NCBI GenBank assembly: GCA_958296125.1
Contig: OY282444.1
Span: 806,001-870,000 of the forward strand
DNA from: an uncultured Poribacteria bacterium
GTDB taxonomy: Bacteria; Poribacteria; WGA-4E; PCPOR2b
Reading direction: 5' to 3'
Length of the DNA stretch: 64,000 nucleotides
Shown: one piece after another, positions 1-64,000 of the stretch
How the letters are laid out: each line of letters starts with the position of its first letter
Numbering within the stretch: position 1 is the first letter of the stretch
Program-made: the position numbers and the translations under genes
The notes under the pieces: model-generated
What the model was told of the DNA's origin: nothing
Seen by the model: only the letters and a program-made list of their open reading frames with translations
Databases searched by the model: none

Positions 1-1014
1 CAAGATAATATCGTCACCCGCCTTGTCTTTGCCAAGAACCACATCCACAATCGTTTCTGCGCCGAGGGGTTCAAAGCTATAAACTTCCACAGGGATAGCT
101 TCTGGGGCGTGCTCGGTGCTGATGAGCAGATCTTCCGGATGTACGCCGAGGACTAGATTTCGATCTCCCCCGGACGCGGTTAAGGTGTGGGCAATCTTTT
201 CGTCCGTGACCGGCATCCGATGCCCCTCAATCAACTCTAGATAGACCCTCTCTCCGGAAGTTGCGAGTTGACAGGGAATCAGGTTCATGCTTGGATTGCC
301 GATGAAACCGGCGACGAACAGATTCGCTGGATGGTCGTATATTTCCGTCGGTGTACCAACCTGCTGAACCCGCCCCGCTTCTAGCACAGCAACGCGGTCC
401 GCCATCGACATGGCTTCGATCTGATCATGGGTGACGTATAAGGTTGTGGTTTCCAGTTGACGCTGCCGCCACTTAATCTCTGCCCGCATCTCCGTGCGAA
501 GTTTGGCATCCAGATTGGAAATCGGCTCGTCCATCAGGAAGAGTTGGGGCCGCCGCACCATCGCCCTACCGAGTCCAACCCGCTGTGTTTCGCCCCCGCT
601 GAGTTGATTCGGTTTGCGGTGTAGGAGATGTTCGATATGCAGCATTGACGCGATTTCCGTGACGCGGTTACCGATCTCAGCCTCTGATAGACCCCGCGGA
701 TGTAGCGGAAACGCCATATTTTCGTAGACAGTTAGGTAGGGGTACAGGATATGCGCCTGAAACACAAAGGCAACATCCCGTTCAGCGGGGGTGAGGTGAT
801 TAATCTGTTGATTATCTAGGTAGATTGCGCCGTTTTCAGGTAGGTCCAGCCCGGCGATACAACGCAAGGTGGTCGTTTTGCCTGCTCCAGTCTGACCGAG
901 CAGGACAAAGAATTCTTGATCACGGATATCAAGGTTGATCCCATCAAGCGCGATAATGTCATCAAAGTGCTTGGTGAGATTTTCAAGTTTAATGGTCGGC
1001 ATAAGTGTTGACAT
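1..1014 (-). CDS. Carbohydrate ABC importer ATP-binding subunit (MalK/UgpC type), 3' end cut by window edge
   Basis: ATPase that would power the importer encoded just upstream on the same strand. Seen: Walker A GQTGAGKTT near residue 40, signature LSGGETQ near residue 138, Walker B LFLMDEP followed by the D-loop SNLD, then the H-loop VTHDQ. The C-terminal part contains EPLGAETIV, typical of the TOBE regulatory domain of MalK-like proteins. The frame is open to base 1, giving about 338 residues of an expected 360-370. Two in-frame ATGs exist, at 1014 and 1002; neither has a strong ribosome site, and the mature family N-terminus fits either. It is separated from the permease genes by a cytochrome-like lipoprotein gene, so co-transcription with the permeases is not assured. 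Confidence 0.93.
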   Translation of the reverse strand, partial: MSTLMPTIKLENLTKHFDDIIALDGINLDIRDQEFFVLLGQTGAGKTTTLRCIAGLDLPENGAIYLDNQQINHLTPAERDVAFVFQAHILYPYLTVYENMAFPLHPRGLSEAEIGNRVTEIASMLHIEHLLHRKPNQLSGGETQRVGLGRAMVRRPQLFLMDEPISNLDAKLRTEMRAEIKWRQRQLETTTLYVTHDQIEAMSMADRVAVLEAGRVQQVGTPTEIYDHPANLFVAGFIGNPSMNLIPCQLATSGERVYLELIEGHRMPVTDEKIAHTLTASGGDRNLVLGVHPEDLLISTEHAPEAIPVEVYSFEPLGAETIVDVVLGKDKAGDDIIL

Positions 1015-1031
1015 ACTTTCACACGCTAAAG

Positions 1032-1059
1032 CGAGGGGCTTCACAGTTCAAATCCCTCG
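1032..1059. repeat. Hairpin between the P460 lipoprotein and ATPase genes
   Basis: CGAGGG at 1032-1037 pairs with CCCTCG at 1054-1059 across a 16-base loop. It sits in the short gap upstream of the ATPase start. It could be a weak intercistronic terminator or a processing site; there is no long T run on either strand. The loop contains TTCAAAT, which resembles a tRNA T-loop, but no tRNA can be folded around it. Confidence 0.4.
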
Positions 1060-1172
1060 TTCTAGCATATGAAAATCTTCTATCAACGGGTGTTTCTCAT
1101 TGAGCCATGCAGGCATGTTGTTAGGTGTTGCTTGGTATTTGGTTTTCATGCCCTTTAGGTTCAGCGTCCATG

Positions 1173-1760
1173 TCACTGCTCATCATCGGCATCCATGCCA
1201 TCCATCGGGAACTGGACGAAGACACTATCCCTATCGGCTTTGGCGTGGCAGGCATGACACCCGTCAGCTGCATCTGGGAGTCCATCCCCCCTGACTTGCA
1301 TATACTCAGTGTTTTCATCGGGGCGAGCATATTTCCTGTATGTCCATCCATTATGGTGGGCATACATCGGATCGTCCGTTTTCATCATTGTCGCGACTTT
1401 CTGGACGAACGTGTTAGTGTCATCCATGATCGCCTTGACAACCATAGTCCCGGCGGGGTAAGCGGTCATGTTCATATCGTTCAATGCCATAGCCCCAATA
1501 TCGTTGATGTAGACGGTACGGGTGCCCGCGCCGTGTACTTCACCGGTTTCTATTGGAGCTGCAGCTTCAGCCAAAGGGCCCGGGACTGGAAGGGCGACAC
1601 TCAGCCACGAGGTGTACATTGTCATATCCATCATGTCGTCGGGTTCCATCATATCCGTCTCCGACACTGCCGGTGCTAAAATTTCCTCTACAAGATCGCA
1701 GGAGACGAAGGCAACGCAACTAATTAAAAGGATAGTCAAAGCTATCTGAAATTTTAACAT
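1173..1760 (-). CDS. Cytochrome P460-like c-type lipoprotein
   Basis: Secreted, lipid-anchored haem protein of 195 residues. Seen: a hydrophobic signal with a probable lipobox ending at Cys21 (FVSC), a methionine- and acid-rich linker at residues 34-50, and one c-type haem site C168-H-A-C-H172 near the C-terminus. The segment around residues 80-145 (TVYINDIG, GTMVVKAIMDD, GWTYRKYARP) resembles cytochrome P460 family proteins, which are involved in oxidising small nitrogen compounds or act as electron carriers. A good ribosome site (AAGGAG) lies upstream of ATG 1760. It lies between ABC permease and ATPase genes but its function is not obviously linked to them. Substrate cannot be deduced; the family call rests on the haem site and overall pattern. 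Confidence 0.7.
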   Translation of the reverse strand: MLKFQIALTILLISCVAFVSCDLVEEILAPAVSETDMMEPDDMMDMTMYTSWLSVALPVPGPLAEAAAPIETGEVHGAGTRTVYINDIGAMALNDMNMTAYPAGTMVVKAIMDDTNTFVQKVATMMKTDDPMYAHHNGWTYRKYARPDENTEYMQVRGDGLPDAADGCHACHAKADRDSVFVQFPMDGMDADDEQ

Positions 1761-2030
1761 TGTTAATACTCCTTATTTTGAGATGCGTTTCATAGCAAGT
1801 TTTGGCAACTTGCAAGCTACGCCAAAAAGTAATGAAGAGCTGCTAATCTATTGGTACATAGCCGCAATGAATTGCTTGACTACCAGCATAGGCCCTTGTC
1901 AAATTGACATTTGCATAACTTCATTATAAATATACCATATTTCGTATTAATCTTCAACCATTTTTTAACAAGTGGTTGATTTTTCGCTGTAGCAAATTCG
2001 GGAAACGCTGTAATCATCGCTCTATCCGCC

Positions 2031-2070
2031 AAAGAACAGAATCAGACTTCCGACTCTGTTCTTTTTATTT
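2031..2070. terminator. Perfect inverted repeat with T-rich tail, in the 1761-2111 gap
   Basis: AAAGAACAGA (2031-2040) and TCTGTTCTTT (2055-2064) form a 10-bp stem with a 14-base loop. On the plus strand it is followed by TTATTTTTAT, the look of an intrinsic terminator; on the minus strand the stem itself ends in TTT. It lies just after the stop of the permease operon, so it probably ends that transcript, possibly in both directions. The rest of the gap (1761-2030) is AT-rich leader DNA for the P460 gene and holds no gene I can see. Confidence 0.6.
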
Positions 2071-2111
2071 TTATCGTGTTAAGAAATCGTGCAACAGAAA
2101 CCGAGTTTTTC

Positions 2112-3266
2112 CTACTTTTTCACCGCACCAAATGTGACACCACGTAGCAGGTGCCCCCGCATCAGGAAGGTAAAAATCGCAACTGGCAAGAGAAAGACAA
2201 AAGTCGCAGCCGCGATCTTTCCCCAATCCACGCCGCTAGATCCAATCGCGCTTGTGATTGAAGGCGGGGCGGTCACCGCTCTGCCACCGACTTCGGTCAA
2301 CACCAGCGCAAAGGCGAACTCGTTCCATGCGGTGATTAGACAGAAAACGGACGTTGCGGCAATGCCTGTCACAGATTGGGGAATGACAACTTTGACGAAG
2401 GTTTGGAAGCGGGTATACCCATCGACAAGGGCAGCGTCTTCGTACTCTTTCGGGATTTCGTCAATGAAACCTTTCATCAACCAGACCGCAAAGGAGACGT
2501 TGAAGGTGGTATAGAGCAGGATGAGTCCAAGGTGGGTATCGCGCAGTCCAAGTGCGCTGTACATCAAGTAGATTGGGATGACAACGACAACGGGGGGAAG
2601 CATGCGGGTGCTGAGGATGAAGAAGAGCAGGTCTTCCATCCCTGCCACTTTGAAGCGCGAAAACGCATAGGCAGACAGTGTGCCGAATCCAACAGCGAGG
2701 AGGGTGCTACCGAACCCAATGATGATGCTATTCAGCAGTTGATGGAAGTATTTCGACCCTCCGTGTGCAAACAATGTGCAAATAGCAACAATTGCTAATA
2801 CACCGGCACCGACGAGGGACAGACGAACGCGTCTCGCATCGGTTGTCTTTTGGGGGGAAATCAGCAGGTAGACGATGATTGTATAAATCGCCAACATCAG
2901 GAAATTGTAGTTGACGGTGGTCGCAAGCGCATACAGACAGGTTAAAATCAACAAACCGTTCCACAGAAGTGCAAAACGACGCGCAAACGCTATGTCTCGG
3001 AGGGGTAAAAGGCAGGCGAGCATACCAATCAACGCTTCCGCAATGAAGACGTATGTAAGTCCGGGGATTTCAGCGGGCATCAGTTTTTGATAGTGCTCAT
3101 AGGTGACTTGAAACAGGAATTGGGGAACCTGTGCAATAATATCACTCGGCGATTTCAGGGAGGTAGCAACAATCCAGTAGATCGGGGTGAGGTAGGCCAG
3201 CACCGCCACCACAATTACAGCGAGTGCCAAGTAATGTCCGAATCCATTGCGTTCTATCTGTGCCAT
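2112..3266 (-). CDS. Carbohydrate ABC importer permease, MalG type, with extra membrane segments
   Basis: Inner-membrane permease of a sugar importer. Seen: N-terminal helix (residues 12-33), the usual TSLKSPSDI stretch, and the EAA loop EYEDAALVDGYTRF near residue 285 that docks on the ATPase. Family members are usually about 270-300 residues; this one has 384. The excess lies between about residues 65 and 160, after the first periplasmic segment, and reads as three to four additional hydrophobic helices (IAEALIGMLACLL, LLILTCLYALATTV, LAIYTIIVYLLI, VLAIVAICTLFA). It follows the MalF-type gene with only one base between, so the two are translationally close. Substrate unknown. Confidence 0.93.
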   Translation of the reverse strand: MAQIERNGFGHYLALAVIVVAVLAYLTPIYWIVATSLKSPSDIIAQVPQFLFQVTYEHYQKLMPAEIPGLTYVFIAEALIGMLACLLPLRDIAFARRFALLWNGLLILTCLYALATTVNYNFLMLAIYTIIVYLLISPQKTTDARRVRLSLVGAGVLAIVAICTLFAHGGSKYFHQLLNSIIIGFGSTLLAVGFGTLSAYAFSRFKVAGMEDLLFFILSTRMLPPVVVVIPIYLMYSALGLRDTHLGLILLYTTFNVSFAVWLMKGFIDEIPKEYEDAALVDGYTRFQTFVKVVIPQSVTGIAATSVFCLITAWNEFAFALVLTEVGGRAVTAPPSITSAIGSSGVDWGKIAAATFVFLLPVAIFTFLMRGHLLRGVTFGAVKK

Positions 3267-3267
3267 C

Positions 3268-4173
3268 TCACGCCTCGCCGCGAACCTTATTCAAATATTT
3301 CACGTAAATGTTGCTCAACGCGACAATGATAATGAGGAGTAGGTATGCCATCGCACACGCCTTGCCGGTGTTATAATTCCGAAACGCCAGTTTGTACAGG
3401 TTCATCGAAACCGTCTCCGTCGCCGTCCCCGGTCCCCCTTCGCGGGTCAGTACGTAAACAATATCGAACATCTTGAAGGCATCCATCGTGCGGAACAGCA
3501 GGGCAATCAGTAGCAGGGGAGAAACCAACGGTAGAGTAATCCAACGGAACTTGAACCATCGGGAGGCACGGTCTACATCTGCGGCTTCGTAGAGATATTT
3601 GGGGACAGCGGACAAACCTGCCAAAGCAATTAGCATCATAAACGGCGACCACATCCACGTATCGACAATCACGATGGCGAGCATGGCGACCTTTGGGTCT
3701 GTTGTCCAACCGATCGGTTGTCCGAGCAGCGGGCTCAGGAAGTAGTTGACCAGCCCCGAAGTGTCAGACGCAAAAATGAATCGCCAGAAGAGACCGACGA
3801 CAACCGGCGAGAGCATCATCGGTAACAAGATCAGCGTTGTCACAAACCCCTTATATCGAAATTCACGATTGAGAAGCAACGCCAATCCGAAACCGATGAT
3901 GAATTGGGTAATGACGGCGAGTACGACAAAGTAAGCGGTCGTTTGAAAATAGCCCCAGATTTCTGGATCGGTCAGTAACCGGGCGTAGTTCTGGACACCG
4001 ATAAACCTTGCCGGACGGTTCGGCATGGAAGCCTTATAACGGTGAAAACTCAAGTACAATGACCATAGCAGCGGGAAAATATTCATCAAGATGAGCAAGA
4101 TCATGGTGGGCATGATGAACGTCATCTTGATCTGGTAGTCACTGAGCCCGCGAGAAAAACGTGCGGATCGCAT
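3268..4173 (-). CDS. Carbohydrate ABC importer permease, MalF/UgpA type
   Basis: Second permease of the importer, 301 residues, normal length. Seen: six hydrophobic segments starting with TFIMPTMILLILMNIFPLL, a periplasmic loop with FIGVQNYARLL typical of the family, and the EAA loop EAADVDRASRWFKFRWITLP near residue 205. It sits between the binding-protein gene (gap of about 55 bases) and the MalG-type gene (1 base), the standard order binding protein, MalF, MalG. It would form a heterodimer with the next gene product in the inner membrane. Confidence 0.95.
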   Translation of the reverse strand: MRSARFSRGLSDYQIKMTFIMPTMILLILMNIFPLLWSLYLSFHRYKASMPNRPARFIGVQNYARLLTDPEIWGYFQTTAYFVVLAVITQFIIGFGLALLLNREFRYKGFVTTLILLPMMLSPVVVGLFWRFIFASDTSGLVNYFLSPLLGQPIGWTTDPKVAMLAIVIVDTWMWSPFMMLIALAGLSAVPKYLYEAADVDRASRWFKFRWITLPLVSPLLLIALLFRTMDAFKMFDIVYVLTREGGPGTATETVSMNLYKLAFRNYNTGKACAMAYLLLIIIVALSNIYVKYLNKVRGEA

Positions 4174-4228
4174 GGCCTCCCTTATGCAAATGATGCGTGA
4201 ATGGTAAACCTAATTTCTCAGGGGGCTA

Positions 4229-5539
4229 TTAGTCGTAGTAGCCTGCATCCTCGAAAATTGCCTCATGCTTTCGCGCAATTCCATCCAACGCTTCCTTGGC
4301 TGATTTGGATCCGATGACGACTTGGTTCCACCCTGTCTGACACGCTTCCAAAAGTTCAGCGTATTCGGGCACCGCCCAAAAGTCGCGCAAATACGGAAAA
4401 CTGGCGGCGAAAGCCCTATTGAACGGCGTTGCCGTGAGGAAAACTTCGGATTGTAGGACCTCTTTATGCGGCGTGAACCCTCCCAGCTGCGCCCATTTTT
4501 CCTGCACCGGTTTCTGCATAAACCATTTCATATACCGCTTAGCGGTCTCTTGATTCTTGGAGTAAGCAGAGATCGACATGCCTTGACCGCCAATGCTGAT
4601 GGCGTGTCCCTTGGGACCCTTAGGTGAAATAAAGAAGCCGGTTTTATCGTAGTAATTGGGGTTCTGATCCGGGTTGACCGCGCCCGGGAAGAAAGCGAAA
4701 TAGTCCATCGCCATTGCGACTTTCCCCGCCTTATACGCATCTAGCGTTTCCGCCCAGTAGTAGTTCGGTGCATCGGGTGGCGCAAACGCTTTGAGTGACT
4801 TGTAATATTCTAAGGCTTTGACAACATCTTCGCTGTTGATATAACCGTTGACCTTATAGGTTTCGGCATCGCCATAGGACCCACCAAAAGACCACATCAC
4901 CTGTTGAAAGCCCATGGTAATCCCATCATACTCCTTGCTATACCAAGGCGCAACGCCGTAGAGGTCTGGGGGCCGCGTGAAAAACTCGGCGATATCGCGG
5001 AGCTCCCGATAGGTTTCGGGAGGGGCGAGTTCATAGCCATATTTTTCTTTGAACGCCTCTTTTTCGCCTGCAGCCTCAAAGAGATCTGTGCGATAGAGGA
5101 AACCGTTGGCATCCACCTCTGCGGGGAGCGCCCAATATTTCCCACTCCCTTTCGGGTATTCGGCGAACGCCTCCATGGCGGTTGCGTAAATTGAATCGAC
5201 ATCAATATTTTCCTTGATCCAGTCCGTCAATTCGATGTAGTGTCCACCGACGGAGTTTCTGCCGAGCCACTGACTATCGCCGATAACGATATCGTATCGG
5301 TCACTTTTTCCGACAAATGCGGTGAAAACCTGGTCTTGGAAATGGGACCAAGAAATCTGAACCACATCAACATCAATCCCGGTTTCCGCCGTAAAATCCT
5401 TTGACAGTTCTGTGAGATAATTCGCAGGATCCCATTGCGCCCAGGCAACGGTTAATTTTTCTTGAGCATCTGTTGGCGGTGTTGCGATGATTAGCACAAA
5501 GAGCGTGAGCATCACAAAATAGCACGCAAGTTTTTTCAT
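4229..5539 (-). CDS. Extracellular sugar-binding protein, family 1
   Basis: Periplasmic solute receptor for the adjacent permeases, about 436 residues. The start at 5539 (MKKLACYF) is preferred over an upstream in-frame codon because AAGGAAA lies seven bases before it and a clean Sec signal peptide follows, with probable cleavage after TDA. The mature protein begins EKLTVAWAQWDPANYL; later segments such as DIVIGDSQWLGRN, the conserved aromatic-rich middle and KNQETAKRYMKWF match family 1 solute-binding proteins for oligosaccharides or related carbohydrates. First gene of the operon, with a recognisable promoter upstream. Ligand not determinable. Confidence 0.93.
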   Translation of the reverse strand: MKKLACYFVMLTLFVLIIATPPTDAQEKLTVAWAQWDPANYLTELSKDFTAETGIDVDVVQISWSHFQDQVFTAFVGKSDRYDIVIGDSQWLGRNSVGGHYIELTDWIKENIDVDSIYATAMEAFAEYPKGSGKYWALPAEVDANGFLYRTDLFEAAGEKEAFKEKYGYELAPPETYRELRDIAEFFTRPPDLYGVAPWYSKEYDGITMGFQQVMWSFGGSYGDAETYKVNGYINSEDVVKALEYYKSLKAFAPPDAPNYYWAETLDAYKAGKVAMAMDYFAFFPGAVNPDQNPNYYDKTGFFISPKGPKGHAISIGGQGMSISAYSKNQETAKRYMKWFMQKPVQEKWAQLGGFTPHKEVLQSEVFLTATPFNRAFAASFPYLRDFWAVPEYAELLEACQTGWNQVVIGSKSAKEALDGIARKHEAIFEDAGYYD

Positions 5540-5607
5540 AATTGTTTCCTTTCTCAAGTATTCGTCAAAGCCTGATTAGACTGATAATTTGAAAGATTTA
5601 GCGGGTG

Positions 5608-5636
5608 ATTATAGCAGAATGGGAAAAAAAGCACAA
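5608..5636 (-). promoter_or_regulatory. Sigma70-type promoter for the ABC importer operon
   Basis: Reading the minus strand, TTGTGC (5636-5631), 17 bases, then TATAAT (5613-5608). Transcription would begin near 5600, about 60 bases before the binding-protein start at 5539. The -10 is perfect, the -35 matches four of six bases. Confidence 0.6.
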
Positions 5637-5714
5637 GGAATAAATGAGGGGTGAGAGCAGTGGGGGGGCCTATCGGTCGTTCAATCCCAAATAACCCAAC
5701 TTATTTATTTAATT

Positions 5715-5978
5715 CTATGAAACCTTGCCAGCGGGAGTGCCATCTACCTGTTCTCCGGGGGAGGCTTCTTCAAAAATGGGAGAGAGGTAGGTCAGATCGT
5801 CAGAATTAGGGAAGAGGATATGCCATGCTTCAAAATCTTGTTTATTCATGTTAGGGTATCTAGGGCGGAGTTTAGTGAAGTCGGTTGCTGAAATAATAAA
5901 GGCATCCATAAGGTCGGCAGCATCGGCACGGAAGAGCTGTTGGAGGAAGTCTTGTAGTTTTTGTAGAGCGGTTTGCAT
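5715..5978 (-). CDS. Small hypothetical protein, possibly a remnant
   Basis: 87-residue reading frame without a recognisable ribosome site. Its first 23 residues (LQKLQDFLQQLFRADAADL) resemble the N-terminus of adenine-specific DNA methyltransferases of the type III-like group, where a segment such as DFGIYRI would follow; here the sequence diverges into DAFIISATDF and stops within about 60 residues. The gene lies next to a copy of a dispersed repeat (6019-6037). It may be a broken fragment of a methyltransferase joined to unrelated sequence, or not expressed at all. The methyltransferase resemblance is from memory and low confidence. Confidence 0.35.
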   Translation of the reverse strand: MQTALQKLQDFLQQLFRADAADLMDAFIISATDFTKLRPRYPNMNKQDFEAWHILFPNSDDLTYLSPIFEEASPGEQVDGTPAGKVS

Positions 5979-6018
5979 GGTTTTTGTAATCGCGCTGTCT
6001 AAAGATTTTAGCCTGTCC

Positions 6019-6037
6019 CCCTGGTCTCGGAACGGAC
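6019..6037 (-). repeat. Dispersed 19-bp repeat, copy A
   Basis: On the minus strand GTCCGTTCCGAGACCAGGG. The same unit with one variable position recurs at 31591-31609, 31704-31722, 31722-31740 and, in the other orientation, at 50922-50940. This copy is in the gap upstream of the small hypothetical gene. Confidence 0.75.
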
Positions 6038-6062
6038 GATCGTATCGGGGATTATGTTTTAA

Positions 6063-7205
6063 TTATACCACATACAGTTTTTCAGTCAACCTTGTGTTTC
6101 GCGTTGCACAAAACAGATGTTCCGCCCTTAAACGGCAAGCCTTTCCCATTTGTTTTCGCTGATCGCCATCCTCGGCAAGTTGCGTTATTGCCTCAGCAAA
6201 GGCATCCGGATCCGCAGCGGGAACAAGGATTCCCGTCTCCGGTGTTACCAATTCTTTGCTCCCACCAAGGGGGGTAGCAATCACCGGCACGCCCGCTGCC
6301 ATAGCTTCAATAATGGTGCGCGGGCAGGCTTCCGGGATGGTCGAAGCAAGCAGCACAATATCAAGGAGGGATAGAATCGCTTGTGTGTCTTCCATGAAGC
6401 CGGTGAAAATCACGCGGTCTGCGATTCCCAATTTCTTCGCCTGTCCCTTCAGAGAATCGATATATTCCGCATCTGTGGGAAAGTAGGGGCCACCTACAAC
6501 AAGCAACTGGACAGAAGGCGATGCTTTGAGTTTGGCGGTTGCCTCAATTAGGAGATGAATCCCCTTCTCCGGCGTGATGCGCGTCACAATACCAACCAGC
6601 AGCGCATCAGAGTCGAGGTTGAGATCCGTCCGGAGGGTTTCGGCTTGCGATGATGGCTGACATGAGGGAAGTTCGACACCGTTATAAATCAACACCTGCT
6701 TCGAGGGCGGGGCAAATTTCCATCGTGTTGCTTCCGAAACCAGAATCACGCGATCCAGCAGTGGCTCACAGATCCGATCCAACACTCCATACGCGGTGGC
6801 ATACCGCTTGTGCATCACAATTGGAACACCGTAGAGTTTGGCAACAACCCCACCGACTAAACCTGCAGCCAAAGAATTCGCATGTATGAGATCGATTTGC
6901 TTTTCTTCTAGCACCCACAAGAGTTGAAAGATTACCTTGAGCTGCCGCAAATCACGCCTAATATCGTCGAATGTAAAACGGTGGACCTTATCCCCCTTAT
7001 CGTGCTGTTTCGGCAGATCGAGTGGGATGACCGGATGCCTCGCCTTCCGTGCCGCCGCTGCCAGCATACTGTCCTCCAAACAACCGACGAACGAACGAAA
7101 TCGCGTCACGTCAAGATGCTTGAGCAGCAATAGCAAGCTGCGCTGACCGCCACCAATACCGGATCCACTATCGAGGTACAAGATATTGTATCGCTTGGAT
7201 TGCAC
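6063..7205 (-). CDS. Glycosyltransferase family 4
   Basis: 380-residue GT-B fold retaining glycosyltransferase. Seen: N-terminal acceptor domain with GIGGGQRSLL (residues 16-25), donor-domain strand VGIVTRITPEKGIHLLIEA near residue 205, and the nucleotide-sugar signature EACPRTIIEAMAAGVPV near residue 310 containing the conserved glutamates. It transfers a sugar from an activated donor, probably in cell-envelope polysaccharide or glycan synthesis. The last 25 residues (after MGKACRLRAEHLF) look less conserved than the rest. Downstream of tsaE on the same strand with a gap of about 40 bases, so it may be the end of a purE-tsaE transcript. Confidence 0.9.
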   Translation of the reverse strand: MQSKRYNILYLDSGSGIGGGQRSLLLLLKHLDVTRFRSFVGCLEDSMLAAAARKARHPVIPLDLPKQHDKGDKVHRFTFDDIRRDLRQLKVIFQLLWVLEEKQIDLIHANSLAAGLVGGVVAKLYGVPIVMHKRYATAYGVLDRICEPLLDRVILVSEATRWKFAPPSKQVLIYNGVELPSCQPSSQAETLRTDLNLDSDALLVGIVTRITPEKGIHLLIEATAKLKASPSVQLLVVGGPYFPTDAEYIDSLKGQAKKLGIADRVIFTGFMEDTQAILSLLDIVLLASTIPEACPRTIIEAMAAGVPVIATPLGGSKELVTPETGILVPAADPDAFAEAITQLAEDGDQRKQMGKACRLRAEHLFCATRNTRLTEKLYVV

Positions 7206-7247
7206 GGTTTCTAACCTTCACCCATTCTATGGATGGGTATGCCATCC

Positions 7248-7733
7248 CTAATTAGCACTAACAGGAACCACCTCGATTGCGCGTGTGAACTCGTCCTCTC
7301 CGGTGATCTTGACCTGAATGTGGTTTTCGGGCAGCAACCTGCCCATCCGGTCCGCCCATTCAATGACACAGATACCATCTCCCCCCAAATACTCCTCCAA
7401 CCCAAGAGCAACAATATCCTCCAGCTGTTGAAGCCGATAGAGATCGATATGGTAAACTGGAATTTTGCCCGCATACTCGTTGATGAGGATGTAGGAGGGA
7501 CTATTGACGGTCTGGTCTTCACCAACGCCAGCACCGCGAGCAATGCCTTGTGTCAGACAGGTTTTCCCCGCTCCCAAATCGCCGATGAGTGCCACAACAT
7601 CGCCGGGGCTAAGCTGGCACCCAATCCGCACACCGAGCTCTTGCGTTTCTTCGGGGCTATGTGTCTTAAAAGCAGATTTCTTGTTCTTTATCGAAAGATC
7701 GGCGGAGCAATTTGCCTTTAACGTTTGCGCCAT
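7248..7733 (-). CDS. tsaE: tRNA threonylcarbamoyladenosine biosynthesis ATPase TsaE
   Basis: Small P-loop ATPase that works with TsaB, TsaC and TsaD to make t6A37 on ANN-decoding tRNAs. Seen: Walker A GDLGAGKT, the family motifs NSPSYILINEY and YHIDLYRL, and VIEWADRMG. Length of about 161 residues is normal. ATG at 7733 is chosen; an upstream TTG at 7739 would overlap the purE stop. The ATG is only two bases after the purE stop codon, indicating translational coupling. TsaB, C and D are not in the window. Confidence 0.95.
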   Translation of the reverse strand: MAQTLKANCSADLSIKNKKSAFKTHSPEETQELGVRIGCQLSPGDVVALIGDLGAGKTCLTQGIARGAGVGEDQTVNSPSYILINEYAGKIPVYHIDLYRLQQLEDIVALGLEEYLGGDGICVIEWADRMGRLLPENHIQVKITGEDEFTRAIEVVPVSAN

Positions 7734-7735
7734 AA

Positions 7736-8269
7736 TCAATAGTTCTTGTAGCCAACCTCTGCTAGCCGTGCGGCTTTTTCCGCGACACCGTCGCTAAGTT
7801 TGACCTTGTAGGCTTCAAGTTTCTCACTGAGTTCAGGAAATTTGAGTGCGAGTATCTGGATGGCGAAAAGACCCGCGTTGCGTGCGCCACCAGACCCAAT
7901 CGCCATTGTCCCGACAGGGATACCGGGGGGCATCTGTACGGTGGCATAAAGCGCGTCCACACCGTTGAGCGGACCGCCATCAATAGGAACGCCGATAACG
8001 GGCAGGGTGGTATGTGCGGCGATGACACCGGCGAGATGCGCCGCTCGTCCTGCACCGGCGATGATAACATGCACCCCCCGGTCACCGGCTGTGTGTGCAT
8101 ATTCCATTGTTCGTTCCGGCGATCGGTGTGCAGAGGAAACCGTGATTTCAAAAGGGATATCAAATTCTTCTAAGACTGCGGCAGCTTCGCTCATCTTTCC
8201 CAGATCAGAATCACTGCCCATAACGATACTAACTACAGGTTTATCTGGAGAGATACTGTTCATATTCAT
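7736..8269 (-). CDS. purE: N5-carboxyaminoimidazole ribonucleotide mutase PurE
   Basis: Class I PurE, converting N5-CAIR to CAIR in purine synthesis. Seen: VSIVMGSDSDLGKM at the N-terminus, SSAHRSPERT with the catalytic histidine, and the glycine-rich GAGRAAHLAGVIAAHT. The reading frame extends upstream to 8380 but that part is repeat DNA; ATG 8269 has AGGGG a few bases before it and gives 177 residues, close to the usual length. No purK neighbour. The stop is directly followed by tsaE. Confidence 0.95.
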   Translation of the reverse strand: MNMNSISPDKPVVSIVMGSDSDLGKMSEAAAVLEEFDIPFEITVSSAHRSPERTMEYAHTAGDRGVHVIIAGAGRAAHLAGVIAAHTTLPVIGVPIDGGPLNGVDALYATVQMPPGIPVGTMAIGSGGARNAGLFAIQILALKFPELSEKLEAYKVKLSDGVAEKAARLAEVGYKNY

Positions 8270-8300
8270 TTGGCCCCTGTTTTTAATAAAAGAAAACACT

Positions 8301-8395
8301 GGCGGGGAAACCCCGCCTCTACAAGGCTTTGGGCAGGCATAAGATCTGCCCCTAGGTTTGATCGATTCTTGTGGGGGCAACCCTCGTGGTTGCCC
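8301..8395. repeat. Three REP-like hairpins upstream of purE
   Basis: Three consecutive palindromes: GGCGGGG-AAA-CCCCGCC (8301-8317), GGGCAG/CTGCCC (8331-8336 with 8346-8351), and GGGCAACC-CTCGT-GGTTGCCC (8375-8395). They fill the gap between the redoxin-like gene and purE. They look like extragenic palindromic repeats; they could also block read-through or stabilise an mRNA end. Confidence 0.65.
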
Positions 8396-8418
8396 ATCCT
8401 GTAAGCTTATCTGGCTTG

Positions 8419-8949
8419 TTAATTCTTAAACCCATCAATCACTGCCTTCAATTTCTGATAGGTCTCCTTATCGAAGTTCGATTTTATATGAAAAGCGAGC
8501 TTCCCTTTAGGGTCAATGATGTAGAGAGTTGGCTTTTTCTTCTCTGTACGATACGCCCGATGCACTTTGCCTTTCCAATCGAGTAGCAGCGTCACCGGCG
8601 GTTTATCTTTCTTGAGCTGTCTTTTAATAAAGCCTTTAGGCACGAATGACGGCACGCTCCGCATATCAGCAACAATGTATGCGACAATCTGACTATTCCC
8701 CTGATAATCTTTCTGAAAGGCGTGTGCCCACTTATCATCTTCCTCGCGGATTTTCCGATTCCCCATTATTAGAAAGACAATCTTACCGCGCATCTTCTTT
8801 AGTGCGTGCTCCCGATCCTCGGCATCTTGCAAGGTGAAATCGGGGGCATCCTCGCCAACTTGGAGCGGTTTCTCTGTCTGCTCTTGATTGGCAGCAACTG
8901 AAGCAAAGGTAAATAACCCAATTATTAAGAAGCACGAAATATATCGCAT
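8419..8949 (-). CDS. Secreted thioredoxin/AhpC-TSA-like protein lacking active-site cysteines
   Basis: About 176 residues with an N-terminal signal peptide (cleavage after SVAA likely) and a redoxin-like core: GEDAPDFTLQDAEDREHALKKMRGKIVFLIMGN. The position that holds CxxC or the peroxidatic cysteine in family members reads NRKIREED, and the mature protein contains no cysteine. The C-terminal PTLYIIDPKGKLAFH matches the thioredoxin-fold cis-proline region. So the fold is kept but redox chemistry is unlikely. ATG 8949 has GTAGGTG upstream; GTG at 8958 is an alternative. Only a few bases after the stop of the sugar-binding lipoprotein gene, so probably co-transcribed. Confidence 0.75.
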   Translation of the reverse strand: MRYISCFLIIGLFTFASVAANQEQTEKPLQVGEDAPDFTLQDAEDREHALKKMRGKIVFLIMGNRKIREEDDKWAHAFQKDYQGNSQIVAYIVADMRSVPSFVPKGFIKRQLKKDKPPVTLLLDWKGKVHRAYRTEKKKPTLYIIDPKGKLAFHIKSNFDKETYQKLKAVIDGFKN

Positions 8950-8958
8950 CCCTATCAC

Positions 8959-9963
8959 CTACTTTTTGTCTTCAAACAGATTGGGCCACATCCGCCTGAC
9001 CGCTGAATAGTTAGCGGGTGTAATGAGACGGATTGCGCCGAATTTTGTCTTCGCCAGAATCCTACCGTTGGGCAATTCGATATCGAAAGAGAAGGGACGA
9101 CCGTTCAGAGCATCTAGGGCTGCCTTTAACACCTCCTGCCCTCGCTGATAAGGCATCCTATCCACTTCGGCATCGTGTTGTTTAGACATGATTCGGCGAC
9201 ACGCTTCCTCTCCTGCACCCACTCCAACTGTGATGATCTGGTCGGTGAGTTCGTGCAACTGGACACCGCGCACCGCACCGACCGCTAGCGTACTATCCAC
9301 CGCGATAATCGCTTGAATATTTCCCGCATAATTTTTCAGAACACGATCCGTCAAATCTAACGCAATATCTGGATTAAGCCGAGAGGCGTGGGAATGGATC
9401 CGAATTTCATCGGAATACCGGTCCAACACACCGTAAATCCCCAACGAGATATTCCGAAAGGATTCTGCCCCGGTCAATTCCTCCAAAATGAGCACATTAC
9501 CTTTGTAACCGATCTGTTTAATCGCATACTGGGCAGCCGCTTCCCCCAACCCCGTTTCATTGACAGCGATGTGTCCCCGCACGTTTATGCTGACCAACAA
9601 CCGATCCAGTGTGATAACAGGAACGTTCCTACGTTCTGCCTCCTTTAGAATGGGATAGGCACGTTTCTCATCGACAGCCTTGAAAATCAGGACCCTAACT
9701 CCTTCGTCAAGCATTCTGCGGATCTGTTGTGTTTCTAACGTTGCCAGATCCTGCTTGACCCCTGCATCTCGGACCCCATTCCACAGGACTTTGACTCCAG
9801 AATCTTTTTCGCCATCGATCATCGCCTGCTTCATGAGAGTATAAACAGGGGCTGTTGTCTCTGGAATGCTGACCCCAATTTTAAGCGTTGAGGTATCATT
9901 GCCACAACTAGCGAACACCACCGCGACCGGGATAATCAGGAAAATCCAGGGTAGCCGAGTCAT
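8959..9963 (-). CDS. Periplasmic sugar-binding lipoprotein (LacI-like fold, ribose/xylose-binding type)
   Basis: About 334 residues. Seen: signal peptide with lipobox VFASC, then STLKIGVSIPETTAPVYTLM, typical of type I periplasmic binding proteins of pentose importers; conserved LIFKAVDEKRAYPILKEAERRNVPVITLDR; domain-swap segment ending VDRMPYQRGQEVLKAAL. The start at 9963 overlaps the end of ubiE by about 55 bases. No ABC transporter genes adjoin it, so it may be a stand-alone sensor or serve a transporter elsewhere. The downstream partner is the redoxin-like gene. Confidence 0.88.
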   Translation of the reverse strand: MTRLPWIFLIIPVAVVFASCGNDTSTLKIGVSIPETTAPVYTLMKQAMIDGEKDSGVKVLWNGVRDAGVKQDLATLETQQIRRMLDEGVRVLIFKAVDEKRAYPILKEAERRNVPVITLDRLLVSINVRGHIAVNETGLGEAAAQYAIKQIGYKGNVLILEELTGAESFRNISLGIYGVLDRYSDEIRIHSHASRLNPDIALDLTDRVLKNYAGNIQAIIAVDSTLAVGAVRGVQLHELTDQIITVGVGAGEEACRRIMSKQHDAEVDRMPYQRGQEVLKAALDALNGRPFSFDIELPNGRILAKTKFGAIRLITPANYSAVRRMWPNLFEDKK

Positions 9964-10660
9964 TTTTTTTTCCAATATGGATAGCGACAATGCCAAGCGT
10001 TTTCCGGTAAAATCGGACATCCACGAGCCCACACTCCTCCATAATTCCCTTGAGTTGTTCGCAATCTGGAAACTGCATGACGGAATCCGGCAAATAGCCG
10101 TAGGCATCATCCCTATTCTTTGAGATTAGATTTCCGATACACGGTAGGAGCCCTCTGAAGTAGAAGTAGTATATGCGCCGAAATAGAGGTGTCGTCGGTT
10201 GCGTAAACTCAAGGATGGCGATACACCCGTTTGCCACAGCAACTCGGCACATTTCACGAATACCGAGCCGAAGGTCTGCAACGTTGCGGATGCCAAAACC
10301 GACGGATACGATATCAAAGGTGTTGTCTGCAAATGGAAGCGCAAGCGTATCTGCTTCAATTGGGATAAAAGCGTTAGTACGTCCCTGTTTCTCAACTTTA
10401 TCCTTGCCAACAGCAAGCATATCATAACAGAAGTCTGTGCCAATTACAGCGGCGTTGTTGGTTTTGTCGGCATAGGCAAGCGCGAGTTCACCCGTACCTG
10501 TACAGACATCAAGGACTCTGCTCTCCTGCGTTACTTCACTTACCCGTACCGTGAACTTTCGCCACGCTCGGTCCCGGCGCAGACTCAACAAAGAATTGAG
10601 GAAGTCATACCGTTTCGCAATTGATGAGAAGATTTTACGAACGTAAATTTCCTTGTTCAT
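9908..10660 (-). CDS. ubiE: Demethylmenaquinone/ubiquinone C-methyltransferase UbiE/MenG
   Basis: SAM-dependent methyltransferase of quinone biosynthesis. Seen: KIFSSIAKRYDFLNSLLSL at the N-terminus, SAM motif VLDVCTGTGELAL, DMLAVGKDKV, and the conserved SVGFGIRNVADLRLGI. Its C-terminus (after GIVAIHIGKK) is longer than usual by about 15 residues and runs into the start of the next gene. ATG 10660 is preferred to an in-frame TTG at 10672. Other menaquinone genes are not seen here. Confidence 0.93.
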   Translation of the reverse strand: MNKEIYVRKIFSSIAKRYDFLNSLLSLRRDRAWRKFTVRVSEVTQESRVLDVCTGTGELALAYADKTNNAAVIGTDFCYDMLAVGKDKVEKQGRTNAFIPIEADTLALPFADNTFDIVSVGFGIRNVADLRLGIREMCRVAVANGCIAILEFTQPTTPLFRRIYYFYFRGLLPCIGNLISKNRDDAYGYLPDSVMQFPDCEQLKGIMEECGLVDVRFYRKTLGIVAIHIGKKNDSATLDFPDYPGRGGVR

Positions 10661-10711
10661 AAGGGCGGACAACTTTTTTTGGGAGGAGCTATAGGGGAGT
10701 TTAACGCTTTT

Positions 10712-11563
10712 TCAAACCTCAATAACATGAGTCTGTTTTTCCGGCATGACACCGTGACGTTCCGTCCATTCGACGAGGGGCCACTGGATGCCGTTGGGTG
10801 CGGAACGCCCATCGGTCCCCTCCGCCGCATCTAAAAGCTGCCTGCCGATGTCGTCCAATTTTTCCAACAGTGCTGCGTCTGGCTGCAACTTGTCGTTATA
10901 GTATCGAAGGTAGTAGTCTGGCTTGATCCAAGAATAGTGGTAACCGTAAATTACGACTTTGGCAACCTGATCGGTAAAGTTGAGGGCGGCGGCGTGGTAG
11001 ATACGGCTCTCGAATAGGAATGCGTCTCCGGCACGTAGGATGGGTTCATCAAACTCCAGCGGGTCAACTTTGCCCTTGGGGATAGGCAGCGGCTTGCTGA
11101 AGGTGTTGCTTTTGCGAACGAACATGGTCGCACCAGAATTGGGTCCGGTGAAGTCTGTCAAGCAGTAGCCAATTTTCAACCCGACACGAGGCAGTTTCTG
11201 ATGTCCGAGGTCAAGGTGGACCCCGACATCGCGGTGCCAGTTGCGGACGGTGGGCGTTTCGGGCACTTGTGGGTGCTTGTAAATCAGCGCGGTATTGGTT
11301 ATATGGATGTTAGGACCAAGTAGCTGAACGATGAGCGGCACCGTGCTTGAGTTCGTAATCAGTGATGCGTAGGCATCTTCTTCTTGAATCAGACCGGGAC
11401 GCCGATGTGCATAGTAATCTTCATACTCGAATAATGCCATCAATCGGTCACCGCCTTCGATTAGACGATCAACCGTAGCCCTATCAAGGGCTTGAGGCAC
11501 AATAAGGTAGCCGTTTTCGTCAAAGTCTCGACGTTGCGTTTCTGTGAGTTGAACGAAATGCAT
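10712..11563 (-). CDS. Phytanoyl-CoA dioxygenase family protein (1)
   Basis: Fe(II)/2-oxoglutarate-dependent oxygenase, 283 residues. Seen: N-terminal TQRRDFDENGYLIVP typical of the family, the iron-binding H-x-D in NWHRDVGVHLD, and the distal histidine in RIYHAAALNFTDQ. SD AGAGGAT precedes the ATG by about ten bases. Family members hydroxylate many lipids and small molecules; the substrate here is unknown. Two further members are at 48.4 and 49.7 kb, and they differ in length and spacing. Confidence 0.9.
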   Translation of the reverse strand: MHFVQLTETQRRDFDENGYLIVPQALDRATVDRLIEGGDRLMALFEYEDYYAHRRPGLIQEEDAYASLITNSSTVPLIVQLLGPNIHITNTALIYKHPQVPETPTVRNWHRDVGVHLDLGHQKLPRVGLKIGYCLTDFTGPNSGATMFVRKSNTFSKPLPIPKGKVDPLEFDEPILRAGDAFLFESRIYHAAALNFTDQVAKVVIYGYHYSWIKPDYYLRYYNDKLQPDAALLEKLDDIGRQLLDAAEGTDGRSAPNGIQWPLVEWTERHGVMPEKQTHVIEV

Positions 11564-11598
11564 AACAGTTGTATCCTCTAACTAACTTTCTGAGGTCA

Positions 11599-12051
11599 CT
11601 ATGTCTGTTGACCAAATACCTTTGCAAAATCAACTTGAATCTCCTCATTCTCAACAATTCCGTCATGGAACAATTTTTCCTCTGACGAGGTCGTCACGAA
11701 TACACTTCTGCTATGCGGCTCTATTGTCCAGACGACCTTGACTCCTGCTTGAATTAATTGCGCTGCTTTTCCCAGTAAGTCCTCAATAGTCTGACTTGAA
11801 GAAATAGCTTCAATTGCTAAGACCGGCAGCTGTTGAAATTTAGAGACATCATGAAAAAAATTCGGGTGTATTTGCTCTTTGGGGAAAATTGAAATATCCG
11901 GCGTGAGTCCATTTGCAATATCCAGAGTCAGTCCCGGGAAGGGCTCAACCTTCTCATTCTGAAGCAACTGACGGAGAATCTGAAGGCAGATATAACTATG
12001 ATTCAATGAAGGCATTTCTTCATCCTGTTTATCATTCTCAAGATTCAGCAT
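11599..12051 (-). CDS. Uma2-family (DUF820) putative nuclease
   Basis: 150 residues. Seen: PSLNHSYICLQIL at the N-terminus, PDISIF and LAIEAISSSQTIEDLLGKAA, i.e. the D...E-x pattern of a PD-(D/E)XK fold, and GVKVVWTIEPHSRSVFV. Such proteins are common in cyanobacteria and Poribacteria-like genomes; their function is unproven. The core domain starts at residue 14 (ATG at 12012, with AGGA upstream), so the true start may be there. Confidence 0.75.
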   Translation of the reverse strand: MLNLENDKQDEEMPSLNHSYICLQILRQLLQNEKVEPFPGLTLDIANGLTPDISIFPKEQIHPNFFHDVSKFQQLPVLAIEAISSSQTIEDLLGKAAQLIQAGVKVVWTIEPHSRSVFVTTSSEEKLFHDGIVENEEIQVDFAKVFGQQT

Positions 12052-12117
12052 ATCGTTTATATCTTTCGTCTCACAGTCCTATACGGGCAGGTTTGAAGTC
12101 TGTCCCTACGCTTTAGG

Positions 12118-13068
12118 CTAGAACTTCGATATGAGTGAAAATCGGTGGGCGGCCCCGAGTTTGCCGTAGGAGACAAAGGCGTAGTCAAGTTGAAAGCCCT
12201 CAATGCTAAATCCGATCCCGCTGGTGATTCCGGATGCCGTACCCAAATCGTTGCCGCCGAGTTTGTATTTGTAACCCGCACGCAGGTGGATGAGTTCGTA
12301 AGCTGTGAACGCCGCACCCACGCCAACGGTGGAGTCATTGTCGCTGGGGCGGTTCACATCAGCCACAAGGGTAAACGCTTCGTCCAGCAATCTATACGCC
12401 ACACCGACTTTGATGTTAAGTGGCAGACTAAAGGATTCTTCAACGAACTTGGCTTGGGCACCGAGATGTTGGACGTTGAATCCGAGAGAGAGTGAATTGT
12501 TGAGGATAGCGTATAGTCCCCCTATATCAAATGCGATAACTTGGGCACTTTCCGTGTCAATCTTTTCGCGAACCCATTTGACGTTGGTACCCACAGACAG
12601 CGCGGTTCCGAATCGGCGAGCATAAGAGGCAATCAGGGCAAGATCATAAGGATGGAAGTTCTCTGTTTTAACGGGCTCGCCACTTTCATTAATGTCGTAT
12701 CCCTCAAGTTCACCATAAGAGAGGTAGATGAGACTCCCGCCGAGTGTGCCTGCATTTCCGAGGGGCTGTGCAAAGCCGATGAATTGGTGGTTAATCCCTT
12801 CAAACCATTCATTGTGCATGAGACCGAGTTGCGGACCTTGCAGCTGGGTTAATCCTGCCGGATTCCAGTATATGGCATACAGATCGTCTGCATCAGCGAC
12901 TTGAGACTCTCCCATACCGATGGCTTTAGCACCAACGCCGATCTTCAGGAATGTCATTGCCCGTGTCCCGACGTTTTCGTGAATATCCGCGCCATCGGCT
13001 GCCATCCATGGGCACAGTACAATTCCACAAAATATAAAAAGACTGAAATATCTATTAAATCTTGGCAA
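12118..13068 (-). CDS. PorV/PorQ-family outer-membrane beta-barrel protein
   Basis: About 316 residues. The start is a TTG at 13068, preceded by a textbook AGGAGG five bases upstream; this gives a clean signal peptide ending ADG/ADI. Mature sequence: GTRAMTFLKIGVGAKAIGMGESQVA and DLYAIYWNPAGLTQL, the hallmark start of PorV/PorQ (UPF0164) proteins, followed by alternating strands and a C-terminal aromatic (ISKF) typical of barrels. PorV is a type IX secretion partner in Bacteroidetes; in other phyla the family role is unclear. No other secretion gene is adjacent. Confidence 0.82.
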   Translation of the reverse strand: MPRFNRYFSLFIFCGIVLCPWMAADGADIHENVGTRAMTFLKIGVGAKAIGMGESQVADADDLYAIYWNPAGLTQLQGPQLGLMHNEWFEGINHQFIGFAQPLGNAGTLGGSLIYLSYGELEGYDINESGEPVKTENFHPYDLALIASYARRFGTALSVGTNVKWVREKIDTESAQVIAFDIGGLYAILNNSLSLGFNVQHLGAQAKFVEESFSLPLNIKVGVAYRLLDEAFTLVADVNRPSDNDSTVGVGAAFTAYELIHLRAGYKYKLGGNDLGTASGITSGIGFSIEGFQLDYAFVSYGKLGAAHRFSLISKF

Positions 13069-13201
13069 ACGATCCTCCTGATTGAGGCATACGAAACGAG
13101 CAATTATACTGAAAAAAGATGGAGGCATTATAGCGAATTGGAGTGGGTTTGTCAACACAAATCCGAATTGCTGAAGAGCATTTAGTTCTCCTGTAGGTTG
13201 A

Positions 13202-13266
13202 AAACTCCTCCGATCGGAGTTTACGAGAATCGGGATCGGAACGGAGAGGGATCTCCGAATCCCGAT
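13202..13266. repeat. Two palindromes upstream of the PorV-like gene
   Basis: AAACTCC-TCCGATC-GGAGTTT at 13202-13222 and a two-step hairpin at 13229-13266 with outer stem ATCGGGAT/ATCCCGAT and inner stem GGAGA/TCTCC. They lie in the gap after the zinc-ribbon gene. Extragenic palindromes; the second could also end the zinc-ribbon transcript, though no T run follows. Confidence 0.55.
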
Positions 13267-13345
13267 ACAACACTCAGACAAGGAGAAAACCGAAAACTAA
13301 ATAGCCCTACGGTTGCTAACGCAAGTGGCTCGATCTGCGTAAGAC

Positions 13346-13720
13346 TTAGATCACTTCCGAATCCGCGTCACGGTCTTCGAGGGCATCTGCAGGGAGGCTT
13401 GCGAGGTAGTCTTGAACGACCATTTTTGCATCTTGTACCTGATCGGCGTGGACAAGAATCTCACCCCACTCGGATTCAAGCCGGATGCCGCCGAGCGCGG
13501 AAATCTCGTGTGACCGCACCACCGCGTCAATTCCCTCGCCCGCTAGCACCCCTTTGATCAGGTTTCCGACAAATTCGTTGGGAATCTCCTGAATAACTTC
13601 CCAATCAACATATTCAACGGTGTCCTCCGGTAGGCGTTGCGGTACTAATTCAAATTGACAATCGGCACAGAGTGAAACATCTGAGGTATACTCAGATCCG
13701 CATTCTGGGCAAAATGGCAT
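13346..13720 (-). CDS. Zinc-ribbon protein with DUF2007-like domain
   Basis: 124 residues. Seen: an N-terminal zinc ribbon CPECGSEYTSDVSLCADC (two CxxC pairs), then a domain reading VIQEIPNEFVGNLIKGVLAGEGIDAVVRS and GEILVHADQVQDAKMVV, which matches the small 'putative signal transducing' DUF2007 pattern. Acidic C-terminal tail. Cytosolic; function unknown. Stands alone. Confidence 0.75.
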   Translation of the reverse strand: MPFCPECGSEYTSDVSLCADCQFELVPQRLPEDTVEYVDWEVIQEIPNEFVGNLIKGVLAGEGIDAVVRSHEISALGGIRLESEWGEILVHADQVQDAKMVVQDYLASLPADALEDRDADSEVI

Positions 13721-13859
13721 GGTGAATAGCTCCTTTCCAGTCAGACATATAGCCTCACGGGAGTCTATCGTGTGAGGCAGTAAAACGACCTCAACTTGCG
13801 TTTAACGCACATTGCACATTGACAAAAGTTGAATATCAAGACATCCTTGAACACCGATT

Positions 13860-14681
13860 CTATTCAGCAAAGTTCCAAAGCTGGAGCGCGGTCTCGCCCA
13901 ATACCCATTCCCGATCTTCGGGCGCGAAAAAGTCCATCTCGTCCCGCACGACGGATAGGGTTTGTGCATAAGTCGCTTTGCCCAAGCAGACGGGCCAATC
14001 CGTTCCCCACATGACGCGCCTCCCGCCAAATGCCTGATAGACTTTCTTGACCAAGTCGTACGTATCTGCCCAAGGATACCCGGTATTGGAAGCCGACCAA
14101 GTGTGGCTAATCTTGACGTAGACCCGTGGGAATCGTGCCATGTCTAGTAACAGCTGCTGTTTGTCGGGGTCATCCGGTGGTGCGCTTGCCATGTGATCGA
14201 TGCAGACATCAAGGTCACTGTGCTGTTCTAAAATTGCCGTGAGGTCGGGCAGCCGGTCGACACCGGTCAAAATCAGCATCGGAACGCCAAGGGCTTCTGC
14301 ACGGCTGAAGATTGGGGACATCAACGGACCGGTGAACCAATCGTCGGTCGCACCGCCAGACGGACTGAGGCGGACACCGTGGAAACCGTGCTCCTCTGTC
14401 CAATGACTCAGATGGTCTGGCGCGGCGGGGTCTTCCGGGTTAATCCGGCAGACCGCCATGAATTTATCGGGATAGTCTTTTATCGCCTTGGCGGCGTAAC
14501 TGTTGTCCCAACGATAATGGATGACTTGCACGAGTACCGTTTTTTCAACACCGTTGGCATTCATCAATTCCAGCAGCATCTCCGGTGTGGCATCTTCGGC
14601 CGGTGGATTGGTTGTCTCGGGAGCCCACGGGAATTGTGGGTCATTTTTCCAAACATGGACATGTGGGTCAATAATTCTCAA
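13860..14681 (-). CDS. Amidohydrolase family 2 (TIM-barrel metal-dependent hydrolase)
   Basis: 273 residues. Seen: metal ligands in DPHVHVW (residues 5-11), a later histidine in CIDHMASAPP, and the aspartate in VMWGTDWPV; C-terminal ENREW-like VLGETALQLWNF closes the barrel as in the ACMSD/lactonase group. Probably hydrolyses a lactone or decarboxylates an aromatic or sugar-acid derivative. Standing upstream of nothing obviously related; the next gene upstream on this strand, kbl, is about 400 bases away. Confidence 0.88.
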   Translation of the reverse strand: MRIIDPHVHVWKNDPQFPWAPETTNPPAEDATPEMLLELMNANGVEKTVLVQVIHYRWDNSYAAKAIKDYPDKFMAVCRINPEDPAAPDHLSHWTEEHGFHGVRLSPSGGATDDWFTGPLMSPIFSRAEALGVPMLILTGVDRLPDLTAILEQHSDLDVCIDHMASAPPDDPDKQQLLLDMARFPRVYVKISHTWSASNTGYPWADTYDLVKKVYQAFGGRRVMWGTDWPVCLGKATYAQTLSVVRDEMDFFAPEDREWVLGETALQLWNFAE

Positions 14682-15078
14682 TGTGGTTTTCCTTTCTGTA
14701 TCATTTGTATATTTGGCTTGCTGAAGGCACGACAGCGTGGCGGTAGCTTCGTTTTCTTATCCGTGTTTTCCGCTTAATCGGCTGAATCCGTGATTCGGAA
14801 CGGACACCGTCTATAGTCTTGTGCAATTCGCCGTTACCGTGCCTGTCCCGATCTTATCGGGGATGGCTATACATCTTGAACTTGCCTGGTCACGGAACGG
14901 ACTAGGTTTTCATAAAGGGGTCTTTTGTCCTTCACGCCCTGTCAATGGGTGTGGGAGACACCATCAGGCGATGGCGTTGACCTCTCCCACAAGGACATAC
15001 TAAGGGTAACACATTTCAACAATGGTATCAAGAAAATAATGCTAAAGCGAAACTAAAGACCTTTTAAAAGGGAAAGAT
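14682..15078. other. Intergenic region with palindromic repeats
   Basis: No gene seen. Holds CCCGAT-CTT-ATCGGG at 14847-14861 and a longer hairpin at 14951-14990 (GTGGGAGA/TCTCCCAC outside, CCATC/GATGG inside). It also has two occurrences of CGGAACGGAC (near 14797 and 14895), related to the dispersed repeat family. It lies between the end of kbl and the start of the amidohydrolase gene. Confidence 0.55.
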
Positions 15079-16263
15079 TTACACGCCAAATTCTCCCTTA
15101 ACTTCGGCAAACATCCTGACAGCGAAATCAAGGTCTTCGATCGAATGTGCGGCGGAGATCTGCGTCCGGATTCGCGCCGTGCCTTCAGGGACGACAGGAT
15201 AGAAGAACCCAATCACGTATACCCCTTTTTCGAGGAGGCGCGCCGCCATCTGCTGTGCCAGTTTTGCATCACCAAGCATAATCGGCACGATGGGATGGGT
15301 GCCGGACGGGATGTCAAACCCCACTCCCCCCATTTTTGCTCGGAAGTAGCGGGTATTTTCCTCCAGCTTGTCCCGCAGAGCGGTTGACGCTGTTATCATC
15401 TCAAGTGCCTTCAGGGATGCGCTGACGATACTGGGAGCAAGGGTGTTAGAGAACAGATAGGGACGTGAGCGTTGGCGCAGCAGATCAATAACCTCACCCC
15501 TGCCACTTGTGAATCCGCCGCTGGCCCCGCCGAGTGCCTTTCCAAGCGTGCTGGTGATAATGTCGATTCTGCCCATAACGTCGCGGTACTCATGCGTACC
15601 TTTCCCCGCTTTCCCTATGAATCCTGTTGCGTGAGAATCGTCGATCATAACTAGCGCGTCGTACTTATCCGCAAGGTCGCAAACCCCCTGTAGGTTAGCA
15701 ATAGTGCCGTCCATAGAGAACACGCCATCCGTTGCGATCAGACGAAAGCGCGAGTCCTGAGCGTTCTTGAGTTCGGTTTCTAGATCCCCCATATCACAAT
15801 TCTTGAAACGCAGACGCTTCGCTTTGCAGAGCCGGATGCCGTCGATGATGCTGGCGTGGTTTAATTCGTCACTGAGAATCGCGTCCTCTTCGGTCAGCAG
15901 TGTCTCAAACAGTCCCCCGTTTGCATCAAAACAGGAAGTATAAAGGAGGGTATCCTCTGTTTCGAGGAATTCGGAGACTTTCTCTTCCAGCGTTCTGTGG
16001 ATCGACTGCGTCCCGCAAATAAAGCGTACGGACGAAAGCCCGTGCCCCCATTGGTCTATGCCGTCCTTCGCTGCTTCAATGATCTCCGGGTGATTTGACA
16101 ACCCCAGGTAATTATTGGCACACATATTGAGGACGGTTTCGCCGGTCTCAACATTGATGTGTGCCTGCTGTGGGCTAGTGATGATTCGCTCCCTTTTATA
16201 TAACCCGCTTTCCTCGATGTCTTTGAGCTGCGTTCTCAAGTGAGATTTTATCATATCAATCAT
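15079..16263 (-). CDS. kbl: Glycine C-acetyltransferase (2-amino-3-ketobutyrate CoA ligase)
   Basis: PLP enzyme that splits 2-amino-3-ketobutyrate with CoA into glycine and acetyl-CoA. ATG 16263 has GGAGGG eight bases before it and gives 394 residues, the usual length. Seen: [16 protein letters not shown], the PLP-stacking histidine region [29 protein letters not shown] and the Schiff-base lysine in [13 protein letters not shown]. The acting threonine dehydrogenase gene tdh usually adjoins kbl; here an SDR gene precedes it instead (gap of about 38 bases). Confidence 0.95.
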
Positions 16264-16300
16264 GCCGCATTCCCTCCATTCGGATAGATAATTCAATCAC

Positions 16301-17065
16301 TTACACCATCAAATCACCGCCGTTGATATCAATTGATGCCCCTGTAATATACGCCGCATCTGTTGCTAGAAAGATTATGAGTTGTGCCACTTCTTCGGGT
16401 GTCCCCAATCTGGGAATCGGAAAGCTCTCTTCATAAGCGCGTAACTGCTCAGGGGAACAGTTTTCGCGTGCCATTTCGGTGTCTATTAATCCGGGGCAGA
16501 CCGCATTGACGGTAATACCGAAGGGGGCAACCTCTTTTGCCATTCCCCGCGTCAATCCAAGGACCCCCGCTTTGGCAGCGGTGTAATGAACGCCGCCGAG
16601 TGTGCTGACACTTCTCCCCGCAGACGAAGACATATTGACGATGCGGCCAAATTTATTCTCCTTCATCATTGGCAGCACCGCCTTTGAACAGAGAAAGCTA
16701 CCGTTCAGGTTGACATCAAGGACCTCATCCCACTCGGCTTTGGTAACGTTGTCAATTCGGGTTGGATAGAGGATACCTGCATTGTTGACCAGAATACCGA
16801 CGGTCCCATAGTGTTCGATAGTCCTTTCGACCATCTCAGCGACCTCATCCTCTTTCGTGACATCTGTCTTCATCGCCAACGCGCTGCGATTAGCGGCGGC
16901 GGTTATCCTCTCAGCGGCTTGTGTGACTTTTTTCTCATTGATGTCGCTCAAGACAACCTTCGCGCCCGCCGTTGCCAAATGCCCGGCAATCGCGGCACCC
17001 ATTCCTTGAGCGGCACCGGTAACAATCGCTACCTGATTGTGAAGTTTCCCTTCAGATTGTTGCAT
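16301..17065 (-). CDS. Short-chain dehydrogenase/reductase (FabG-like)
   Basis: 254-residue classical SDR. Seen: NAD(P)-binding TGAAQGMGAAIAGH, acidic residue after strand 2 (SDINE, suggesting NAD preference), NNAG, catalytic Ser in NMSSSAG and Y-x-x-x-K in YTAAKAG, and C-terminal TGASIDINGG. SD GAGGAG before the ATG. It sits between thrC and kbl on the same strand with tight spacing. Annotation as 3-oxoacyl-ACP reductase would be the default, but position suggests it may oxidise threonine or a related hydroxy acid. Confidence 0.92.
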   Translation of the reverse strand: MQQSEGKLHNQVAIVTGAAQGMGAAIAGHLATAGAKVVLSDINEKKVTQAAERITAAANRSALAMKTDVTKEDEVAEMVERTIEHYGTVGILVNNAGILYPTRIDNVTKAEWDEVLDVNLNGSFLCSKAVLPMMKENKFGRIVNMSSSAGRSVSTLGGVHYTAAKAGVLGLTRGMAKEVAPFGITVNAVCPGLIDTEMARENCSPEQLRAYEESFPIPRLGTPEEVAQLIIFLATDAAYITGASIDINGGDLMV

Positions 17066-17086
17066 TGTGTATCTCCTCGTATCCTC

Positions 17087-18214
17087 TCACGCGATTTTCA
17101 TCAGTTTATCGGTCGCCTTCAAGCCTGATCCGGTCAAGACAGAGACGGTAACATCCCTTGTGCGGATAATTCCTGATTCCACAAATTTATCAAAAGCTTT
17201 GACGATCACGGCGGAAGTGGGTTCAACGTAGATACCTTTTGAAGCGAGAGCTTTAATTCCGGACTCGATTTCCACCTCATCAACGATTGTTATTGCACCG
17301 TTGGTCTCACGGAGTGCTTGCATAATTGTATTCCCGCGAATCGGTGCTTCCGATGTGATGCCCTCCGCGAGGGTCTCATAAGTTTGGGGAGACCTTTCGA
17401 TCTGCGACCTATTTTCGGAATACGCCTTGTAAACTGGGCAGCACGCGGCGGATTGAACTCCAAGTAAGCGGGGGAGCTTGGTGATAATCCCCTGCCTCTG
17501 AAGTTCTTGAAATCCGATGTACAAGCCTATATAGACACTTCCAAACCCAACTGGACAGATGATATGGTCTGGAGCCTGCCAATCAAGTTGTTCCGCGATC
17601 TCGAAGGCGATAGTTTTTGTGCCTTCCAAAAAGAAGGGATTCCAGTTGTGCGAGGCGTAATAGGTGCTCGCCGCCGCTTCGAGAACTGCCTGTGTCGTTG
17701 CTGCGCGATTTCCTTCGATCAGCTTTAGCTTCGCACCGTACATCGAGATCTGTAAGAGCTTGCCTTTTGAGGTGGAAGCCGGGCAGTAGATTGTACAGTC
17801 GATTCCCGCCTTCGCACTATACGCCGCTATTGCTGCCCCCGCGTTCCCCGACGAATCCTCAACAACCTCTCGGACCCCGAGTTCCCTGACTCTGGATAAC
17901 AGCACAGCAGCCCCGCGGTCTTTGTAGGAACCTGTCGGGCAAACAAAATCCAACTTCAGCCGATGGTCATGTGTGGCGTTATCAAAGGATATAAGCGGTG
18001 TCATCCCCTCACCAAGCGAGATTATCGATGCGTCATCGGCAATTGGAAGGGCTTGGCGATAACGCCAGAGTGTGTTGTCTGCCACAGAAACCCGGTCAGT
18101 TGAAAATCCGACCTCTGTTTTTTTTAGTTGAAGCGGTTGACCACAATCACATTTGTACCGGAGGGTGTTGGTACGATATGTTGTATTGCATTGGTCGCAG
18201 ATATATTCGATCAT
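17087..18214 (-). CDS. thrC: Threonine synthase
   Basis: PLP-dependent synthase making threonine from O-phosphohomoserine, 375 residues. Seen: N-terminal zinc ribbon (CDQCNTTY...CDCG), GEGMTPLISF, the PLP lysine in PTGSYKDRGAA, SSGNAGAAIAAYSAKAGI and the glycine-rich VGFGSVYIG. Immediately upstream of the SDR and kbl genes, so threonine supply and threonine breakdown enzymes share a locus. Downstream of manC on the strand with about 28 bases between. Confidence 0.92.
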   Translation of the reverse strand: MIEYICDQCNTTYRTNTLRYKCDCGQPLQLKKTEVGFSTDRVSVADNTLWRYRQALPIADDASIISLGEGMTPLISFDNATHDHRLKLDFVCPTGSYKDRGAAVLLSRVRELGVREVVEDSSGNAGAAIAAYSAKAGIDCTIYCPASTSKGKLLQISMYGAKLKLIEGNRAATTQAVLEAAASTYYASHNWNPFFLEGTKTIAFEIAEQLDWQAPDHIICPVGFGSVYIGLYIGFQELQRQGIITKLPRLLGVQSAACCPVYKAYSENRSQIERSPQTYETLAEGITSEAPIRGNTIMQALRETNGAITIVDEVEIESGIKALASKGIYVEPTSAVIVKAFDKFVESGIIRTRDVTVSVLTGSGLKATDKLMKIA

Positions 18215-18242
18215 TTTCCTCTTCCGTAGTATCAGTTTGTGC

Positions 18243-19325
18243 CTATGAATTTTCTAGTTTCTCAACTAGGTCCTTGACTTCCTGTACACGATCGATAGGA
18301 CAGACCAACACTGCACGCTCGGATTCTACGATGACAAGATCGCTTACGCCGATAGTCGCAATCAGCTTGTCCCCAACAGAATCGGAATTCAAAGCAGCCT
18401 GATTGAAAATCACACAATCTTGGGTATCTATTCCTAGGTGTTTTCCACGCACGGTGTTTCCAGACGCATCCCGTTCAAACAGTTCGTGCATTGCCCCCCA
18501 ACCTCCCACATCATTCCAACCAATATCCGCAGGAATCACCAGCACCTCCTTCGTCTTTTCCATCACACCGTAATCGACGGAGATGTTCTCCATTTGGGAG
18601 TAAGCGTGAGATATGACCTCAGCCTCGCTTGTCGTTCCGATAGCGGCATCGATCTCCATCAGTTGCTGGTAAATGGAAGCCTGATAGATCTTGATAGCGT
18701 TAAGAATGACCTCAACCCGCCACACAAACATACCGCTATTCCAGAGGTATTCCTGGCTCTCAAGGTATTTCCCCGCGGTTTCCCTGTCCGGTTTTTCGAC
18801 AAATTGACGGACTTGGAAGGCTTGAAAGGCCTCCGCTGCATGCACCGCCGTTCCGAAGTGGATGTAACCATACCCTGTTTCAATTCGGGTGGGGGGAACC
18901 CCGAAAGTGATTAACACATCGTCGTTTGCCGCAATATTTTCAGCATATTGTAACAACTTACGAAATCGCTTCTGATCTTGGATAACACTGTCCGCAGGTA
19001 ACACTGCCATGACGACATCTTCGCCTCTCTGTTTTTTTAGATAGAGAGCTGCCAGGCCAATACAAGGTAGGGTGTTCCGCCCCATAGGTTCTACAATGAT
19101 GTTTTTTATCGGGAGGTCGGGAAGGTGGTGCTTCGTCGCGGACACCAAGGATTCTCCGGTCACAACATAGATATCCTCCGGCGGCATGAGTGGGGTAATG
19201 CGAGCCACCGTTTGTTGAAGCAAACTGGTATTGCCCACCAGAGATAACAGTTGTTTGGGTTTATTTTCGGTGCTCAGGGGCCAAAAGCGGGTCCCTTGCC
19301 CACCTGCCATAATGACGGTATACAT
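18243..19325 (-). CDS. manC: Mannose-1-phosphate guanylyltransferase
   Basis: Makes GDP-mannose from mannose-1-P and GTP. Seen: the nucleotidyltransferase signature VIMAGGQGTRFWPLSTENKPKQ (written here to residue 23 in the protein), FVEKPDRETAGKYL with catalytic lysine, and NIGW-like ADIGWNDVGGW. 360 residues, the single-domain form without the isomerase domain. With the next GT2 gene it forms an obvious mannose-donor pair. Confidence 0.93.
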   Translation of the reverse strand: MYTVIMAGGQGTRFWPLSTENKPKQLLSLVGNTSLLQQTVARITPLMPPEDIYVVTGESLVSATKHHLPDLPIKNIIVEPMGRNTLPCIGLAALYLKKQRGEDVVMAVLPADSVIQDQKRFRKLLQYAENIAANDDVLITFGVPPTRIETGYGYIHFGTAVHAAEAFQAFQVRQFVEKPDRETAGKYLESQEYLWNSGMFVWRVEVILNAIKIYQASIYQQLMEIDAAIGTTSEAEVISHAYSQMENISVDYGVMEKTKEVLVIPADIGWNDVGGWGAMHELFERDASGNTVRGKHLGIDTQDCVIFNQAALNSDSVGDKLIATIGVSDLVIVESERAVLVCPIDRVQEVKDLVEKLENS

Positions 19326-19363
19326 GCTGCCTCCCGATCCGGATTCTCAGGATTCAATCTTGG

Positions 19364-20083
19364 TTAGTCTTCCTTAACGCTATCATCAACAAGCCAATAT
19401 TTGAGAATGATGTAAATGGCAACAATCCCATCTTTCCATTTGATTTTCTTCCCTTCGGCGTAGGTGCGGGCGTGGTAACTGATGGGGACTTCGTGGAAGT
19501 GTAATTTTCGCTTGGCAATTTTCGCCGTGATTTCTGGTTCGATGCCAAAACCGTTTGACCGTAACGGGATTGTTTTCAAAGCCTGCAAACGAAATGCCTT
19601 ATAGCAGGTTTCCATGTCCGTTAGATTGAGGTTTGTAAACCTGTTACTCAAAAATGTCAGAAATCTGTTTCCTAAAACATGCTTGGAGTATAAGCTCCGC
19701 TTATTCTCCTTTATCATAAAACGAGACCCATAGACCACCTCCGCGCTATCCTGTAGAATGGGAGTCAATACTACCCGGAAATCATCCGGATCGTATTCAA
19801 GGTCTGCATCTTGGATAATGGCTATGTCTCCAGAAGCGACTGCAATCGCCGCACGGATTGCAGCCCCTTTCCCCCGGTTCTTTTTTTGAAAAATCGGTTT
19901 AATCTGTAGATGAGTCGCGGCTAATTGTTCGATAATTTCAGGAGAACCGTCGGTTGACGCATCATCTACGATCACGAGCTCAAGGGAATCGATGCCGTTG
20001 ATTCGCTGTCTAAGCACACGGGAAACAATCTCCGCAAGCGTTTTTCTTTCATTGTAAACTGGCATCAAAACACTTAGCTTCAT
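19364..20083 (-). CDS. Family 2 glycosyltransferase, polyprenyl-phosphate mannose/glucose synthase type
   Basis: 239 residues. Seen: LSVLMPVYNERKTLAEIV, VIVDDASTDGS, and the DXD-containing IIQDADLEYDP, followed by MIKENKRS and EVPISYHARTYAEGKKI. This pattern is that of dolichol/undecaprenyl-phosphate mannosyltransferases. The adjacent manC gene would supply GDP-mannose, supporting mannose as the sugar. No C-terminal membrane helices are present, so it is the DPM1-like soluble catalytic form. The 20084-20347 gap upstream holds no gene I can see. Confidence 0.9.
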   Translation of the reverse strand: MKLSVLMPVYNERKTLAEIVSRVLRQRINGIDSLELVIVDDASTDGSPEIIEQLAATHLQIKPIFQKKNRGKGAAIRAAIAVASGDIAIIQDADLEYDPDDFRVVLTPILQDSAEVVYGSRFMIKENKRSLYSKHVLGNRFLTFLSNRFTNLNLTDMETCYKAFRLQALKTIPLRSNGFGIEPEITAKIAKRKLHFHEVPISYHARTYAEGKKIKWKDGIVAIYIILKYWLVDDSVKED

Positions 20084-20347
20084 AAAGCGGATCTTCCAGT
20101 TATGGGATATACTCTCACCGCATCAATCCAAATTGAATGGGGTATCGCACCAGCGTGAAAAGCCGGCCGTAGCAGAGAATAGGACGATAGACCCGGAGAA
20201 AGGTTGCGGCGGAAATCCTCCCTTCCTGCTCAAGGAATGCCCCTTTGAATTTCAGATAGTGGGCACTAAGAGGGGGGCAGCATCCATCAGGACTTTGGAA
20301 AGTGGAGCACAGTTGTATCTTCGCCAGTCAAGCGACGACCTCCATCA

Positions 20348-22270
20348 TTACCACCAACTATACACGGAGGTGGTGAGGATGAGGCTCAGGATTGGCCAGA
20401 AGCAACCCATTACCGCTTCGCCGAGAACCAATCCCACGAAAAAGGGGATTGCTGCGCGATACGCTTTGATGCCACCATGCTTGATTAGCAGCCACTTGGT
20501 AACCATTGCGATCGCTACAGGGAACCAGATCATATCTGTAGTGCCGGGCGCAAGACCGATAACGTAGCCTGCCGGGTGAAGTGGGCACCAAACGAAGCGC
20601 GCACGCAGAAACATGATACCGAGGTTCACGAAAAAAGCAAATCCGAGGACGCTCATTGACAACCAATTCGTTGGCTTAGGATTGACCAACCACCCAGAGA
20701 GATAGTTGTAAGTTCCTGCACCCCCGGCATGAATCTGTTCAGACCCCGCCGCAACCCCTGTCTTGTAAATTGTATATGGATAAAGGATGAGACTGGATTC
20801 GATACCCACAATGCTGGCAATGATCAGCACAATGAACATCGTCCGATTTCTGATGCCAGTTCGCTCTGCAAGTTTGAAGGACTCAAGTTGATCGGGTATC
20901 GGGTGGGTGCGGAAGCCAGCACCGCTGAGCCAGTTCATCAACGAGAGTATCGTCAAATTCCCTGCCTTTAAGCGTCGCGTCCCAAACATCGCAACCATAA
21001 GATATTGTGGGTTTATGTAGCCAATGGAGTGAATTGGGGGTCCCAACTCCGCCCGCATACGCGCCAATCCGACAACAATTGCGAAGTAAATGCCGATGAA
21101 AACGGCGTAGCCCCAGATTGACATCCCACCCGCTATGCAGAAAAGCATCAACACAAGGAGACAGATACACAGCGTGACGACGGCGGTTCGGTAGGAAATT
21201 GGCTCATTTGCCTCGTCAACCCGATTTGGACGGATGACGCGAGAGAGAACCTGCACAAAATGCTTTCTGCCGGTCCAACAGGTTACGGCGAGTAAAGCGA
21301 ATAGGGCACCTGTGCCCTGTTCCCCCAAGAATGGGTAGCCAGGAATACTCCTGATGCCTGCCATACTGCCAAAGACAAGCTGTGCCTTCCGCATGAGGTA
21401 GAAGAATGTACACGAGAAGGAAAGATCCAATGGGAGGACAAAGGAAAGACCAATCAGGTACGGGTGAAAATAAAAAGACGTGCTGCCCATCGCATTCCAC
21501 GGTTTCTGTGAAAAGCTGAAGACGTTTCTAGTGCGGTCATTAATGGGCAGAGAGGGAAGGATAGGGAAAAAAAAAGCAATCCCGTTCAGTAGGTCAATTC
21601 CAACGGCAATGCCAAAACCGATCCACAAGACATGATTCCTGAAGATGCTCCCGGACTCGGCTGTGATTTCGAGGGGGATTTGGATAATCGGATACGCTAA
21701 TTTCTCGCGATCGACCCACTGTCTTCTTATAAGCGATGTCAGACAGAGGAAAATAAGCATCAACGAAAAGATGACAATCGACCACGATAGGATGGGTGTC
21801 ACCCAATAACGCACGTAGCCACCCGTAAAGAAATTGACATTCCCTTCGTAAAAATCATTGACAGTTTTCGGATCGGAGATGACCAGCCAATCTGGCAAGT
21901 GGTGAAACAGCAACGCCGCCCAGTCGTTTTCAGGGGTTGCAAAGCGGAAGGCGTAGGGCATCAGGCCCATCAAGCGGGGCATAGCGTCGTGTCCTGAGAA
22001 GCAACTTCCCACCGCAAGCATCCCATAGATAACCAGCAGGTCTTGTTGGTTGAGAGCAGCTTTTGGCGCAATCTGACGGACAATTATGTTTAGCCATGTT
22101 ATTATCAGGACAGCGAACATGACGTTGACCGACAGCGAAACAGTCGTCAAATGCGCTGTATGCCATATCATTTCAACATAGGCAATCCAGTAGCTGTTGG
22201 CGATGATTAGCAACACGCCGATGAGCACCGCACGCTTTTTGATTGAGGTTATCGCGTTTGCGTCCTTCAT
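20348..22270 (-). CDS. Polytopic membrane protein, DUF6785/DUF6784-like
   Basis: About 640 residues with many hydrophobic segments. Characteristic stretches: YGMLAVGSCFSGHDAM, FATPENDWAALLFHHLPDWL, then RRQWVDREKLAYPIIQIPLE and the C-terminal PLHPAGYVIG. These fit a family seen in planctomycete- and Poribacteria-like genomes and known to me only as a DUF; function unknown, transporter-like topology. ATG 22270 is chosen because exactly this segment, including the start, is preserved in a duplicated relic at 26638-26669; no strong ribosome site is present. It follows a terminator-like hairpin after the secreted-protein genes. Confidence 0.78.
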   Translation of the reverse strand: MKDANAITSIKKRAVLIGVLLIIANSYWIAYVEMIWHTAHLTTVSLSVNVMFAVLIITWLNIIVRQIAPKAALNQQDLLVIYGMLAVGSCFSGHDAMPRLMGLMPYAFRFATPENDWAALLFHHLPDWLVISDPKTVNDFYEGNVNFFTGGYVRYWVTPILSWSIVIFSLMLIFLCLTSLIRRQWVDREKLAYPIIQIPLEITAESGSIFRNHVLWIGFGIAVGIDLLNGIAFFFPILPSLPINDRTRNVFSFSQKPWNAMGSTSFYFHPYLIGLSFVLPLDLSFSCTFFYLMRKAQLVFGSMAGIRSIPGYPFLGEQGTGALFALLAVTCWTGRKHFVQVLSRVIRPNRVDEANEPISYRTAVVTLCICLLVLMLFCIAGGMSIWGYAVFIGIYFAIVVGLARMRAELGPPIHSIGYINPQYLMVAMFGTRRLKAGNLTILSLMNWLSGAGFRTHPIPDQLESFKLAERTGIRNRTMFIVLIIASIVGIESSLILYPYTIYKTGVAAGSEQIHAGGAGTYNYLSGWLVNPKPTNWLSMSVLGFAFFVNLGIMFLRARFVWCPLHPAGYVIGLAPGTTDMIWFPVAIAMVTKWLLIKHGGIKAYRAAIPFFVGLVLGEAVMGCFWPILSLILTTSVYSWW

Positions 22271-22312
22271 GGTAGGAAACGGGCGAGGGATTCGGGGAAA
22301 ATTGAAAAGAAG

Positions 22313-22341
22313 AAAGCCCCACACCAAAAGGCGGGGGCTTT
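22313..22341 (-). terminator. Terminator-like hairpin after the 22.4-kb secreted-protein gene
   Basis: AAAGCCCC (22313-22320) and GGGGCTTT (22334-22341). Read on the minus strand the stem is followed by CTTCTTTTC. A near-identical copy is at 26712-26740 in the duplicated module. It lies between the ConA-like gene and the DUF6785-like gene, so it may end or attenuate transcription. Confidence 0.7.
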
Positions 22342-22389
22342 ACGAAGCATGTCTTACTAATATAAACAACTGAATGCGAGAGACTAGAT

Positions 22390-23187
22390 TTATTGACGGG
22401 CTTTCAGCGAACCCCAAGTGGTTGTTAGTTTACCACCGGGTTCGACCCCCTGTCCCTTGAGGTCGGTGACAACAAAGTCAGAAAATTCAACAGATGTGGC
22501 ATGGGTGCCCAGAGCAATCCTGCCTCCCTTATTGGCACCATTGATTTCCTTGCCTTCCCAGACCAATTCATCGTCAAGAAACATCTTAACAAGTATGGCA
22601 TCATTTTCAATTCTGACCCGAGTCTCTTTGTTTTTCGCGAGTTTGTGTTTTGATTCTGTGCCCTTTCTGTCTTTGGCAAGTCCATTCACATCTCTCACCA
22701 AAACCGATGCCTTACCCTCGCGACCGATATCCCACCAGAGTTTAATGCGACCTTTGCCTATCTCTTCGAGGCGTCCCTTTGCACCGGCATCACCTAAACA
22801 GAACGAACTGTTAAAACCGTCGCCACACTCTCTGCCGACCTGCACTTTCATATCATCTCTGATACGCCAGAAGATCAGGGCACCATTGTCGCCCCTCAGT
22901 TTCTTTACGCTTACCTCGAAAATATACTGCGTCATCTCTTCAAACTCTTCTGTCCAAGCTGTATCTGACATGTAGGCCATTGTGCGCTCTTGCACCGCGC
23001 CTTGTGTCAATTTACCGCCCTGGACTTTCCAATCTCCTGCGGCGAACATCCAGTTGTTTTTCGATCTCTCTGCGTTTTTGAAGTCATCCTCAAAAAGGAT
23101 TTTCGCCGTAGCGGTAGGGGACAAAAGGAAGCACGTCATGACACTAGCAAATCCGAGGGTGAATAGTGATGATAAAATTCTTTTCAT
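22390..23187 (-). CDS. Secreted ConA-like/DUF1080-type protein with C-terminal TWG motif
   Basis: 265 residues from ATG 23187 (GGAGGG ribosome site). Signal peptide ends near SPTATA. The mature protein begins ILFEDDFKN and contains GDWKVQGGKLTQ, QYIFEVSVKKLRGDNGALIFWRI, and VRIENDAILVKMFLDDELVWEG, the usual order of a concanavalin A-like sugar-binding or 3-keto-glycoside hydrolase-like sandwich. It ends KLTTTWGSLKARQ, a tail shared with the five related genes here. Paralogue of the 26789-27553 gene (roughly half of residues alike by eye). Last gene of the downstream module copy. Confidence 0.82.
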   Translation of the reverse strand: MKRILSSLFTLGFASVMTCFLLSPTATAKILFEDDFKNAERSKNNWMFAAGDWKVQGGKLTQGAVQERTMAYMSDTAWTEEFEEMTQYIFEVSVKKLRGDNGALIFWRIRDDMKVQVGRECGDGFNSSFCLGDAGAKGRLEEIGKGRIKLWWDIGREGKASVLVRDVNGLAKDRKGTESKHKLAKNKETRVRIENDAILVKMFLDDELVWEGKEINGANKGGRIALGTHATSVEFSDFVVTDLKGQGVEPGGKLTTTWGSLKARQ

Positions 23188-23319
23188 TTTAGCTCCCTCC
23201 CTGTTCGTAAAGCGATCGCCTACAGAATCACATCCGATCTGTATCCAATAAAAAAAATAAAAATAAAGCGTGATGCACTGATTTAATAGCGCATCACGCT
23301 TCATATCTGGACTCCGCGA

Positions 23320-24279
23320 TTACAGTCCTCGTCTTGCATTCAGCTTAATATTGCCCCACGTCATCGGGAGCTTATCCTTCGGGCTGACAGCGCGTACACC
23401 AATGAACTGGAGGTCGCCATAGATACAGACACAGTTGTCATTCTCAAAGGATGATGCCCAAGAGATAGCACCTTCTCGACTCTCACCCGCGTCTTCGTGG
23501 TCTTGCATCGTGGAGTCAAATCCGGTTACGACTCCATCTGTGAATTCCTGGGGCGCGATGGTCGAGATTCTCATCCCCTCCTTGTAGTCAATGGCAACTT
23601 CGAGAATCATGCCATCACCGGTTTGCGTCGCCGCTGTATTTTCCGAGCAATCTTCATCAAAGACGTGGACATCACCGAGCACCGCATTCTGCCCATGGTT
23701 CCACCAGCACGCGGGTTCGGAGGTGCCGGCACCCGTCCACGGTTTAATCCGATACCAGTGATCGCCGGGCTGCGGCTTGCAGCAGTCAACTTGCGCGAGA
23801 TCCCGGTCATCATTCCCCTTGGGCTGCCTGCAAGCGTTATGCTCCCAATCAAATTCAAGCCACAACTCATCCGTATGCGGTGCGGTGGGGACGCCTTTAG
23901 CTTTCCTCTCACCGCTATTGATATCAGTGGGCAAATCCGCATCCTTGACCACAGCAACATAGTAAAGACGCTCTTCGTCATAGAGGAACCCAAAATTATT
24001 ACTCAAATCGTCGGCATCATCAATGGTGCCTCGGCTCACTCGGTTTGGCGAGGTTTCCTCAAATAGGAACCAATCCGGAACCCGCTCGACATCCATGTGC
24101 ATATCAGCCTTCTGATATTCATCCCAATGTTCCTCATACTGCTCATCAACCTTGCCATCAATTTCAGGCGGCTTGTCTGCGAAGAAGGCTTTTGCTGTGC
24201 CTCCCGAATGTGCAAAAACAAGCACTGTAGAAAATAGCATTACTAACGCCATCGTGCATAGAATAGTGTACCTTAACAT
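23320..24279 (-). CDS. Secreted CBM9-like domain protein with C-terminal TWG motif
   Basis: 319 residues from ATG 24279 (GGAGGAG eight bases before). Signal peptide ends near FAHS. Seen: KPPEIDGKVDEQYEEHWDEY, LYYVAVVKDADLPTD, ELWLEFDWEHNA, the cysteine-rich middle (CCKPQ), and GAISWASSFENDN, the strand order of family 9 carbohydrate-binding (DOMON-like) modules. It ends with KLPMTWGNIK plus seven residues. Paralogue of 27664-28629: the two share the segments EETSPNRVSRG, PKGNDDRDLA and GREGAISWASSFENDN-like stretches. Role probably binding of extracellular glycans or haem; ligand unknown. Confidence 0.82.
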   Translation of the reverse strand: MLRYTILCTMALVMLFSTVLVFAHSGGTAKAFFADKPPEIDGKVDEQYEEHWDEYQKADMHMDVERVPDWFLFEETSPNRVSRGTIDDADDLSNNFGFLYDEERLYYVAVVKDADLPTDINSGERKAKGVPTAPHTDELWLEFDWEHNACRQPKGNDDRDLAQVDCCKPQPGDHWYRIKPWTGAGTSEPACWWNHGQNAVLGDVHVFDEDCSENTAATQTGDGMILEVAIDYKEGMRISTIAPQEFTDGVVTGFDSTMQDHEDAGESREGAISWASSFENDNCVCIYGDLQFIGVRAVSPKDKLPMTWGNIKLNARRGL

Positions 24280-24517
24280 GGTGTTATCTCCTCCATTTTT
24301 TTTAGTAAAGTGATAAAACGATGGTTCAGACCCATCTGAAATTGCACAATTTCTTGCGCTGTTAAACAACTCGGTTTTAATTTTTCAGACGTGATACAAC
24401 CGAATTGACACCGTATCTCGTCTGTTGACGCGCTGCCGAAGACATATTCATAGCGCGCACACTGTTCAGTGATAGTCAGGTTAGAGCCCCGCCCTAATAG
24501 AGCATCGGGCCCATGGG

Positions 24518-25330
24518 CTATTGCCCTGCTTTCAGTTCACCCCAAACCGTTGCCAATTTGCCTTTCGCTTCAACGGAAAAGGGATTACCTTCAGGTGTTG
24601 TGACAAACACATCATCTACCGTGATTTTACCATCAACGGTTCCAAAACCGATACGTCCTTGACCCTTAATATTTATATCTTTTTTCCCTAAGGCTTCAAG
24701 GTCAACAATAGGATCACCAAAATTTCCTGCAGCCACCGCTCCTGCGCTATCGGTCAGGTACAGCTTATAAATCTTTGCAGCATTCTCGATTTTGATATAA
24801 TAGTCTACCCCAGCGTTGATCTTTGTTTTGGTTTCGGTGATGTCCCATGGCTTGACAATAGTTCGGATATCACGTTGGACAACTGCACCCCCACCCTGTT
24901 TGAACCACCAATAAATCATATGCCGGCGACCACTCTCTTGCATCCGTTTGGGCAGACTTCCGGCGGGCGAAAAGTTACCCCCCTGTGAGCCATCGCTATG
25001 AAACCGCCAGACGATGGCGGGCTGAGTACCGCCCGAAATGGAGACTTTTGAGTAGAACCAATAATCAACCCATTCTGGATCCCAGTGGGCATCAGTGACA
25101 AGGATTAGACTTTTATCAGCCGATGTGTTTCTTAATTCCCCGGCTTGAATGGCCCATTTACCGAGGGCGGCATGCCATTTTCCTGAACCGTCTGTCTTAC
25201 CGCCCTTGAAATTATCCTCAAACAGGATTTCTATGGCTTGAACGAAACTCGGTGCAACCAGCGAGAAACTCGCCAAAACTGCAATTGCCGCAAACAGAAC
25301 CAGCTTGGGCAAGCGGTTAGTTTTATACAC
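24518..25330 (-). CDS. Secreted ConA-like protein with C-terminal TWG motif
   Basis: 270 residues from a GTG at 25330 preceded by AAAGGAGAG; the paralogue at 28849-29655 keeps the same GTG and ribosome site, which supports this start. Signal peptide ends near VQA. Core: ILFEDNFKGGKTDGSGKWHAALGKW, WFYSKVSISGGTQPAIVWRFHSDG, YYIKIENAAKIYKLYLTD, GRIGFGTVDGKITVDDVFV. This is the concanavalin A-like pattern with a terminal strand. C-terminus KLATVWGELKAGQ carries the shared motif. It has its own promoter. Confidence 0.82.
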   Translation of the reverse strand: MYKTNRLPKLVLFAAIAVLASFSLVAPSFVQAIEILFEDNFKGGKTDGSGKWHAALGKWAIQAGELRNTSADKSLILVTDAHWDPEWVDYWFYSKVSISGGTQPAIVWRFHSDGSQGGNFSPAGSLPKRMQESGRRHMIYWWFKQGGGAVVQRDIRTIVKPWDITETKTKINAGVDYYIKIENAAKIYKLYLTDSAGAVAAGNFGDPIVDLEALGKKDINIKGQGRIGFGTVDGKITVDDVFVTTPEGNPFSVEAKGKLATVWGELKAGQ

Positions 25331-25395
25331 GGCTAACTCTCCTTTCAAGTTTCGATTATGAGAAGAAACGTAAATCACGATACAAAGCTTATGGT

Positions 25396-25424
25396 ATTTT
25401 ATTACACGTATAGTTATCTGTCAA
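25396..25424 (-). promoter_or_regulatory. Sigma70-type promoter of the downstream secreted-protein module
   Basis: On the minus strand TTGACA (25424-25419), 17 bases, TAAAAT (25401-25396). Start of transcription near 25389, about 60 bases before the GTG at 25330. It lies downstream of the HEAT gene stop, so this module copy can be transcribed on its own. Confidence 0.65.
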
Positions 25425-25493
25425 CAAAAAAAATCCCATCCTCCTAATCCTAAACTAAAAAAGGAGATAAGACCGCCTATAGATTATTGCTAA

Positions 25494-26504
25494 CTATTTC
25501 CTTTCACTATTTTTTCTAAATTCTTCGACCGCTTTTGCTGCTTCTGGCGCGTCTATTTTTAGTAGTGCTTCGAGAGCATGGTAGCGAACCCCTTTATGCT
25601 CATCGTCCAATGCCCCTATCAACACAGCCACGACACCTTGAGCGGAATTCGCCACACCCCCTAGAGCCGTAACTGCTTCCTCACGGATATGCCAATCTTT
25701 CGTTTGTAATGCGTCTATCAACATCGAAATTGCCTCATCAACCGGTTCGCCGATTCTGCCTAGTGCAATGGCAGCGGAGAGAGCAACTCTTTCATCCTCA
25801 TCCTTCAGGGCTTGCGTCAATGCTGGCAGAGCTGCTTGTGCCGGTTTACCTATCCGTCCCAATGCGTCAGCAGCGTAGCGGCGCGCTCCTTTATCCGCGT
25901 CCTGCAATGCCGCTATCAGTGCCGGGACAGCCGCTTGTGCCGATTCACCAATCCCTCCGAGTGCTTCGGCAGTCCGACGGCGCACCCCCTTATCCGCGTC
26001 CTGCAATGCCGCTATCAATGCAGGAACCGCTGCGTGGCCCGATTCACCGAGTCGACCCAATGCCTCCGCGACCTTGGAACGGACCCATGGCTCCTTATCT
26101 TTCAAGGCATCCACTAGTGGCGGAACGACATCCTGCGCGTAATTCTTACCGAGTTTCCCCAATAATTCAGCAACCTTGGAACGAACTGTCACATCTTCTT
26201 CATCCTTCAGCGATTCTATTAACGCAGGAATGGCATCTACGGCAGGTTTACCCATTGTGCCTAACGCCATCGCTGTATAGCGACGAACATGTTTATCTTC
26301 ATCCTTTAATGCCTTTATTAATAGCGGCAGCACGAATTCTACATGGTTTTTGCTCACTCGAACCAATTTTTCGGCAGCATCCCGTCGAACGATGGGGTTC
26401 TCGTCACTCATTTGTATACTATATATCTCCACACTGTGTCCGTTAGATTCAAACGGTATCACTATCAAAGTAAAACAGAGCAAAAAAAATATCCTTGATT
26501 TCAT
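25494..26504 (-). CDS. Secreted HEAT/PBS-lyase repeat protein
   Basis: 336 residues: signal peptide (ends near ESNGHS) then about eight HEAT-like repeats with the recurring pattern VPALIAALQDADKGVRR..AEALGGIGE. Repeats 4-6 are almost identical in DNA; a 28-base stretch recurs exactly with a 99-base period (25891-25918 and 25990-26017), so repeats have recently duplicated or been homogenised. No enzymatic domain. Such proteins serve as scaffolds for protein contacts. It lies exactly between the two copies of the secreted-protein module. Confidence 0.85.
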   Translation of the reverse strand: MKSRIFFLLCFTLIVIPFESNGHSVEIYSIQMSDENPIVRRDAAEKLVRVSKNHVEFVLPLLIKALKDEDKHVRRYTAMALGTMGKPAVDAIPALIESLKDEEDVTVRSKVAELLGKLGKNYAQDVVPPLVDALKDKEPWVRSKVAEALGRLGESGHAAVPALIAALQDADKGVRRRTAEALGGIGESAQAAVPALIAALQDADKGARRYAADALGRIGKPAQAALPALTQALKDEDERVALSAAIALGRIGEPVDEAISMLIDALQTKDWHIREEAVTALGGVANSAQGVVAVLIGALDDEHKGVRYHALEALLKIDAPEAAKAVEEFRKNSERK

Positions 26505-26637
26505 TTTTTTTCGATTTTCTCCTAATTATGTTATTGTGAATTTCTATGCAATCTGGGAGCAATTCGCGCAGCGAAACCCAACTCCCACTATTACAGAAGT
26601 ACAGACAAATCGCCCAGAAATAACAAGATAGGTCTTA

Positions 26638-26669
26638 TTGATTGAGGTGATCGTGTTTGTGTCCTTCAT
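26638..26669 (-). pseudogene. Relic of the DUF6785-like gene start
   Basis: Thirty-two bases matching 22239-22270 with three differences and ending with the same ATG (26669-26667) and following codons for MKDxNxITSI. The frame then leaves the homology. It marks the edge of a segmental duplication. Confidence 0.7.
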
Positions 26670-26711
26670 GGCAGGAAAGAGGCGGGGCTTTCAGGGAAAA
26701 TCGGAAAGAAG

Positions 26712-26740
26712 AAAGCCCCACACCAACAGGCAGGGGCTTT
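26712..26740 (-). terminator. Terminator-like hairpin, duplicated copy
   Basis: AAAGCCCC (26712-26719) and GGGGCTTT (26733-26740), with the same flanks as the copy at 22313-22341, including about 35 identical bases of the preceding 3' untranslated region. On the minus strand it follows the 26.8-kb secreted-protein gene. Confidence 0.7.
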
Positions 26741-26788
26741 ACGAAGCATGTCTTACTAATATAAACAACTGAATACAAGAGACTAGAT

Positions 26789-27553
26789 TTATCGAAGGAC
26801 TTTCAGTGAACCCCAGGTAGTTGTTAGCTTATCACCCGGTTCAACCGACCGTCCCCTGAGGCCGGTCACAAATACATTGTCAAATTCAGCAGTCGTACCC
26901 AGGGTGCCGACACCAACCCGTCCACCCTTATTCCCATTTAGGTCCTTTCCGTCAAAGATCATTTCACCGTCAAGAAACAGCGTCATGAGATTGCCTTGAT
27001 TGATAATCTTGACATGGACCGGCTCATTTCCCATCTTGTGTTTTGTTTCGGTCCCCTTTTTTGTTGGAGCAACTCCCCTGACATCTGAAACGACAAACGA
27101 CGACTTGTTTTCCCAACCAATTTCCCACCAAAACTTGATACGACTTTGTTCTTCGGCAAGCCGCCCTTTAACCGGTTTATCAAGCAGTAATTGTTTAGGG
27201 TCATCTCTGCCGGGAGCGGGTTGCATGTTGTCGTTGATCCGCCAGAAGATGCGAACCCCGTTTTTCCCTCTGAACTTTCTGGCAGTCACTTCAAAAATAT
27301 ACTCACTCCACGTGTCATCCCAAAAATCATCTGAGATGACAGCAATAGTTCCGCTGTCAGGATCATTCTGTTTGAGGGCACCCCCCTGCACTTTCCAATC
27401 CCCCTGCAAGAACGCCCATTTCGCTTCAGAGGCCTTCCCCTTTGAGAAATTGTCCTCAAACAAGATTTGAGCAGTACTAGGAGAACATACGATTGTGAGC
27501 ATCACAGCACCGCCAAAAGCCAGCGTGAATAAAGCCGATAAAAATGCCTTCAT
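26789..27553 (-). CDS. Secreted ConA-like/DUF1080-type protein with C-terminal TWG motif (second copy)
   Basis: 254 residues from ATG 27553 (GAGAGG six bases before). Signal peptide ends near PSTA; mature start QILFEDNFSKGK. Matches the 22390-23187 product along its whole length (GDWKVQGGALKQ, EYIFEVTARKFRGKNGVRIFWRI, GGRVGVGTLGTTAEFDNVFV) but it is shorter and lacks the cysteine pair in the loop of that paralogue. Ends KLTTTWGSLKVLR, the shared motif. Only about 110 bases after the CBM9-like gene. Confidence 0.82.
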   Translation of the reverse strand: MKAFLSALFTLAFGGAVMLTIVCSPSTAQILFEDNFSKGKASEAKWAFLQGDWKVQGGALKQNDPDSGTIAVISDDFWDDTWSEYIFEVTARKFRGKNGVRIFWRINDNMQPAPGRDDPKQLLLDKPVKGRLAEEQSRIKFWWEIGWENKSSFVVSDVRGVAPTKKGTETKHKMGNEPVHVKIINQGNLMTLFLDGEMIFDGKDLNGNKGGRVGVGTLGTTAEFDNVFVTGLRGRSVEPGDKLTTTWGSLKVLR

Positions 27554-27663
27554 GAAAATCCTCTCTGTATTTTTAGAAGAAAGGGACACCCCTGCAAATG
27601 AAAATATAGCGCGTGATATACCAATGTTACAGCATATCACGCTTCAGGATTTTAACCGATACC

Positions 27664-28629
27664 TTATTCGTTCGCTCTCTTCTTGATATTTCCCCATGTG
27701 ACAGGAAGCTTATCTTGTGGGGTAACCGCACGGGTGCCAACAAAGAGGAGGTCGCCGAAGCCACAAACCATGTTGTCGTTTTCAAAGGACGATGCCCAAG
27801 AAATAGCACCCTCTCGCCCGAAACCTTTCACATCGTGATCGTCGATCGTGCTATCAAAACCCCAGACGACTCCATCGATCGGCGGCAGGAGATTGGGTTT
27901 CTTTGACCCCTTGAACATGTTCTGATAGGTTACTTTCCCTTCATAGACGTAACCGTTGGGGGTTAGCTTGGTCACCACGTTTTCTGTACACTCTTTATTA
28001 AGGGTGGTACCTCCCGCAGGATTCGTACCGAGACTGAGCCAACAGCCGGGAGTGGTGTCTTGAATGGTAAACACTTTAAACCGAAAATACATATCTCCAT
28101 CAGAAAAGAGGCAGTCGGGATCTGCAGCCAAGTCCCGATCATCATTCCCTTTGGGAACCTTCGCCGCGTTGTGTTCAAAGTCGAACATCCACCACATTTC
28201 GTCGTTGCCTGCATTGGGGCCACCACCTTTTGCAACTACATCGTCATCAAGATCTGTGAAAACGACATCGTCTGTAACAACCATGACATAGTAAAGCCAT
28301 TCTTCGTCGAAGAGCAGCCCAAATTCGCTGCTCCAGTCCTCGTCACCATCGAAGTTGCCCCGGCTGATTCGGTTTGGCGAAGTTTCATCGAAAATAAACC
28401 ATTCCGGTGTCGTCTCAGGCTTCATGTGCATACTCGGACCGGTGCCATCGTCCCCCGCCTGAAACTCAGCCCAACGCTCCTGCCACTCCGGATCGTTGGG
28501 GTCTCCGTCAATCACCGGGGGATTATCTGTGAAGAACGCGTTCGCGATTCCTCGCGAGTGTGCAAAGGCAAGCGAAGCACTAAATATCATGGCTAACACC
28601 ATTGTAAGGGTGATAACATACTTAAACAT
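27664..28629 (-). CDS. Secreted CBM9-like protein with C-terminal TWG motif (second copy)
   Basis: 321 residues with a signal peptide ending near LAFAHS. Segments: NPPVIDGDPNDPEWQERW, FDETSPNRISRGNFDGDEDW, LYYVMVVTDDVVFTDLDDD, EMWWMFDFEHNAAKVPKG, GREGAISWASSFENDNMVC. Same fold and order as 23320-24279. Rich in Asp and Gly turns, which suggests calcium sites. Ends KLPVTWGNIK plus five residues. Middle gene of the upstream module copy. Confidence 0.82.
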   Translation of the reverse strand: MFKYVITLTMVLAMIFSASLAFAHSRGIANAFFTDNPPVIDGDPNDPEWQERWAEFQAGDDGTGPSMHMKPETTPEWFIFDETSPNRISRGNFDGDEDWSSEFGLLFDEEWLYYVMVVTDDVVFTDLDDDVVAKGGGPNAGNDEMWWMFDFEHNAAKVPKGNDDRDLAADPDCLFSDGDMYFRFKVFTIQDTTPGCWLSLGTNPAGGTTLNKECTENVVTKLTPNGYVYEGKVTYQNMFKGSKKPNLLPPIDGVVWGFDSTIDDHDVKGFGREGAISWASSFENDNMVCGFGDLLFVGTRAVTPQDKLPVTWGNIKKRANE

Positions 28630-28848
28630 CTTGATTTTCTCCTTTAGTTAGGTGAGTTTTATAAAACGGGGTTCAAGCGAACCTGTTTGGAAAGATACAA
28701 TTCATAACACCGCTGAAACTGTGTCTATGTTCTTTACTCTTAAGCACTGTTAATAAACCTCAAAGCTTCATCAGAACGCTATATCTTCCAAAAGCCAGCA
28801 TCACCTCCTTCTCGTTTTCGGATGGGCATAGGAGCGAGCAGATTGCGT

Positions 28849-29655
28849 CTATCGGGTCGTCCTAGATTTCAACAGACCCCATGTGGTCGCCAACTTGCCG
28901 TGCGCTTCAACCGAAAAAGGATTGGTGTCAGGCTCCGCAACATATACGTCGTCTACCTTAAATCGGCTGTCTATGGATCCAAAACCGATTCGGCCTCTCC
29001 CCTGAATATTGATATCTTTCACATCAACAACGGCATCACCATAATCCCCTGACTTTGCCAACGCCCCATTGTCGGTCAGGAAACAACGATAGCCTTTGGG
29101 ATGATTTTCGATTTTGACCCAGTATTGTTGACTTGTTTTCAGCTTTGTTTTTGTCTCGGTCTTGGCAAATGGTTGGGAAACCGTCTTTATATCGCGCTGG
29201 ACAATAGATCCTTTCCCTTCTCTATTCAACGCCCAATATATGACATGGCGGCTTTCATTGTTTTGCAAACGCTTGGGCAAATTACCTGGGTTGCTAAACT
29301 TGCCTCCTTGCTCACCCTTGGTAAAAAAACGCCAGAAGACACCAAGTTCTTGCCCGCCTGTCAGCGTGATGGTTGAGAAGAACCAGTAGTCAGTCCAAGC
29401 GTCATCCCAGTGGTCATCAGTAACCAAGATAAGTCCCAACTCAGCCCCCTGTTTTACCAGTGACCCGCCCTGAATCGTCCATTTTCCGAGAGCGGTATGC
29501 CATTTTCCCGTACCATCTACCTTTCCGCCTCTAAAGTCATCCTCAAACAAAATTTCCCCTGCCTGAGCCAGACTCGGTACGATAAGAGCAACACTCGCCA
29601 AAACCGCTATCGCCACAAACAGGACTTGTATGGGTGAATTGTTAGTTCTGTACAC
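28849..29655 (-). CDS. Secreted ConA-like protein with C-terminal TWG motif (second copy)
   Basis: 268 residues from GTG 29655, preceded by AAAGGAGAG exactly as in the 24518-25330 gene. Signal peptide ends near AQAG. Core: ILFEDDFRGGKVDGTGKWHTALGKW, YWFFSTITLTGGQELGVFWRF, VIYWALNREGKGSIVQRDI, GRIGFGSIDSRFKVDDVYV. Ends KLATTWGLLKSRTTR. First gene of the upstream module copy; about 220 bases separate it from the CBM9-like gene. Confidence 0.82.
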   Translation of the reverse strand: MYRTNNSPIQVLFVAIAVLASVALIVPSLAQAGEILFEDDFRGGKVDGTGKWHTALGKWTIQGGSLVKQGAELGLILVTDDHWDDAWTDYWFFSTITLTGGQELGVFWRFFTKGEQGGKFSNPGNLPKRLQNNESRHVIYWALNREGKGSIVQRDIKTVSQPFAKTETKTKLKTSQQYWVKIENHPKGYRCFLTDNGALAKSGDYGDAVVDVKDINIQGRGRIGFGSIDSRFKVDDVYVAEPDTNPFSVEAHGKLATTWGLLKSRTTR

Positions 29656-30158
29656 GGCTAACTCTCCTTTCAAATTTCGATAATGACAAAAAAATGTCAA
29701 TGGTGACACAAAGCGAAGAATTTTTTAACTCAAGTTGCTAGGTTCTGTTGACATTTGACACATTGAACCAATCATGGATACGCCTTCAGGTGGTTTAGGA
29801 CAACCGCCTCGGTTTTTGGCAGAGGCCGCCTGATGATTACAGGGTTAGCCGAATGGGTGCCAACCAAATGTCAACACGCCCTATCTCAACAACATGAGTT
29901 TAAGGGAATGCGTTGGCATTCCGTTAGGAGATTCGCTTCAAAAACAAATAAAACATTATATTTATTATTCTATAGCATTATAATATTGCTGTCAAGACTT
30001 TTTTACCATAATTATTTTTTGAGAAGGGGAAGGATAATAGATATACTATTATTTGTCAAATACCGATAAACATTGACTCGGGCATCGGGGTTCGTCCTAA
30101 TAAATCGGGATTTAGATCCGTTCACTGTTAATCAACCTTTCTTTTTGAAAGTAAGTAT
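29656..30158. other. Intergenic region upstream of the secreted-protein module
   Basis: No gene seen. Very AT-rich around 29945-30065. A perfect hairpin GGAATGC-GTTG-GCATTCC lies at 29905-29922. It separates the restriction-modification gene (ending at 30159) from the secreted-protein operon and must hold the promoter for the latter; no clear -35/-10 pair was found. Confidence 0.45.
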
Positions 30159-33100
30159 TTAAGAGTTGATTTGCAGGCAAGCCCCTATATCTTTCACAAT
30201 CTCCACTGTCTCCAAACTGACCGCAATCACCTGCCCGATAAGTTTGACGATATACTGCGGGTCGTCCACACGGTTCGGGTCGTTGACGATGCCACTCCGC
30301 TTGTCCGTCTTGACGCAATACTGATTTATCACCCATTCCAACGCCGACCGATTCCCAAGCCGATAGTCAAACGCCTTCGCGGGTATCCCCTCCAGCGTCA
30401 GGAAATCGTTGTATACCAGCTGCGTTTTGTCTTTGGAGAGCTTCATCTTCTCCACGTGCCATAACCCCCTGCCCTGCAAGTGGTGGGAAAGATTGATCGG
30501 CCCTTCACGGTTTTCAATGAAATGTAGGGGATATTCGGGCACATCCTCATAGCCGATGTGGATTTCCCCCAACCGTTTCCCGGCTTTGGCAAACCCCCAG
30601 AAGTCGGGCGCATACGGCAGGCGCGGCAGGTCACGCTTGAGGTTGGCTTCATACTGCTCCCGATAGTCGGGATGATGCAGGAGAGCGTAGACGTAATGGA
30701 AGATGTCCCATTTGGTGATTGCCGCGTCTCGGTAATGTCTCCGGAATTGATCCAACGCCCAATCGGTGATGTTCTCCCGGCGGTTCCCCCCCTCCTCGTT
30801 GTAGGTGTAAAAAGGGAAGGATTGTTGCGGGTCAGCATAAAAGTTCAAATCAGGAATAGATTTGCTCATCAAAACAGCAAATTCCTTTCGACCGTAGCCC
30901 CCGACACAAATCACCCGATTTTCTGTCTCTGTTTCAGGTGTAGGGAAAATAGATGGAAAAACGTATACTCTCTGGTTCATCATTCGGTCAAAGTAAAGGT
31001 TCGACTTCGTAAATGGGCGATAGAGGGCCGTCCTCACCTTTTCCTGTGAAAAATCTAAGGTTTCCCCTCTTTTCAAGTCCTGTTTAAATCTATCTGTCCA
31101 CTTGATTTTCGTGTCATCGTAAATTACAAAATCATCAACGTTTGCATCCCGATCTGCCCGCCGTTCCCACTTAAACACCTGCTCATTGTAGGAGTCAATT
31201 GTCCGCTCCATGTTCTCGGCAAGTGCGTTTCGGTTGAAGTTGTAAACCCACGCATCACGGCTTGTGATGACACCGAGACTATAAATCTGGAAAATCACAT
31301 CCACTGCTTTACCTTTTGCTGCCTTCGCTCTCTTAGTTCCCATCGGGATAAAGGTCTCAAATTCGGCGTGGAGCCCTTCGGTCAGCCATGTGTAGCGTGC
31401 GTCGGGCCGAATGGCCCGCCAATCTATATTGCCGATGTGTCCGCGTTCAGTCAGAAAATCGAACTTCTGTTTTTTGCCCCATAGGTCATCAGTGCGATAG
31501 TAAAAGATGCGGGCAGGGACAGAGCTATCCCCGTCTGTAGTTAGGCGACTTATCTCGGAATTGCGTATCGGGGCAGGGATGCCCCTCCCACCCTGGTCTC
31601 GGCACGGACAGCTAGTCGGATGATTTATCGCCCGCCCGGTCTTCACAAATAGGTTAATACTTACACCGACCCGAATCCCGAACACATTGGCATCCGAGAC
31701 CTTCCCTGGTCTCGGCACGGACCCTGGTCTCGGCGCGGACAATCCCTTCCGGGAATTCCCACCCAAGTCCAGAATGTAAATCGTGTCGAAATCGTCTGCG
31801 AGGTGTTTCCGCATCCCATCAAATGCTACACCGTCAAGAAAACTGTTATTTGTTACGAAGGCGACGACTCCTTGATCTCCTATACGGTCGGATGCCCACC
31901 GAATCGCCTTCACATACGGGTCGTAGAGTTTACTTCTGAGCGTCGCTTTAGAGTCTTGCGAATAGGTTTCCGCAACCCGCGCATCCACCGTTGGATATTT
32001 CCGATTTTTGTTGTTGTCATTTTCGTTGGCCTGACCAACGTTATAGGGCGGATTGCCGATAATCACAAACATCGGTGTCCCCTTTTGACTCTCAACGCGC
32101 TGTGTGTTCTCCGGTGCGAATAGCGGCAACTGTCGGTCCTCTGCCAGTTCAAACGTATCCACAAGGCAGATCCCTTCAAAGGGGTGATAGTGCCCTGTCA
32201 CCTCGTCAAACTGATGCTCAATGTTCAGCGAGGCGATATAGTAGGGCAGCAGCATCATCTCGTTACAGTGCAATTCTGTTGTGTATTTATCCTCAAGTGC
32301 GGTTGGACGAATCTCGCGCATCGTCCGCACGATGAAATTGCCCGTCCCCACAAACGGGTCGATGATGTGAACACCGATATCGGCGAGCGATCGATTGAAT
32401 TGGGTCTGTAGAATCTCCTCAACACTTCTCACCATGAAATCGACAATCGGCTGCGGTGTATAGACCACCCCGTGGGTATCTGCGATTTTGACGGAAAAGC
32501 CTTGAAAAAACCGCTCGTAAATGGTGTTGAGAAATCCCTGCTTTTCGGAAAAGTCGGCGCGGGTCGCGGCGGCTCGTTCGATCGCTTTATAGAAGGGATC
32601 CAGTTTTTTGAGAAAAGCATCGCGGCTAAAGGACCGCTTGGTGAGCGCGTCTATCACCTTCTCAATTTCATTGCCGATGATATTGCGGCGGATGAAGTCA
32701 GGATTGTTAAAAACGGTTCGGAAAATCCGCTCGGTCAATAGGTGCTGAATCAACATCTCCTCAACAGCGGCCTCGGAGAGGTTGGGGTTGAGCGAGTCAC
32801 AGCATATCGCGTGGAAGGCAGCAAAGGCAGTGGCAAATTCCTGGTTTACCTCTCGTTCCTCTTGGATGCGTTTTGCCAAACCCTTCCCAAGCGCGGGCAC
32901 CTGGTCTGTGAATTTTTCAACGGCCTCTTCCCATTCGGTGTATTCTTGTGGACGATGGGCAAAGAAGGTTTGAAGCACCTCGATCAGCTGCGTAGAGTCG
33001 GTTAGGTCGACATCGAGCTTCTGCCGATCGTTCTGCCAAAGGATGGCACGTTGTGGGGTTTGGAAGAGGATGTTGTCGCGGGGGTAGCCTGTCTCAAACT

Positions 33101-33398
33101 TGTGCTGGATTTCCTGCTCTATATCGTCGTGGATATCCTTTGCCTCCCAATAGCCGCGCGTCAACCGGAAATCATCAATCAACACACCGTCAACAACAAT
33201 CCGTTTTTTTCGACGGCCGGTCATTGAATGTTCAGGGACAAGCGTCCAATCAAACCGTCGTGCACAACCTTGGAGCAGGGATTGGAACGCCGAGCGCACG
33301 GCTCCCTCATGCGTTTTGCCGAGTCGATCAAACCGATCCAACTCGTTGTAGTAGTCTTTAATGATTTTGCGTGTTGATTTGAGATTGAGGGTTGTCAT
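30159..33398 (-). CDS. Type ISP-like restriction-modification protein (nuclease plus N6-adenine methyltransferase)
   Basis: 1079 residues. Seen: N-terminal nuclease-like region (VDGVLIDDFRLTRGYWEAKD near residue 70-90, a PD-(D/E)XK-like pattern), a helical connector, methyltransferase motif I DPFVGTGNF near residue 345, motif IV NPPYNVGQ near residue 455, and a long C-terminal target-recognition region. The SF2 helicase domain of the longer type ISP enzymes is absent, as in a shorter group of this family. Two runs at about residues 553-565 and 590-615 look inserted: they are repeat DNA in frame (see separate entries). A stand-alone gene with a very short leader. No separate specificity or anti-restriction gene is near. 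Confidence 0.87.
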   Translation of the reverse strand: MTTLNLKSTRKIIKDYYNELDRFDRLGKTHEGAVRSAFQSLLQGCARRFDWTLVPEHSMTGRRKKRIVVDGVLIDDFRLTRGYWEAKDIHDDIEQEIQHKFETGYPRDNILFQTPQRAILWQNDRQKLDVDLTDSTQLIEVLQTFFAHRPQEYTEWEEAVEKFTDQVPALGKGLAKRIQEEREVNQEFATAFAAFHAICCDSLNPNLSEAAVEEMLIQHLLTERIFRTVFNNPDFIRRNIIGNEIEKVIDALTKRSFSRDAFLKKLDPFYKAIERAAATRADFSEKQGFLNTIYERFFQGFSVKIADTHGVVYTPQPIVDFMVRSVEEILQTQFNRSLADIGVHIIDPFVGTGNFIVRTMREIRPTALEDKYTTELHCNEMMLLPYYIASLNIEHQFDEVTGHYHPFEGICLVDTFELAEDRQLPLFAPENTQRVESQKGTPMFVIIGNPPYNVGQANENDNNKNRKYPTVDARVAETYSQDSKATLRSKLYDPYVKAIRWASDRIGDQGVVAFVTNNSFLDGVAFDGMRKHLADDFDTIYILDLGGNSRKGLSAPRPGSVPRPGKVSDANVFGIRVGVSINLFVKTGRAINHPTSCPCRDQGGRGIPAPIRNSEISRLTTDGDSSVPARIFYYRTDDLWGKKQKFDFLTERGHIGNIDWRAIRPDARYTWLTEGLHAEFETFIPMGTKRAKAAKGKAVDVIFQIYSLGVITSRDAWVYNFNRNALAENMERTIDSYNEQVFKWERRADRDANVDDFVIYDDTKIKWTDRFKQDLKRGETLDFSQEKVRTALYRPFTKSNLYFDRMMNQRVYVFPSIFPTPETETENRVICVGGYGRKEFAVLMSKSIPDLNFYADPQQSFPFYTYNEEGGNRRENITDWALDQFRRHYRDAAITKWDIFHYVYALLHHPDYREQYEANLKRDLPRLPYAPDFWGFAKAGKRLGEIHIGYEDVPEYPLHFIENREGPINLSHHLQGRGLWHVEKMKLSKDKTQLVYNDFLTLEGIPAKAFDYRLGNRSALEWVINQYCVKTDKRSGIVNDPNRVDDPQYIVKLIGQVIAVSLETVEIVKDIGACLQINS
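31591..31634 (-). repeat. Dispersed repeats inside the restriction-modification gene (copy B plus palindrome)
   Basis: Two repeat types side by side. 31591-31609 is GTCCGTGCCGAGACCAGGG on the minus strand. 31614-31634 is a palindrome-like unit almost the same (two differences in 21 bases) as 61615-61635, where it is intergenic. Here the 19-mer is read as CPCRDQG, a different frame from the copies at 31704-31740. Flanking codons (AINHPTS, RGIPAPIRNSEI) also look foreign to the enzyme. Confidence 0.75.
31704..31740 (-). repeat. Tandem copies C and D of the dispersed repeat, in frame
   Basis: Two copies with an 18-base period, read as S-A-P-R-P-G and S-V-P-R-P-G. They split the methyltransferase sequence between LGGNSRKGL and SDANVFGIRVG, which are adjacent in family members as I recall them. 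The enzyme frame stays open because each insert is a multiple of three. Confidence 0.8.
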
Positions 33399-33412
33399 GC
33401 GAAATGTATCTG

Positions 33413-33441
33413 TATAAATTCTGCCTTAACAAAAATGTCAA
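33413..33441 (-). promoter_or_regulatory. Possible promoter of the restriction-modification gene
   Basis: On the minus strand TTGACA (33441-33436), 17 bases, TTTATA (33418-33413). It would start only about 8 bases before the ATG at 33398, and no ribosome site is visible, so the message could be nearly leaderless. Confidence 0.4.
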
Positions 33442-33491
33442 GCCTGAATCGACGAATTGTGATTTATTGTTAGCCATACCTTCAGGCCGTC

Positions 33492-34607
33492 TCAGTGAGC
33501 CACAGAACCATCGGCATGGAAGCTGCCGATAATTTGCCTCGATTGGTAAGGGAATTTTCCCAGCTTGGCTTCATTGATTTCCAATCCAATGCCCGGGCGA
33601 TTCGGCACAATTACGTACCCACCATCTCGCTCAAGGGGCTGATCAACAATCTCATTGAAGGCATCAGCCCCGGTGTGGGTCTCATGTGCGAAAAAGTTGG
33701 GGATGGCTGCATCGAATTGAACAAATGCGGCAAGGTTCACTGGACTCCCCATCAGGTGTGGGAAAATCCCCACAAAGGAGGCTTCAGCGAGGGCTGCAAT
33801 TTTTTTACAGTGCGTGATGCCACCTGCCAGTGAAACATCGGGACGGATGAGGCTGACTGTTTTTTTGTCGATGAGCTCTTTGAACTGCTGAATGTTGTAG
33901 AAACGTTCACCGGTCGCTATCGGAATGTGAACATGCTGTGCAACATATTCCAACGCCTCGATGCTCTGCGGCGCGATCGGGTCCTCGTAGTAAAGGATTC
34001 GGTAGGGTGCAAGTTCGCCAGCGAGGATGATTGCCTCATCCGGTGTCAGGTTTCGATGGATTTCAAGTCCCAGATCGATATCGTTACCGACCGCTTCACG
34101 GATGGTTCGGACAATCTCCACTGCTGTCGTAATCGCTTGGGTTGAAGTGCCCTTCTCCCAATTCGAGAAAAATGGGGTTGTTCGGAGCGAGATGTACCCC
34201 GCCTCAACGCTTTGAATCGCGCGCTCCGCCCGTTCAGCCAATGTGTCTCCTGAAACATTGTCAAAGACCTTGACCTTGTCCCGACACTTCCCGCCGAGCA
34301 ACTGATACACCGGCAGATTGACCGACTTCCCCAAGATGTCCCACAGTGCAACATCGATGGCACTCATCGCCGCGCTGAGAGCAGCCCCCATGAAGTGAGA
34401 ATCTCTCGAAACCACCTGATAGTGATGCTCGATACGACCGGGATCTTTGCCGATATAGTATTCGCTCAGTTCGAGTATGGCTTCATACACCGTTTTCTGA
34501 TGCGCCCATAATCCGGCTTCGCCGGTGCCGACAATCCCTTCGTCGGTGTAGACCCGAACTAGCAGGAATCTATCTACCAGAAACGGCGTTATTTTCTCAA
34601 TTTTCAT
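33492..34607 (-). CDS. Mandelate racemase/muconate lactonizing family dehydratase (enolase superfamily)
   Basis: 371 residues. Seen: N-terminal capping domain MKIEKITPFLVDRF, ALWDILGKSVNLPVYQLLGGK, metal ligands in LGLEIHRN, YYEDP and ATGERF, and a catalytic-looking FPHLMGSP histidine. The ligand-and-catalyst pattern fits acid-sugar dehydratases (D-galactonate or mannonate type). Ribosome site GGAAGGATG. It starts 20 bases after the HpcH aldolase gene, giving a dehydratase-aldolase pair that could break down a sugar acid via a 2-keto-3-deoxy intermediate. Confidence 0.92.
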   Translation of the reverse strand: MKIEKITPFLVDRFLLVRVYTDEGIVGTGEAGLWAHQKTVYEAILELSEYYIGKDPGRIEHHYQVVSRDSHFMGAALSAAMSAIDVALWDILGKSVNLPVYQLLGGKCRDKVKVFDNVSGDTLAERAERAIQSVEAGYISLRTTPFFSNWEKGTSTQAITTAVEIVRTIREAVGNDIDLGLEIHRNLTPDEAIILAGELAPYRILYYEDPIAPQSIEALEYVAQHVHIPIATGERFYNIQQFKELIDKKTVSLIRPDVSLAGGITHCKKIAALAEASFVGIFPHLMGSPVNLAAFVQFDAAIPNFFAHETHTGADAFNEIVDQPLERDGGYVIVPNRPGIGLEINEAKLGKFPYQSRQIIGSFHADGSVAH

Positions 34608-34627
34608 TTCACATCCTTCCTCTCGTG

Positions 34628-35437
34628 CTATCTGTTCGATGCCTTTACGATTTCGTTAGTAGCATTTCGGGCGTAGCTATAGCCATGGATAAGAGCAGTG
34701 ACATCGTGACAACAGTTAAGCCAGCGAGTTCCTTTTTCGACGACAACGCGCATTGGATCGCCCGGATCGACCGCCGTGCCCATTGCAATCCCATGCGTGC
34801 GACACGCCTCACCCACTCTGTCGAAGGCTTCAAGAACGACCTTCTGAGTAATCGGATGCCCCACTTCGCGTTCCACGCCATAGCTGTGCGCGAGATCACC
34901 GGGTCCTACAAACAACAGATCAATTCCCTCAACTGCGGCGATGGCTGCAACGTCGTCCACCCCCTCCTTGTCCTCGATCATCACACCGAGCAGCGTATGT
35001 TCGTTGGCTTGATCCAAGAAATCTTTGCGCTCAATCCGGCCGAATAGGGAGTCCCTACCCCCACCCATACCGCGCAGACCGAGGGGTCGAAACTTTGCCA
35101 TGCGGACAAACTGACGCGCCTCATCTGCGCTTTTGCAGTGGGGCCAAATCAAACCACCGGCTCCCAGTTCCAGCGTTTTCATGACCTGATTGTAAGGACC
35201 GTGGGGGATGCGAACAATCACATCAAGGTCAACCGTTCGCGCAGCCAAAATCATATTGGATAGACCATCTAAATCAAGATGGCTATGTTCCATGTCTATC
35301 CACACGCAGGTGTATCCCGCCAGAGCCAGCACCTCCACAACGATAGGATTAGAGACCCGATTAATCTCTGGGACGGTGACGGTTTCGCCCCTGAGAAGTG
35401 CGGCTTTTGTATGATTAACTTTATATTGATTTATCAT
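34628..35437 (-). CDS. HpcH/HpaI-family aldolase
   Basis: 269-residue class II (metal-dependent) pyruvate aldolase. Seen: VWIDMEHSHLDLDGLSNMI, GAGGLIWPHCKSADEAR, GGGRDSLFG, VMIEDKEGVDDV with the metal-binding Glu, and LFVGPGDLAHSYG. It splits 4-hydroxy-2-keto acids into pyruvate and an aldehyde. Just upstream of the enolase-superfamily dehydratase. AGGAAA before the ATG. Confidence 0.93.
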   Translation of the reverse strand: MINQYKVNHTKAALLRGETVTVPEINRVSNPIVVEVLALAGYTCVWIDMEHSHLDLDGLSNMILAARTVDLDVIVRIPHGPYNQVMKTLELGAGGLIWPHCKSADEARQFVRMAKFRPLGLRGMGGGRDSLFGRIERKDFLDQANEHTLLGVMIEDKEGVDDVAAIAAVEGIDLLFVGPGDLAHSYGVEREVGHPITQKVVLEAFDRVGEACRTHGIAMGTAVDPGDPMRVVVEKGTRWLNCCHDVTALIHGYSYARNATNEIVKASNR

Positions 35438-35548
35438 CTAGATTTCCTGTTTTTAGCCGTAGTGTGCACAATCGTTACGGCATCCGGAGTATGTCTACTA
35501 CTTTTAAGTATGACCGGGCAGAGGTTCCGCGCTGAGCACGATGTCAGT

Positions 35549-36718
35549 TCAAGAACAGGTGGCCATCGCTTCCGGAAACTTTGGCAGGACTTCTCTGCCG
35601 AACCACTCGATATCTCGTCGGATTGCGCTGGGAGGGATTGCCAAGGCACCGGCACCTATTGTCACGCGCTCCAGTCCGGGCAATCTTTCCTGAATTTCTG
35701 AAATCTTTTCAAAAACGTGCGCCGGTGGTCCGCATATCCAGCCGCCGCCACGAACCAAATCGTGAACGGTCGGAAGCCCAGCTAGTGGTGCCTTTCCTGG
35801 GTCGAAAGTCGCTTGAATCTGCTCCTGAGTGAGCGTAGGCATCCTTCCCAATGGTGCCAGCACTTTGAGTTGTTCCTCAAACCAGACGGACGCTTCCTGA
35901 ATCGCTTTCTCTTGGGTGTCGGCGATATGTATTTGTAGAACAAGGGCCAAGCCCTCGCCAAGCTCTGTGTCACGCCCGGAGCGGAGCTGCGCTTCTCTCC
36001 ACTTGGCGGCAATCTCATCCACTCGGGCACCGCCGGGGACGACCCCCTTGATACCGTGTTTGACCATAAAGTCTATACCTCGCGGACTCGCACTGAAGAT
36101 GGGTTGCCAGCATTCCACAGGCAGGTTGAGGGGACGAGGCACAAGCGTTATCTCCTCCAACTCCTGCCCCCGGTTGAGAACTCTCGCCGGTAGGTCGTAG
36201 TGTATCCCGCGATGGGCGAAAGACTGCTCATTCCACGCCTTGAAAATAATCTCGACTTGCTCCTCGAATAACTCACGGTTTGCGGCATCATCCTCAAGCG
36301 GAGATCCCAGCGTTTCTACTTCCCGTGGGATGTAACCTCTGCCGATGCCGAATCTGACACGGCCCTTTGTAAGGATGTCCACCATGGCAAAGTCTTCAGC
36401 CAATCGGAGCGGGTGCCATGCGGGAATGGTATTAAAAAAGCCTCCGAACTTGAGCTGCTCGGTATGCTCTGCGAGATAGAGGCTAAGCATCGGTATGTTT
36501 GGGATACCGCCGTACCCTTCGCGTTGAAAGTGGTGCTCGGCGAGCCACAGGGTGTCAAAATTCAATTTGTCCATTAACTGAGCAATCGCCCGTGCTTCAT
36601 CGAATACAGAGGCGAGATGCTTGTCCGACTCTATCCTATCGTCAACACGGAGGCCCTGGAAACCCATGTTATCCATTTCCACATGCCCCCCGTAGAAGTA
36701 GTCAAATTTCGTTATCAT
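35549..36718 (-). CDS. LLM-class flavin-dependent oxidoreductase
   Basis: About 389 residues from ATG 36718 (GGAGAA six bases before), a luciferase-like TIM barrel using FMN or F420. Seen: DTLWLAEHHFQREGYGGIPN, FGGFFNTIPAWHPLRLAEDFAMVDIL, RFGIGRGYIPREVETLG and the C-terminal GLERVTIGAGAL. Upstream of the aldolase-dehydratase pair on the same strand (gap of about 110 bases), so it may belong to the same catabolic unit. Substrate unknown. Confidence 0.9.
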   Translation of the reverse strand: MITKFDYFYGGHVEMDNMGFQGLRVDDRIESDKHLASVFDEARAIAQLMDKLNFDTLWLAEHHFQREGYGGIPNIPMLSLYLAEHTEQLKFGGFFNTIPAWHPLRLAEDFAMVDILTKGRVRFGIGRGYIPREVETLGSPLEDDAANRELFEEQVEIIFKAWNEQSFAHRGIHYDLPARVLNRGQELEEITLVPRPLNLPVECWQPIFSASPRGIDFMVKHGIKGVVPGGARVDEIAAKWREAQLRSGRDTELGEGLALVLQIHIADTQEKAIQEASVWFEEQLKVLAPLGRMPTLTQEQIQATFDPGKAPLAGLPTVHDLVRGGGWICGPPAHVFEKISEIQERLPGLERVTIGAGALAIPPSAIRRDIEWFGREVLPKFPEAMATCS

Positions 36719-36969
36719 CTGCTTCTCCAACTCTATCGTTTCAATCTCGAATCTCCCGGGGCCCTTCCAAGTTCCTGTAGCACTGGGGTTACCGGGGTTT
36801 TTGACAACCACTAAATCTGATTGCCCTCTTCTGGCCCCATCAGTGAGCCATTTTACCCCTTCCCCATTCTCCCGTCAACAACAATCTCTACTGACCAAAG
36901 GCACTAACCATTTTTTTACTTCAATCTCTCCTAACCAGTTCAGATGCGGACAGGCGAGGAATCAAGACA

Positions 36970-36999
36970 TTGAAAACTTGACAGACGGTGATGTATAAT
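36970..36999 (+). promoter_or_regulatory. Probable promoter for the ECF sigma leader
   Basis: TTGAAA (36970-36975), 18 bases, TATAAT (36994-36999). A second TTGACA at 36978-36983 is too close to the -10 to be its partner. Transcription would begin near 37006, leaving a leader of over 700 bases to the GTG at 37734. Confidence 0.5.
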
Positions 37000-37215
37000 A
37001 TCGTTTTGTGTGGAGAATAGACGACGATTCAGCGAGAGCTAAATGACTCTAGCAAAAAATAAATCGTCTTAATTTTTTGATGAAGTTTTTAGCAATATCG
37101 GAGTTATATTGCAGTTGTTAATGATGAAGTTCTGAGATACAGGAACTGATCACACTATAATTCTTTTCCAGTTTTTTTCTCTCAACCTATTAACCAGTTA
37201 ACTAGAAAGGAGAAC

Positions 37216-37621
37216 ATGAGAGATGTTTAACCATACAGGATCGAAACGCACACTAGCGTTGAATCCGCTGACAGAGAGAGCGACCGAGTCAACACCGGAA
37301 AACTCCCTCAAATCCTCCGCGCAAGACACTGCGCGCCATCACACACGCACCGGATCTGAGGAACAGAAGGAGATAGCACATAATCCTTCTGGTTGCAGGA
37401 CTATCCTTGACCTATCAAAGGGATTTAGTTTAGCTCAACTCTCAACCCCTCAGAGAGGTACAGATTTGGGGTTCAGGAAGGCATACACAATTCTCCCATT
37501 GATTCCCGAAACAACGTTTTTATCGCCAAAGGAGACGACAGGTGACAGGTATTTCAATATTCGATTTTGGACCAGAGCCCGATTACGAGAAAGGCATAGG
37601 CTACGACAAGATTCCGGGTGA
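37216..37621 (+). other. Leader of the ECF sigma gene with short reading frames
   Basis: AAAGGAG at 37206-37212 precedes a four-codon frame ATG-AGA-GAT-GTT-stop (37216-37230); inside it an ATG at 37223 opens a 132-codon frame to 37621. The 132-residue product is polar and matches nothing I know. A GTG at 37542 with AAAGGAGACGA upstream opens another frame that runs into the sigma gene. This layout resembles a leader with translated small frames rather than normal genes, but a real small protein cannot be excluded. Confidence 0.35.
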
Positions 37622-37624
37622 ATT

Positions 37625-37701
37625 GGCAGGTGCCTCCGGAGCACAGAGATCTGATTATATTGGCTCAATCAGATCGGAGGCTTCGCTAGGCTCGACCTGC
37701 C
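37625..37701 (+). promoter_or_regulatory. Nested hairpin in the ECF sigma leader
   Basis: Three nested perfect stems: GGCAGGT (37625-37631) with ACCTGCC (37695-37701); GCCTCCG (37632-37638) with CGGAGGC (37675-37681); ATCTGATT (37649-37656) with AATCAGAT (37667-37674). It ends about 20 bases before the ribosome site of the sigma gene. Such nesting by chance is unlikely; it suggests an RNA element controlling translation, or a DNA palindrome used by a regulator. Confidence 0.65.
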
Positions 37702-37733
37702 TTGCAACGAGGATAAACCCAAAGGAGACGAGC

Positions 37734-38321
37734 GTGAGACGATCCGATGAAGATCTAATGTTTTCCGTCAAAGAAGGAGATAGCGCAACATTTGAAACAT
37801 TAACCAAACGTCACTACACCAACACATTGAACTTTATTTATCGTTTCGTGAACAATCGTACGCTTGCGGAGGATTTGTGTCAAGAAACGTTTTTGCGTCT
37901 TTGGCGCAGCGCACCGACCTATCAACCGCTTGCCAAGTTTACCACTTTCCTTTATCACATTGCAAAGAATGTTTGTTTGAAGCAGATTGCTAAAGATCAA
38001 CGAACCCCCTACACCTCTTCGCTGGAGGCTCCCGTTGCTAATGATAGCGGCGGTGATTACAACTTATCAGAAGAGATTGCAGATAACCGATATTTGCCGG
38101 AGGAAACGACCATTGCTAGGGAGGCAGATGAAGCCATCCAATCGGCGATTGGTGCCCTGTCCGAAGAGCATCGGTTAGTTTTTGTCTTAACAGAATTACA
38201 AGGGTTATCATACCAAGAAGTTGCTGAGATAGCCCGGTGCCCTGTTGGGACTGTTGCTTCCCGGAAGAATGCAGCTGTCCGGCAGCTCCAAAGGAGGTTA
38301 CATAAGCACTTAGCCCCTTAG
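37734..38321 (+). CDS. ECF-type RNA polymerase sigma factor
   Basis: 195 residues from GTG 37734, which has CCAAAGGAGACGA just upstream. Region 2: DATFETLTKRHY-like stretch then LNFIYRFVNNRTLAEDLCQETFLRLWRSA. Region 4: ALSEEHRLVFVLTELQGLSYQEVAEIARCPVGTVASRKNAAVRQL, a clear helix-turn-helix. An in-frame upstream GTG at 37542 would add 64 residues, but those codons overlap the nested hairpin and match no sigma domain. No anti-sigma factor gene follows; the next gene is the CotH-type protein about 300 bases away, after a strong terminator. Group within ECF not identified. Confidence 0.9.
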   Translation: MRRSDEDLMFSVKEGDSATFETLTKRHYTNTLNFIYRFVNNRTLAEDLCQETFLRLWRSAPTYQPLAKFTTFLYHIAKNVCLKQIAKDQRTPYTSSLEAPVANDSGGDYNLSEEIADNRYLPEETTIAREADEAIQSAIGALSEEHRLVFVLTELQGLSYQEVAEIARCPVGTVASRKNAAVRQLQRRLHKHLAP

Positions 38322-38425
38322 CCAGAAAGAACCAAAATTTCTCAAGATGGATAGTTACCTCTCGACTCTGATCGGAAATCAGGGAAGGTTGATTAACAGT
38401 TATGTTCATTGCGAGGATTGCTTCC

Positions 38426-38475
38426 TGCCCCTATATCGATTTAATTTGAATTGATATAGGGGCATTTTAGTTTAT
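38426..38475 (+). terminator. Terminator after the ECF sigma gene
   Basis: TGCCCCTATATC (38426-38437) and GATATAGGGGCA (38453-38464), a perfect 12-bp stem with a 15-base AT-rich loop, followed by TTTTAGTTT. It separates the sigma gene from the CotH-type gene, which therefore needs its own promoter. Confidence 0.85.
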
Positions 38476-38619
38476 TCAGAGGTGCGAGCAGTAAAATTTT
38501 CAGCCCAGTGCTTCCAAAAAATTATTTTTTCCGAACAAATGCTACTGCTGTCTGCCTAATACCAGCAGAAGCGCATATCGTGAAAACTTAAACTGAAAAC
38601 GCCCTACGAGGAGGAAAAC

Positions 38620-41076
38620 ATGAGACGCAAACATATCATCACCAATCTTTTGGGAATATTGCTTGCCTTTTTAATGTCAAGTGCCGTAAACACCTTAGCA
38701 CAAGATACGCTTTCAAAAGAAGAGAAGCGATTTGACCTCAATAGCAACGGTCAGTTGAGTGAAGCCGAAAGAGAGATTATGATTGAAATAATCGCTCTCG
38801 AAACCTTCACAGGAGTACAATTCACCGAACGGGAAATCAGGGAAGAACACGGTGGCAGCGAGCGAGGTCGTTCCGGTGGTGGACGTGGACCGCGCCGGGC
38901 GGAGAAAATTGTCAACCGTTTTGATACAGATAAGGATGGTAGGTTAAACAATGTAGAGCGAGAAGCCGCTCGCAAATACATCCACGAAAGCCGAGGCGTA
39001 ACCGGTGCGTCACGCCCATCTGGAAGCACATCGCCTCATACAACGCTCGAAGATGATTTGAAAGCGAGCCACGCCACCCAGCCTAACGGCACCCCCGAAC
39101 TCTACGAGGCAAACACACTCCGCACACTCTATCTCCGATTCCACCATGCGGACTGGTACGAACAGCTTGGCGACTTCTATCGAACCGATGTCAATATGCC
39201 GGCAGATTTAATTGTCAATGGAGTGGTCTATCGATCCGTCGGTGTCCGGTTCCGCGGCAGTTCATCCTATTTTACAGTTCAAAATGAGAAAAAGTCGCTC
39301 AACATCGCCGTTGACTACGAAGAAGCCAAACAACGGCTCTACGGCTACAAAACACTGAATCTGCTAAACGGTCATTCCGATCCCTCCTTCCTCCGCGAAA
39401 TTCTCTATTCAAGAATTGCTAGCAACTACATCCCCGCTCCGAAGGCGAACCTCGTTAAACTGGTCATCAACGGGGAAAGCTGGGGGATTTACGTCAACAG
39501 CCAACAATTCAACAAAGATTTCCTCGACGAATGGTTTGGGACCAAAAGGGGAGTTCGCTGGAAGGTGCCACCCGGACGCAACAGCGGCTTGGTTTATAAT
39601 GGAGACCAGCCCTCTGCCTATCAACAATCCTACCAACTCAAAACGAGAGTGGAGGAGGCACCAAACGCTTGGCAGGATCTGATTAACCTATGCAAAGTTC
39701 TTGAAAGAACGCCCGATGACCAACTCGAATCTGCGCTTTCTACGGTTTTCAACATTGATCGGGCACTTTGGTTTCTTGCGCTGGAAAATGTATTCATAGA
39801 CAACGACGGCTATATCAGTCGCGCCAGCGATTACGCTCTCTATCAGGACCCGATGGGTCGCTTCCATCTACTGCCACATGACAGTAACGAGACGTTTCGA
39901 TTTGCCGGTGGCGGTGGTCCGAACTCATGGCAGACCGAGGGACAGATGCTATCTCCTGTTTCTCAGGAAGACGATATGATGCGACCCGTCATCAGTCGTC
40001 TACTTGCCATTCCACACCTACGCGCACGGTATCTCGCTCACATCCGCACCATTGTCAATGAATGGCTCGATTGGGATGTGCTCCAGCCAATTATTGCAGA
40101 ATACCAATTGCTCGTTGATGCCGAAGTGAAGGCGGACGATAAGAAACTCTACGCTTATGAGGCATTTGCCACAAGTCATATCAAAGATCAGGGCGGTGAG
40201 GAAGGTCGCGGTGATAGGCGGGGTGGCAGGGGACGGAGAGCAACACCGAGTTTCAAGCGTTTTATCAAGGAACGGGCAGAATATCTACTCAATCATCCCG
40301 AAATCAACAAGTCGCTACCAACTATTGCCTCCGTCTCCAAGCCCAAAGCACCGATGGCGAACCAACCTGTACGGATCACAACCGAGATTGGTGGAGATGT
40401 TAGCGTCGATGCGGTCATCTTGTATTACGCGTCCGGACGACTGACACCCTTCCTGAGTATCCCGATGTCAAAAGATGGCGCGGTCTACGTGGGTGAGATC
40501 CCTGCTTTTCCCGCTGGAAAGAAAATCCGTTACTATGTCGAAGCTCGCTCTGCTGGATCGGGCGGCGCAACGACGTTTTTCCCAGCCCAAACCGAATTTG
40601 CGCCGTTGACTTACCGCGTCACTGCATCTATCGCCGATAGTTCTCCGGTGGTTATCAACGAGCTGATGGCAAGTAATACGAAAAGTTACGCCGACTCTGA
40701 AGGCGAAAACGACGATTGGATCGAACTCCACAACGTGAGTGATTCTGCGGTTAATCTTTCAGGGAGGTATCTCAGCGATAACCAGAACAATCCGCGTAAG
40801 TGGCAGTTTCCCGACGACACTCAGATTGCCCCCGGCGGTTATCTGATTATTTGGGCAGACGAAGATGGCAGCACCGAATCGGGCCTCCATGCCAACTTCA
40901 AACTCTCTAAGAACGGTGAAACGGTCATGCTCATCGATACGGATCAGCGAGGGAATCAGGTGCTTGACGTGGTTAAATTTAGGGGGCAGCAGGAAGATGT
41001 CGCGCTCGGTCGAATGCCCAATGGCACGGGCAACTTTAAGTCATTAGGAGGGACACCGGGGAAACGGAATCAGTGA
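38620..41076 (+). CDS. Secreted CotH-kinase protein with EF-hands and lamin-tail domain
   Basis: 818 residues. Signal peptide ends near NTLA. Two EF-hand loops (DLNSNGQLSEAE near residue 40 and DTDKDGRLNNVE near 108). CotH kinase-like domain from about 150 to 490: YRSVGVRFRGSSSYF, KSLNIAVDYEEA, HDSNETFRF. A beta domain follows, then a lamin-tail domain near 680-790: VVINELMASNTKSYAD, DDWIELHNVSD, GGYLIIWADEDG. An arginine/glycine-rich stretch (GRGDRRGGRGRR) sits near 535. CotH enzymes phosphorylate spore-coat or other extracellular proteins; here it may modify calcium-binding surface proteins. Strong GAGGAGG site before the ATG. Confidence 0.88.
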   Translation: MRRKHIITNLLGILLAFLMSSAVNTLAQDTLSKEEKRFDLNSNGQLSEAEREIMIEIIALETFTGVQFTEREIREEHGGSERGRSGGGRGPRRAEKIVNRFDTDKDGRLNNVEREAARKYIHESRGVTGASRPSGSTSPHTTLEDDLKASHATQPNGTPELYEANTLRTLYLRFHHADWYEQLGDFYRTDVNMPADLIVNGVVYRSVGVRFRGSSSYFTVQNEKKSLNIAVDYEEAKQRLYGYKTLNLLNGHSDPSFLREILYSRIASNYIPAPKANLVKLVINGESWGIYVNSQQFNKDFLDEWFGTKRGVRWKVPPGRNSGLVYNGDQPSAYQQSYQLKTRVEEAPNAWQDLINLCKVLERTPDDQLESALSTVFNIDRALWFLALENVFIDNDGYISRASDYALYQDPMGRFHLLPHDSNETFRFAGGGGPNSWQTEGQMLSPVSQEDDMMRPVISRLLAIPHLRARYLAHIRTIVNEWLDWDVLQPIIAEYQLLVDAEVKADDKKLYAYEAFATSHIKDQGGEEGRGDRRGGRGRRATPSFKRFIKERAEYLLNHPEINKSLPTIASVSKPKAPMANQPVRITTEIGGDVSVDAVILYYASGRLTPFLSIPMSKDGAVYVGEIPAFPAGKKIRYYVEARSAGSGGATTFFPAQTEFAPLTYRVTASIADSSPVVINELMASNTKSYADSEGENDDWIELHNVSDSAVNLSGRYLSDNQNNPRKWQFPDDTQIAPGGYLIIWADEDGSTESGLHANFKLSKNGETVMLIDTDQRGNQVLDVVKFRGQQEDVALGRMPNGTGNFKSLGGTPGKRNQ

Positions 41077-41184
41077 GATGGGCGAATCAACGAATGCGAA
41101 TTTCTATCTTCCATTTCTCATTGCCGCTTTGCAGCTTCGCAAATTAAGCATGAATCGGGTTGACATCCCACAAGGCACATAATT

Positions 41185-42318
41185 GTGAATAAAATCAATC
41201 GACGTGAGGCACTGAAGGTCACCGCTGGTGTACTCCTTGCGGGAGCTGGAATCTCCACGAACCGTCCATCAGCGGCGAAACGTGCCGATGGCTCAACTTC
41301 AATCAGCGCGATGCACCAACCAATTAAACCACCCAAACTGGTCACCCAAGACACTGTAGGCATTGTATCACCGGCATCGGCATTTTTCACGATTAACGAG
41401 CCTGCCTTTCAGCGGGGAGTCGCGTATTTAGAGCAAGCAGGATTACGCGTTCAACTCGCACCACACACGCTTGACCAACGGCAACACCTGTCCCCCCCGG
41501 CTCAACACCGGGCTGAAGATTTAAATCAGATGTTCGCTGACCCAAAGATAAAAGCCATTTTCTGTCTATCCGGTGGTTCTGGTGTCAATGCGGTTCTACC
41601 GCTGCTAGATTGGGAACAGATTGAGAGATCCCCCAAAGTTGTGATGGGTTATAGTGCGATAACTGCCCTGTTGATTGCTCTATACGCAAAGGTAGGTCTG
41701 GTTACATTTCACGGACCAATGATTCTCAACGGTTTCAGTGAATATCCGCAGCCCTTCGCTTATACATGGCAGGGTGTCGAACAGATGTTGTTCAGGGCAG
41801 AACCGGTAGGTACCCTTAAACCGCCCGCACAATGGACGGACACCTATACGAGCGAGGATCAGCCACGCGCGATGAAACGGAATCCGGGCTGGCGTTGGTT
41901 GAGAGAGGGAAAAGCAAGCGGTCGATTAATTGGAGGGAATCTAGATACGATGTTGACTCTGGTCGGTACGCCATATTTGCCCCCGTTGCAAGGCACCCTC
42001 TTGTGCCTTGAGCAGGTCAACTTCGGGGACGGGCAACTACTGAGAAAAGTTGATGAATCGCTCGCCCAGTGTCAACAGATGGGACTGTTCAATCAGATTG
42101 CAGGCTTAGTTATCGGTAAGGTTAATGAACTTTCTGAGGGGGAGGAAAGGCTCTTTGAATCGTTGATCCTTGAATACACAGCAGGTTCCCAATTCCCCAT
42201 CTTGACAGGGGTAGATTTTGGTCATACAGCACCTCAACTGACGCTTCCCATCGGTATTCAAGCCTCCTTTGATTCACAACAGGATCGATTTAGTGTAGAT
42301 GAAGCGGCTATCCGGTAA
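41185..42318 (+). CDS. S66 family LD-carboxypeptidase with twin-arginine signal
   Basis: 377 residues starting at GTG 41185. N-terminus NRREALKVTAGVLLAGAG is a Tat-type signal with RR. Core: VGIVSPASAFF, FCLSGGSGVNAVLPLLDW, catalytic Ser in GYSAITALL (most members have GYSD or GFSD), Glu in CLEQVN, and His in DFGHTAPQLTLPIG. It trims tetrapeptides of peptidoglycan, or cleaves microcin-like peptides in the MccF branch. Export makes it a periplasmic wall-recycling enzyme. The downstream terminator closes the transcript. Confidence 0.87.
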   Translation: MNKINRREALKVTAGVLLAGAGISTNRPSAAKRADGSTSISAMHQPIKPPKLVTQDTVGIVSPASAFFTINEPAFQRGVAYLEQAGLRVQLAPHTLDQRQHLSPPAQHRAEDLNQMFADPKIKAIFCLSGGSGVNAVLPLLDWEQIERSPKVVMGYSAITALLIALYAKVGLVTFHGPMILNGFSEYPQPFAYTWQGVEQMLFRAEPVGTLKPPAQWTDTYTSEDQPRAMKRNPGWRWLREGKASGRLIGGNLDTMLTLVGTPYLPPLQGTLLCLEQVNFGDGQLLRKVDESLAQCQQMGLFNQIAGLVIGKVNELSEGEERLFESLILEYTAGSQFPILTGVDFGHTAPQLTLPIGIQASFDSQQDRFSVDEAAIR

Positions 42319-42359
42319 AGATTACAGCGTTCGGTCTATTCACCCGAGTGATGTATAAC

Positions 42360-42395
42360 AAGTGCGGCGTAAAGAGTTACGCCGCACTTTCATTC
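42360..42395 (+). terminator. Terminator after the S66 peptidase gene
   Basis: AAGTGCGGCGTAA (42360-42372), loop AGAG, TTACGCCGCACTT (42377-42389), a perfect 13-bp stem. Followed by TCATTCC, so the T run is poor, but the opposing gene (42516-43631) also ends here and the structure could serve both. Past it is a repeat-like stretch, GGGCGGGTCTCCGTGCCCG near 42406. Confidence 0.75.
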
Positions 42396-42515
42396 CTCCC
42401 TTTCGGGGCGGGTCTCCGTGCCCGTCCATCTTTTCTTCCTGTGGGCATGCTTTCCATGCAACTTGATCACGGCGACGCGCGGATATGAGAATTTCCCGTG
42501 TGTCTCTTTAAGCCG

Positions 42516-43631
42516 CTACCCGGCGAGCACCTCCCTCAAACGATTAGCAACAATACGCTCTTCACCTTCACGGAGGGTGTAAGCATTAACAACAACATCA
42601 TCGCCACTAGCAGAGGCTCTGATGCGAGGTGTACCGGCATCCAGCGCATCATTCACCTGCTCCGCGTTCTGACCGACAGTTGCTGCGTCAACGGTGACGT
42701 GGAGATTAGATAATGTGTGACTCTTTTCAGCATAGATGATTTCTGTTGAGACACCGGAGATGCCCTCAAGTGCCTGCGAAATTTCGGCGTATCGAGCGTC
42801 TTGGTCCTTTGAGCGTTGATCGTGGTCCATTGAGAACCAATTCTCGATTGCCGTCAAAAGTCCAACAATCTCCTGCCGATCTACCTTCATCCCCCGACCA
42901 AGCGGGCGCGGCGCGATAAAGCCGTGGGCGGTCACTTCTTCGATTAAATCCTTCCTACCACACACAAACCCGGTAGAGTGCGGTGCATTGAAGTATTTAC
43001 CGCCGAAGCAGACGAGATCCGCGCATTGGGCATTTCGTCGGAAGTAGTCAAGCGGATAGATTTGCGCCGCGCTATCAGCGATAGCAAGCACATTGTTCCG
43101 GCCCGCTATCTCGATCGCCTCCTCAAGAGAGACACCGCTGTTCGCTTCAGCTTGAACGAGGTAGATAATTGCGGCGGTATTGGGACCGATAGCGTTCTCA
43201 AACTCCTCTGGTGTACACCCATCTTCGTCTCCTACAAGTACTAGCTTGCTCCCGGGCACGCTGTAAGCCCTGTCATAACCGTACCGCTGATTCGTCTGGA
43301 ATACTAGTTCGTCTTTCAGTCCTGTGGTATCCGGGAGTTGATCCCTTTTTTCCGGGTGCTGATAGGTCATGGCTGCCGCAGAACTTAGTACCATCGCAGC
43401 ATAGCAGCCCGCTGTGACGTAAGCGGCCTCGACATCTAAAAATGAAGCAATAAAATCGCCGGACTTCTTGAGAAATGTCTCCATGTCCACGAAATTCACG
43501 TCTGCGCCATCCATTGCCTCCCTTACCGCTGCGGAAGGCGTAGAGCCACCGCGCACGGTTTGGTTCCCCACAGCATTGATCAGCGGACGTACCCCTAACC
43601 TTGTATACACATTACTTGTATCCGTAGCCAT
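42516..43631 (-). CDS. SelA-like PLP-dependent enzyme
   Basis: About 371 residues from ATG 43631 with GGAGG upstream. Fold type I aminotransferase resembling L-seryl-tRNA(Sec) selenium transferase-like proteins: RLGVRPLINAVGNQTVRGGS at the N-terminus, AAYVTAGCYAAMVLSSAAAM, and the Schiff-base lysine in LVCFGGKYFNAPHSTG. No selenocysteine machinery is nearby, and this sub-family is often found with carbohydrate or amino-sugar catabolic genes, so it more likely acts on a small amino acid. Diverges from the oxidoreductase gene across a 314-base gap. Confidence 0.8.
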   Translation of the reverse strand: MATDTSNVYTRLGVRPLINAVGNQTVRGGSTPSAAVREAMDGADVNFVDMETFLKKSGDFIASFLDVEAAYVTAGCYAAMVLSSAAAMTYQHPEKRDQLPDTTGLKDELVFQTNQRYGYDRAYSVPGSKLVLVGDEDGCTPEEFENAIGPNTAAIIYLVQAEANSGVSLEEAIEIAGRNNVLAIADSAAQIYPLDYFRRNAQCADLVCFGGKYFNAPHSTGFVCGRKDLIEEVTAHGFIAPRPLGRGMKVDRQEIVGLLTAIENWFSMDHDQRSKDQDARYAEISQALEGISGVSTEIIYAEKSHTLSNLHVTVDAATVGQNAEQVNDALDAGTPRIRASASGDDVVVNAYTLREGEERIVANRLREVLAG

Positions 43632-43852
43632 TATAACCTCCATATAATTGTGCGTCGTAGATTCTTTGCTACGGCTGAGCCCTGCGCTTCGATTTGAATA
43701 GGCACAGCCGGAGGTTTACCTAACGATTGAACGCTGAATGAGCACATTCTATCACGGATGTAAATTTCTGTCAATTTCTAAATAATTCGTCAATGCGTAT
43801 CTGGCGAATTGTTTGTGCACAGCGAATTTCTATGATTTCATTAGAAACAAAA

Positions 43853-43881
43853 TTGACAAGTGCCCTCAGCTTTGCTATAAT
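43853..43881 (+). promoter_or_regulatory. Strong sigma70-type promoter for the oxidoreductase gene
   Basis: TTGACA (43853-43858), 17 bases, TATAAT (43876-43881): a perfect consensus. Transcription would start near 43888, about 58 bases before ATG 43946. It lies in the divergent gap; no operator was identified. Confidence 0.8.
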
Positions 43882-43945
43882 GCAGTGAGACGGGTTCGAC
43901 TTGGACGATTCGTGGTATAGATCTGCCTATTTTTGGGAGGACATA

Positions 43946-45079
43946 ATGGATAGCGTGCGCTATGGGGTCATTGGGATTAAGGGAGTCGGGGGCTTGCATG
44001 TAAACTTGGCTCGGGAGCATGAAAACATAGAATTAACAGCGTTGGTGGATCTCGACGAAGCGTCCGTCAAGGCACAATCCCAAGAACTGGGTATACGTGC
44101 ATTTACCGATTACCGCGAGATGCTAAATGCCGGGATTGTCGATGCAGTATCGATTGCAACGCCGCACCATCTACACGCAATCATCGGTTTAGAGTGCTTG
44201 AAAGCAGGATTGCACATTTTCACCGAGAAACCCCTTGCCAACCGCGTGTCGGATGCGGACGCGATGATCGAGGCGGCAAAAGCAAGGGATTTGAAGCTGT
44301 GCGTCGGCCACCAATACCGAACCTATCGAACCCCTCAGACGATGAAGCACCTGATTGATAGCGGGGCGATTGGAAATATCATGCGCGTACTCTGGACATG
44401 GATTGCGTTTCGCCCGGAAAGTTACTATGCGCGTGCCATCTGGCGTCAGACATGGCGACATGCCGGCGGCGGTGTGTTGATGAATCAGACGAGCCATGAT
44501 CTGGATCTAATCTGCTGGTTGATTGGCGAACCGGTCCAAGTCTCCGCGATGATTGGCAACCAATTCCATCAGATCGAGGTAGAAGATGTGGTCTGTGCAA
44601 ATATGCTGTTCAAAAACGGTGCCTTCGGCTCGATTCAACTCACCATTAATCAACCGAGGGGTTATAGCATCCGTCAGATTGCTGGCGATAAAGGGGCGTT
44701 GGCGATTCCGGATGTGCAGAGCCTAGCGAGCGATGAGGCAGATCACATCCTACTTGGCACTTATAGGGATTCGCTGCCGGACCTGGTGGAGCGGACAAAC
44801 GGCATCGCTGAACAACCGGAGACCTCATGGCAGCCCGTCGAGTTGCGGGATGAACCCGGGGGACACAAGGTATTGATGGATAGCTTTATCGATGCAATTC
44901 TCAACGGTGGCGAGCCGCTAGTCAACGGCGTGAGTGCGCGTTCCGCTGTCGAATTGATTAACGCCATTGTGCTTTCGGCGATGCGGAAAAAGAGTGTTGA
45001 CGTGCCGGTAGATCGAGGGGAGTATGACGAACTGTTTGAAGCATTAAGCAGCGGCAGCCTCCAGATTCCTAGATTTTAG
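43946..45079 (+). CDS. Gfo/Idh/MocA-family oxidoreductase
   Basis: 377 residues from ATG 43946 (GGGAGGACATA before it). NAD(P)-binding VRYGVIGIKGVGGLHVN, LTALVDLDEA, the EKP motif in IFTEKPLANRV, and HQYRTYRTP with the catalytic-type K/H region LWTWIAFRP, then GGGVLMNQTSHDLDL. These enzymes reduce or oxidise sugars, inositol or glycosides. With the transaldolase-like gene that follows it may form a small sugar unit. Confidence 0.92.
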   Translation: MDSVRYGVIGIKGVGGLHVNLAREHENIELTALVDLDEASVKAQSQELGIRAFTDYREMLNAGIVDAVSIATPHHLHAIIGLECLKAGLHIFTEKPLANRVSDADAMIEAAKARDLKLCVGHQYRTYRTPQTMKHLIDSGAIGNIMRVLWTWIAFRPESYYARAIWRQTWRHAGGGVLMNQTSHDLDLICWLIGEPVQVSAMIGNQFHQIEVEDVVCANMLFKNGAFGSIQLTINQPRGYSIRQIAGDKGALAIPDVQSLASDEADHILLGTYRDSLPDLVERTNGIAEQPETSWQPVELRDEPGGHKVLMDSFIDAILNGGEPLVNGVSARSAVELINAIVLSAMRKKSVDVPVDRGEYDELFEALSSGSLQIPRF

Positions 45080-45186
45080 ATGGCAGCCCTTTGCTGATCA
45101 AGGGGTCTGCAAGCCGAATCGCTATAACGATTGCTGTTACAAATTAAAAAATATGCGAATTTGATTTTGTTGGAAGGAGTTTGTGT

Positions 45187-46428
45187 ATGGCTTTGTCATC
45201 AAATCGCGTCGATCTGATTCACAATTTTGTGAAGGAAGGCATTGATCTACAGCGTGGGTGTATTGAGACGGAATCAGATCCATTTTGGAAAGCGTTATGT
45301 ATGGCTGGCTCCGAGCTTTGGTTGGATACCGGTGATATTGAAGCTGCTACCGGGTTATGGACTGATGAATTTACTGCTCTGACGACCAATAACACCTTGC
45401 TCAACGCCGAAGTGCAAAAGGGAATTTACGACGACCTAATCCAGAAAGCAGCCGGTGTACTCACCGGGTTGGATATTCAAACGCAGATTATTGAGATTGC
45501 CTTTATCTTAAACGCGCGTCATGGACTTCGTTTGGCGCAACGTTTCGGCGGCAGGGTGAGTGTTGAACTTCATACAATTTTGGCACACGATATTGATCGG
45601 AGCGTCTCCTACGGTCAACGTTATTATGAGATTTGTCCCGAACATTTTATTATTAAGGTGCCTTTAACCCCCTCCGGCTTGATTGCCATGCGCCGTTTGC
45701 GGGAAGATGGGATACCGGTCAATTTCACGTTGGGATTTAGTGCGCGGCATAATTTCGTCGCAACCTCTTTTGGTGCCCCCTCCTATGTCAATGTATTTCT
45801 GGGGCGGCTCAATTCCTACATCGCTGACCATCAGTTGGGCGATGGCAAATTGGTCGGTGAAAAGGCAGTCCTTGCGAGTCAGCGTGTGGTGAAAAACCTC
45901 TCTCAGGAAAATAGGGAGCCAACGCTCCAGATCGCCGCGAGCTTGCGGACAGCGGGGCAACTCCCGTATTTGGCTGGGATCGATGTCTTCACCATGCCTG
46001 TGAATGTCGCTGCCGCTGCCAAGCAGGAACTTTCCGGAAAATGGGAATCGAGCATCGAAAACGAATATACGGTTCACCTCAACAACGGTATCAGCGAATC
46101 AGACCTTCGGATAGATACACTTTGGGAGGTTTCGGAATCCGACCGCCGACTGACTGACAGCTTAACAACGGATGTCCCCCAGACAGCGGACGAAATTGTA
46201 GATCGAGCGTATGATATGGGTGCCGGGGATTTGTTCCCCAAACTTTCCGATGAAGAGCTTGCCCAAATCGCAGCCGATGGTAAAATGCCCAAGCATGAAA
46301 TCTGGGGGAATCGAATTAGATCCGGTGAACTTGCCATTGACACGCTTTTGAATCTTGCCGGACTCGCATCGTTTGAAAGCGATCAGCAGGAACTCGACGA
46401 CCGGATCGAAAAGCTAATTGCGCGATGA
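45187..46428 (+). CDS. Transaldolase-like protein
   Basis: 413 residues from ATG 45187 (AAGGAG upstream). TIM-barrel pattern: WTDEFTALTTNNTLLNAEVQKG near residue 55, GGRVSVELHTILAHD, the Schiff-base lysine in HFIIKVPLTPSG near 155, and VNFTLGFSARHNFVATSF. It is longer than typical transaldolases by an extra C-terminal tail after about residue 330 (ADEIVDRAYDMGAGDLFPKLSD). It could transfer dihydroxyacetone or cleave a related sugar phosphate. Directly downstream of the oxidoreductase gene. Confidence 0.85.
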   Translation: MALSSNRVDLIHNFVKEGIDLQRGCIETESDPFWKALCMAGSELWLDTGDIEAATGLWTDEFTALTTNNTLLNAEVQKGIYDDLIQKAAGVLTGLDIQTQIIEIAFILNARHGLRLAQRFGGRVSVELHTILAHDIDRSVSYGQRYYEICPEHFIIKVPLTPSGLIAMRRLREDGIPVNFTLGFSARHNFVATSFGAPSYVNVFLGRLNSYIADHQLGDGKLVGEKAVLASQRVVKNLSQENREPTLQIAASLRTAGQLPYLAGIDVFTMPVNVAAAAKQELSGKWESSIENEYTVHLNNGISESDLRIDTLWEVSESDRRLTDSLTTDVPQTADEIVDRAYDMGAGDLFPKLSDEELAQIAADGKMPKHEIWGNRIRSGELAIDTLLNLAGLASFESDQQELDDRIEKLIAR

Positions 46429-46540
46429 ATGATTTCTCACAAAAGAAGCATCGCCCCCCTACTAATTTGAATCGGAGATATCGTGAAAATGTTGTAAGCG
46501 ATTCCCGCTGGATCTTATGACGCAGCTAAAGAAAGGAGTG

Positions 46541-48290
46541 ATGCCATATCCGCAGCTTATTACATCTCAAACCGTATGTTATTCGCTACCGATCCGCCGT
46601 TATTGCGAGCTTTTTCTTTGTGCTCGCGACGAATGCGGTGATTGTGGTGCAGCCAAAGTTGTTGAAGTGGGTTGTTGACGACCTAACTAGAACGATTACC
46701 CCTCTCAAGGTCTTGTTCTACGCGCTACTCATTTTGGGGGCTGCTCTGGTTGGAGGTGTGCTGCGATTTGGTCAGCGTCAGGTTATCCAAAGTGCGGCGA
46801 GGCGGATGGAATACCATCTTCGGAACGATTTCTTCACGCATCTTCAAAAACTGTCTGCGTCCTACTATCAGGATGTTCGCACGGGAGATCTGATGGCGCG
46901 AGCGACCAGTGACATGAACGCCGTCCGGATGGTGCTCAGTAGCGCGGTCTCATATACATCAGACGCTCTTATCTTCTTTGTGCTGGCACTGGTGATTATG
47001 CTGCAGATCGACGCACAGCTGACGTTGTTGGCACTTCTACCGTATCCAATCCTCGCTGTCTTGATTAAGGAATTGGGGAGGCGAGTCCACAAACATTATG
47101 AGCGGATCCAAGAAGGCTTCTCTACGATGAACACCAAAGTGCAGGAGAACCTGTCCGGTGTGCGCGTTGTCAAGGCGTATACGCTCGAAGAAAGCGAGGT
47201 AGAGGAGTTTGAAGTATATAACCGGGACTTCGTGGAACGCAATCGTGCCCAGATTCGATTAGTAACCTTTTTCTTTCCGTTGTTCCGATTTTTGCCCGGA
47301 CTTGGCGTTGCCGTTCTCCTCTGGCTCGGCGGCATCCGCGTAGTTGAGGGACAAATCACGTTGGGCGACTTCATATCTTTCAACGCTTATCTGATGATGT
47401 TCATCCGTCCGATGATTACGTTTGGTTTTATTGTGAATACTTTTGAGCGTGGGGCTGCCTCAATGGAACGAATCCGCAGAATTCTTGATGTCACACCCGA
47501 AATCGCTGATGCAGAAACGGTACGCCAAGACATCAAAGAGATTCACGGTGGAATCGAATTTAGAAATCTTAACTTCGCTTATCCCCACGGGGAGCCAGTG
47601 CTCAAAAATATTAACCTCAAGATTCCGCGTGGGACTACGGTTGCAATTGTCGGAGCGACCGGCAGCGGTAAGACTACCCTGATCAACCTCATCCCTCGCA
47701 TCCGTCAAGCGGAGCGGGGCATGGTCTTCATCGACGGTGTTGATATTCAAGATATCCCGCTCCAACTCTTGAGATCGAGCGTCGGTGTTGTTGAGCAGGA
47801 ACCCTTCCTCTTTTCCGACCTCCTGCGGAATAACATCACCTACGGCGTTGGTGATACGAATGAAGTTGAGGTCAAGGAGGTCGCACACACCGCTGATCTC
47901 CTTGAGCAGATTGAGGAATTTCCCGATGGACTAGAGACGTTCTTGGGTGAACGCGGGCAAACTATCTCAGGAGGACAGAAACAACGAACTGCGCTCGCAC
48001 GCGCAATTATGGTGAAGCCGAAGATTTTGATATTGGACGATACATTTGCAAGCGTAGATACAAATACAGAGGATACCATCCTCACACGGCTGAATGAGGT
48101 TATGGAAGATCGCACGGCACTCCTCATATCGCACCGCATTTCGACAGTCAAGGCGGCAGATCTAATTATCGTCTTGGACGAAGGGGAGATTGTCGAACGC
48201 GGTACGCATGAGGAGTTACTGGCGCGTGACGGCATTTATGCCGGCATCCACGAGAAACAGTTGTTGCAAGAAGAGCTAGAAGCACTTTAG
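46541..48290 (+). CDS. ABC exporter, fused membrane and ATPase domains (MsbA/lipid-multidrug type); start disturbed
   Basis: About 580 residues. The open frame begins at 46542 and reads HIRSLLHLKPYVIRYRSAV, a typical exporter N-terminus, before the first helix. The only good ribosome site (AAGGAG) with an ATG at 46541 is in the adjacent frame, one base off. GTG 46620 is inside helix 1 and unlikely as start. Membrane domain: six helices with LSASYYQDVRTGDLMARATSDMN. ATPase: Walker A VGATGSGKTT, TISGGQKQR signature, ILILDDTFASVD. The start disturbance may be a sequencing error, a real frameshift, or a non-standard start. Confidence 0.85.
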
Positions 48291-48366
48291 GCCTCCCCCT
48301 AACGCTCACTCGCTTTCGGACTTGCCCGACCCCCCTAACCTAGCTAGCTGCGGTCTGGAAGCGTTC

Positions 48367-49527
48367 TCATGCTTCGCCGGCTGCCGCCGCTTGGCGTTCC
48401 AATTCACCACACCAACCGATGACCTCTCCACCCTTGATGCGCTTGATTTCAAACCCTGTGTACCGATCCTCAAGCGTATCTCCTAGTTTCTGTGTTTCCG
48501 CCCAGCGATCCCAAGCAATTTTCATCCACTTGTGCGGCAACACTTCGCGCACGGCGGGATCGAGTTGCCACGCGTGGCGCACGTCTGCCACCGATGGCTC
48601 CCCGGTGAACTCGCCTGACCACTTCGACCAACCGATTGACAAGGTATTCCGCTCACGTTGGGGGACGGTGTGTCCGGTGTGAATCGTTACGCCATTGCGG
48701 ATGAGGGCTTCTCCCGCCTTGAGTCGGATTGCCACTTGGCCCGGCAACGGGTCTACGCCGTTCCAACTCGGTGTGTGCGGCACCCCCTGATCCTTCATCC
48801 CTCTCGGCAGAAGCACATCATGCTCAAGCGGCGTGCGCCATCGATTGTGGCTGCCCGGTATTAATTCGTGGCATTCATCGTCTGTCAGTGCCAAGAACAT
48901 GCTCACACCGTTTCGCTCCGTGACAGACTTCGCGTTATCCGCGACGATTTCTTTCCAGCGGATTCTTTCGGTCTCCTCGGAATACGCCTCAGGCCCCTCC
49001 CCTCGGACCTCGCGCTGTGCAAAGTACTTCTCCCCGGTGCCCCACCATGTTGTATCTCGGTGCCAACCGAGTTTATTCTCGTGCGTCCGGGGATTGCACC
49101 ACAGCAGCAGTCCACCCAGCACCATATCCTCTGGCTGTAGCCCATTACACCAAGAGGAGACAAAATCTAGGAAATCTGAAGAGCCGTGGAACTCAGCAAA
49201 GCTAGGTTCATTGAAAGCCGGATGGATAAGTCCCCGAACCGCCCACGGCTGATCCTGTCCTGTGCGGTGCACGTAGCCCTTCGAGCAGTCAATCTTACTA
49301 TAGACGTGCTGCGGTGCACACGCTTCGGTGACACGGCGACCCGCTTCACGCAGAATCGGGATCCAGGGGTTATCGACAAAGTCATTGATGATGACAAAAC
49401 CGTGCTCTCTGAGGTGTTCCAATCGCTCTGGCGTGGCTCCGGGAGCCGCAAGTTCGGATTTCGCATCAGCAAAGGCAGGGGCGCGGTAAGGTTCCGCCGC
49501 TGGTGATTGATCGGTGTTCATTTTCAT
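48367..49527 (-). CDS. Phytanoyl-CoA dioxygenase family protein (2)
   Basis: 386 residues, larger than the other two. Seen: LREHGFVIINDFVDNPWI, iron ligands in LGWHRDTTWWG, MFLALTDDECHELIPGSHNRW, distal histidine and 2-OG arginine in IHTGHTVPQRERNTLSIGW. The C-terminal helix is extra. Natural substrate unknown. The next dioxygenase gene is about 200 bases upstream on the same strand. Confidence 0.92.
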   Translation of the reverse strand: MKMNTDQSPAAEPYRAPAFADAKSELAAPGATPERLEHLREHGFVIINDFVDNPWIPILREAGRRVTEACAPQHVYSKIDCSKGYVHRTGQDQPWAVRGLIHPAFNEPSFAEFHGSSDFLDFVSSWCNGLQPEDMVLGGLLLWCNPRTHENKLGWHRDTTWWGTGEKYFAQREVRGEGPEAYSEETERIRWKEIVADNAKSVTERNGVSMFLALTDDECHELIPGSHNRWRTPLEHDVLLPRGMKDQGVPHTPSWNGVDPLPGQVAIRLKAGEALIRNGVTIHTGHTVPQRERNTLSIGWSKWSGEFTGEPSVADVRHAWQLDPAVREVLPHKWMKIAWDRWAETQKLGDTLEDRYTGFEIKRIKGGEVIGWCGELERQAAAAGEA

Positions 49528-49744
49528 TCCTTTCGACCCACCCCAAACCTATAGGTTGGGCACACGGGTCAACTTTAAAATGGTATTTGATCAATCGGGG
49601 ATTGACCAAATCCGTTGAAAACACGGGCAGGACGATGCCCTACCCGCCATTCAGTCTATCTCCTATAGCAGAGATTATGGCATGAACCTGCAAATTTGTC
49701 AAGGGGTTTTGCTATGCGGGCTCAAACGGTTGAAATAGACGGTG

Positions 49745-50572
49745 TCAAGAACATGTTAGACTGACTGTTTCCTGTTTGACAATCTCCTTGACGTGCTTAT
49801 AGGGGGCGACCTCGATTAATTCCAGCGTCTCTGGCGACAATCTAGTCTTAATTTCGTCTGGAAACGGGTCAAAGCTCCCATAGGCGGTGTGCTGCGGCAT
49901 GTATCGCAGTATCAGGAAGCGGCGGTCCCGATCTTTCGGTTTCCAGACGAGGACACCGTGGGTGAGCAATTCCGAGATAATTACCACATCGCCAGCGCGC
50001 GGCGTGATATTGGTCACGGCTGGATGCGGCTCCGGGTCCATCTCATCGCTGTCCGGGACAAACAGATTCGGTGGGCGTAAAAACTCGCTTTTGTGAGAAC
50101 CTGGAATCACGACGAGCCCCCCATCGCCGGGCATCACATCGGTCAAGTAGAAGAAGACAACGAAGAAGTCACAGTAAATCTGTCCGTCTTGGCAGAAATA
50201 ACGTGGCATCTCCGGTCCACCGCCCCCTTCTCGTGCACAGTGCAGCGGGTGAAATCGTTGTCCGTGGGTATTTCGCCCCAGCGTGCCACTGGTAAACCGG
50301 GGCCTGTTGCCGGTCAGTTCCTTGATGATGGGCCAGGTCACTGGATGCACACAGAGAGACTCCAGTACCTTGTCGAATGCAAAGCCGTGGGAATAGGGGG
50401 TAAAGTCTGGACGCTCTAGATTTGCCCCAAATCCAGGCTCCCATTTTTCGGGTGGGGTGTGGATGTAGCGGTCAGCTGCCTCTTGAGCCTGTTTCAGTCC
50501 TTCAGGATTCAGAACATGCTTCAGGTGAAGATAGCCGGTCACATCAAATAGGTAACGTTGTTGGGGAGTCAT
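49745..50572 (-). CDS. Phytanoyl-CoA dioxygenase family protein (3)
   Basis: 275 residues from ATG 50572 (AGAGGAT before it; an upstream GTG exists). Seen: QQRYLFDVTGYLHLKHVL, FHPLHCAREGGG, VVFFYLTDVMPGDGGLVVIPGSHKS and the distal HGVLVWKPKDRDRRFLILRY. In place of the common HxD it has HPLHC with a later D/E, so iron-ligand assignment is less certain than in the other two. Upstream of dioxygenase 2 on the same strand. Confidence 0.88.
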   Translation of the reverse strand: MTPQQRYLFDVTGYLHLKHVLNPEGLKQAQEAADRYIHTPPEKWEPGFGANLERPDFTPYSHGFAFDKVLESLCVHPVTWPIIKELTGNRPRFTSGTLGRNTHGQRFHPLHCAREGGGGPEMPRYFCQDGQIYCDFFVVFFYLTDVMPGDGGLVVIPGSHKSEFLRPPNLFVPDSDEMDPEPHPAVTNITPRAGDVVIISELLTHGVLVWKPKDRDRRFLILRYMPQHTAYGSFDPFPDEIKTRLSPETLELIEVAPYKHVKEIVKQETVSLTCS

Positions 50573-50921
50573 TGAATCCTCTAACACTGGTCAAATATTG
50601 AAGTGCTCTGTAGTACTGAACTGTCATACATAAATGCTGATAAGGAACTATAAATTCTGGTGCTGGTTTTACCCACTTGAACCATTGCGGCTGAACAGGC
50701 TAACAGCACCGATATACTGATGCTTACAGATATGGCAAAGTTCGGTAAATCCTATCACGCACAACCCTTTGACCATTTGCCAAGTCAAATGAAGAACTGT
50801 GCATTTTCCTATCACAGATTACTGTAATTCTTCTTGTGTTTTACCTACGTTTTCGATATAATAAGGAGATAAAATCTTGGTATATTATCAAAATCTTCCG
50901 ATCTAAAAACCCGTCATTTAT

Positions 50922-50940
50922 GTCCGTCCCGAGACCAGGG
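50922..50940 (+). repeat. Dispersed 19-bp repeat, copy E
   Basis: GTCCGTCCCGAGACCAGGG, plus-strand orientation. It is intergenic, between a TTGTGT/TATAAT promoter-like pair at 50834-50862 and the STAS-gene promoter at 50985. Confidence 0.75.
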
Positions 50941-50984
50941 ACGGGGATACAGATCCGCTAACCGTGTCAAAGTCCACAAAACGA

Positions 50985-51013
50985 TTGAAATTGTAGGTCA
51001 AATGTGGTATACT
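50985..51013 (+). promoter_or_regulatory. Promoter of the first STAS gene
   Basis: TTGAAA (50985-50990), 17 bases, TATACT (51008-51013). Gives a leader of about 330 bases to ATG 51351. The remainder of the 50573-51350 gap holds copy E of the dispersed repeat and a second promoter-like pair further upstream, and no gene. Confidence 0.6.
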
Positions 51014-51033
51014 TTTCTTGGCTTTCGTGGGCA

Positions 51034-51093
51034 GGTACTATGCCACGGCTCGGTGAGGCTTCCCACAGCTGTTAGTACCGGAGTCGCTACTCC
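51034..51093 (+). promoter_or_regulatory. Structured RNA leader of the first STAS gene
   Basis: A long hairpin: P1 GGTACTA (51034-51040)/TAGTACC (51073-51079), P2 ACGGCT/AGCTGT with one G-U pair, P3 GTGAGG/CCCAC with a bulged A. Immediately after it is a second hairpin GGAGT-CGCT-ACTCC (51080-51093). It starts about 15 bases after the expected transcription start. Known riboswitch classes were not recognised. Confidence 0.55.
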
Positions 51094-51350
51094 GCTATCT
51101 CTGGCAAATATATTAGCAAGTTTAGATTGATTCATCACATCTCTAAACTCAAGAAACTTCCTGGCCTGCCCTCGGAACGGGGCCTGCGGGGAGAGGTGGT
51201 CAGTCCAGTTTCGACTGGCTAACTTTGTTGATTGACTATTACCATGGATTCCAGATGAGACTCGGATCTTGCGAGTTTGAAGCGCAACAAGTAGGAACCT
51301 GAGTCAGGATCAATACCATATTTCTAACGACTATTGGGAGCGAAAATTTT

Positions 51351-51692
51351 ATGGCAAACGAATCAATGACCATCCGTGATAACGCGGATGCAAAAATTGT
51401 CGATGTGAATGAAGATTTGGGAAGTTATGCGGCTGCCGATTTACGAAAAGCAATTGACAGACTGATTAACGAAGCATCTCAGCAGATTGTCGTGAATCTA
51501 AGCCAAGTTCAACATATTAACAGTACGGCCATCGGTGCGATGGTTGGTGCCGCAAAGCGGCTCCGCCAGAATAATGGAGATCTCAAGGTTTACGGTCTGG
51601 CGGATAATCTCAAGCGGACATTTGATTTGGTGGGTGCCTCTAGCGTTCTCGAAATCTATAACTCGGAAAGTAGTGCCCTCGCCGCTTTCTAG
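51351..51692 (+). CDS. STAS-domain anti-sigma factor antagonist (1)
   Basis: 113 residues, single SpoIIAA-like domain. The phosphorylatable serine is in QHINSTAIGAMVG near residue 62. Fold segments: KIVDVNEDLGSYAAADLRKAI, QIVVNLSQ, LKVYGLADNLKRTFDLVGAS. About 60 per cent identical by eye to the gene at 53048. First gene of a partner-switching region, followed by a HATPase-type kinase that would phosphorylate it. Confidence 0.9.
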   Translation: MANESMTIRDNADAKIVDVNEDLGSYAAADLRKAIDRLINEASQQIVVNLSQVQHINSTAIGAMVGAAKRLRQNNGDLKVYGLADNLKRTFDLVGASSVLEIYNSESSALAAF

Positions 51693-51822
51693 ACAACCAT
51701 TTAGATGTCGATCTAAGGTACTAAGATTGGTTTATGTTAAAAGGACTTCAAACGTTTCTTGGCTTGGCCTGCATGTATAATTGTCGTGTCAAGTCCTTAA
51801 CCTGTCGAGTTGGTGTTCTGGC

Positions 51823-52284
51823 ATGACTCAAGCGGAAAAAACGGAACAGGAAATTCTCAAATTCACAGTACCTAGTTGCCTTGAGTATATCCGTCCAATT
51901 CAGGTGTTTATTGGGCAATTAGCGCAACAGCTTGGGTTTTGCCGGACCCGTATTTACGATATTGAACTTATTATCGATGAAGTTTGTAGCAATGCCATCG
52001 AACACGGCTCAGAAACCCCCAATTCAGGAATTGATTTGACCCTCATGTTCGATTCAAGCAAATTAGAAATCCATGTTCGAGACAAAGGGAAATGCGTACA
52101 GGGGAATTGGCTGGCAACGGGGAGACTCGATGAAGTGTCTCAAAAGATGACCCCTGACAGTGAACGTGGACATGGCATCTTTCTCGCCGAAAAGCTCTCC
52201 GACTCCCTTGAAATATTGACCAATCCCCTTGGGGGAACTGATGTTCAAGTGGTTTTCTACTTTTCTCCGAGTAACGATTCTTGA
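51823..52284 (+). CDS. HATPase_c anti-sigma-type serine kinase (1)
   Basis: 153 residues from ATG 51823, RsbW/SpoIIAB-like GHKL ATPase. N box with DEVCSNAIEHGSE; G2-like GHGIFLAEKLSD. The G1 region reads VRDKGKCVQGNW instead of the usual D-x-G-x-G, which could weaken nucleotide binding. It would bind a sigma factor or another target and phosphorylate a STAS protein. Same strand as STAS 1 with about 130 bases between; followed by a STAS remnant. Confidence 0.85.
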   Translation: MTQAEKTEQEILKFTVPSCLEYIRPIQVFIGQLAQQLGFCRTRIYDIELIIDEVCSNAIEHGSETPNSGIDLTLMFDSSKLEIHVRDKGKCVQGNWLATGRLDEVSQKMTPDSERGHGIFLAEKLSDSLEILTNPLGGTDVQVVFYFSPSNDS

Positions 52285-52303
52285 CAGTTGAAGGAATCGA
52301 CTA

Positions 52304-52399
52304 ATGGAATTCAACGTTCGTCACAGGGCGGGAGTAACCGCGGTGTTTGAACAGTTCTTAAACGAGGATGAAGCGATTGCTGCGCTGACAACCGATTGA
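52304..52399 (+). pseudogene. STAS-domain C-terminal remnant
   Basis: 31 codons ending AVFEQFLNEDEAIAALTTD. This matches the last 20 residues of the STAS protein at 60840-61190 (STFEHFDSEDEAIAALTVG). The rest of the domain is missing. It has an ATG but probably encodes no working protein; a short expressed peptide cannot be excluded. Confidence 0.55.
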
Positions 52400-52449
52400 A
52401 GGCGCACAAAGAGATTGGCTAGAAGTGCCGTATGTTGTTTATGACCTGA

Positions 52450-52872
52450 CTACTCCTTTGTAAATCTTTTAACCATTTTGATGAGGGTGCCGGACTTTTC
52501 GTAAGTGACCTCATCCATACACGATTCGATCAAAAAAAGCCCTCTGCCGCTACTTTTAAAGAGATTTTCAGGCTGCATTGGATCTGGAACTCGTTCACGG
52601 TCGAAACCTTGCCCCTGATCCTGGATAACAATCGTGAACTGATCTGGCTGAATAACGAATTCAAAATAAGCGCGTTTCTCCGGATCTTCCTGATTCCCAT
52701 GTTTTATTGCATTGGTACCCGCTTCAACGACTGCCAGATTGATTTGGTCGCTTGATTCTTTATCCAACGGCATCTGGCTAAGGATTTCCGAGAGGATAGC
52801 ATGTAAGGTGTGAACCCACTGTAGTGAGCTGGGAAAATCCAAGCGAATCACTTGTGCAACTGTTTGTTCCAC
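52450..52872 (-). CDS. HATPase_c anti-sigma-type serine kinase (2)
   Basis: 140 residues. All GHKL boxes are intact: EAGTNAIKHGN (N), IQDQGQGFD (G1), GRGLFLIESCMD (G2), then TLIKMVKRF. It resembles RsbW/BtrW. Opposite strand to STAS 2, with the starts facing away from each other. Probably phosphorylates one of the STAS proteins here. Confidence 0.9.
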   Translation of the reverse strand: MEQTVAQVIRLDFPSSLQWVHTLHAILSEILSQMPLDKESSDQINLAVVEAGTNAIKHGNQEDPEKRAYFEFVIQPDQFTIVIQDQGQGFDRERVPDPMQPENLFKSSGRGLFLIESCMDEVTYEKSGTLIKMVKRFTKE

Positions 52873-53047
52873 TTGACTTTTTCTCCTACATCATTTGGTT
52901 AGCGACTGCCGGGGTGCGAACTGGAGAGTGCACAACATCGAAGGTGAATGCAGGCAGGCATACCCATTTTTATTGTTATTTGACTTACTAATTTTGAAAC
53001 ACTTTCGCATGAGCGCGGGAATATCATTGTGAAGAGGTAACAACCTT

Positions 53048-53389
53048 ATGTCAGAAGAATCATCGCGCATCCGCCAAATCGCAGATGTCAAAATTATCGA
53101 TGTCAACGATTATTTGGGAAGCTATGCGGCTGCTGAGTTACGCGAGACACTTGCAAACCTTGTCAACCAAGACGTTCAGAAAATTATTGTGAATTTGAGT
53201 CAGGTCAAGCATATCAATAGCGTGGCTATTGGGGCTCTTGTTGGTACTGCGAAGCAGCTTCGCCTCAAAGATGGGGATGTCAAGATTTACGGTTTGGCAG
53301 AGAATATCAAGCGGACATTTGATTTAATCGGTGCCTCTGATATTGTCGAGATTCATGATTCAGAAGATAGTGCCCTTTCCACTTTCTAG
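53048..53389 (+). CDS. STAS-domain anti-sigma factor antagonist (2)
   Basis: 113 residues, near-copy of STAS 1 with identical length. Phosphosite region KHINSVAIGALVG keeps the serine but the next position is Val rather than Thr. Ribosome site GAGGTAAC. It shares with STAS 1 the stretch IKRTFDLIGAS. The two are a recent gene pair separated by the two HATPase genes. Confidence 0.9.
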   Translation: MSEESSRIRQIADVKIIDVNDYLGSYAAAELRETLANLVNQDVQKIIVNLSQVKHINSVAIGALVGTAKQLRLKDGDVKIYGLAENIKRTFDLIGASDIVEIHDSEDSALSTF

Positions 53390-53426
53390 CTAGGCGCGTT
53401 GATGCCCTATTCGTCGATCCGAAGGG

Positions 53427-53448
53427 TGCCCAAGATTCTATCTTGGCA
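53427..53448 (+). repeat. Hairpin after STAS gene 2
   Basis: TGCC-C-AAGAT (53427-53436) pairs with ATCTT-GGCA (53440-53448) with one bulged base. No T run. In the 53390-53685 gap; also there an imperfect direct repeat CTAAGCACAGATTTGCC / CTAAGCACACATTTACC around 53480 and 53575. No gene seen. Confidence 0.35.
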
Positions 53449-53685
53449 CAAAGCCTGTGACTCAGTTATATTCCGCCTAAGCACAGATTTGCCAGCCTGC
53501 ACCCAAGTTTATCATTCCGAATGACATCATAGAACAGAATCCCAATTCATCCCCTGTTTCAGTATAGCAACTTGGGCTAAGCACACATTTACCTGACTCC
53601 GTGAACAGAGCCTAGTACACGCGAGCGGAAAAGCACAGCCTAAGCCCCCTCAAATATTCCAACCCCATTTGCAGATTCCTACCTT

Positions 53686-54873
53686 CTACCACTTCGGTTC
53701 ACACCCATCAATAGCGACAATTGTAATATCGTCGTCTTTCGGCCTGCCGTCACTAAATTGATTGGTCGTGTTAAGGACAGTTTCAACAAGGACCGGCGCC
53801 GGTTGATCGATTTGCTGCGTGATGACGTTCTGGATCCCTTGAGGCGTAAATTCCTCTCCTTGTGAATTTTGGAGTTCATAAGCCCCATCGGTATAAAGAA
53901 ATAACCCATCTGAAGCGGTAAAAGGGTAACGGTGTGTTTGATATGTTGAGTCTGGAAGCAGTCCCAACCCTTTCCCAATCGACCGGTTTCCGATAGGTTT
54001 ACAAACGTTGCACTGACGTTGGACCAAGAATGGAAAAGGGTGCCCTGCGTTTGCGTAGTGTAGTGTCTGGTTGGCAAGATCTAGAACGGCGCAGAACGCT
54101 GTTGCGAACATATATTGTTGTGAACTAATCATCTTGTTGAAACGAGCATTCAACTCTTCGAGCAAGTGTCCAGGGTCATCCGTCTGGACGCTCATCTCCT
54201 CAACAATCGTTTTAATAAACACAGTGATGAAGGCTGCGGAGACCCCATGGCCCATCACATCGGAGATGAAAACGCCTAATCGGCCCCGTTCGACCTCCCA
54301 CAAATCGAAAAAATCTCCGCCCACCACAACCGCCGGTGTATAGTGTGAAACAATTCGGAATCCCAATAAATCGGTGATTCCTTGAGGCATCAGGCTATCC
54401 TGAATCTCACTCGCCATCTGCAACTCTTTGTCCAAACGGTCATTATGCATCTTGAGGTCGCGATTGGCTTGTTCAAGTGCATCATGGTATCTTTTGATAC
54501 GCACTAGTGAGCGCATCCGGGCGAGGACCTCATAGCTGTCAAAAGGCTTGGAGATAAAATCGTCCGCCCCTGCCTCAATTGCCGTGATTCGATCCTCCTT
54601 GTCTGAAAGGGCGGTCACCATCACCACCGGGATAAATTGCGTGGACTCCTCCGCACGAATCCGCCGACAAACCTCAAATCCATTCATCCCTGGCATCATA
54701 ACATCGAGTAGAATCAGATCGGGGGCATCAGCTCTCACCTGCTCTAGAGCTTCCTGACCGTTGGTTGCTGTGAGAACCGTATATCCATCCGCTTGGAGCC
54801 GAATTTGAAGCAATCGGATGTTTTGCGGTTCGTCATCAACGACAAGGATTCTGGCGTTGAGTGGTTTATCCAT
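53686..54873 (-). CDS. Response regulator with SpoIIE/PP2C phosphatase output
   Basis: 395 residues: receiver domain 1-125 (LVVDDEPQ, phospho-Asp in ILLDVMMPG, FISKPFD), coiled coil about 130-165, SpoIIE-type phosphatase about 175-392 (metal ligands in VGGDFFDLW, FISDVMGHGVSAAF, NAGHPF, FLYTDGAYE and KDDDITIV). RsbU/RssB-like layout: phosphorylation of the receiver would activate dephosphorylation of a STAS protein. Downstream of STAS 3 on the same strand with about 70 bases between. Confidence 0.93.
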   Translation of the reverse strand: MDKPLNARILVVDDEPQNIRLLQIRLQADGYTVLTATNGQEALEQVRADAPDLILLDVMMPGMNGFEVCRRIRAEESTQFIPVVMVTALSDKEDRITAIEAGADDFISKPFDSYEVLARMRSLVRIKRYHDALEQANRDLKMHNDRLDKELQMASEIQDSLMPQGITDLLGFRIVSHYTPAVVVGGDFFDLWEVERGRLGVFISDVMGHGVSAAFITVFIKTIVEEMSVQTDDPGHLLEELNARFNKMISSQQYMFATAFCAVLDLANQTLHYANAGHPFPFLVQRQCNVCKPIGNRSIGKGLGLLPDSTYQTHRYPFTASDGLFLYTDGAYELQNSQGEEFTPQGIQNVITQQIDQPAPVLVETVLNTTNQFSDGRPKDDDITIVAIDGCEPKW

Positions 54874-54942
54874 GATTTTCGTGTCCTTTGAGAGGAGATA
54901 TGAGCTGATTCGGGTTACAGATTCGGGGAGTATTTAGGAGAA

Positions 54943-55305
54943 TTATACCGTAAATTTATCCAGATCCATACTATCCAGATCCGTTAACGCCTCATCTTCA
55001 GTATCGTACAGATCGAAAACATTATTGAGTCTCGTGATAAGCAACAGTGATTTGACAGATCTGTCGACATTTGAAAGCAAAAGGCGCACCCCGCGTCGCA
55101 TTAGCGAATCACGCAGGGCAACCAACATGCCTAATCCGACGCTGTCCATCAACTCAACAGCCTTGAGATTCAGGATGATATTTTTTCCACCGCTCTCCAC
55201 CAATTCCTGAATCTTATCGCTCAGTTGAATCCGATCATCGCCGAGAATACTGCCTGAAACCCTGACAATGGCATTGTCTTTTTGATATGTGACTAAAATA
55301 TCCAT
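54943..55305 (-). CDS. STAS-domain anti-sigma factor antagonist (3)
   Basis: 120 residues. Phosphosite region VELMDSVGLGMLVAL (Ser in M-D-S), the commonest form in this family. Distinct from STAS 1/2: longer, with acidic C-terminus (DEALTDLDSMDLDKF). Immediately upstream of the REC-SpoIIE phosphatase and probably its substrate. Confidence 0.9.
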   Translation of the reverse strand: MDILVTYQKDNAIVRVSGSILGDDRIQLSDKIQELVESGGKNIILNLKAVELMDSVGLGMLVALRDSLMRRGVRLLLSNVDRSVKSLLLITRLNNVFDLYDTEDEALTDLDSMDLDKFTV

Positions 55306-55428
55306 GATGTAATCTACTCCTACTAAAAATATGCAATCAAGGGGTATGGAAACAGTTTATCAAGAGGTGTGCACTATTCAAGCGAAAGCAACTCGTGGTG
55401 CGGATTTTCCAATCTATGACCATAGAAT

Positions 55429-55447
55429 CGTAAGTTAGAAACTTACG
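55429..55447. repeat. Short perfect hairpin upstream of STAS 3
   Basis: CGTAAGTT-AGA-AACTTACG. In the 55306-55590 gap; could end the transcript of the response regulator gene, no T run visible. Confidence 0.35.
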
Positions 55448-55590
55448 CCACGGTTAATCCACTCTATAATTAAGCACATTTTTCAGTGTATCACAGTCCG
55501 GCGTTGAGAGTCAATTGTTTTTTCTATGGGCCCTCCCGATCTCCGCTCTGCTTAGGCACCTGGAAAGGTACAATCCATTTTTATCTTTGC

Positions 55591-55959
55591 TCAATTTAAA
55601 TAATGTTCCACCAAATCAACAAGTGCGTGCGTGTCAACCGGCTTGCTGATATAGTCATCACACCCTGCGTCGCGAAACTGTTCCCGCTCTCCTTTCATCG
55701 CTGCTGCAGTTAAGGCAATAATTGGTACATGACACCATTTAGAATTGGCTTTAATCTGCCGAGTTAAGTCTTCCCCACTGATGCCGGGAAGCGCAATATC
55801 CATCAGAATTAGATCCGGTAGCCCCGCCTGTAACATGGCAAGTGCCTCGTCAGCATCAACAGCTTCAAGCACTTCATAGCCCCTCGCCTTCAACACAATT
55901 CGTACAATCTTTCGGTTTATTTCCATGTCTTCAACCACTAGAATCCGTTTGGCGCTCAT
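55591..55959 (-). CDS. Single-domain response regulator (CheY/DivK-like)
   Basis: 122 residues, receiver only. Acidic pair VVEDMEIN, phospho-Asp in LILMDIALPG, conserved Thr in ALTAAAMKG and Lys in YISKPVD. Its start overlaps the stop of the hybrid kinase gene by four bases (ATGA), so the two are translationally coupled. Partner of the kinase in a phosphorelay with an unknown output. Confidence 0.93.
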   Translation of the reverse strand: MSAKRILVVEDMEINRKIVRIVLKARGYEVLEAVDADEALAMLQAGLPDLILMDIALPGISGEDLTRQIKANSKWCHVPIIALTAAAMKGEREQFRDAGCDDYISKPVDTHALVDLVEHYLN

Positions 55960-58622
55960 GAGTGTGTCTCCGCTTTCTGAGTTGGCGGTCGCAAACGTTC
56001 GATTCTTCTGATTGCCCCTAGCAGTTCTTCTTTGACGTTGCCTGTCTTTGGGATGACTGACTGAATCTGACCGTTGAGCCGATCTCGGTCCTCGTCAGTG
56101 AAATCCAACGCCGTACAGATAACAATTGGAATGTCACAGGTCCGCGGATCATCGGTCAAACGCCGAATGACCTGGAATCCATCCACTTGAGGCATCATCA
56201 TATCAAGGATAATCAGGTCCGGCGATTGCGAAATTGCTGTTTCAATCGCCTCGCTTCCCCCGTAAACCTTCAGGACTTCATACCCATCGCTGGTCAGTAC
56301 AGTGGACAACAGTCGTACCGTCTGTGGGTCGTCATCAACGACAAGGATGCGAGGCGAACCATCCCGGCTGGGAAGTTTCAGAGATTGGAGTGAAGCGATA
56401 AGCATCTCCTTATCAATGGGTTTAACTAGATGGTCCACCGCTCCCAATCCAAATGCCAACTGACGTTCTTCTGTTGACGAGACGATGAGGACCGGAATCG
56501 ATCGCAAATTGGGTTTCAGCTTCATCTCCCTCAATACTTGCCAGCCATCTTTCCTCGGCAGTAGAATGTCAAGCGTAATTGCAAATGGGTGGATTTCCGA
56601 GGCTTTGGCAATGGCTTCTTCGCCATCTATGGCATACTCTACTTGGTATCCTGCTTCCGTTAGGTAAATTCCCAAAAGCTGGGCGGCTTGTTCATTGTCT
56701 TCAGCAACCAAGATGGTACGGTTATTACCGAGAGGGGTAGCCGTTTCAGGACTGGAAGCCTCTGGCGCAGTCACCTCAACCCCCTCTCCCTGCTGGCGTA
56801 ACGGGAAGGTGAAGGAAAAGGTACTCCCTTTTTCTATCTCGCTCTCGACCCAAATCTTTCCCCCATGCAATGCAACCAGCCGACTAGTCAACGCCAGTCC
56901 TAGGCCGGTACCACTGTGTGCGCGGGTCCTTGAAGCGTCGAGTTGTGTGAAGGGTTGAAACAACTTCCCTTGGTCTTGTGGCGAGATGCCCACGCCGGTA
57001 TCGGTCACCCGAATTAGTAACGCCGAACCCGAGTGCTCGAACGTCGTCGTAACGGCCCCACCTTCATCGGTAAACTCGATCGCGTTGGAAAGCAGATTGT
57101 AGAGGATTTGCTTGAATTTGATTTTATCTGCTTCTATCGAGACATCCTGATCAAATTCGAGAGAGAGTCGGATCTGTTTCTTATTTGCAAGGGCGGCAAT
57201 AACCGCCCTGATTTCCTCCATCGCCTCCTCAACGGAGAAATGCTCCGGTTGCAACTCCATTTTACCCGCCTCGATTTTTGACAGGTCGAGAATATCGTTA
57301 ATCATGGTGAGGAGATGATGTCCACTGGTATGGATGTCAAGGACCAATTCTTTCTGATCGTCGTTAATGGTGCCTAGGATTTCATCCCGCAAAATCTCAG
57401 AAAATCCGATAATCGCATTTAACGGGGTGCGGAGTTCGTGACTCATGGTGGCGAGAAATTCACTCTTGGCGCGGTTTGCGTACTCAGCAGCTTCTTTGGC
57501 TTCCTGCAATGCTATCTCAGCTTGCACCCGATCGGCGATGTCAGTGTTAATACCAACCCAATTGATAATGTTCCCTGAATTGTCCCGAACGGGGGTGCCA
57601 ATAAAAATAAAAGTTTGATAGGAACCATCTTTGGCTCGAAATCGGCACTCACCGCTGTATGTCTCGCCGTGGTTGTATGCGCGTTCCCATTTTGCAAGTA
57701 CCGCCGGAAGATCTTCCGGGTGCAACGCTTCTGTCCACCGGGTGCCCAATGATTCTTCGTCGGTGAGTCCAGAAAACTCATGCCAAGCTTTGTTTAGAAG
57801 GGCAACCTGACCATCAGCGTCGGCAACCCAAATGACTTGTGGTGCTGCTTCAATGAGGGTACGATAGAGTGCTTCTTGAGAAGCCAGTGCTCTTTCCGCT
57901 TCCTTCTGTTTGGTCACATCCCGCCACGTTGACCGACTTGCGACAATCTTGCCGGTTTCATCACGCATCGGTGTCGCTTGCAGAAGCACATCAATCGTGC
58001 TGCCATCTGCGCGGCGAAGGGTCCGTTCCTGCCTAGTAATTTCGCCCGTTTTGACGAAGGTTAAGGAGGTTTGTCGCGCAGCCTCTAGCGAGTCCGGGGC
58101 ATACAGATTCAAGAAGGAACTGCCCATAATCTCCTCTTTGCTACGCCCGATAATCTCCGCAAGGGTCTGGTTACATTCTAAAATCGTTCCCGTTACCAGA
58201 TCAACCACCGCCATCATATCCGGCGCGTTTTCGTACAGGTCGCGGTAGTGAGCTTCTGCTTGCTTCCGTTCTGTAATGTCTCGCGCAACGGCATAATACA
58301 GCTGCTCTTCAAGGGATACCGTTGAACTCCATAAGAGCCACTTATAAGAACCGTCTTTGCACAGGTAGCGATTTTCAAAGGAAACGACATCTTCACCGGT
58401 TGTCATGATCTTCCGGGCTTCAGCAATTGTCGCTTCCTGGTCTTCAGGGTGAACAAACTCAACGAAGGACTTTGCTTTAAGTTCCTCAACTGTGAAGCCG
58501 AGCGTTTTTTCCCACATTGGGTTCAGCTCTTTGAAGTAACCGTCGAAACCGGCGATACACAGCATATCCAGCGATAGGGAAAAAAAACGGTCGCGCCCGG
58601 TGGTATCGGCGGGGCTAGTCAT
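55956..58622 (-). CDS. Hybrid sensor histidine kinase: three PAS, HisKA, HATPase, two receivers
   Basis: 888 residues without membrane helices, so cytosolic sensing. PAS1 about 10-125, PAS2 135-250, PAS3 255-375, HisKA with His in FLATMSHELRTPLN near 400, HATPase about 510-620 (NLLSNAIEF, DTGVGI, GTGLGLAL), receivers at about 650-760 (TLDILLP) and 770-885 (ILDMMMPQ, LVVDDDPQ). Two C-terminal receivers plus the coupled single-domain regulator point to a branched phosphorelay that may reach the REC-SpoIIE phosphatase. Confidence 0.94.
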   Translation of the reverse strand: MTSPADTTGRDRFFSLSLDMLCIAGFDGYFKELNPMWEKTLGFTVEELKAKSFVEFVHPEDQEATIAEARKIMTTGEDVVSFENRYLCKDGSYKWLLWSSTVSLEEQLYYAVARDITERKQAEAHYRDLYENAPDMMAVVDLVTGTILECNQTLAEIIGRSKEEIMGSSFLNLYAPDSLEAARQTSLTFVKTGEITRQERTLRRADGSTIDVLLQATPMRDETGKIVASRSTWRDVTKQKEAERALASQEALYRTLIEAAPQVIWVADADGQVALLNKAWHEFSGLTDEESLGTRWTEALHPEDLPAVLAKWERAYNHGETYSGECRFRAKDGSYQTFIFIGTPVRDNSGNIINWVGINTDIADRVQAEIALQEAKEAAEYANRAKSEFLATMSHELRTPLNAIIGFSEILRDEILGTINDDQKELVLDIHTSGHHLLTMINDILDLSKIEAGKMELQPEHFSVEEAMEEIRAVIAALANKKQIRLSLEFDQDVSIEADKIKFKQILYNLLSNAIEFTDEGGAVTTTFEHSGSALLIRVTDTGVGISPQDQGKLFQPFTQLDASRTRAHSGTGLGLALTSRLVALHGGKIWVESEIEKGSTFSFTFPLRQQGEGVEVTAPEASSPETATPLGNNRTILVAEDNEQAAQLLGIYLTEAGYQVEYAIDGEEAIAKASEIHPFAITLDILLPRKDGWQVLREMKLKPNLRSIPVLIVSSTEERQLAFGLGAVDHLVKPIDKEMLIASLQSLKLPSRDGSPRILVVDDDPQTVRLLSTVLTSDGYEVLKVYGGSEAIETAISQSPDLIILDMMMPQVDGFQVIRRLTDDPRTCDIPIVICTALDFTDEDRDRLNGQIQSVIPKTGNVKEELLGAIRRIERLRPPTQKAETHS

Positions 58623-58696
58623 GGTGGTTTATCTCCTTCATTTTTTGGTATCGAGTTTGTGATAATAGCATAGCTATAAACCCCAATAACTACGCC

Positions 58697-60508
58697 TCAT
58701 TTCTTCTTTAGCACCATTAACGTCAAATCATCAAACCGTTGGGCTTCTCCCTGGAACTCTAGCGTTGAATTGTAAATTTCCGCGCAGATTTCGTTGGCAT
58801 CTGCGTGCCGCAGCTGTTTCACCAGTTCCTCTAATCGCTTTTCGTCATACATATCTTCGTGGACATTTAGCGTTTCAGTGACCCCATCGGTATAAAATAA
58901 AACCATATCTCCGCTATAAAGTTGAATCGTTTCCTCTTCATATTCTGACATTTGACGGAGCATATCGTCAGGATACATGCCTACCATTAGGCCACCTGCC
59001 TCTAGCCGTTGTAAGCTACCATCCCGCCGGATGACCAGAGGAACGTTGTGCCCCGCATTCAGTGAGGTGAGCCTGCCTGTCTCTGGATGCAACCGTGCGT
59101 AACAGAGCGTCGCGTATTTATCGACCGGGCTGCTCTCATAGATAAGGGTATTCAGTGCCAGTGCCATCGTCGGCAAATCTGTCTGTTTTGCAACCTCTGA
59201 GAGTAAGGCCGCACGAAGCGTTGCTACCAATAAAGCTGCTTGCATGCCCTTGCCGGCAACATCAGAGATGACCAATCCCCACGAGCCATCTGGCTCCTGA
59301 ATGTAACCATAGTAGTCTCCCCCAACACCATCATGATGCGGTATATTCATCCCGGCCATTTCGTAGCCTGGAATCTTTGGAGGTGCTTCTGGCAGAAGAT
59401 TTTCCTGAATTTTTGCTGCTTCCTCCATTTCTGCCTGTAACCGACGTTTCTCAATTGCTTCCTGATAAAGCCGCGCATTTTCGATGGCCACGCCAACCTG
59501 ATTAGCAAAGGCTTCAAGTAGAATTCCGTCCTCATCGGTAAACTCCAGTGTGATGCCGGATCTGCCTTTCTTGCCGAGGACAACGAGCACCCCCAGAATT
59601 TCATGTCCAAAAACTGGAACTGCTATCAGATTCTTTCTGCCAAATAGGGCAGTTGTCTCCCGATCATTGCGAATCTGCGTTTTCCCCTCCGTCGCCACTT
59701 CATGAAGCATAAAAAGTGTGGGATGAATCATCCGGTCCGCTTTCAGAGGAATTGAAAGATATTTTAGGTCGGGAGGAAATTGTAAATCAAGCGCGAAAGA
59801 ATTTTTCATCTCAAGTTGCTGTGTAATCGGATTAATAAGCGTCAGACAACCCGCACTGGCATCTAGAAGCCTGACAGCATGATTGACGATCTCTTCCTCC
59901 AATTGTTCTGTATCTAGCAGTTTGGCAATTTGGGTGGTTGTGTCGGAAAGTATGAAGAGGCGGAATTTAGCGGCGCGCAGATCTTCTTGAGAGCGTGAAT
60001 GTGCAATCGCGACTGAGATATGGTCGGCGAGGACATTTAATAGCTCTCGAGTCCACCCTCCCCCTTCAGAATCGTCGAAAAATTCGCCAAGACTGATAAC
60101 CCCTAGAAATTCCTCGTGAATCTTTAATGGGGCCCAGAAGGTTGCATTTAGTACCTGCAACTGTGGATGAATCTCATCCATGAACGATTTCAGGGAGGAA
60201 GGCGGTTGGGAGACATCGAGTGGGGAGAATTGAAGCATGATACCGATTTCATCGGACGTAATCGGAATGATCAACGGTTCATCCGCGATATTAATTGATG
60301 ATTCAATGGCAAGCTGACTCTCTGCCGGATTGAAGCGCAATATGGCACCCCGGCTCGCCTGCAACGTCTTAAGAACTATTCGCAGATAGGTCTGGCTTGA
60401 TGCACCAAAGCTGCTCTGCCCGGAAGCGATGGTTTTACCAACCTCCTCAATCTCAGACAGACTCAGAATTAGTCGCTGCATGGCTTGTTCAACCGAATCG
60501 GTCTGCAT
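58697..60508 (-). CDS. GAF-domain SpoIIE/PP2C phosphatase
   Basis: 603 residues: two GAF-like sensory domains (about 30-185 and 195-365), coiled linker, SpoIIE-type phosphatase about 385-600 (GVGGDYYGY, LVISDVAGKGMQAAL, NAGHNVPLV, FYTDGVTET, RFDDLTLMVL). It would sense a small ligand or redox state and dephosphorylate a STAS protein. It is downstream on the strand of STAS 4 (gap of about 330 bases) and upstream of the hybrid kinase. Confidence 0.93.
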   Translation of the reverse strand: MQTDSVEQAMQRLILSLSEIEEVGKTIASGQSSFGASSQTYLRIVLKTLQASRGAILRFNPAESQLAIESSINIADEPLIIPITSDEIGIMLQFSPLDVSQPPSSLKSFMDEIHPQLQVLNATFWAPLKIHEEFLGVISLGEFFDDSEGGGWTRELLNVLADHISVAIAHSRSQEDLRAAKFRLFILSDTTTQIAKLLDTEQLEEEIVNHAVRLLDASAGCLTLINPITQQLEMKNSFALDLQFPPDLKYLSIPLKADRMIHPTLFMLHEVATEGKTQIRNDRETTALFGRKNLIAVPVFGHEILGVLVVLGKKGRSGITLEFTDEDGILLEAFANQVGVAIENARLYQEAIEKRRLQAEMEEAAKIQENLLPEAPPKIPGYEMAGMNIPHHDGVGGDYYGYIQEPDGSWGLVISDVAGKGMQAALLVATLRAALLSEVAKQTDLPTMALALNTLIYESSPVDKYATLCYARLHPETGRLTSLNAGHNVPLVIRRDGSLQRLEAGGLMVGMYPDDMLRQMSEYEEETIQLYSGDMVLFYTDGVTETLNVHEDMYDEKRLEELVKQLRHADANEICAEIYNSTLEFQGEAQRFDDLTLMVLKKK

Positions 60509-60539
60509 TTGAAGACCTTTGTTCTGATGTAGCCGCTCA

Positions 60540-60570
60540 CCGTGTGAAAGAAACCGAGTCTTTCACACGG
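60540..60570 (-). promoter_or_regulatory. Perfect hairpin just upstream of the GAF-phosphatase gene
   Basis: CCGTGTGAAAG (60540-60550), nine-base loop, CTTTCACACGG (60560-60570). Eleven-bp perfect stem 32 bases before the ATG on the minus strand. Could be an operator, a leader structure, or an extragenic palindrome. The rest of the 60509-60839 gap holds no gene I can see. Confidence 0.45.
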
Positions 60571-60839
60571 GAAAACGCCCATCTGTTCCGAAAACCGCAT
60601 CGGTCAATGAGCTAGTAGGCCGCGCTCAAGGGTAAGCTATGACCTTAGCCAGGGCTGCCAACCCCCGGTTAAAGTCTCGGCATCCAAGCACCTACTATCG
60701 CACGGACCAATACATTTTCTGCGCTTATTTTGATTTGGTAGCACGAATCCCAACTCCTCAACGGATTGGGGGTGGAGAAGGGTAGTGATAGAAGTTATGA
60801 CCTGTGCTGGTACACTTATCTCGGCAAGGAGGGCAATTG

Positions 60840-61190
60840 TTATCCGACGGTAAGTGCGGCAATCGCTTCATCCTCACTGTCAAAATGTTCAAATGTGGAG
60901 ATTAATCGGCTCCTGATAATGAGACTCTTGACGTTCTTCTCGCTGACGTTGATGACAGCAATCCGACCGCCCTTCTTTGCAACGGATACGTGCGTTCCCA
61001 TTAGGGTTCCGAGCCCGGAACTATCCATCATTGAAACGTCGGCGAAATCAAATAAAAATTTCGGCGAATCAGAGGTCTTTGCACTTTCTTCATTAATCGC
61101 CTTGCTGAGATCACGAACAGCCTTTCCGATAATCTTGCCCTTGGGTTTTAAGATGATTACATCATCTATTTGACGAATATCAACAGCCAT
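60840..61190 (-). CDS. STAS-domain anti-sigma factor antagonist (4)
   Basis: 116 residues from ATG 61190, with AGGAGG seven bases before it. Phosphosite VSMMDSSGLGTLMGTH, a two-serine form like SpoIIAA. Its C-terminus STFEHFDSEDEAIAALTVG is matched by the remnant at 52304-52399, so the remnant came from a gene of this type. First gene of the minus-strand group that continues with the GAF phosphatase. Confidence 0.9.
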   Translation of the reverse strand: MAVDIRQIDDVIILKPKGKIIGKAVRDLSKAINEESAKTSDSPKFLFDFADVSMMDSSGLGTLMGTHVSVAKKGGRIAVINVSEKNVKSLIIRSRLISTFEHFDSEDEAIAALTVG

Positions 61191-61564
61191 TGGCTTTCCT
61201 CCTATTTCTGCATCGCAGTACATACTGTCCACCGTCAGAAACCGCGCTTTTCGCCTGTCATTCTGAGGCTTGAAACCCATCCTTGAATGGGGCAACAAAT
61301 CTCAGCGTTTCACGAAGCCTGCCCTCGAATAAATGCAGGGTTCAGCACCTGAACAACGCTTGTCGAAGTGATGATAGGCATCTCCAAAAGCGCAATTTTA
61401 ACCGACACTGGGTATGGTTTTTTGTACCGCTAAGTGTTTCCTATTTTAAAGGGGATATAGTTTTTTGTCAAGCCTTTAATTTCTAGATCATATAAAAAGA
61501 AAATGCAAAACGCAAAGCGCGTGAAACGGGATGCGTGAAAACAATTACAATTGGTTCATTGGCG

Positions 61565-61660
61565 CAGCCGGGCTAGGAAACCCGACCTACGGGGCTCAGA
61601 AAAAAAGGGTGTGCAGTCGGGCGATTTATCGCCCGTCCGAACGCGCAATGAACGCGCGAC
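61565..61660. repeat. Extragenic palindromes in the 61191-61785 gap
   Basis: Contains CGGG-CTAGGAAA-CCCG near 61569-61584, the perfect palindrome CGGGCGATTTATCGCCCG (61618-61635) and a GC-rich inverted element around 61640-61658 (CGCGC...GCGCG). The second is nearly the same as a unit within the restriction-modification gene at 31614-31634. Confidence 0.65.
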
Positions 61661-61716
61661 TACAAACTGAAGTGCGTCAGTCCTATAAGACTATTGATTT
61701 CAAATGAGTATTCCGC

Positions 61717-61746
61717 TTGACAAGAGATTACAAGGTATAATAAAAT
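61717..61746 (+). promoter_or_regulatory. Probable promoter for the cNMP-binding protein gene
   Basis: TTGACA (61717-61722), 18 bases, TAAAAT (61741-61746); TATAAT at 61736-61741 overlaps but is only 13 bases from the -35. About 35 bases of leader to ATG 61786. Confidence 0.5.
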
Positions 61747-61785
61747 TTACAGAAAGGGGAAACAGTTAGCAGAAGGGGAGACATT

Positions 61786-62466
61786 ATGGCCAAAATGAAA
61801 CAGACTGATGCGACATGGGGTGCAGTCTTTGATAGAAAGAGTAAAGCAAAGGTTGAACGGAGTATCATTGATGTCCTCAAGGAGGTCCCCGTTTTTGAGG
61901 AACTGAGCAATCGCGAAATTCAAAACATCGCGCGTATTGCCTATCAGCGACATTATAGTAGCGGGGAAGCCATTATCCACGAAGGGCAGAATGCGGCGGG
62001 AATGTATATCATGGTGGACGGACAAGCAGAGGTCACTAAAACCTTAGAAGATGGTACAATCCTCCACCTGATAACCTTAGAAAATAGCGGATTATTTGGT
62101 GATGTCGGGTTGTTGGATAGCTCTCCACGGACAGCCACGGTTAAAGCAACCCGCGACTCAAGCATTATCGGTTTTTTTCGTCCGGAGCTACTTGAGTTAA
62201 TGAATTCAAATCCAAGGCTGGCATCCAAGGTAATCTTCAAGCTGGGCCAAATCCTCACGGCACGTTTTCGGCTTATATACAACGAATTTGAGAAGGCGCA
62301 GGCAGAAATTAGTCGTTTGAAGGCACAACTTACGGAGGCATCAGATCCAACTGGAGCGGAGAGGGGCACGGTTTCCAGTGAAACCTCCATCAGCGGATCA
62401 GGGGTGGGGATTGAAACCCCTGATTCTATCAGCCCTGATGCCTCCGGAGGGGAGGAAAACCGATGA
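61786..62466 (+). CDS. Cyclic nucleotide-binding domain protein without HTH
   Basis: 226 residues. CRP-like sensory domain about 25-150: VPVFEELSNREIQNIARIAY, EGQNAAGMYIMVDGQAEV, GLFGDVGLLDSSPRTATVKA (phosphate-binding cassette with the arginine). After a coiled-coil helix (residues 165-185) it ends with a Ser/Gly-rich tail in place of the DNA-binding domain. Its stop overlaps the start of the transporter gene (ATGA), so the pair is coupled. It may tune the membrane protein or the nearby partner-switching system rather than bind DNA. Confidence 0.87.
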   Translation: MAKMKQTDATWGAVFDRKSKAKVERSIIDVLKEVPVFEELSNREIQNIARIAYQRHYSSGEAIIHEGQNAAGMYIMVDGQAEVTKTLEDGTILHLITLENSGLFGDVGLLDSSPRTATVKATRDSSIIGFFRPELLELMNSNPRLASKVIFKLGQILTARFRLIYNEFEKAQAEISRLKAQLTEASDPTGAERGTVSSETSISGSGVGIETPDSISPDASGGEENR

Positions 62467-64000
62467 ACGAATCTGCCAATCAGAATACGATGCCGCATCA
62501 GTCCAGTGAGGAAACGACCTCGTTCAGGGCAGGCGATCCGTCCAGTCAAATCAATATGGAGCACGCACACGCACAAGCGGCTACACTCGCAAGAGAGACG
62601 GTCATTCCACTGACGCAAAATAGTGAGACAATGACATCGGATATCCGGTCGGTTATCCGTGAAAGTCGCGAACAGACACGTCAAACCCGGGTAACAAATG
62701 CTTTTCTGAAAATCATCGCTTTTGGTACAACGCTGATTTCGCTTGCAATTCTCATTGGCGTTGTCTACCTGCTCAAGGACATTCTTGCGCTGGTGGTGGT
62801 CTCGTTCCTGATTGCCTACATTTTTAGTCCGATTGTAGATTTAATCGAGCGAAGGGGAGTCAACCGGACACTTGTGGTCATTATCATCACGCTATTAATG
62901 CTCAGCAGCTTTGCTTTTCTTTCAACGGTGACTGTTAATAGCATCACTGGACAGCTTCAGAAGTTCAGTGAAGTGCTGTTGAGCGCGGAACTAGGGGTTG
63001 AAGCTGATTTAGACCGCGGCAAAATCCCGGAGAATTTACGACAGCAGTTCGTAGAGAATGGGGTTACGCTTTCTCAGAGTGCAGCGATTGTTGTTGCAGA
63101 AACAGGCAACAGATGGAAATTGACTGACACGGGGAATCGCAGAACCTACGATATCAGGAAAGAAGAAAACCAACTCAAAGTTTACAAAACGCTTGCACAT
63201 CTTGTCAATCTTGAACGCCTTGTCGATACAGCCACAACAGCTTTGAATCTAATCCCCGAACCCCTTCGTACACCCGTGCTCAACTATCTTGAGGAAACTG
63301 AAGACACGGACACCTCGACGGGAGTCTCTGAGAATAAGCCTGTTCAATCACTTGACCGTGAACAAGTGCATGCTCTTGTTGGACGGCTGCAAGACAAAAT
63401 TTTGGGATTTGTGATTGGACACTCTCAATCGATCTTCAATGCAATTAGCACTTCTGCAAGAGGCGCGTTTTCGGCAGTTACAACCGGTGTCATCCTCCTA
63501 TTTCTAACCTTTTTTCTGCTCAACAGTGGACGACAGATGAAGAAAGCCTTTATTCAGATTGTGCCGAATCGCTTCTTTGAGCCCGCTTTGGTGCTGATTG
63601 AGGGACTCGATCGGCAACTAGGGGGATACCTGCGTAGCCGTCTGATCCAGACAATCATAATCTCGATAGTTGCCGCAATTGGGTATTGGATTTTGGGGCT
63701 ACGGTTTGTAATCTCTATTAGCATTATCGCTGGACTGGCGAATCTGATTCCCTATATCGGTCCATTCATCGGGGCGATTCCTGCAATCATTGTCGTCTTT
63801 CTAGGCTCCCGATTTGGGCTTGGTTGGAGCCTGTTAGCCGTTATCATGTTGACGCTTGTGATACAAATCATTGACAATACGATTATCACCCCACTGATAA
63901 TCGGCAAAAGTGTCGAGTTGGGACCCGTGACAACAATTGTTGTAGTATTACTTGGCGAGCAGTTACTCGGCTTAGTCGGTCTGCTAATGGCGGTTCCGAT
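62463..64000 (+). CDS. AI-2E-family membrane protein, 3' end cut by window edge
   Basis: At least 512 residues. A polar N-terminal region of about 75 residues, then hydrophobic segments (LKIIAFGTTLISLAILIGVVYLL, VVSFLIAYIFSPIVDLIE), a large soluble loop, VGRLQDKILGFVIG, and the family core IGYWILGLRFVISISIIAGLANLIPYIGPFIG and ITPLIIGKSVELGP. These proteins (PF01594) include the TqsA exporter and Na+/H+ antiporters; some act as permeases of unknown substrate. Translationally coupled to the cNMP-binding protein gene. The C-terminus lies beyond the window. Confidence 0.9.
   Translation, partial: MNESANQNTMPHQSSEETTSFRAGDPSSQINMEHAHAQAATLARETVIPLTQNSETMTSDIRSVIRESREQTRQTRVTNAFLKIIAFGTTLISLAILIGVVYLLKDILALVVVSFLIAYIFSPIVDLIERRGVNRTLVVIIITLLMLSSFAFLSTVTVNSITGQLQKFSEVLLSAELGVEADLDRGKIPENLRQQFVENGVTLSQSAAIVVAETGNRWKLTDTGNRRTYDIRKEENQLKVYKTLAHLVNLERLVDTATTALNLIPEPLRTPVLNYLEETEDTDTSTGVSENKPVQSLDREQVHALVGRLQDKILGFVIGHSQSIFNAISTSARGAFSAVTTGVILLFLTFFLLNSGRQMKKAFIQIVPNRFFEPALVLIEGLDRQLGGYLRSRLIQTIIISIVAAIGYWILGLRFVISISIIAGLANLIPYIGPFIGAIPAIIVVFLGSRFGLGWSLLAVIMLTLVIQIIDNTIITPLIIGKSVELGPVTTIVVVLLGEQLLGLVGLLMAVP

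Follow-up and report, generated by a model that had tools for sequence, protein, structure and literature searches.

The window, a 64,000-nucleotide stretch from a member of the Poribacteria, an uncultured phylum known from sponges, carries six minus-strand genes for secreted proteins that end in similar tails and, apart from these, a gene of the PorV/PorQ family:

12118..13281, minus strand: PorV/PorQ-family outer-membrane protein (NF033709, E 2.5e-62; PDB 6h3i PorV, E 1.7e-14)
22390..23304, minus strand: carrier 1, secreted, ConA-like, weak 3keto-disac_hyd match, shared alignable body
22390..22446, minus strand: tail 1, VEPGGKLTTTWGSLKARQ-stop, motif K..K at 22402-22431
23320..24369, minus strand: carrier 2, secreted, CBM9_1-like (E 7e-07, over cut-off)
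23320..23388, minus strand: tail 2, VSPKDKLPMTWGNIKLNARRGL-stop, motif K..K at 23344-23373
24518..25378, minus strand: carrier 3, secreted, ConA-like, shared alignable body
24518..24574, minus strand: tail 3, VEAKGKLATVWGELKAGQ-stop, motif K..K at 24530-24559
26789..27640, minus strand: carrier 4, secreted, ConA-like, weak 3keto-disac_hyd match, shared alignable body
26789..26845, minus strand: tail 4, VEPGDKLTTTWGSLKVLR-stop, motif K..K at 26801-26830
27664..28629, minus strand: carrier 5, secreted, CBM9_1-like (E 3.8e-05, over cut-off)
27664..27726, minus strand: tail 5, VTPQDKLPVTWGNIKKRANE-stop, motif K..K at 27682-27711
28849..29709, minus strand: carrier 6, secreted, ConA-like, shared alignable body, tail unstructured in the AlphaFold model
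28849..28911, minus strand: tail 6, VEAHGKLATTWGLLKSRTTR-stop, motif K..K at 28867-28896

All six tails described in the first-pass annotation were found in frame at the ends of minus-strand open reading frames, with 3-7 residues between motif and stop. Read by eye, each N-terminus has a hydrophobic core and an A-x-A, in agreement with the signal peptides claimed for all six products. The division of the carriers into two folds also stood: two match CBM9_1 over the Pfam cut-off, and the other four share one alignable body, which AlphaFold predicts at low confidence to consist mostly of strands and which matches the ConA-like Pfam family 3keto-disac_hyd weakly or not at all. The PorV-like gene that had been placed at 12-13 kb is real, and its product is a candidate shuttle of the type IX secretion system (T9SS).

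We searched the 5.16-Mb Poribacteria genome from which the window comes with the exact DNA pattern of the tail and obtained 32 occurrences, compared with one for the reversed pattern; the tail pattern is therefore not due to chance. Each of the 32 formed the C-terminus of a protein that has a Sec signal peptide (length 233-358 aa), which argues against an occurrence on cytosolic proteins. The few apparent exceptions without a signal peptide elsewhere in the phylum included several frameshifted genes. With relaxed matching, 47 tagged proteins were found in the window's genome. Tagged genes are dispersed, and a neighbour analysis of 117 tagged loci revealed no enriched partner gene. About 4/19 loci in the same genome lay within 5 kb of a gene for a protein with a classical type IX C-terminal domain (CTD); by a rough estimate this is not clearly above expectation, and we dropped proximity as a link.

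The consensus of the tag, V-[ED]-[PA]-x-x-K-L-x-T-T-W-[GA]-x-[LI]-K with an invariant W, covers ~15 residues near the protein end after a variable linker, and the stop mostly follows 1-5 residues further on. Only one of 182 matches did not end 0-12 residues before the C-terminus; for chance matches to a longer pattern in viral contigs, 8/65 (about 12%) lay near the end. The bodies of 189 tagged proteins fell into 37 unrelated clusters (families including LamG, 3keto-disac_hyd, CBM9, kelch, PD40/propeller, PKD and ankyrin), the largest being that of the LamG carriers (105/189). Most carriers are small (220-340 aa) and lectin- or propeller-like. In a 61-protein alignment with a mean identity of 9%, the invariant or nearly invariant columns were V, K, L, W, G and K of the tail and at most two glycines; the tail is conserved more strictly than the carrier bodies. 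When homologs were sought with the bodies only, so that the tail was not the bait, 240 of 242 had the tail, with the W kept in 240/240, and the two tail-less homologs were frameshifted genes or had the tail in another frame. Conservation extended to positions that the search pattern did not include (V at -4, 99%; P/A at -2, 90%).

No Pfam or NCBIfam model covers the tail, and a PDB search with its consensus gave two chance matches only, both internal. In AlphaFold models the tail lies outside the folded domain, as a short helix at pLDDT 53-66 in one model and as coil in another. Since the hydrophobic moment was ambiguous, with peaks at 120 and 160 degrees, the helix is a prediction of AlphaFold only. 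The tail is thus unlikely to be merely the final strand of some known domain: no family model covers it, the AlphaFold models place it outside the fold, and it ends 37 unrelated body clusters.

The tag was present in 85/85 Poribacteria genomes and 22/22 genera, at 6-128 copies per genome (reversed-pattern control: 0-4 copies each). It thus recurs phylum-wide on signal-peptide proteins of many folds, in 37 body clusters, and is not confined to two duplicated families. Outside the Poribacteria the tag was essentially absent (84,980 species searched); no Bacteroidota were among the matches listed, although these have a T9SS. Three non-Poribacteria matches were each in a genome with only two matches: L142, two tagged genes on the same contig from a sponge bin; L192, a frame of 12 residues; and L169, an isolated frame of 15 residues. 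We rejected them as true carriers in favour of contamination, misbinning or chance. Some T4-like phage contigs encode a LamG protein with a signal peptide that ends in the Poribacteria tail; its body is only ~23% like that of the host, yet the tail is kept.

Because unrelated secreted bodies and a phage lectin share one tag, the tail looks like an address label of the envelope. We conclude, with a probability of roughly 80%, that it is a phylum-wide C-terminal sorting or docking tag of Poribacteria. The sorting signal proposed in the first-pass annotation is supported in the form of such an address tag, and the three objections foreseen there (a known domain's strand, two duplicated families, cytosolic carriers) did not hold. 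Against a sorting tag stands that tagged genes have no enriched neighbour and that no receptor was identified. Carriers would first be exported by Sec and lose their signal peptide. The tag peptide would then be recognized by a periplasmic or outer-membrane receptor, possibly through a short, induced helix that presents the invariant Trp with a Leu/Lys face flanking it. In this way the receptor would direct the carriers to a single destination, probably the surface of the cell. The reader may be a T9SS branch made up of an SprA-like translocon and one PorV-like barrel or other adaptor, which we tentatively take as the single most likely machine.

Poribacteria were reportedly found in 2014 to be without type IX secretion genes. 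Contrary to that report, sequence matches indicate that the phylum does have such genes (SprA-, PorU- and PorV-like) and the CTD. The PorU match (NF033707, 6e-129) was over the cut-off and the SprA/Sov match (TIGR04189, 6e-42) below its cut-off; the SprA-like protein found nothing in the PDB by phmmer, though the TIGR04189 profile had matched. The PorV family occurred in 30/30 Poribacteria genomes (13-25 PorV-like barrels) and gave 19 matches in the window's genome, 12118..13281 being one of them. Classical CTDs were detected in 83/83 genomes (~48 classical CTD proteins). TIGR03517 (motor GldL/GldM, PorL/PorM) was detected in 0/30 genomes, and control genomes were equally silent. Tagged proteins and CTD proteins form disjoint sets: in the window's genome the latter measure 469-3199 aa, compared with 233-358 aa for exact-pattern carriers, and its TIGR04183 proteins end differently from the tag. 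PorV-like genes adjoin large CTD genes, not tagged genes. One kind of body can occur with either tail, as shown by a 107-bit match of L062 to CTD-bearing proteins.

One reading, which we regard as quite possible if short of probable, is that the tag represents an additional CTD type, cut down to about 15-20 residues, which serves as a minimal signal for T9SS and is read by PorV-like barrels; PorU-like sortases would perhaps cut the linker before the V. As with CTDs of types A, B and C (TIGR04183, TIGR04131), tagged proteins combine a Sec signal peptide with a signal at the very C-terminus in genomes with T9SS core genes, and in a genome with SprA-, PorU- and PorV-like genes this combination is that of T9SS cargo. 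The body types common to tagged and CTD proteins are also in favour, as is the account of gingivalis in PMC3120885. However, CTDs are domains of ~70-100 residues, an Ig-like beta sandwich in type A, whereas the tag is a predicted helix or coil of ~15-20 residues on other, smaller proteins; even the shortest CTDs on record, from Prevotella intermedia, are longer, at 40-51 aa (PMC11969387). No CTD model matches the tail, which resembles CTD motifs B, D and E in neither sequence nor fold, and has none of the beta-sandwich motifs but a predicted short helix or coil. Neither TIGR04183 nor PF18962 was among the families listed for 61 tagged proteins, and the tag is phylum-restricted and not linked to PorV genes. 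The statement that type IX CTDs and PEP-CTERM have other sequences was borne out, with no CTD model match and no PEP motif in the tail. As a separate observation, a small residue followed by V bears a resemblance, in sequence only, to a PorU-like cut site.

Alternatively, the tag may dock on a scaffold unrelated to T9SS (a surface lattice, an outer-membrane protein or a periplasmic assembly), which we consider possible but somewhat less likely. After Sec export, a short amphipathic helix would plug into a repeated receptor in the manner of dockerins or encapsulation peptides, which likewise join a recognition element to unrelated cargo by a flexible linker. Dockerins are ~70-aa calcium-binding domains and encapsulation peptides are on cytosolic cargo, whereas the Poribacteria tag is short and its cargo Sec-exported. 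Docking is consistent with the short linear motif, the flexible linker, the helix predicted at moderate confidence and the invariant Trp, and also with the strict division between tagged and T9SS CTD proteins, by identity as well as by size, and with the finding of no tag in other T9SS phyla. On the other hand, no receptor, scaffold or conserved neighbour gene was found, and a Sec protein without another signal would remain periplasmic, which fits lectin-like bodies less well.

That the tail was only inherited from the end of a single secreted ancestor, spread by duplication and with no sorting role, appears very improbable: the LamG cluster (105/189) and the common tandem duplications agree with it, but there are 37 unrelated body clusters, the tail is more conserved than the body, and the phage protein keeps the tail though its body has diverged. 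A CTERM-type signal cut by an intramembrane protease (exosortase, rhombosortase or myxosortase) can practically be dismissed: a signal peptide plus a short end tag, carried by dozens of secreted proteins in each genome throughout a phylum, recalls MYXO-CTERM/myxosortase (PMC11980579), but the motif has no transmembrane segment after it or directly before it, and the exosortase family PF09721 was found in 0/30 Poribacteria genomes with a positive control. Where MYXO-CTERM combines a Cys motif with a transmembrane helix and a basic end, the profile of the tag shows neither a Cys nor a Gly-Gly signature (MYXO-CTERM/GlyGly-CTERM), and no helix comes after the motif. PEP-CTERM shares the logic of a C-terminal sorting tag, but in the tag the 0-12 residues that remain after the motif (181/182) hold no transmembrane helix with basic residues. 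The tail sequences likewise contain no LPXTG-like sortase motif with a transmembrane helix.

C-terminal sorting tags have repeatedly led to new machines for secretion and anchoring, from PEP-CTERM to exosortase, from MYXO-CTERM to myxosortase and from CTD to T9SS. The Poribacteria tag, universal in the sampled genomes and without a name or model, labels tens of secreted lectin- and propeller-like proteins per genome; it singles out proteins that probably face the host or the environment and offers a handle for receptor discovery, with the evidence for type IX secretion genes as a by-product. We see it as close to an even bet that this 15-residue, non-transmembrane, non-CTD tag serves a phylum-specific sorting pathway with its own receptor, beside the classical T9SS, and that T4-like phages exploit this pathway to place a lectin in the host envelope. 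For one group of T4-like phages, the tag also predicts the host.

The first-pass annotation had described a shared C-terminal motif on six products of a duplicated module, and all six tails proved to be in frame, terminal and on the minus strand (carriers at 22390-29709). The two folds it assigned were borne out: two carriers contain CBM9_1 above the Pfam cut-off and four share one common ConA-like body, for which Pfam matches were weak or absent. Secretion was likewise upheld, as each protein has a signal peptide, recognized from its hydrophobic core and A-x-A site by inspection of the sequence rather than by a dedicated predictor. An untagged HEAT-repeat protein (25494-26504) with a likely signal peptide lies between the two module copies, which are flanked on their outer sides by DUF6785/DUF6784 (20348-22327) and by a type ISP restriction-modification enzyme (30159-33398).

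The genome holding the window is a single contig of 5,156,246 bases. We searched it with a DNA pattern encoding K-[LF]-x3-W-G-x-[LIVMF]-K and obtained 32 exact matches, and 59 with at most one mismatch versus 18 with the reversed pattern. Reading of the flanks placed all 32 exact matches at the C-terminal ends of signal-peptide proteins; relaxed matching gave 47 such proteins, with LamG, kelch, CBM9, TolB-like propeller, ankyrin and other folds. The pattern was present in 85/85 genomes and 22/22 genera of Poribacteria, at 6-128 copies per genome (reversed pattern: 0-4); the tail consensus is V-[ED]-[PA]-x-x-K-L-x-T-T-W-[GA]-x-[LI]-K. When a tighter pattern was scanned over 84,980 species, at least 80 stretches matched; among the matches listed, 77 were titled Poribacteria and 3 were others. 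The genomes of these three have just two matches each, which appear to stem from contamination, misbinning or chance. Seven loci (L235:3783-6815 and six similar ones) encode, close to tagged genes, a protein of ~990 aa in which a long C-terminal extension follows an ECF-type sigma factor region; this may simply reflect a large family in the phylum.

Among the loci read, nearly all poribacterial, the match ended 0-12 residues before the stop in 181 of 182 exact matches, most often 3. As an empirical control of position we turned to viral contigs, in which a longer pattern had 67 matches, mostly by chance; 10 were in frame and C-terminal, or 8/65 without two that belong to a phage LamG family. 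A homologue search with the bodies only, the tail not serving as bait, found 242 proteins, 240 of them with the tail. One of the remaining two, L219, encodes the tail in a different frame; the second, L134, is a frameshifted gene, as are several carriers seemingly lacking a signal peptide. The W was retained in 240/240 tails, G varied to A or S, and the K and L opening the core were variable. Conservation of V at position -4 (99%) and of P/A at position -2 (90%) is independent evidence because both lie outside the search pattern; the percentages for the T-T positions are biased, since the tighter pattern included them.

The bodies are diverse. Clustering of 189 carriers gave 37 clusters with no detectable body similarity between them. 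In an alignment of 61 carriers (mean identity 9%), the invariant or nearly invariant columns were tail residues and at most two glycines; Pfam domains were LamG_3 (20), 3keto-disac_hyd (6), CBM9_1 (5), kelch (3) and, once each, PD40, PKD, ankyrin and a DUF3108-like domain. The structure of one LamG carrier was predicted from 55 aligned sequences at a mean pLDDT of 85; here the tail follows a linker and forms a helix of its own at the C-terminus (residues 276-287, pLDDT 53-66) that is not part of the beta sandwich. In a window-carrier model (six sequences, mean pLDDT 49) it is coil with pLDDT below 50. The tail is outside the folded body in both models and is therefore not the last strand of a domain; the helix may form upon binding.

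The tag also occurs on ~308-aa LamG_3 proteins with signal peptides, encoded by IMG/VR phage contigs that carry genes for T4-type DNA polymerase, UvsX and a DnaB-type helicase.

Phage LamG tag proteins (IMG/VR)
L280:12770-13696 (also L283), tail VEPKLKLTTTWGEVKK
L282:5498-6421, tail IKSKLKLTTTWGEVKK
L284:9983-10906, tail IEPKNKLVTTWGEMKKWK
L281:6457-6560, same type of C-terminal end, at contig edge

The phage body was ~23% identical over 87 residues to the closest of the poribacterial carriers compared, and none of 50,697 phage records matched it. Retention of the tag on a diverged body suggests that the host recognizes the tag. These findings suggest that Poribacteria are hosts of these T4-like phages and that the phage lectin is placed in the host envelope.

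From the sorting or anchoring signal originally proposed, we take forward the sorting reading, on position, varied bodies and phage retention. The tag is probably a new example of the C-terminal sorting-tag type, covered by no model in Pfam 2025 or NCBIfam 2026 when carriers were searched. We found no paper describing it in a literature search that most subscription papers and preprints fell outside.

Kamke et al. (2014) described poribacterial proteins with type IX (T9SS) C-terminal domains (CTDs) but detected no structural genes of the Por type (PMC3909097). Contrary to that single-cell report, Poribacteria possess type IX secretion genes, and the outer-membrane parts are very likely present. 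A SprA_N-like gene of ~2200 codons occurred once per genome in 29/30 genomes (10 above cut-off); the protein from the window's genome matched Sov/SprA TIGR04189 at 6e-42, below the model cut-off. C25 peptidases were found in 30/30 genomes, and one in the window's genome exceeded the PorU cut-off and is directly followed by a PorV-family gene.

Type IX candidates in the window's genome
L099:5892-12404, L100:7181-13564, L101:6851-14313, SprA-like gene, two PorU-like C25 peptidases (~2100 aa) and adjacent PorV-family gene

The CTD model TIGR04183 matched in 83/83 genomes (48 in the window's genome); the motor component GldM gave no match in a search whose control was likewise silent. The PorV-family protein of the window resembles PorV of the SprA complex 6h3i. 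PorV-family matches numbered 13-25 per genome, seemingly unusually many.

We considered which machine reads the tag. A branch of the T9SS, to which we assign a probability of roughly 0.4, is possible since some body types bear either tail (the carrier at L062 matches CTD proteins at 107 bits), Prevotella intermedia CTDs can be as short as 40-51 aa (PMC11969387) and shuttles may be specialized per CTD (PMC12618676). Against it, the tag itself has no CTD feature. In the window's genome the two sets do not overlap: CTD proteins have 469-3199 aa, whereas exact-motif carriers have 233-358 aa, and those CTD proteins whose ends were read have the terminus ...GxYFYxLxAGxFxATRRMLILK or a similar one, never the tag. 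Recognition by a separate receptor is in our estimate nearly as probable as the T9SS branch; a private receptor would mean a new pathway.

Several PorV genes of this genome adjoin genes for large CTD proteins of 987-3187 aa (L272, L273, L274), an arrangement like that of cognate shuttle-substrate pairs. Scattered over the genome are some ten CTD proteins of ~2200-2380 aa whose CTDs are almost identical (e.g. L251, L253, L254, L255, L258, L260-L263, L267), a recent multicopy family whose members are probably surface proteins.

Follow-up and report, generated by a model that had tools for sequence, protein, structure and literature searches.

The window, a stretch of 64,000 nucleotides (G000:C1:806001-870000), belongs to a 5.16-Mb Poribacteria genome whose lineage we take to be sponge-associated, from what is generally known of the Candidatus Poribacteria group. 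It carries a gene whose protein contains Sigma70 regions 2 and 4 only, and which thereby qualifies as an ECF sigma factor, of the stress type. A long leader open reading frame, here called ORF A, and an RNA hairpin lie upstream of it (Table 1). The locus was compared within the genus of the window (g1), where the sigma gene is carried by the window's own genome and by G001, G002, G003 and G005, not by G004; within its family (f1), which comprises g1, G007 (locus L041) and G008 (leader-bearing sigma copy L044); and with a sister family of the same order (f3), in which 32 loci have ORF A.

Table 1. Features of the ORF A-sigma locus, in window positions.
Feature	Position	Strand	Remarks
Promoter-like box TGAAGT-N17-TTATA	37081..37108	+	Conserved; possible autoregulatory promoter (putative assignment)
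Shine-Dalgarno AAAGGAG of ORF A	37206..37212	+	Nearly every locus has an SD-like sequence ahead of the ATG of ORF A
ORF A, leader ORF, 132 codons plus TGA (37619-37621)	37223..37621	+	Open, with conserved stop, in 5/5 g1 genomes, L041 and L044
Internal SD and GTG	37526..37544	+	Reads PKET in ORF A; possible start for a sigma form longer by 64 residues
Conserved Arg-rich end of ORF A	37562..37621	+	All Arg codons CGA, AGA or AGG; Ka/Ks 0.20
Conserved hairpin P1, just 3′ of the ORF A stop	37625..37701	+	z -3.8 to -5.2 in five g1 genomes
Shine-Dalgarno AAAGGAG of sigma	37721..37727	+	AAGGAG invariant in five g1 genomes
ECF sigma factor of 195 aa, counted from the conserved start	37734..38321	+	Sigma70_r2, Sigma70_r4, TIGR02937
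Terminator-like hairpin closing the unit	38426..38464	+	18 pairs, then TTTTAGTTTA

The promoter-like box, with the consensus TGAA(T/G)T-N17-TTA(T/A)A, precedes the leader in both families and is also found before the ORF A-less copy L043. Its distance to ORF A is mostly 111-122 nt in f3 and 136-142 nt in f1, and it is located farther upstream in L011 and L051 (253 and 284 nt). A regular expression for the box matched 31 of 38 loci, two of the matches (L069, L078) being spurious, and the reversed pattern matched none of the 38. At up to one mismatch, the search of the own genome returned the self site only (the control pattern gave 1+1); a regulon search with the strict pattern likewise gave only the self site in the own genome, and one site each in four of five sister genomes. 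Autoregulation of the sigma unit through this box is possible. A near-consensus sigma-70 promoter, TTGAAA-N18-TATAAT (11/12), is present at 36970-36999 and would give a long 5′ leader. In many f3 loci a GGGGCA...TGCCCC-like hairpin is located between the promoter-like box and the ribosome site of ORF A (about 4630-4710 in L066, and equivalents). On the downstream side, the CotH-LTD gene at 38620 probably forms a unit of its own.

The initial annotation had drawn attention to a sequence, CCAAAGGAGACGA, found at both 37526 and 37719 and each time followed by a GTG in the same frame. Both observations are exact: the GTGs, at 37542 and 37734, are spaced by 192 nt in one frame, the window holds no third copy at up to one mismatch, and none of 100 shuffled windows contained two matches. 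In the own genome, a search for repeats of the leader returned the site itself and 18 short matches at chance level only. The start aligned to 37734 is an ATG after a GAGGA-type SD in all 17 f3 loci inspected, and an ATG also in L041 and L043, while Ka/Ks over 37734-37913 is 0.10 in g1 (here and below, the g1 values pool comparisons of the own genome with the four others, which are not independent). The start at 37734 is therefore both ancient and general and, as judged from orthologues, most of which have an ATG there, it is the ancestral one.

The long 5′ region with its four-codon frame (ATG AGA GAT GTT TAA, 37216-37230) had been taken as a sign of leader control. Leader control is supported, but the leader concerned is the conserved 132-codon ORF A, which opens at the overlapping ATG at 37223 and is kept in all five g1 genomes. 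The ATG of the four-codon frame is only 3 nt from AAAGGAG; as it is lost in one of the five (G005), control by this frame was rejected. ORF A has 132 codons in the five g1 genomes, 53 in L041 and 93 in L044, and its relative in f3 has 74-92 codons, the longer calls in L060, L067 and L071 stemming only from an earlier Met taken by the script. With at least 45 codons and the Arg motif required, ORF A was detected at 39 of 42 sigma loci; by these standards it was not found at L043 and L070, and L077 begins at a contig end. L043 (position 5001), the second sigma copy of G008, is without ORF A, starts with an ATG and constitutes a natural control. The ORF A stop precedes the sigma start in f3 by 27, 28 or 29 nt (2, 8 and 22 of 32 loci), and in f1 by 82 or 115 nt; at 15 of 15 further loci checked it lies 27-29 nt upstream. 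All three relative frames of ORF A and sigma occur in f3, which rules out a frameshift fusion of the two.

A profile built from 11 ORF A members matched 46 of the 84 phylum genomes, one match apiece. Among the 58 genomes searched for both genes, ORF A was present in all 36 that bear the sigma gene (at E <= 7.7e-65; some of the 36 contributed to the profile) and in none of the 22 that do not. The neighbouring genes differ between f1 and f3; therefore the conserved unit is, as far as these comparisons reach, the ORF A-sigma pair itself, two genes and not simply a sigma gene made in two forms. No neighbour is common to both families, and neighbouring genes were dropped as a clue to function. None of the 11 ORF A proteins searched matched a Pfam model up to E 10, PF10940 (DUF2618, the SpeFL/orf34 family) included, and neither of the two searched against NCBIfam gave a match. 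The predicted structure of ORF A has no confident fold (pLDDT 49), and a profile search of the PDB returned one match at chance level. ORF A is a leader gene named by none of the family libraries used here.

Where ORF A overlaps the upstream extension of the sigma frame (37542-37618), Ka/Ks in g1 is 0.20 in the ORF A frame versus 4.56 in the sigma frame. Over 37223-37540 the ORF A frame is free of stops and has a Ka/Ks of 0.86. In f3, Ka/Ks of ORF A is 0.15 in the RLWRRHRPRSEQAG region, 0.48 in the N part and 0.67 in the tail (421 pooled pairs). With its own SD and start, ORF A is sequence of the coding type, and its Arg-rich end is, by these ratios, under selection at the protein level. At nearly every f3 locus (L045-L078) the last three residues of the ORF A protein are AFA or ALA, reminiscent of degradation tags; these ends could merely mirror RNA pairing there.

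Because of the low Ka/Ks in the ORF A frame of the overlap, the first 'ribosome site' is foremost the PKET codons. The earlier suggestion that this site may belong to a control frame was right insofar as 37526 falls within ORF A. It had also been proposed that sigma is made in two forms. In f1, the GTG at 37542 would then give a sigma extended by 64 residues, read through the hairpin, and the second site the short form, an arrangement compatible with leader control. The first SD, the GTG and an open sigma frame are retained in all seven f1 members, in keeping with a long form. The two f1 stop-to-start distances differ by 33 nt, a multiple of 3; Ka/Ks in the sigma frame over 37622-37733 is 0.54 in g1; and passages of PMC5472188 offer a precedent in Streptomyces SigR′, with its unstable extension of 58 residues. 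The stop-free stretch has a chance probability of 0.11-0.57 per sequence under shuffling, and, conditional on the own sequence, of 0.48-0.64 for each g1 relative. At the protein level, however, the proposal is not supported: against it stand the sigma-frame ratio in the overlap, the first SD and GTG doubling as codons for conserved ORF A residues, and the ATG at the second start in L041 and L043. In f3 the ATG and SD are located at the second site, and a stop closes the sigma frame 8 to 54 codons upstream in all 17 loci inspected. We regard production of the long form in f1 as possible but doubtful.

The hairpin itself had been described as three nested perfect stems. All three exist (GGCAGGT 37625-37631 with ACCTGCC 37695-37701; GCCTCCG 37632-37638 with CGGAGGC 37675-37681; GATCTGATT 37648-37656 with AATCAGATC 37667-37675), but the second and third share base 37675, and the three are never all complete together. 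An 82-nt piece containing the hairpin has a z of -4.18, equalled by 1 of 500 shuffles. The hairpin, which begins three bases past the ORF A stop and leaves 32 bases between its end and sigma, gives z values of -3.8 to -5.2 in all five g1 genomes and of -2.9 in L041, whereas L044, which does have ORF A, lacks a fold like P1 (z +0.9). All five g1 genomes share a pairing that consists of GGCAGG:CCTGCC, a variable middle stem and then, in most, CGAAGC:GCTTCG; 94.6% of its cells are paired, with two double changes, and 49 of 500 shuffles scored as high. The whole hairpin as initially drawn pairs 85.5% of cells with zero double changes, and its middle stem, paired in 71%, is not conserved and is private to this genome. 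The latter fact, and a looser 146-nt piece that folds unremarkably (z -1.59, 16 of 200 shuffles), would suit a hairpin that is a by-product of coding sequence or of chance. This is very improbable given that the fold persists in all five genomes although 15-27 differences separate the others from the own sequence within a 112-nt stretch. Conservation of protein sequence through the hairpin, named in the initial annotation as the outcome that would mark the region as coding only, is weak at best at the Ka/Ks of 0.54, and the fold is kept. Rfam gave no match at the gathering score; four matches fell below it.

In f3 the RNA is predicted to form two mutually exclusive structures, one of which hides the sigma SD, at the 32 loci; this was not predicted in g1. 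In the consensus fold, P1 pairs ORF A codons, (A)GGAGYG.CAAGCAGGC..TCCTCC, with GGAGG..GCCTtcGCTTG..CGCTCCT, so that its 5′ strand corresponds to the codons for PRSEQAG and its 3′ strand contains the anti-SD. P2 is CTCCTC-nnnn-GAGGAG, which starts at the ORF A stop and in which CTCCT pairs with the sigma SD; the CTCCT strand is common to P1 and P2. Among 31 distinct rows, 98.3% of cells are paired in P1 and 97.9% in P2. P1 has one double-changed pair (CG 19, UG 8, UA 4), and P2, which hardly varies, gives no covariation support. Covariation is thus thin overall, counting the two double changes in g1, and weighs against a firm reading of the RNA. Searched in f1, the f3 RNA model gave no match; therefore the homology of P1 between the families rests on its position and on a short shared GCAGG arm.

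The effect of leader translation was modelled at the 32 f3 loci with the ribosome represented as a 28-nt mask and with crowding of the terminating ribosome on the SD ignored. The mean SD exposure was 0.49 without ribosome. With the A-site 108 to 78 nt upstream of the stop it was 0.36-0.53; it fell to 0.01-0.03 at 72 to 42 nt and was 0.74 with the ribosome at the stop. Over the last stretch the exposure was non-monotonic, with 0.65 at a distance of 24 nt from the stop but 0.03 at 12 nt. Bistability of the free state does not extend to every locus, native exposure being 0.07 or less in 6 of the 32. Synonymous recoding of ORF A reduced the modelled exposure from 0.49 to 0.03; the native exposure was reached by 39 of 1280 recodings, 38 of them in nine loci with a native value of 0.13 or less. 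In the model, therefore, the antisequestor is written into the codons of ORF A beyond what the peptide requires. When the short and full leaders of g1 were folded, no hiding of the SD was found: its exposure was around one half in each ribosome state modelled, barely dependent on ribosome position or on P1, and an SD switch is therefore not predicted for the window itself.

Taken together, these data suggest, with a probability of roughly 0.65, that ORF A and the RNA hairpin set the level of ECF sigma translation. Leader control within a two-gene unit is favoured because ORF A occurs at 39 of the 42 sigma loci and is strictly paired with sigma; it lies directly upstream of this sigma gene wherever checked, and the hairpin lies between leader and sigma start or overlaps the leader. 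In f3, two exclusive RNA states would compete, the antisequestor P1 and the short SD-hiding hairpin P2. A ribosome within P1 would close the SD and a ribosome at the ORF A stop would open it, and sigma output would follow translation of the leader. For g1, where SD exposure argues against such a switch, we infer another mode of action: P1 would be retained, but 3′ of the ORF A stop and without a predicted SD-hiding partner, and would most likely bring the sigma start closer to the ORF A stop for ribosomes that reinitiate. Alternatively, P1 may be melted by ribosomes starting at the internal GTG. ORF A could also encode a small basic protein with a function of its own, such as a partner of sigma, with gene proximity setting their ratio and the hairpins secondary. 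Peptide-level selection in the Arg-rich end and the strict pairing with sigma would be expected of such a protein. Yet outside that end ORF A is almost free of constraint in g1, its length ranges from 53 to 132 codons, it has neither a confident fold nor a family match, and codon choice in f3 is tuned to the RNA; this explanation is unlikely.

Translational control through the hairpin, our preferred reading, may extend to what the leader senses. Arg accounts for 44 of the 200 codons formed by the last 40 of ORF A in the five g1 genomes, compared with 5.6% in the long ORFs of the window. All 44 are CGA, AGA or AGG, whereas in those long ORFs these three types account for about 37% of the Arg codons; in the N part of ORF A in g1, 13 of 33 Arg codons are of other types. 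The Arg codons of the f3 motif are almost all CGA, AGA or AGG too. The cluster is positioned just before and into the P1 5′ strand, and slow reading would therefore shift the RNA state; the direction of the effect would hinge on the exact stall point. Tentatively, the leader may be a sensor of arginine or tRNA supply, the pace of ribosomes over the CGA/AGA/AGG run picking between SD-exposing and SD-hiding RNA. Leader translation would then gate a global transcription programme without an adjacent anti-sigma, and in g1 the switch would have been rebuilt, with the overlapping second start carrying ribosomes through the hairpin into sigma. We consider this extension rather unlikely.

ECF sigma factors are usually viewed as held by anti-sigma proteins. 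None was recognised beside the sigma gene, and control of the present ECF sigma factor appears to be located in the leader. The locus offers a concrete, testable translational switch for a lineage known only from metagenomes, and two evolutionary stages that can be compared, with the ORF A stop after or before the hairpin. In the open-access literature, no ECF sigma leader of this kind was found in Poribacteria. Leader ORFs before an ECF sigma gene, leader ORFs with rare Arg codons and alternative structures, and leader ORFs with SD unmasking are each already known; ORF A matches no known family.

Translation of E. coli rpoE, which encodes an ECF sigma factor, is said to be coupled to that of rseD. 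The rpoE operon resembles the present locus in having a small leader ORF, rseD, directly before the ECF sigma gene on one transcript, as described in parts of PMC8595263; models of coupling are among the subjects of PMC12548453, in the sections consulted. Unlike that operon, the present locus has no adjacent anti-sigma gene that we could see, and f3 has a competing pair of hairpins. SigR/SigR′ of Streptomyces is likewise an ECF sigma factor with a possible longer form (58-64 residues across the two systems) from an upstream start; however, passages of PMC5472188 describe SigR′ as beginning at an ATG from a second promoter and as demonstrably unstable, whereas the present long form is without support at the protein level. 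In toiL, the uORF of E. coli topAI, translation rearranges RNA that hides a downstream ribosome site, as is proposed here for f3; according to parts of PMC12121999 that system is supported by experiment, whereas the present switch is predicted, and the stress sensed and the gene controlled differ. Finally, orf34 (speFL) of Salmonella speF is a leader ORF with several rare Arg codons in a row, and the downstream gene is controlled there through alternative folds of the mRNA. In the relevant passages of PMC6386406 Rho termination and a long-range helix are demonstrated experimentally, and frequent Arg codons proved no less effective than rare ones. The present leader shares this layout but differs in gene, sequence and family, DUF2618 (PF10940) being unmatched by ORF A.
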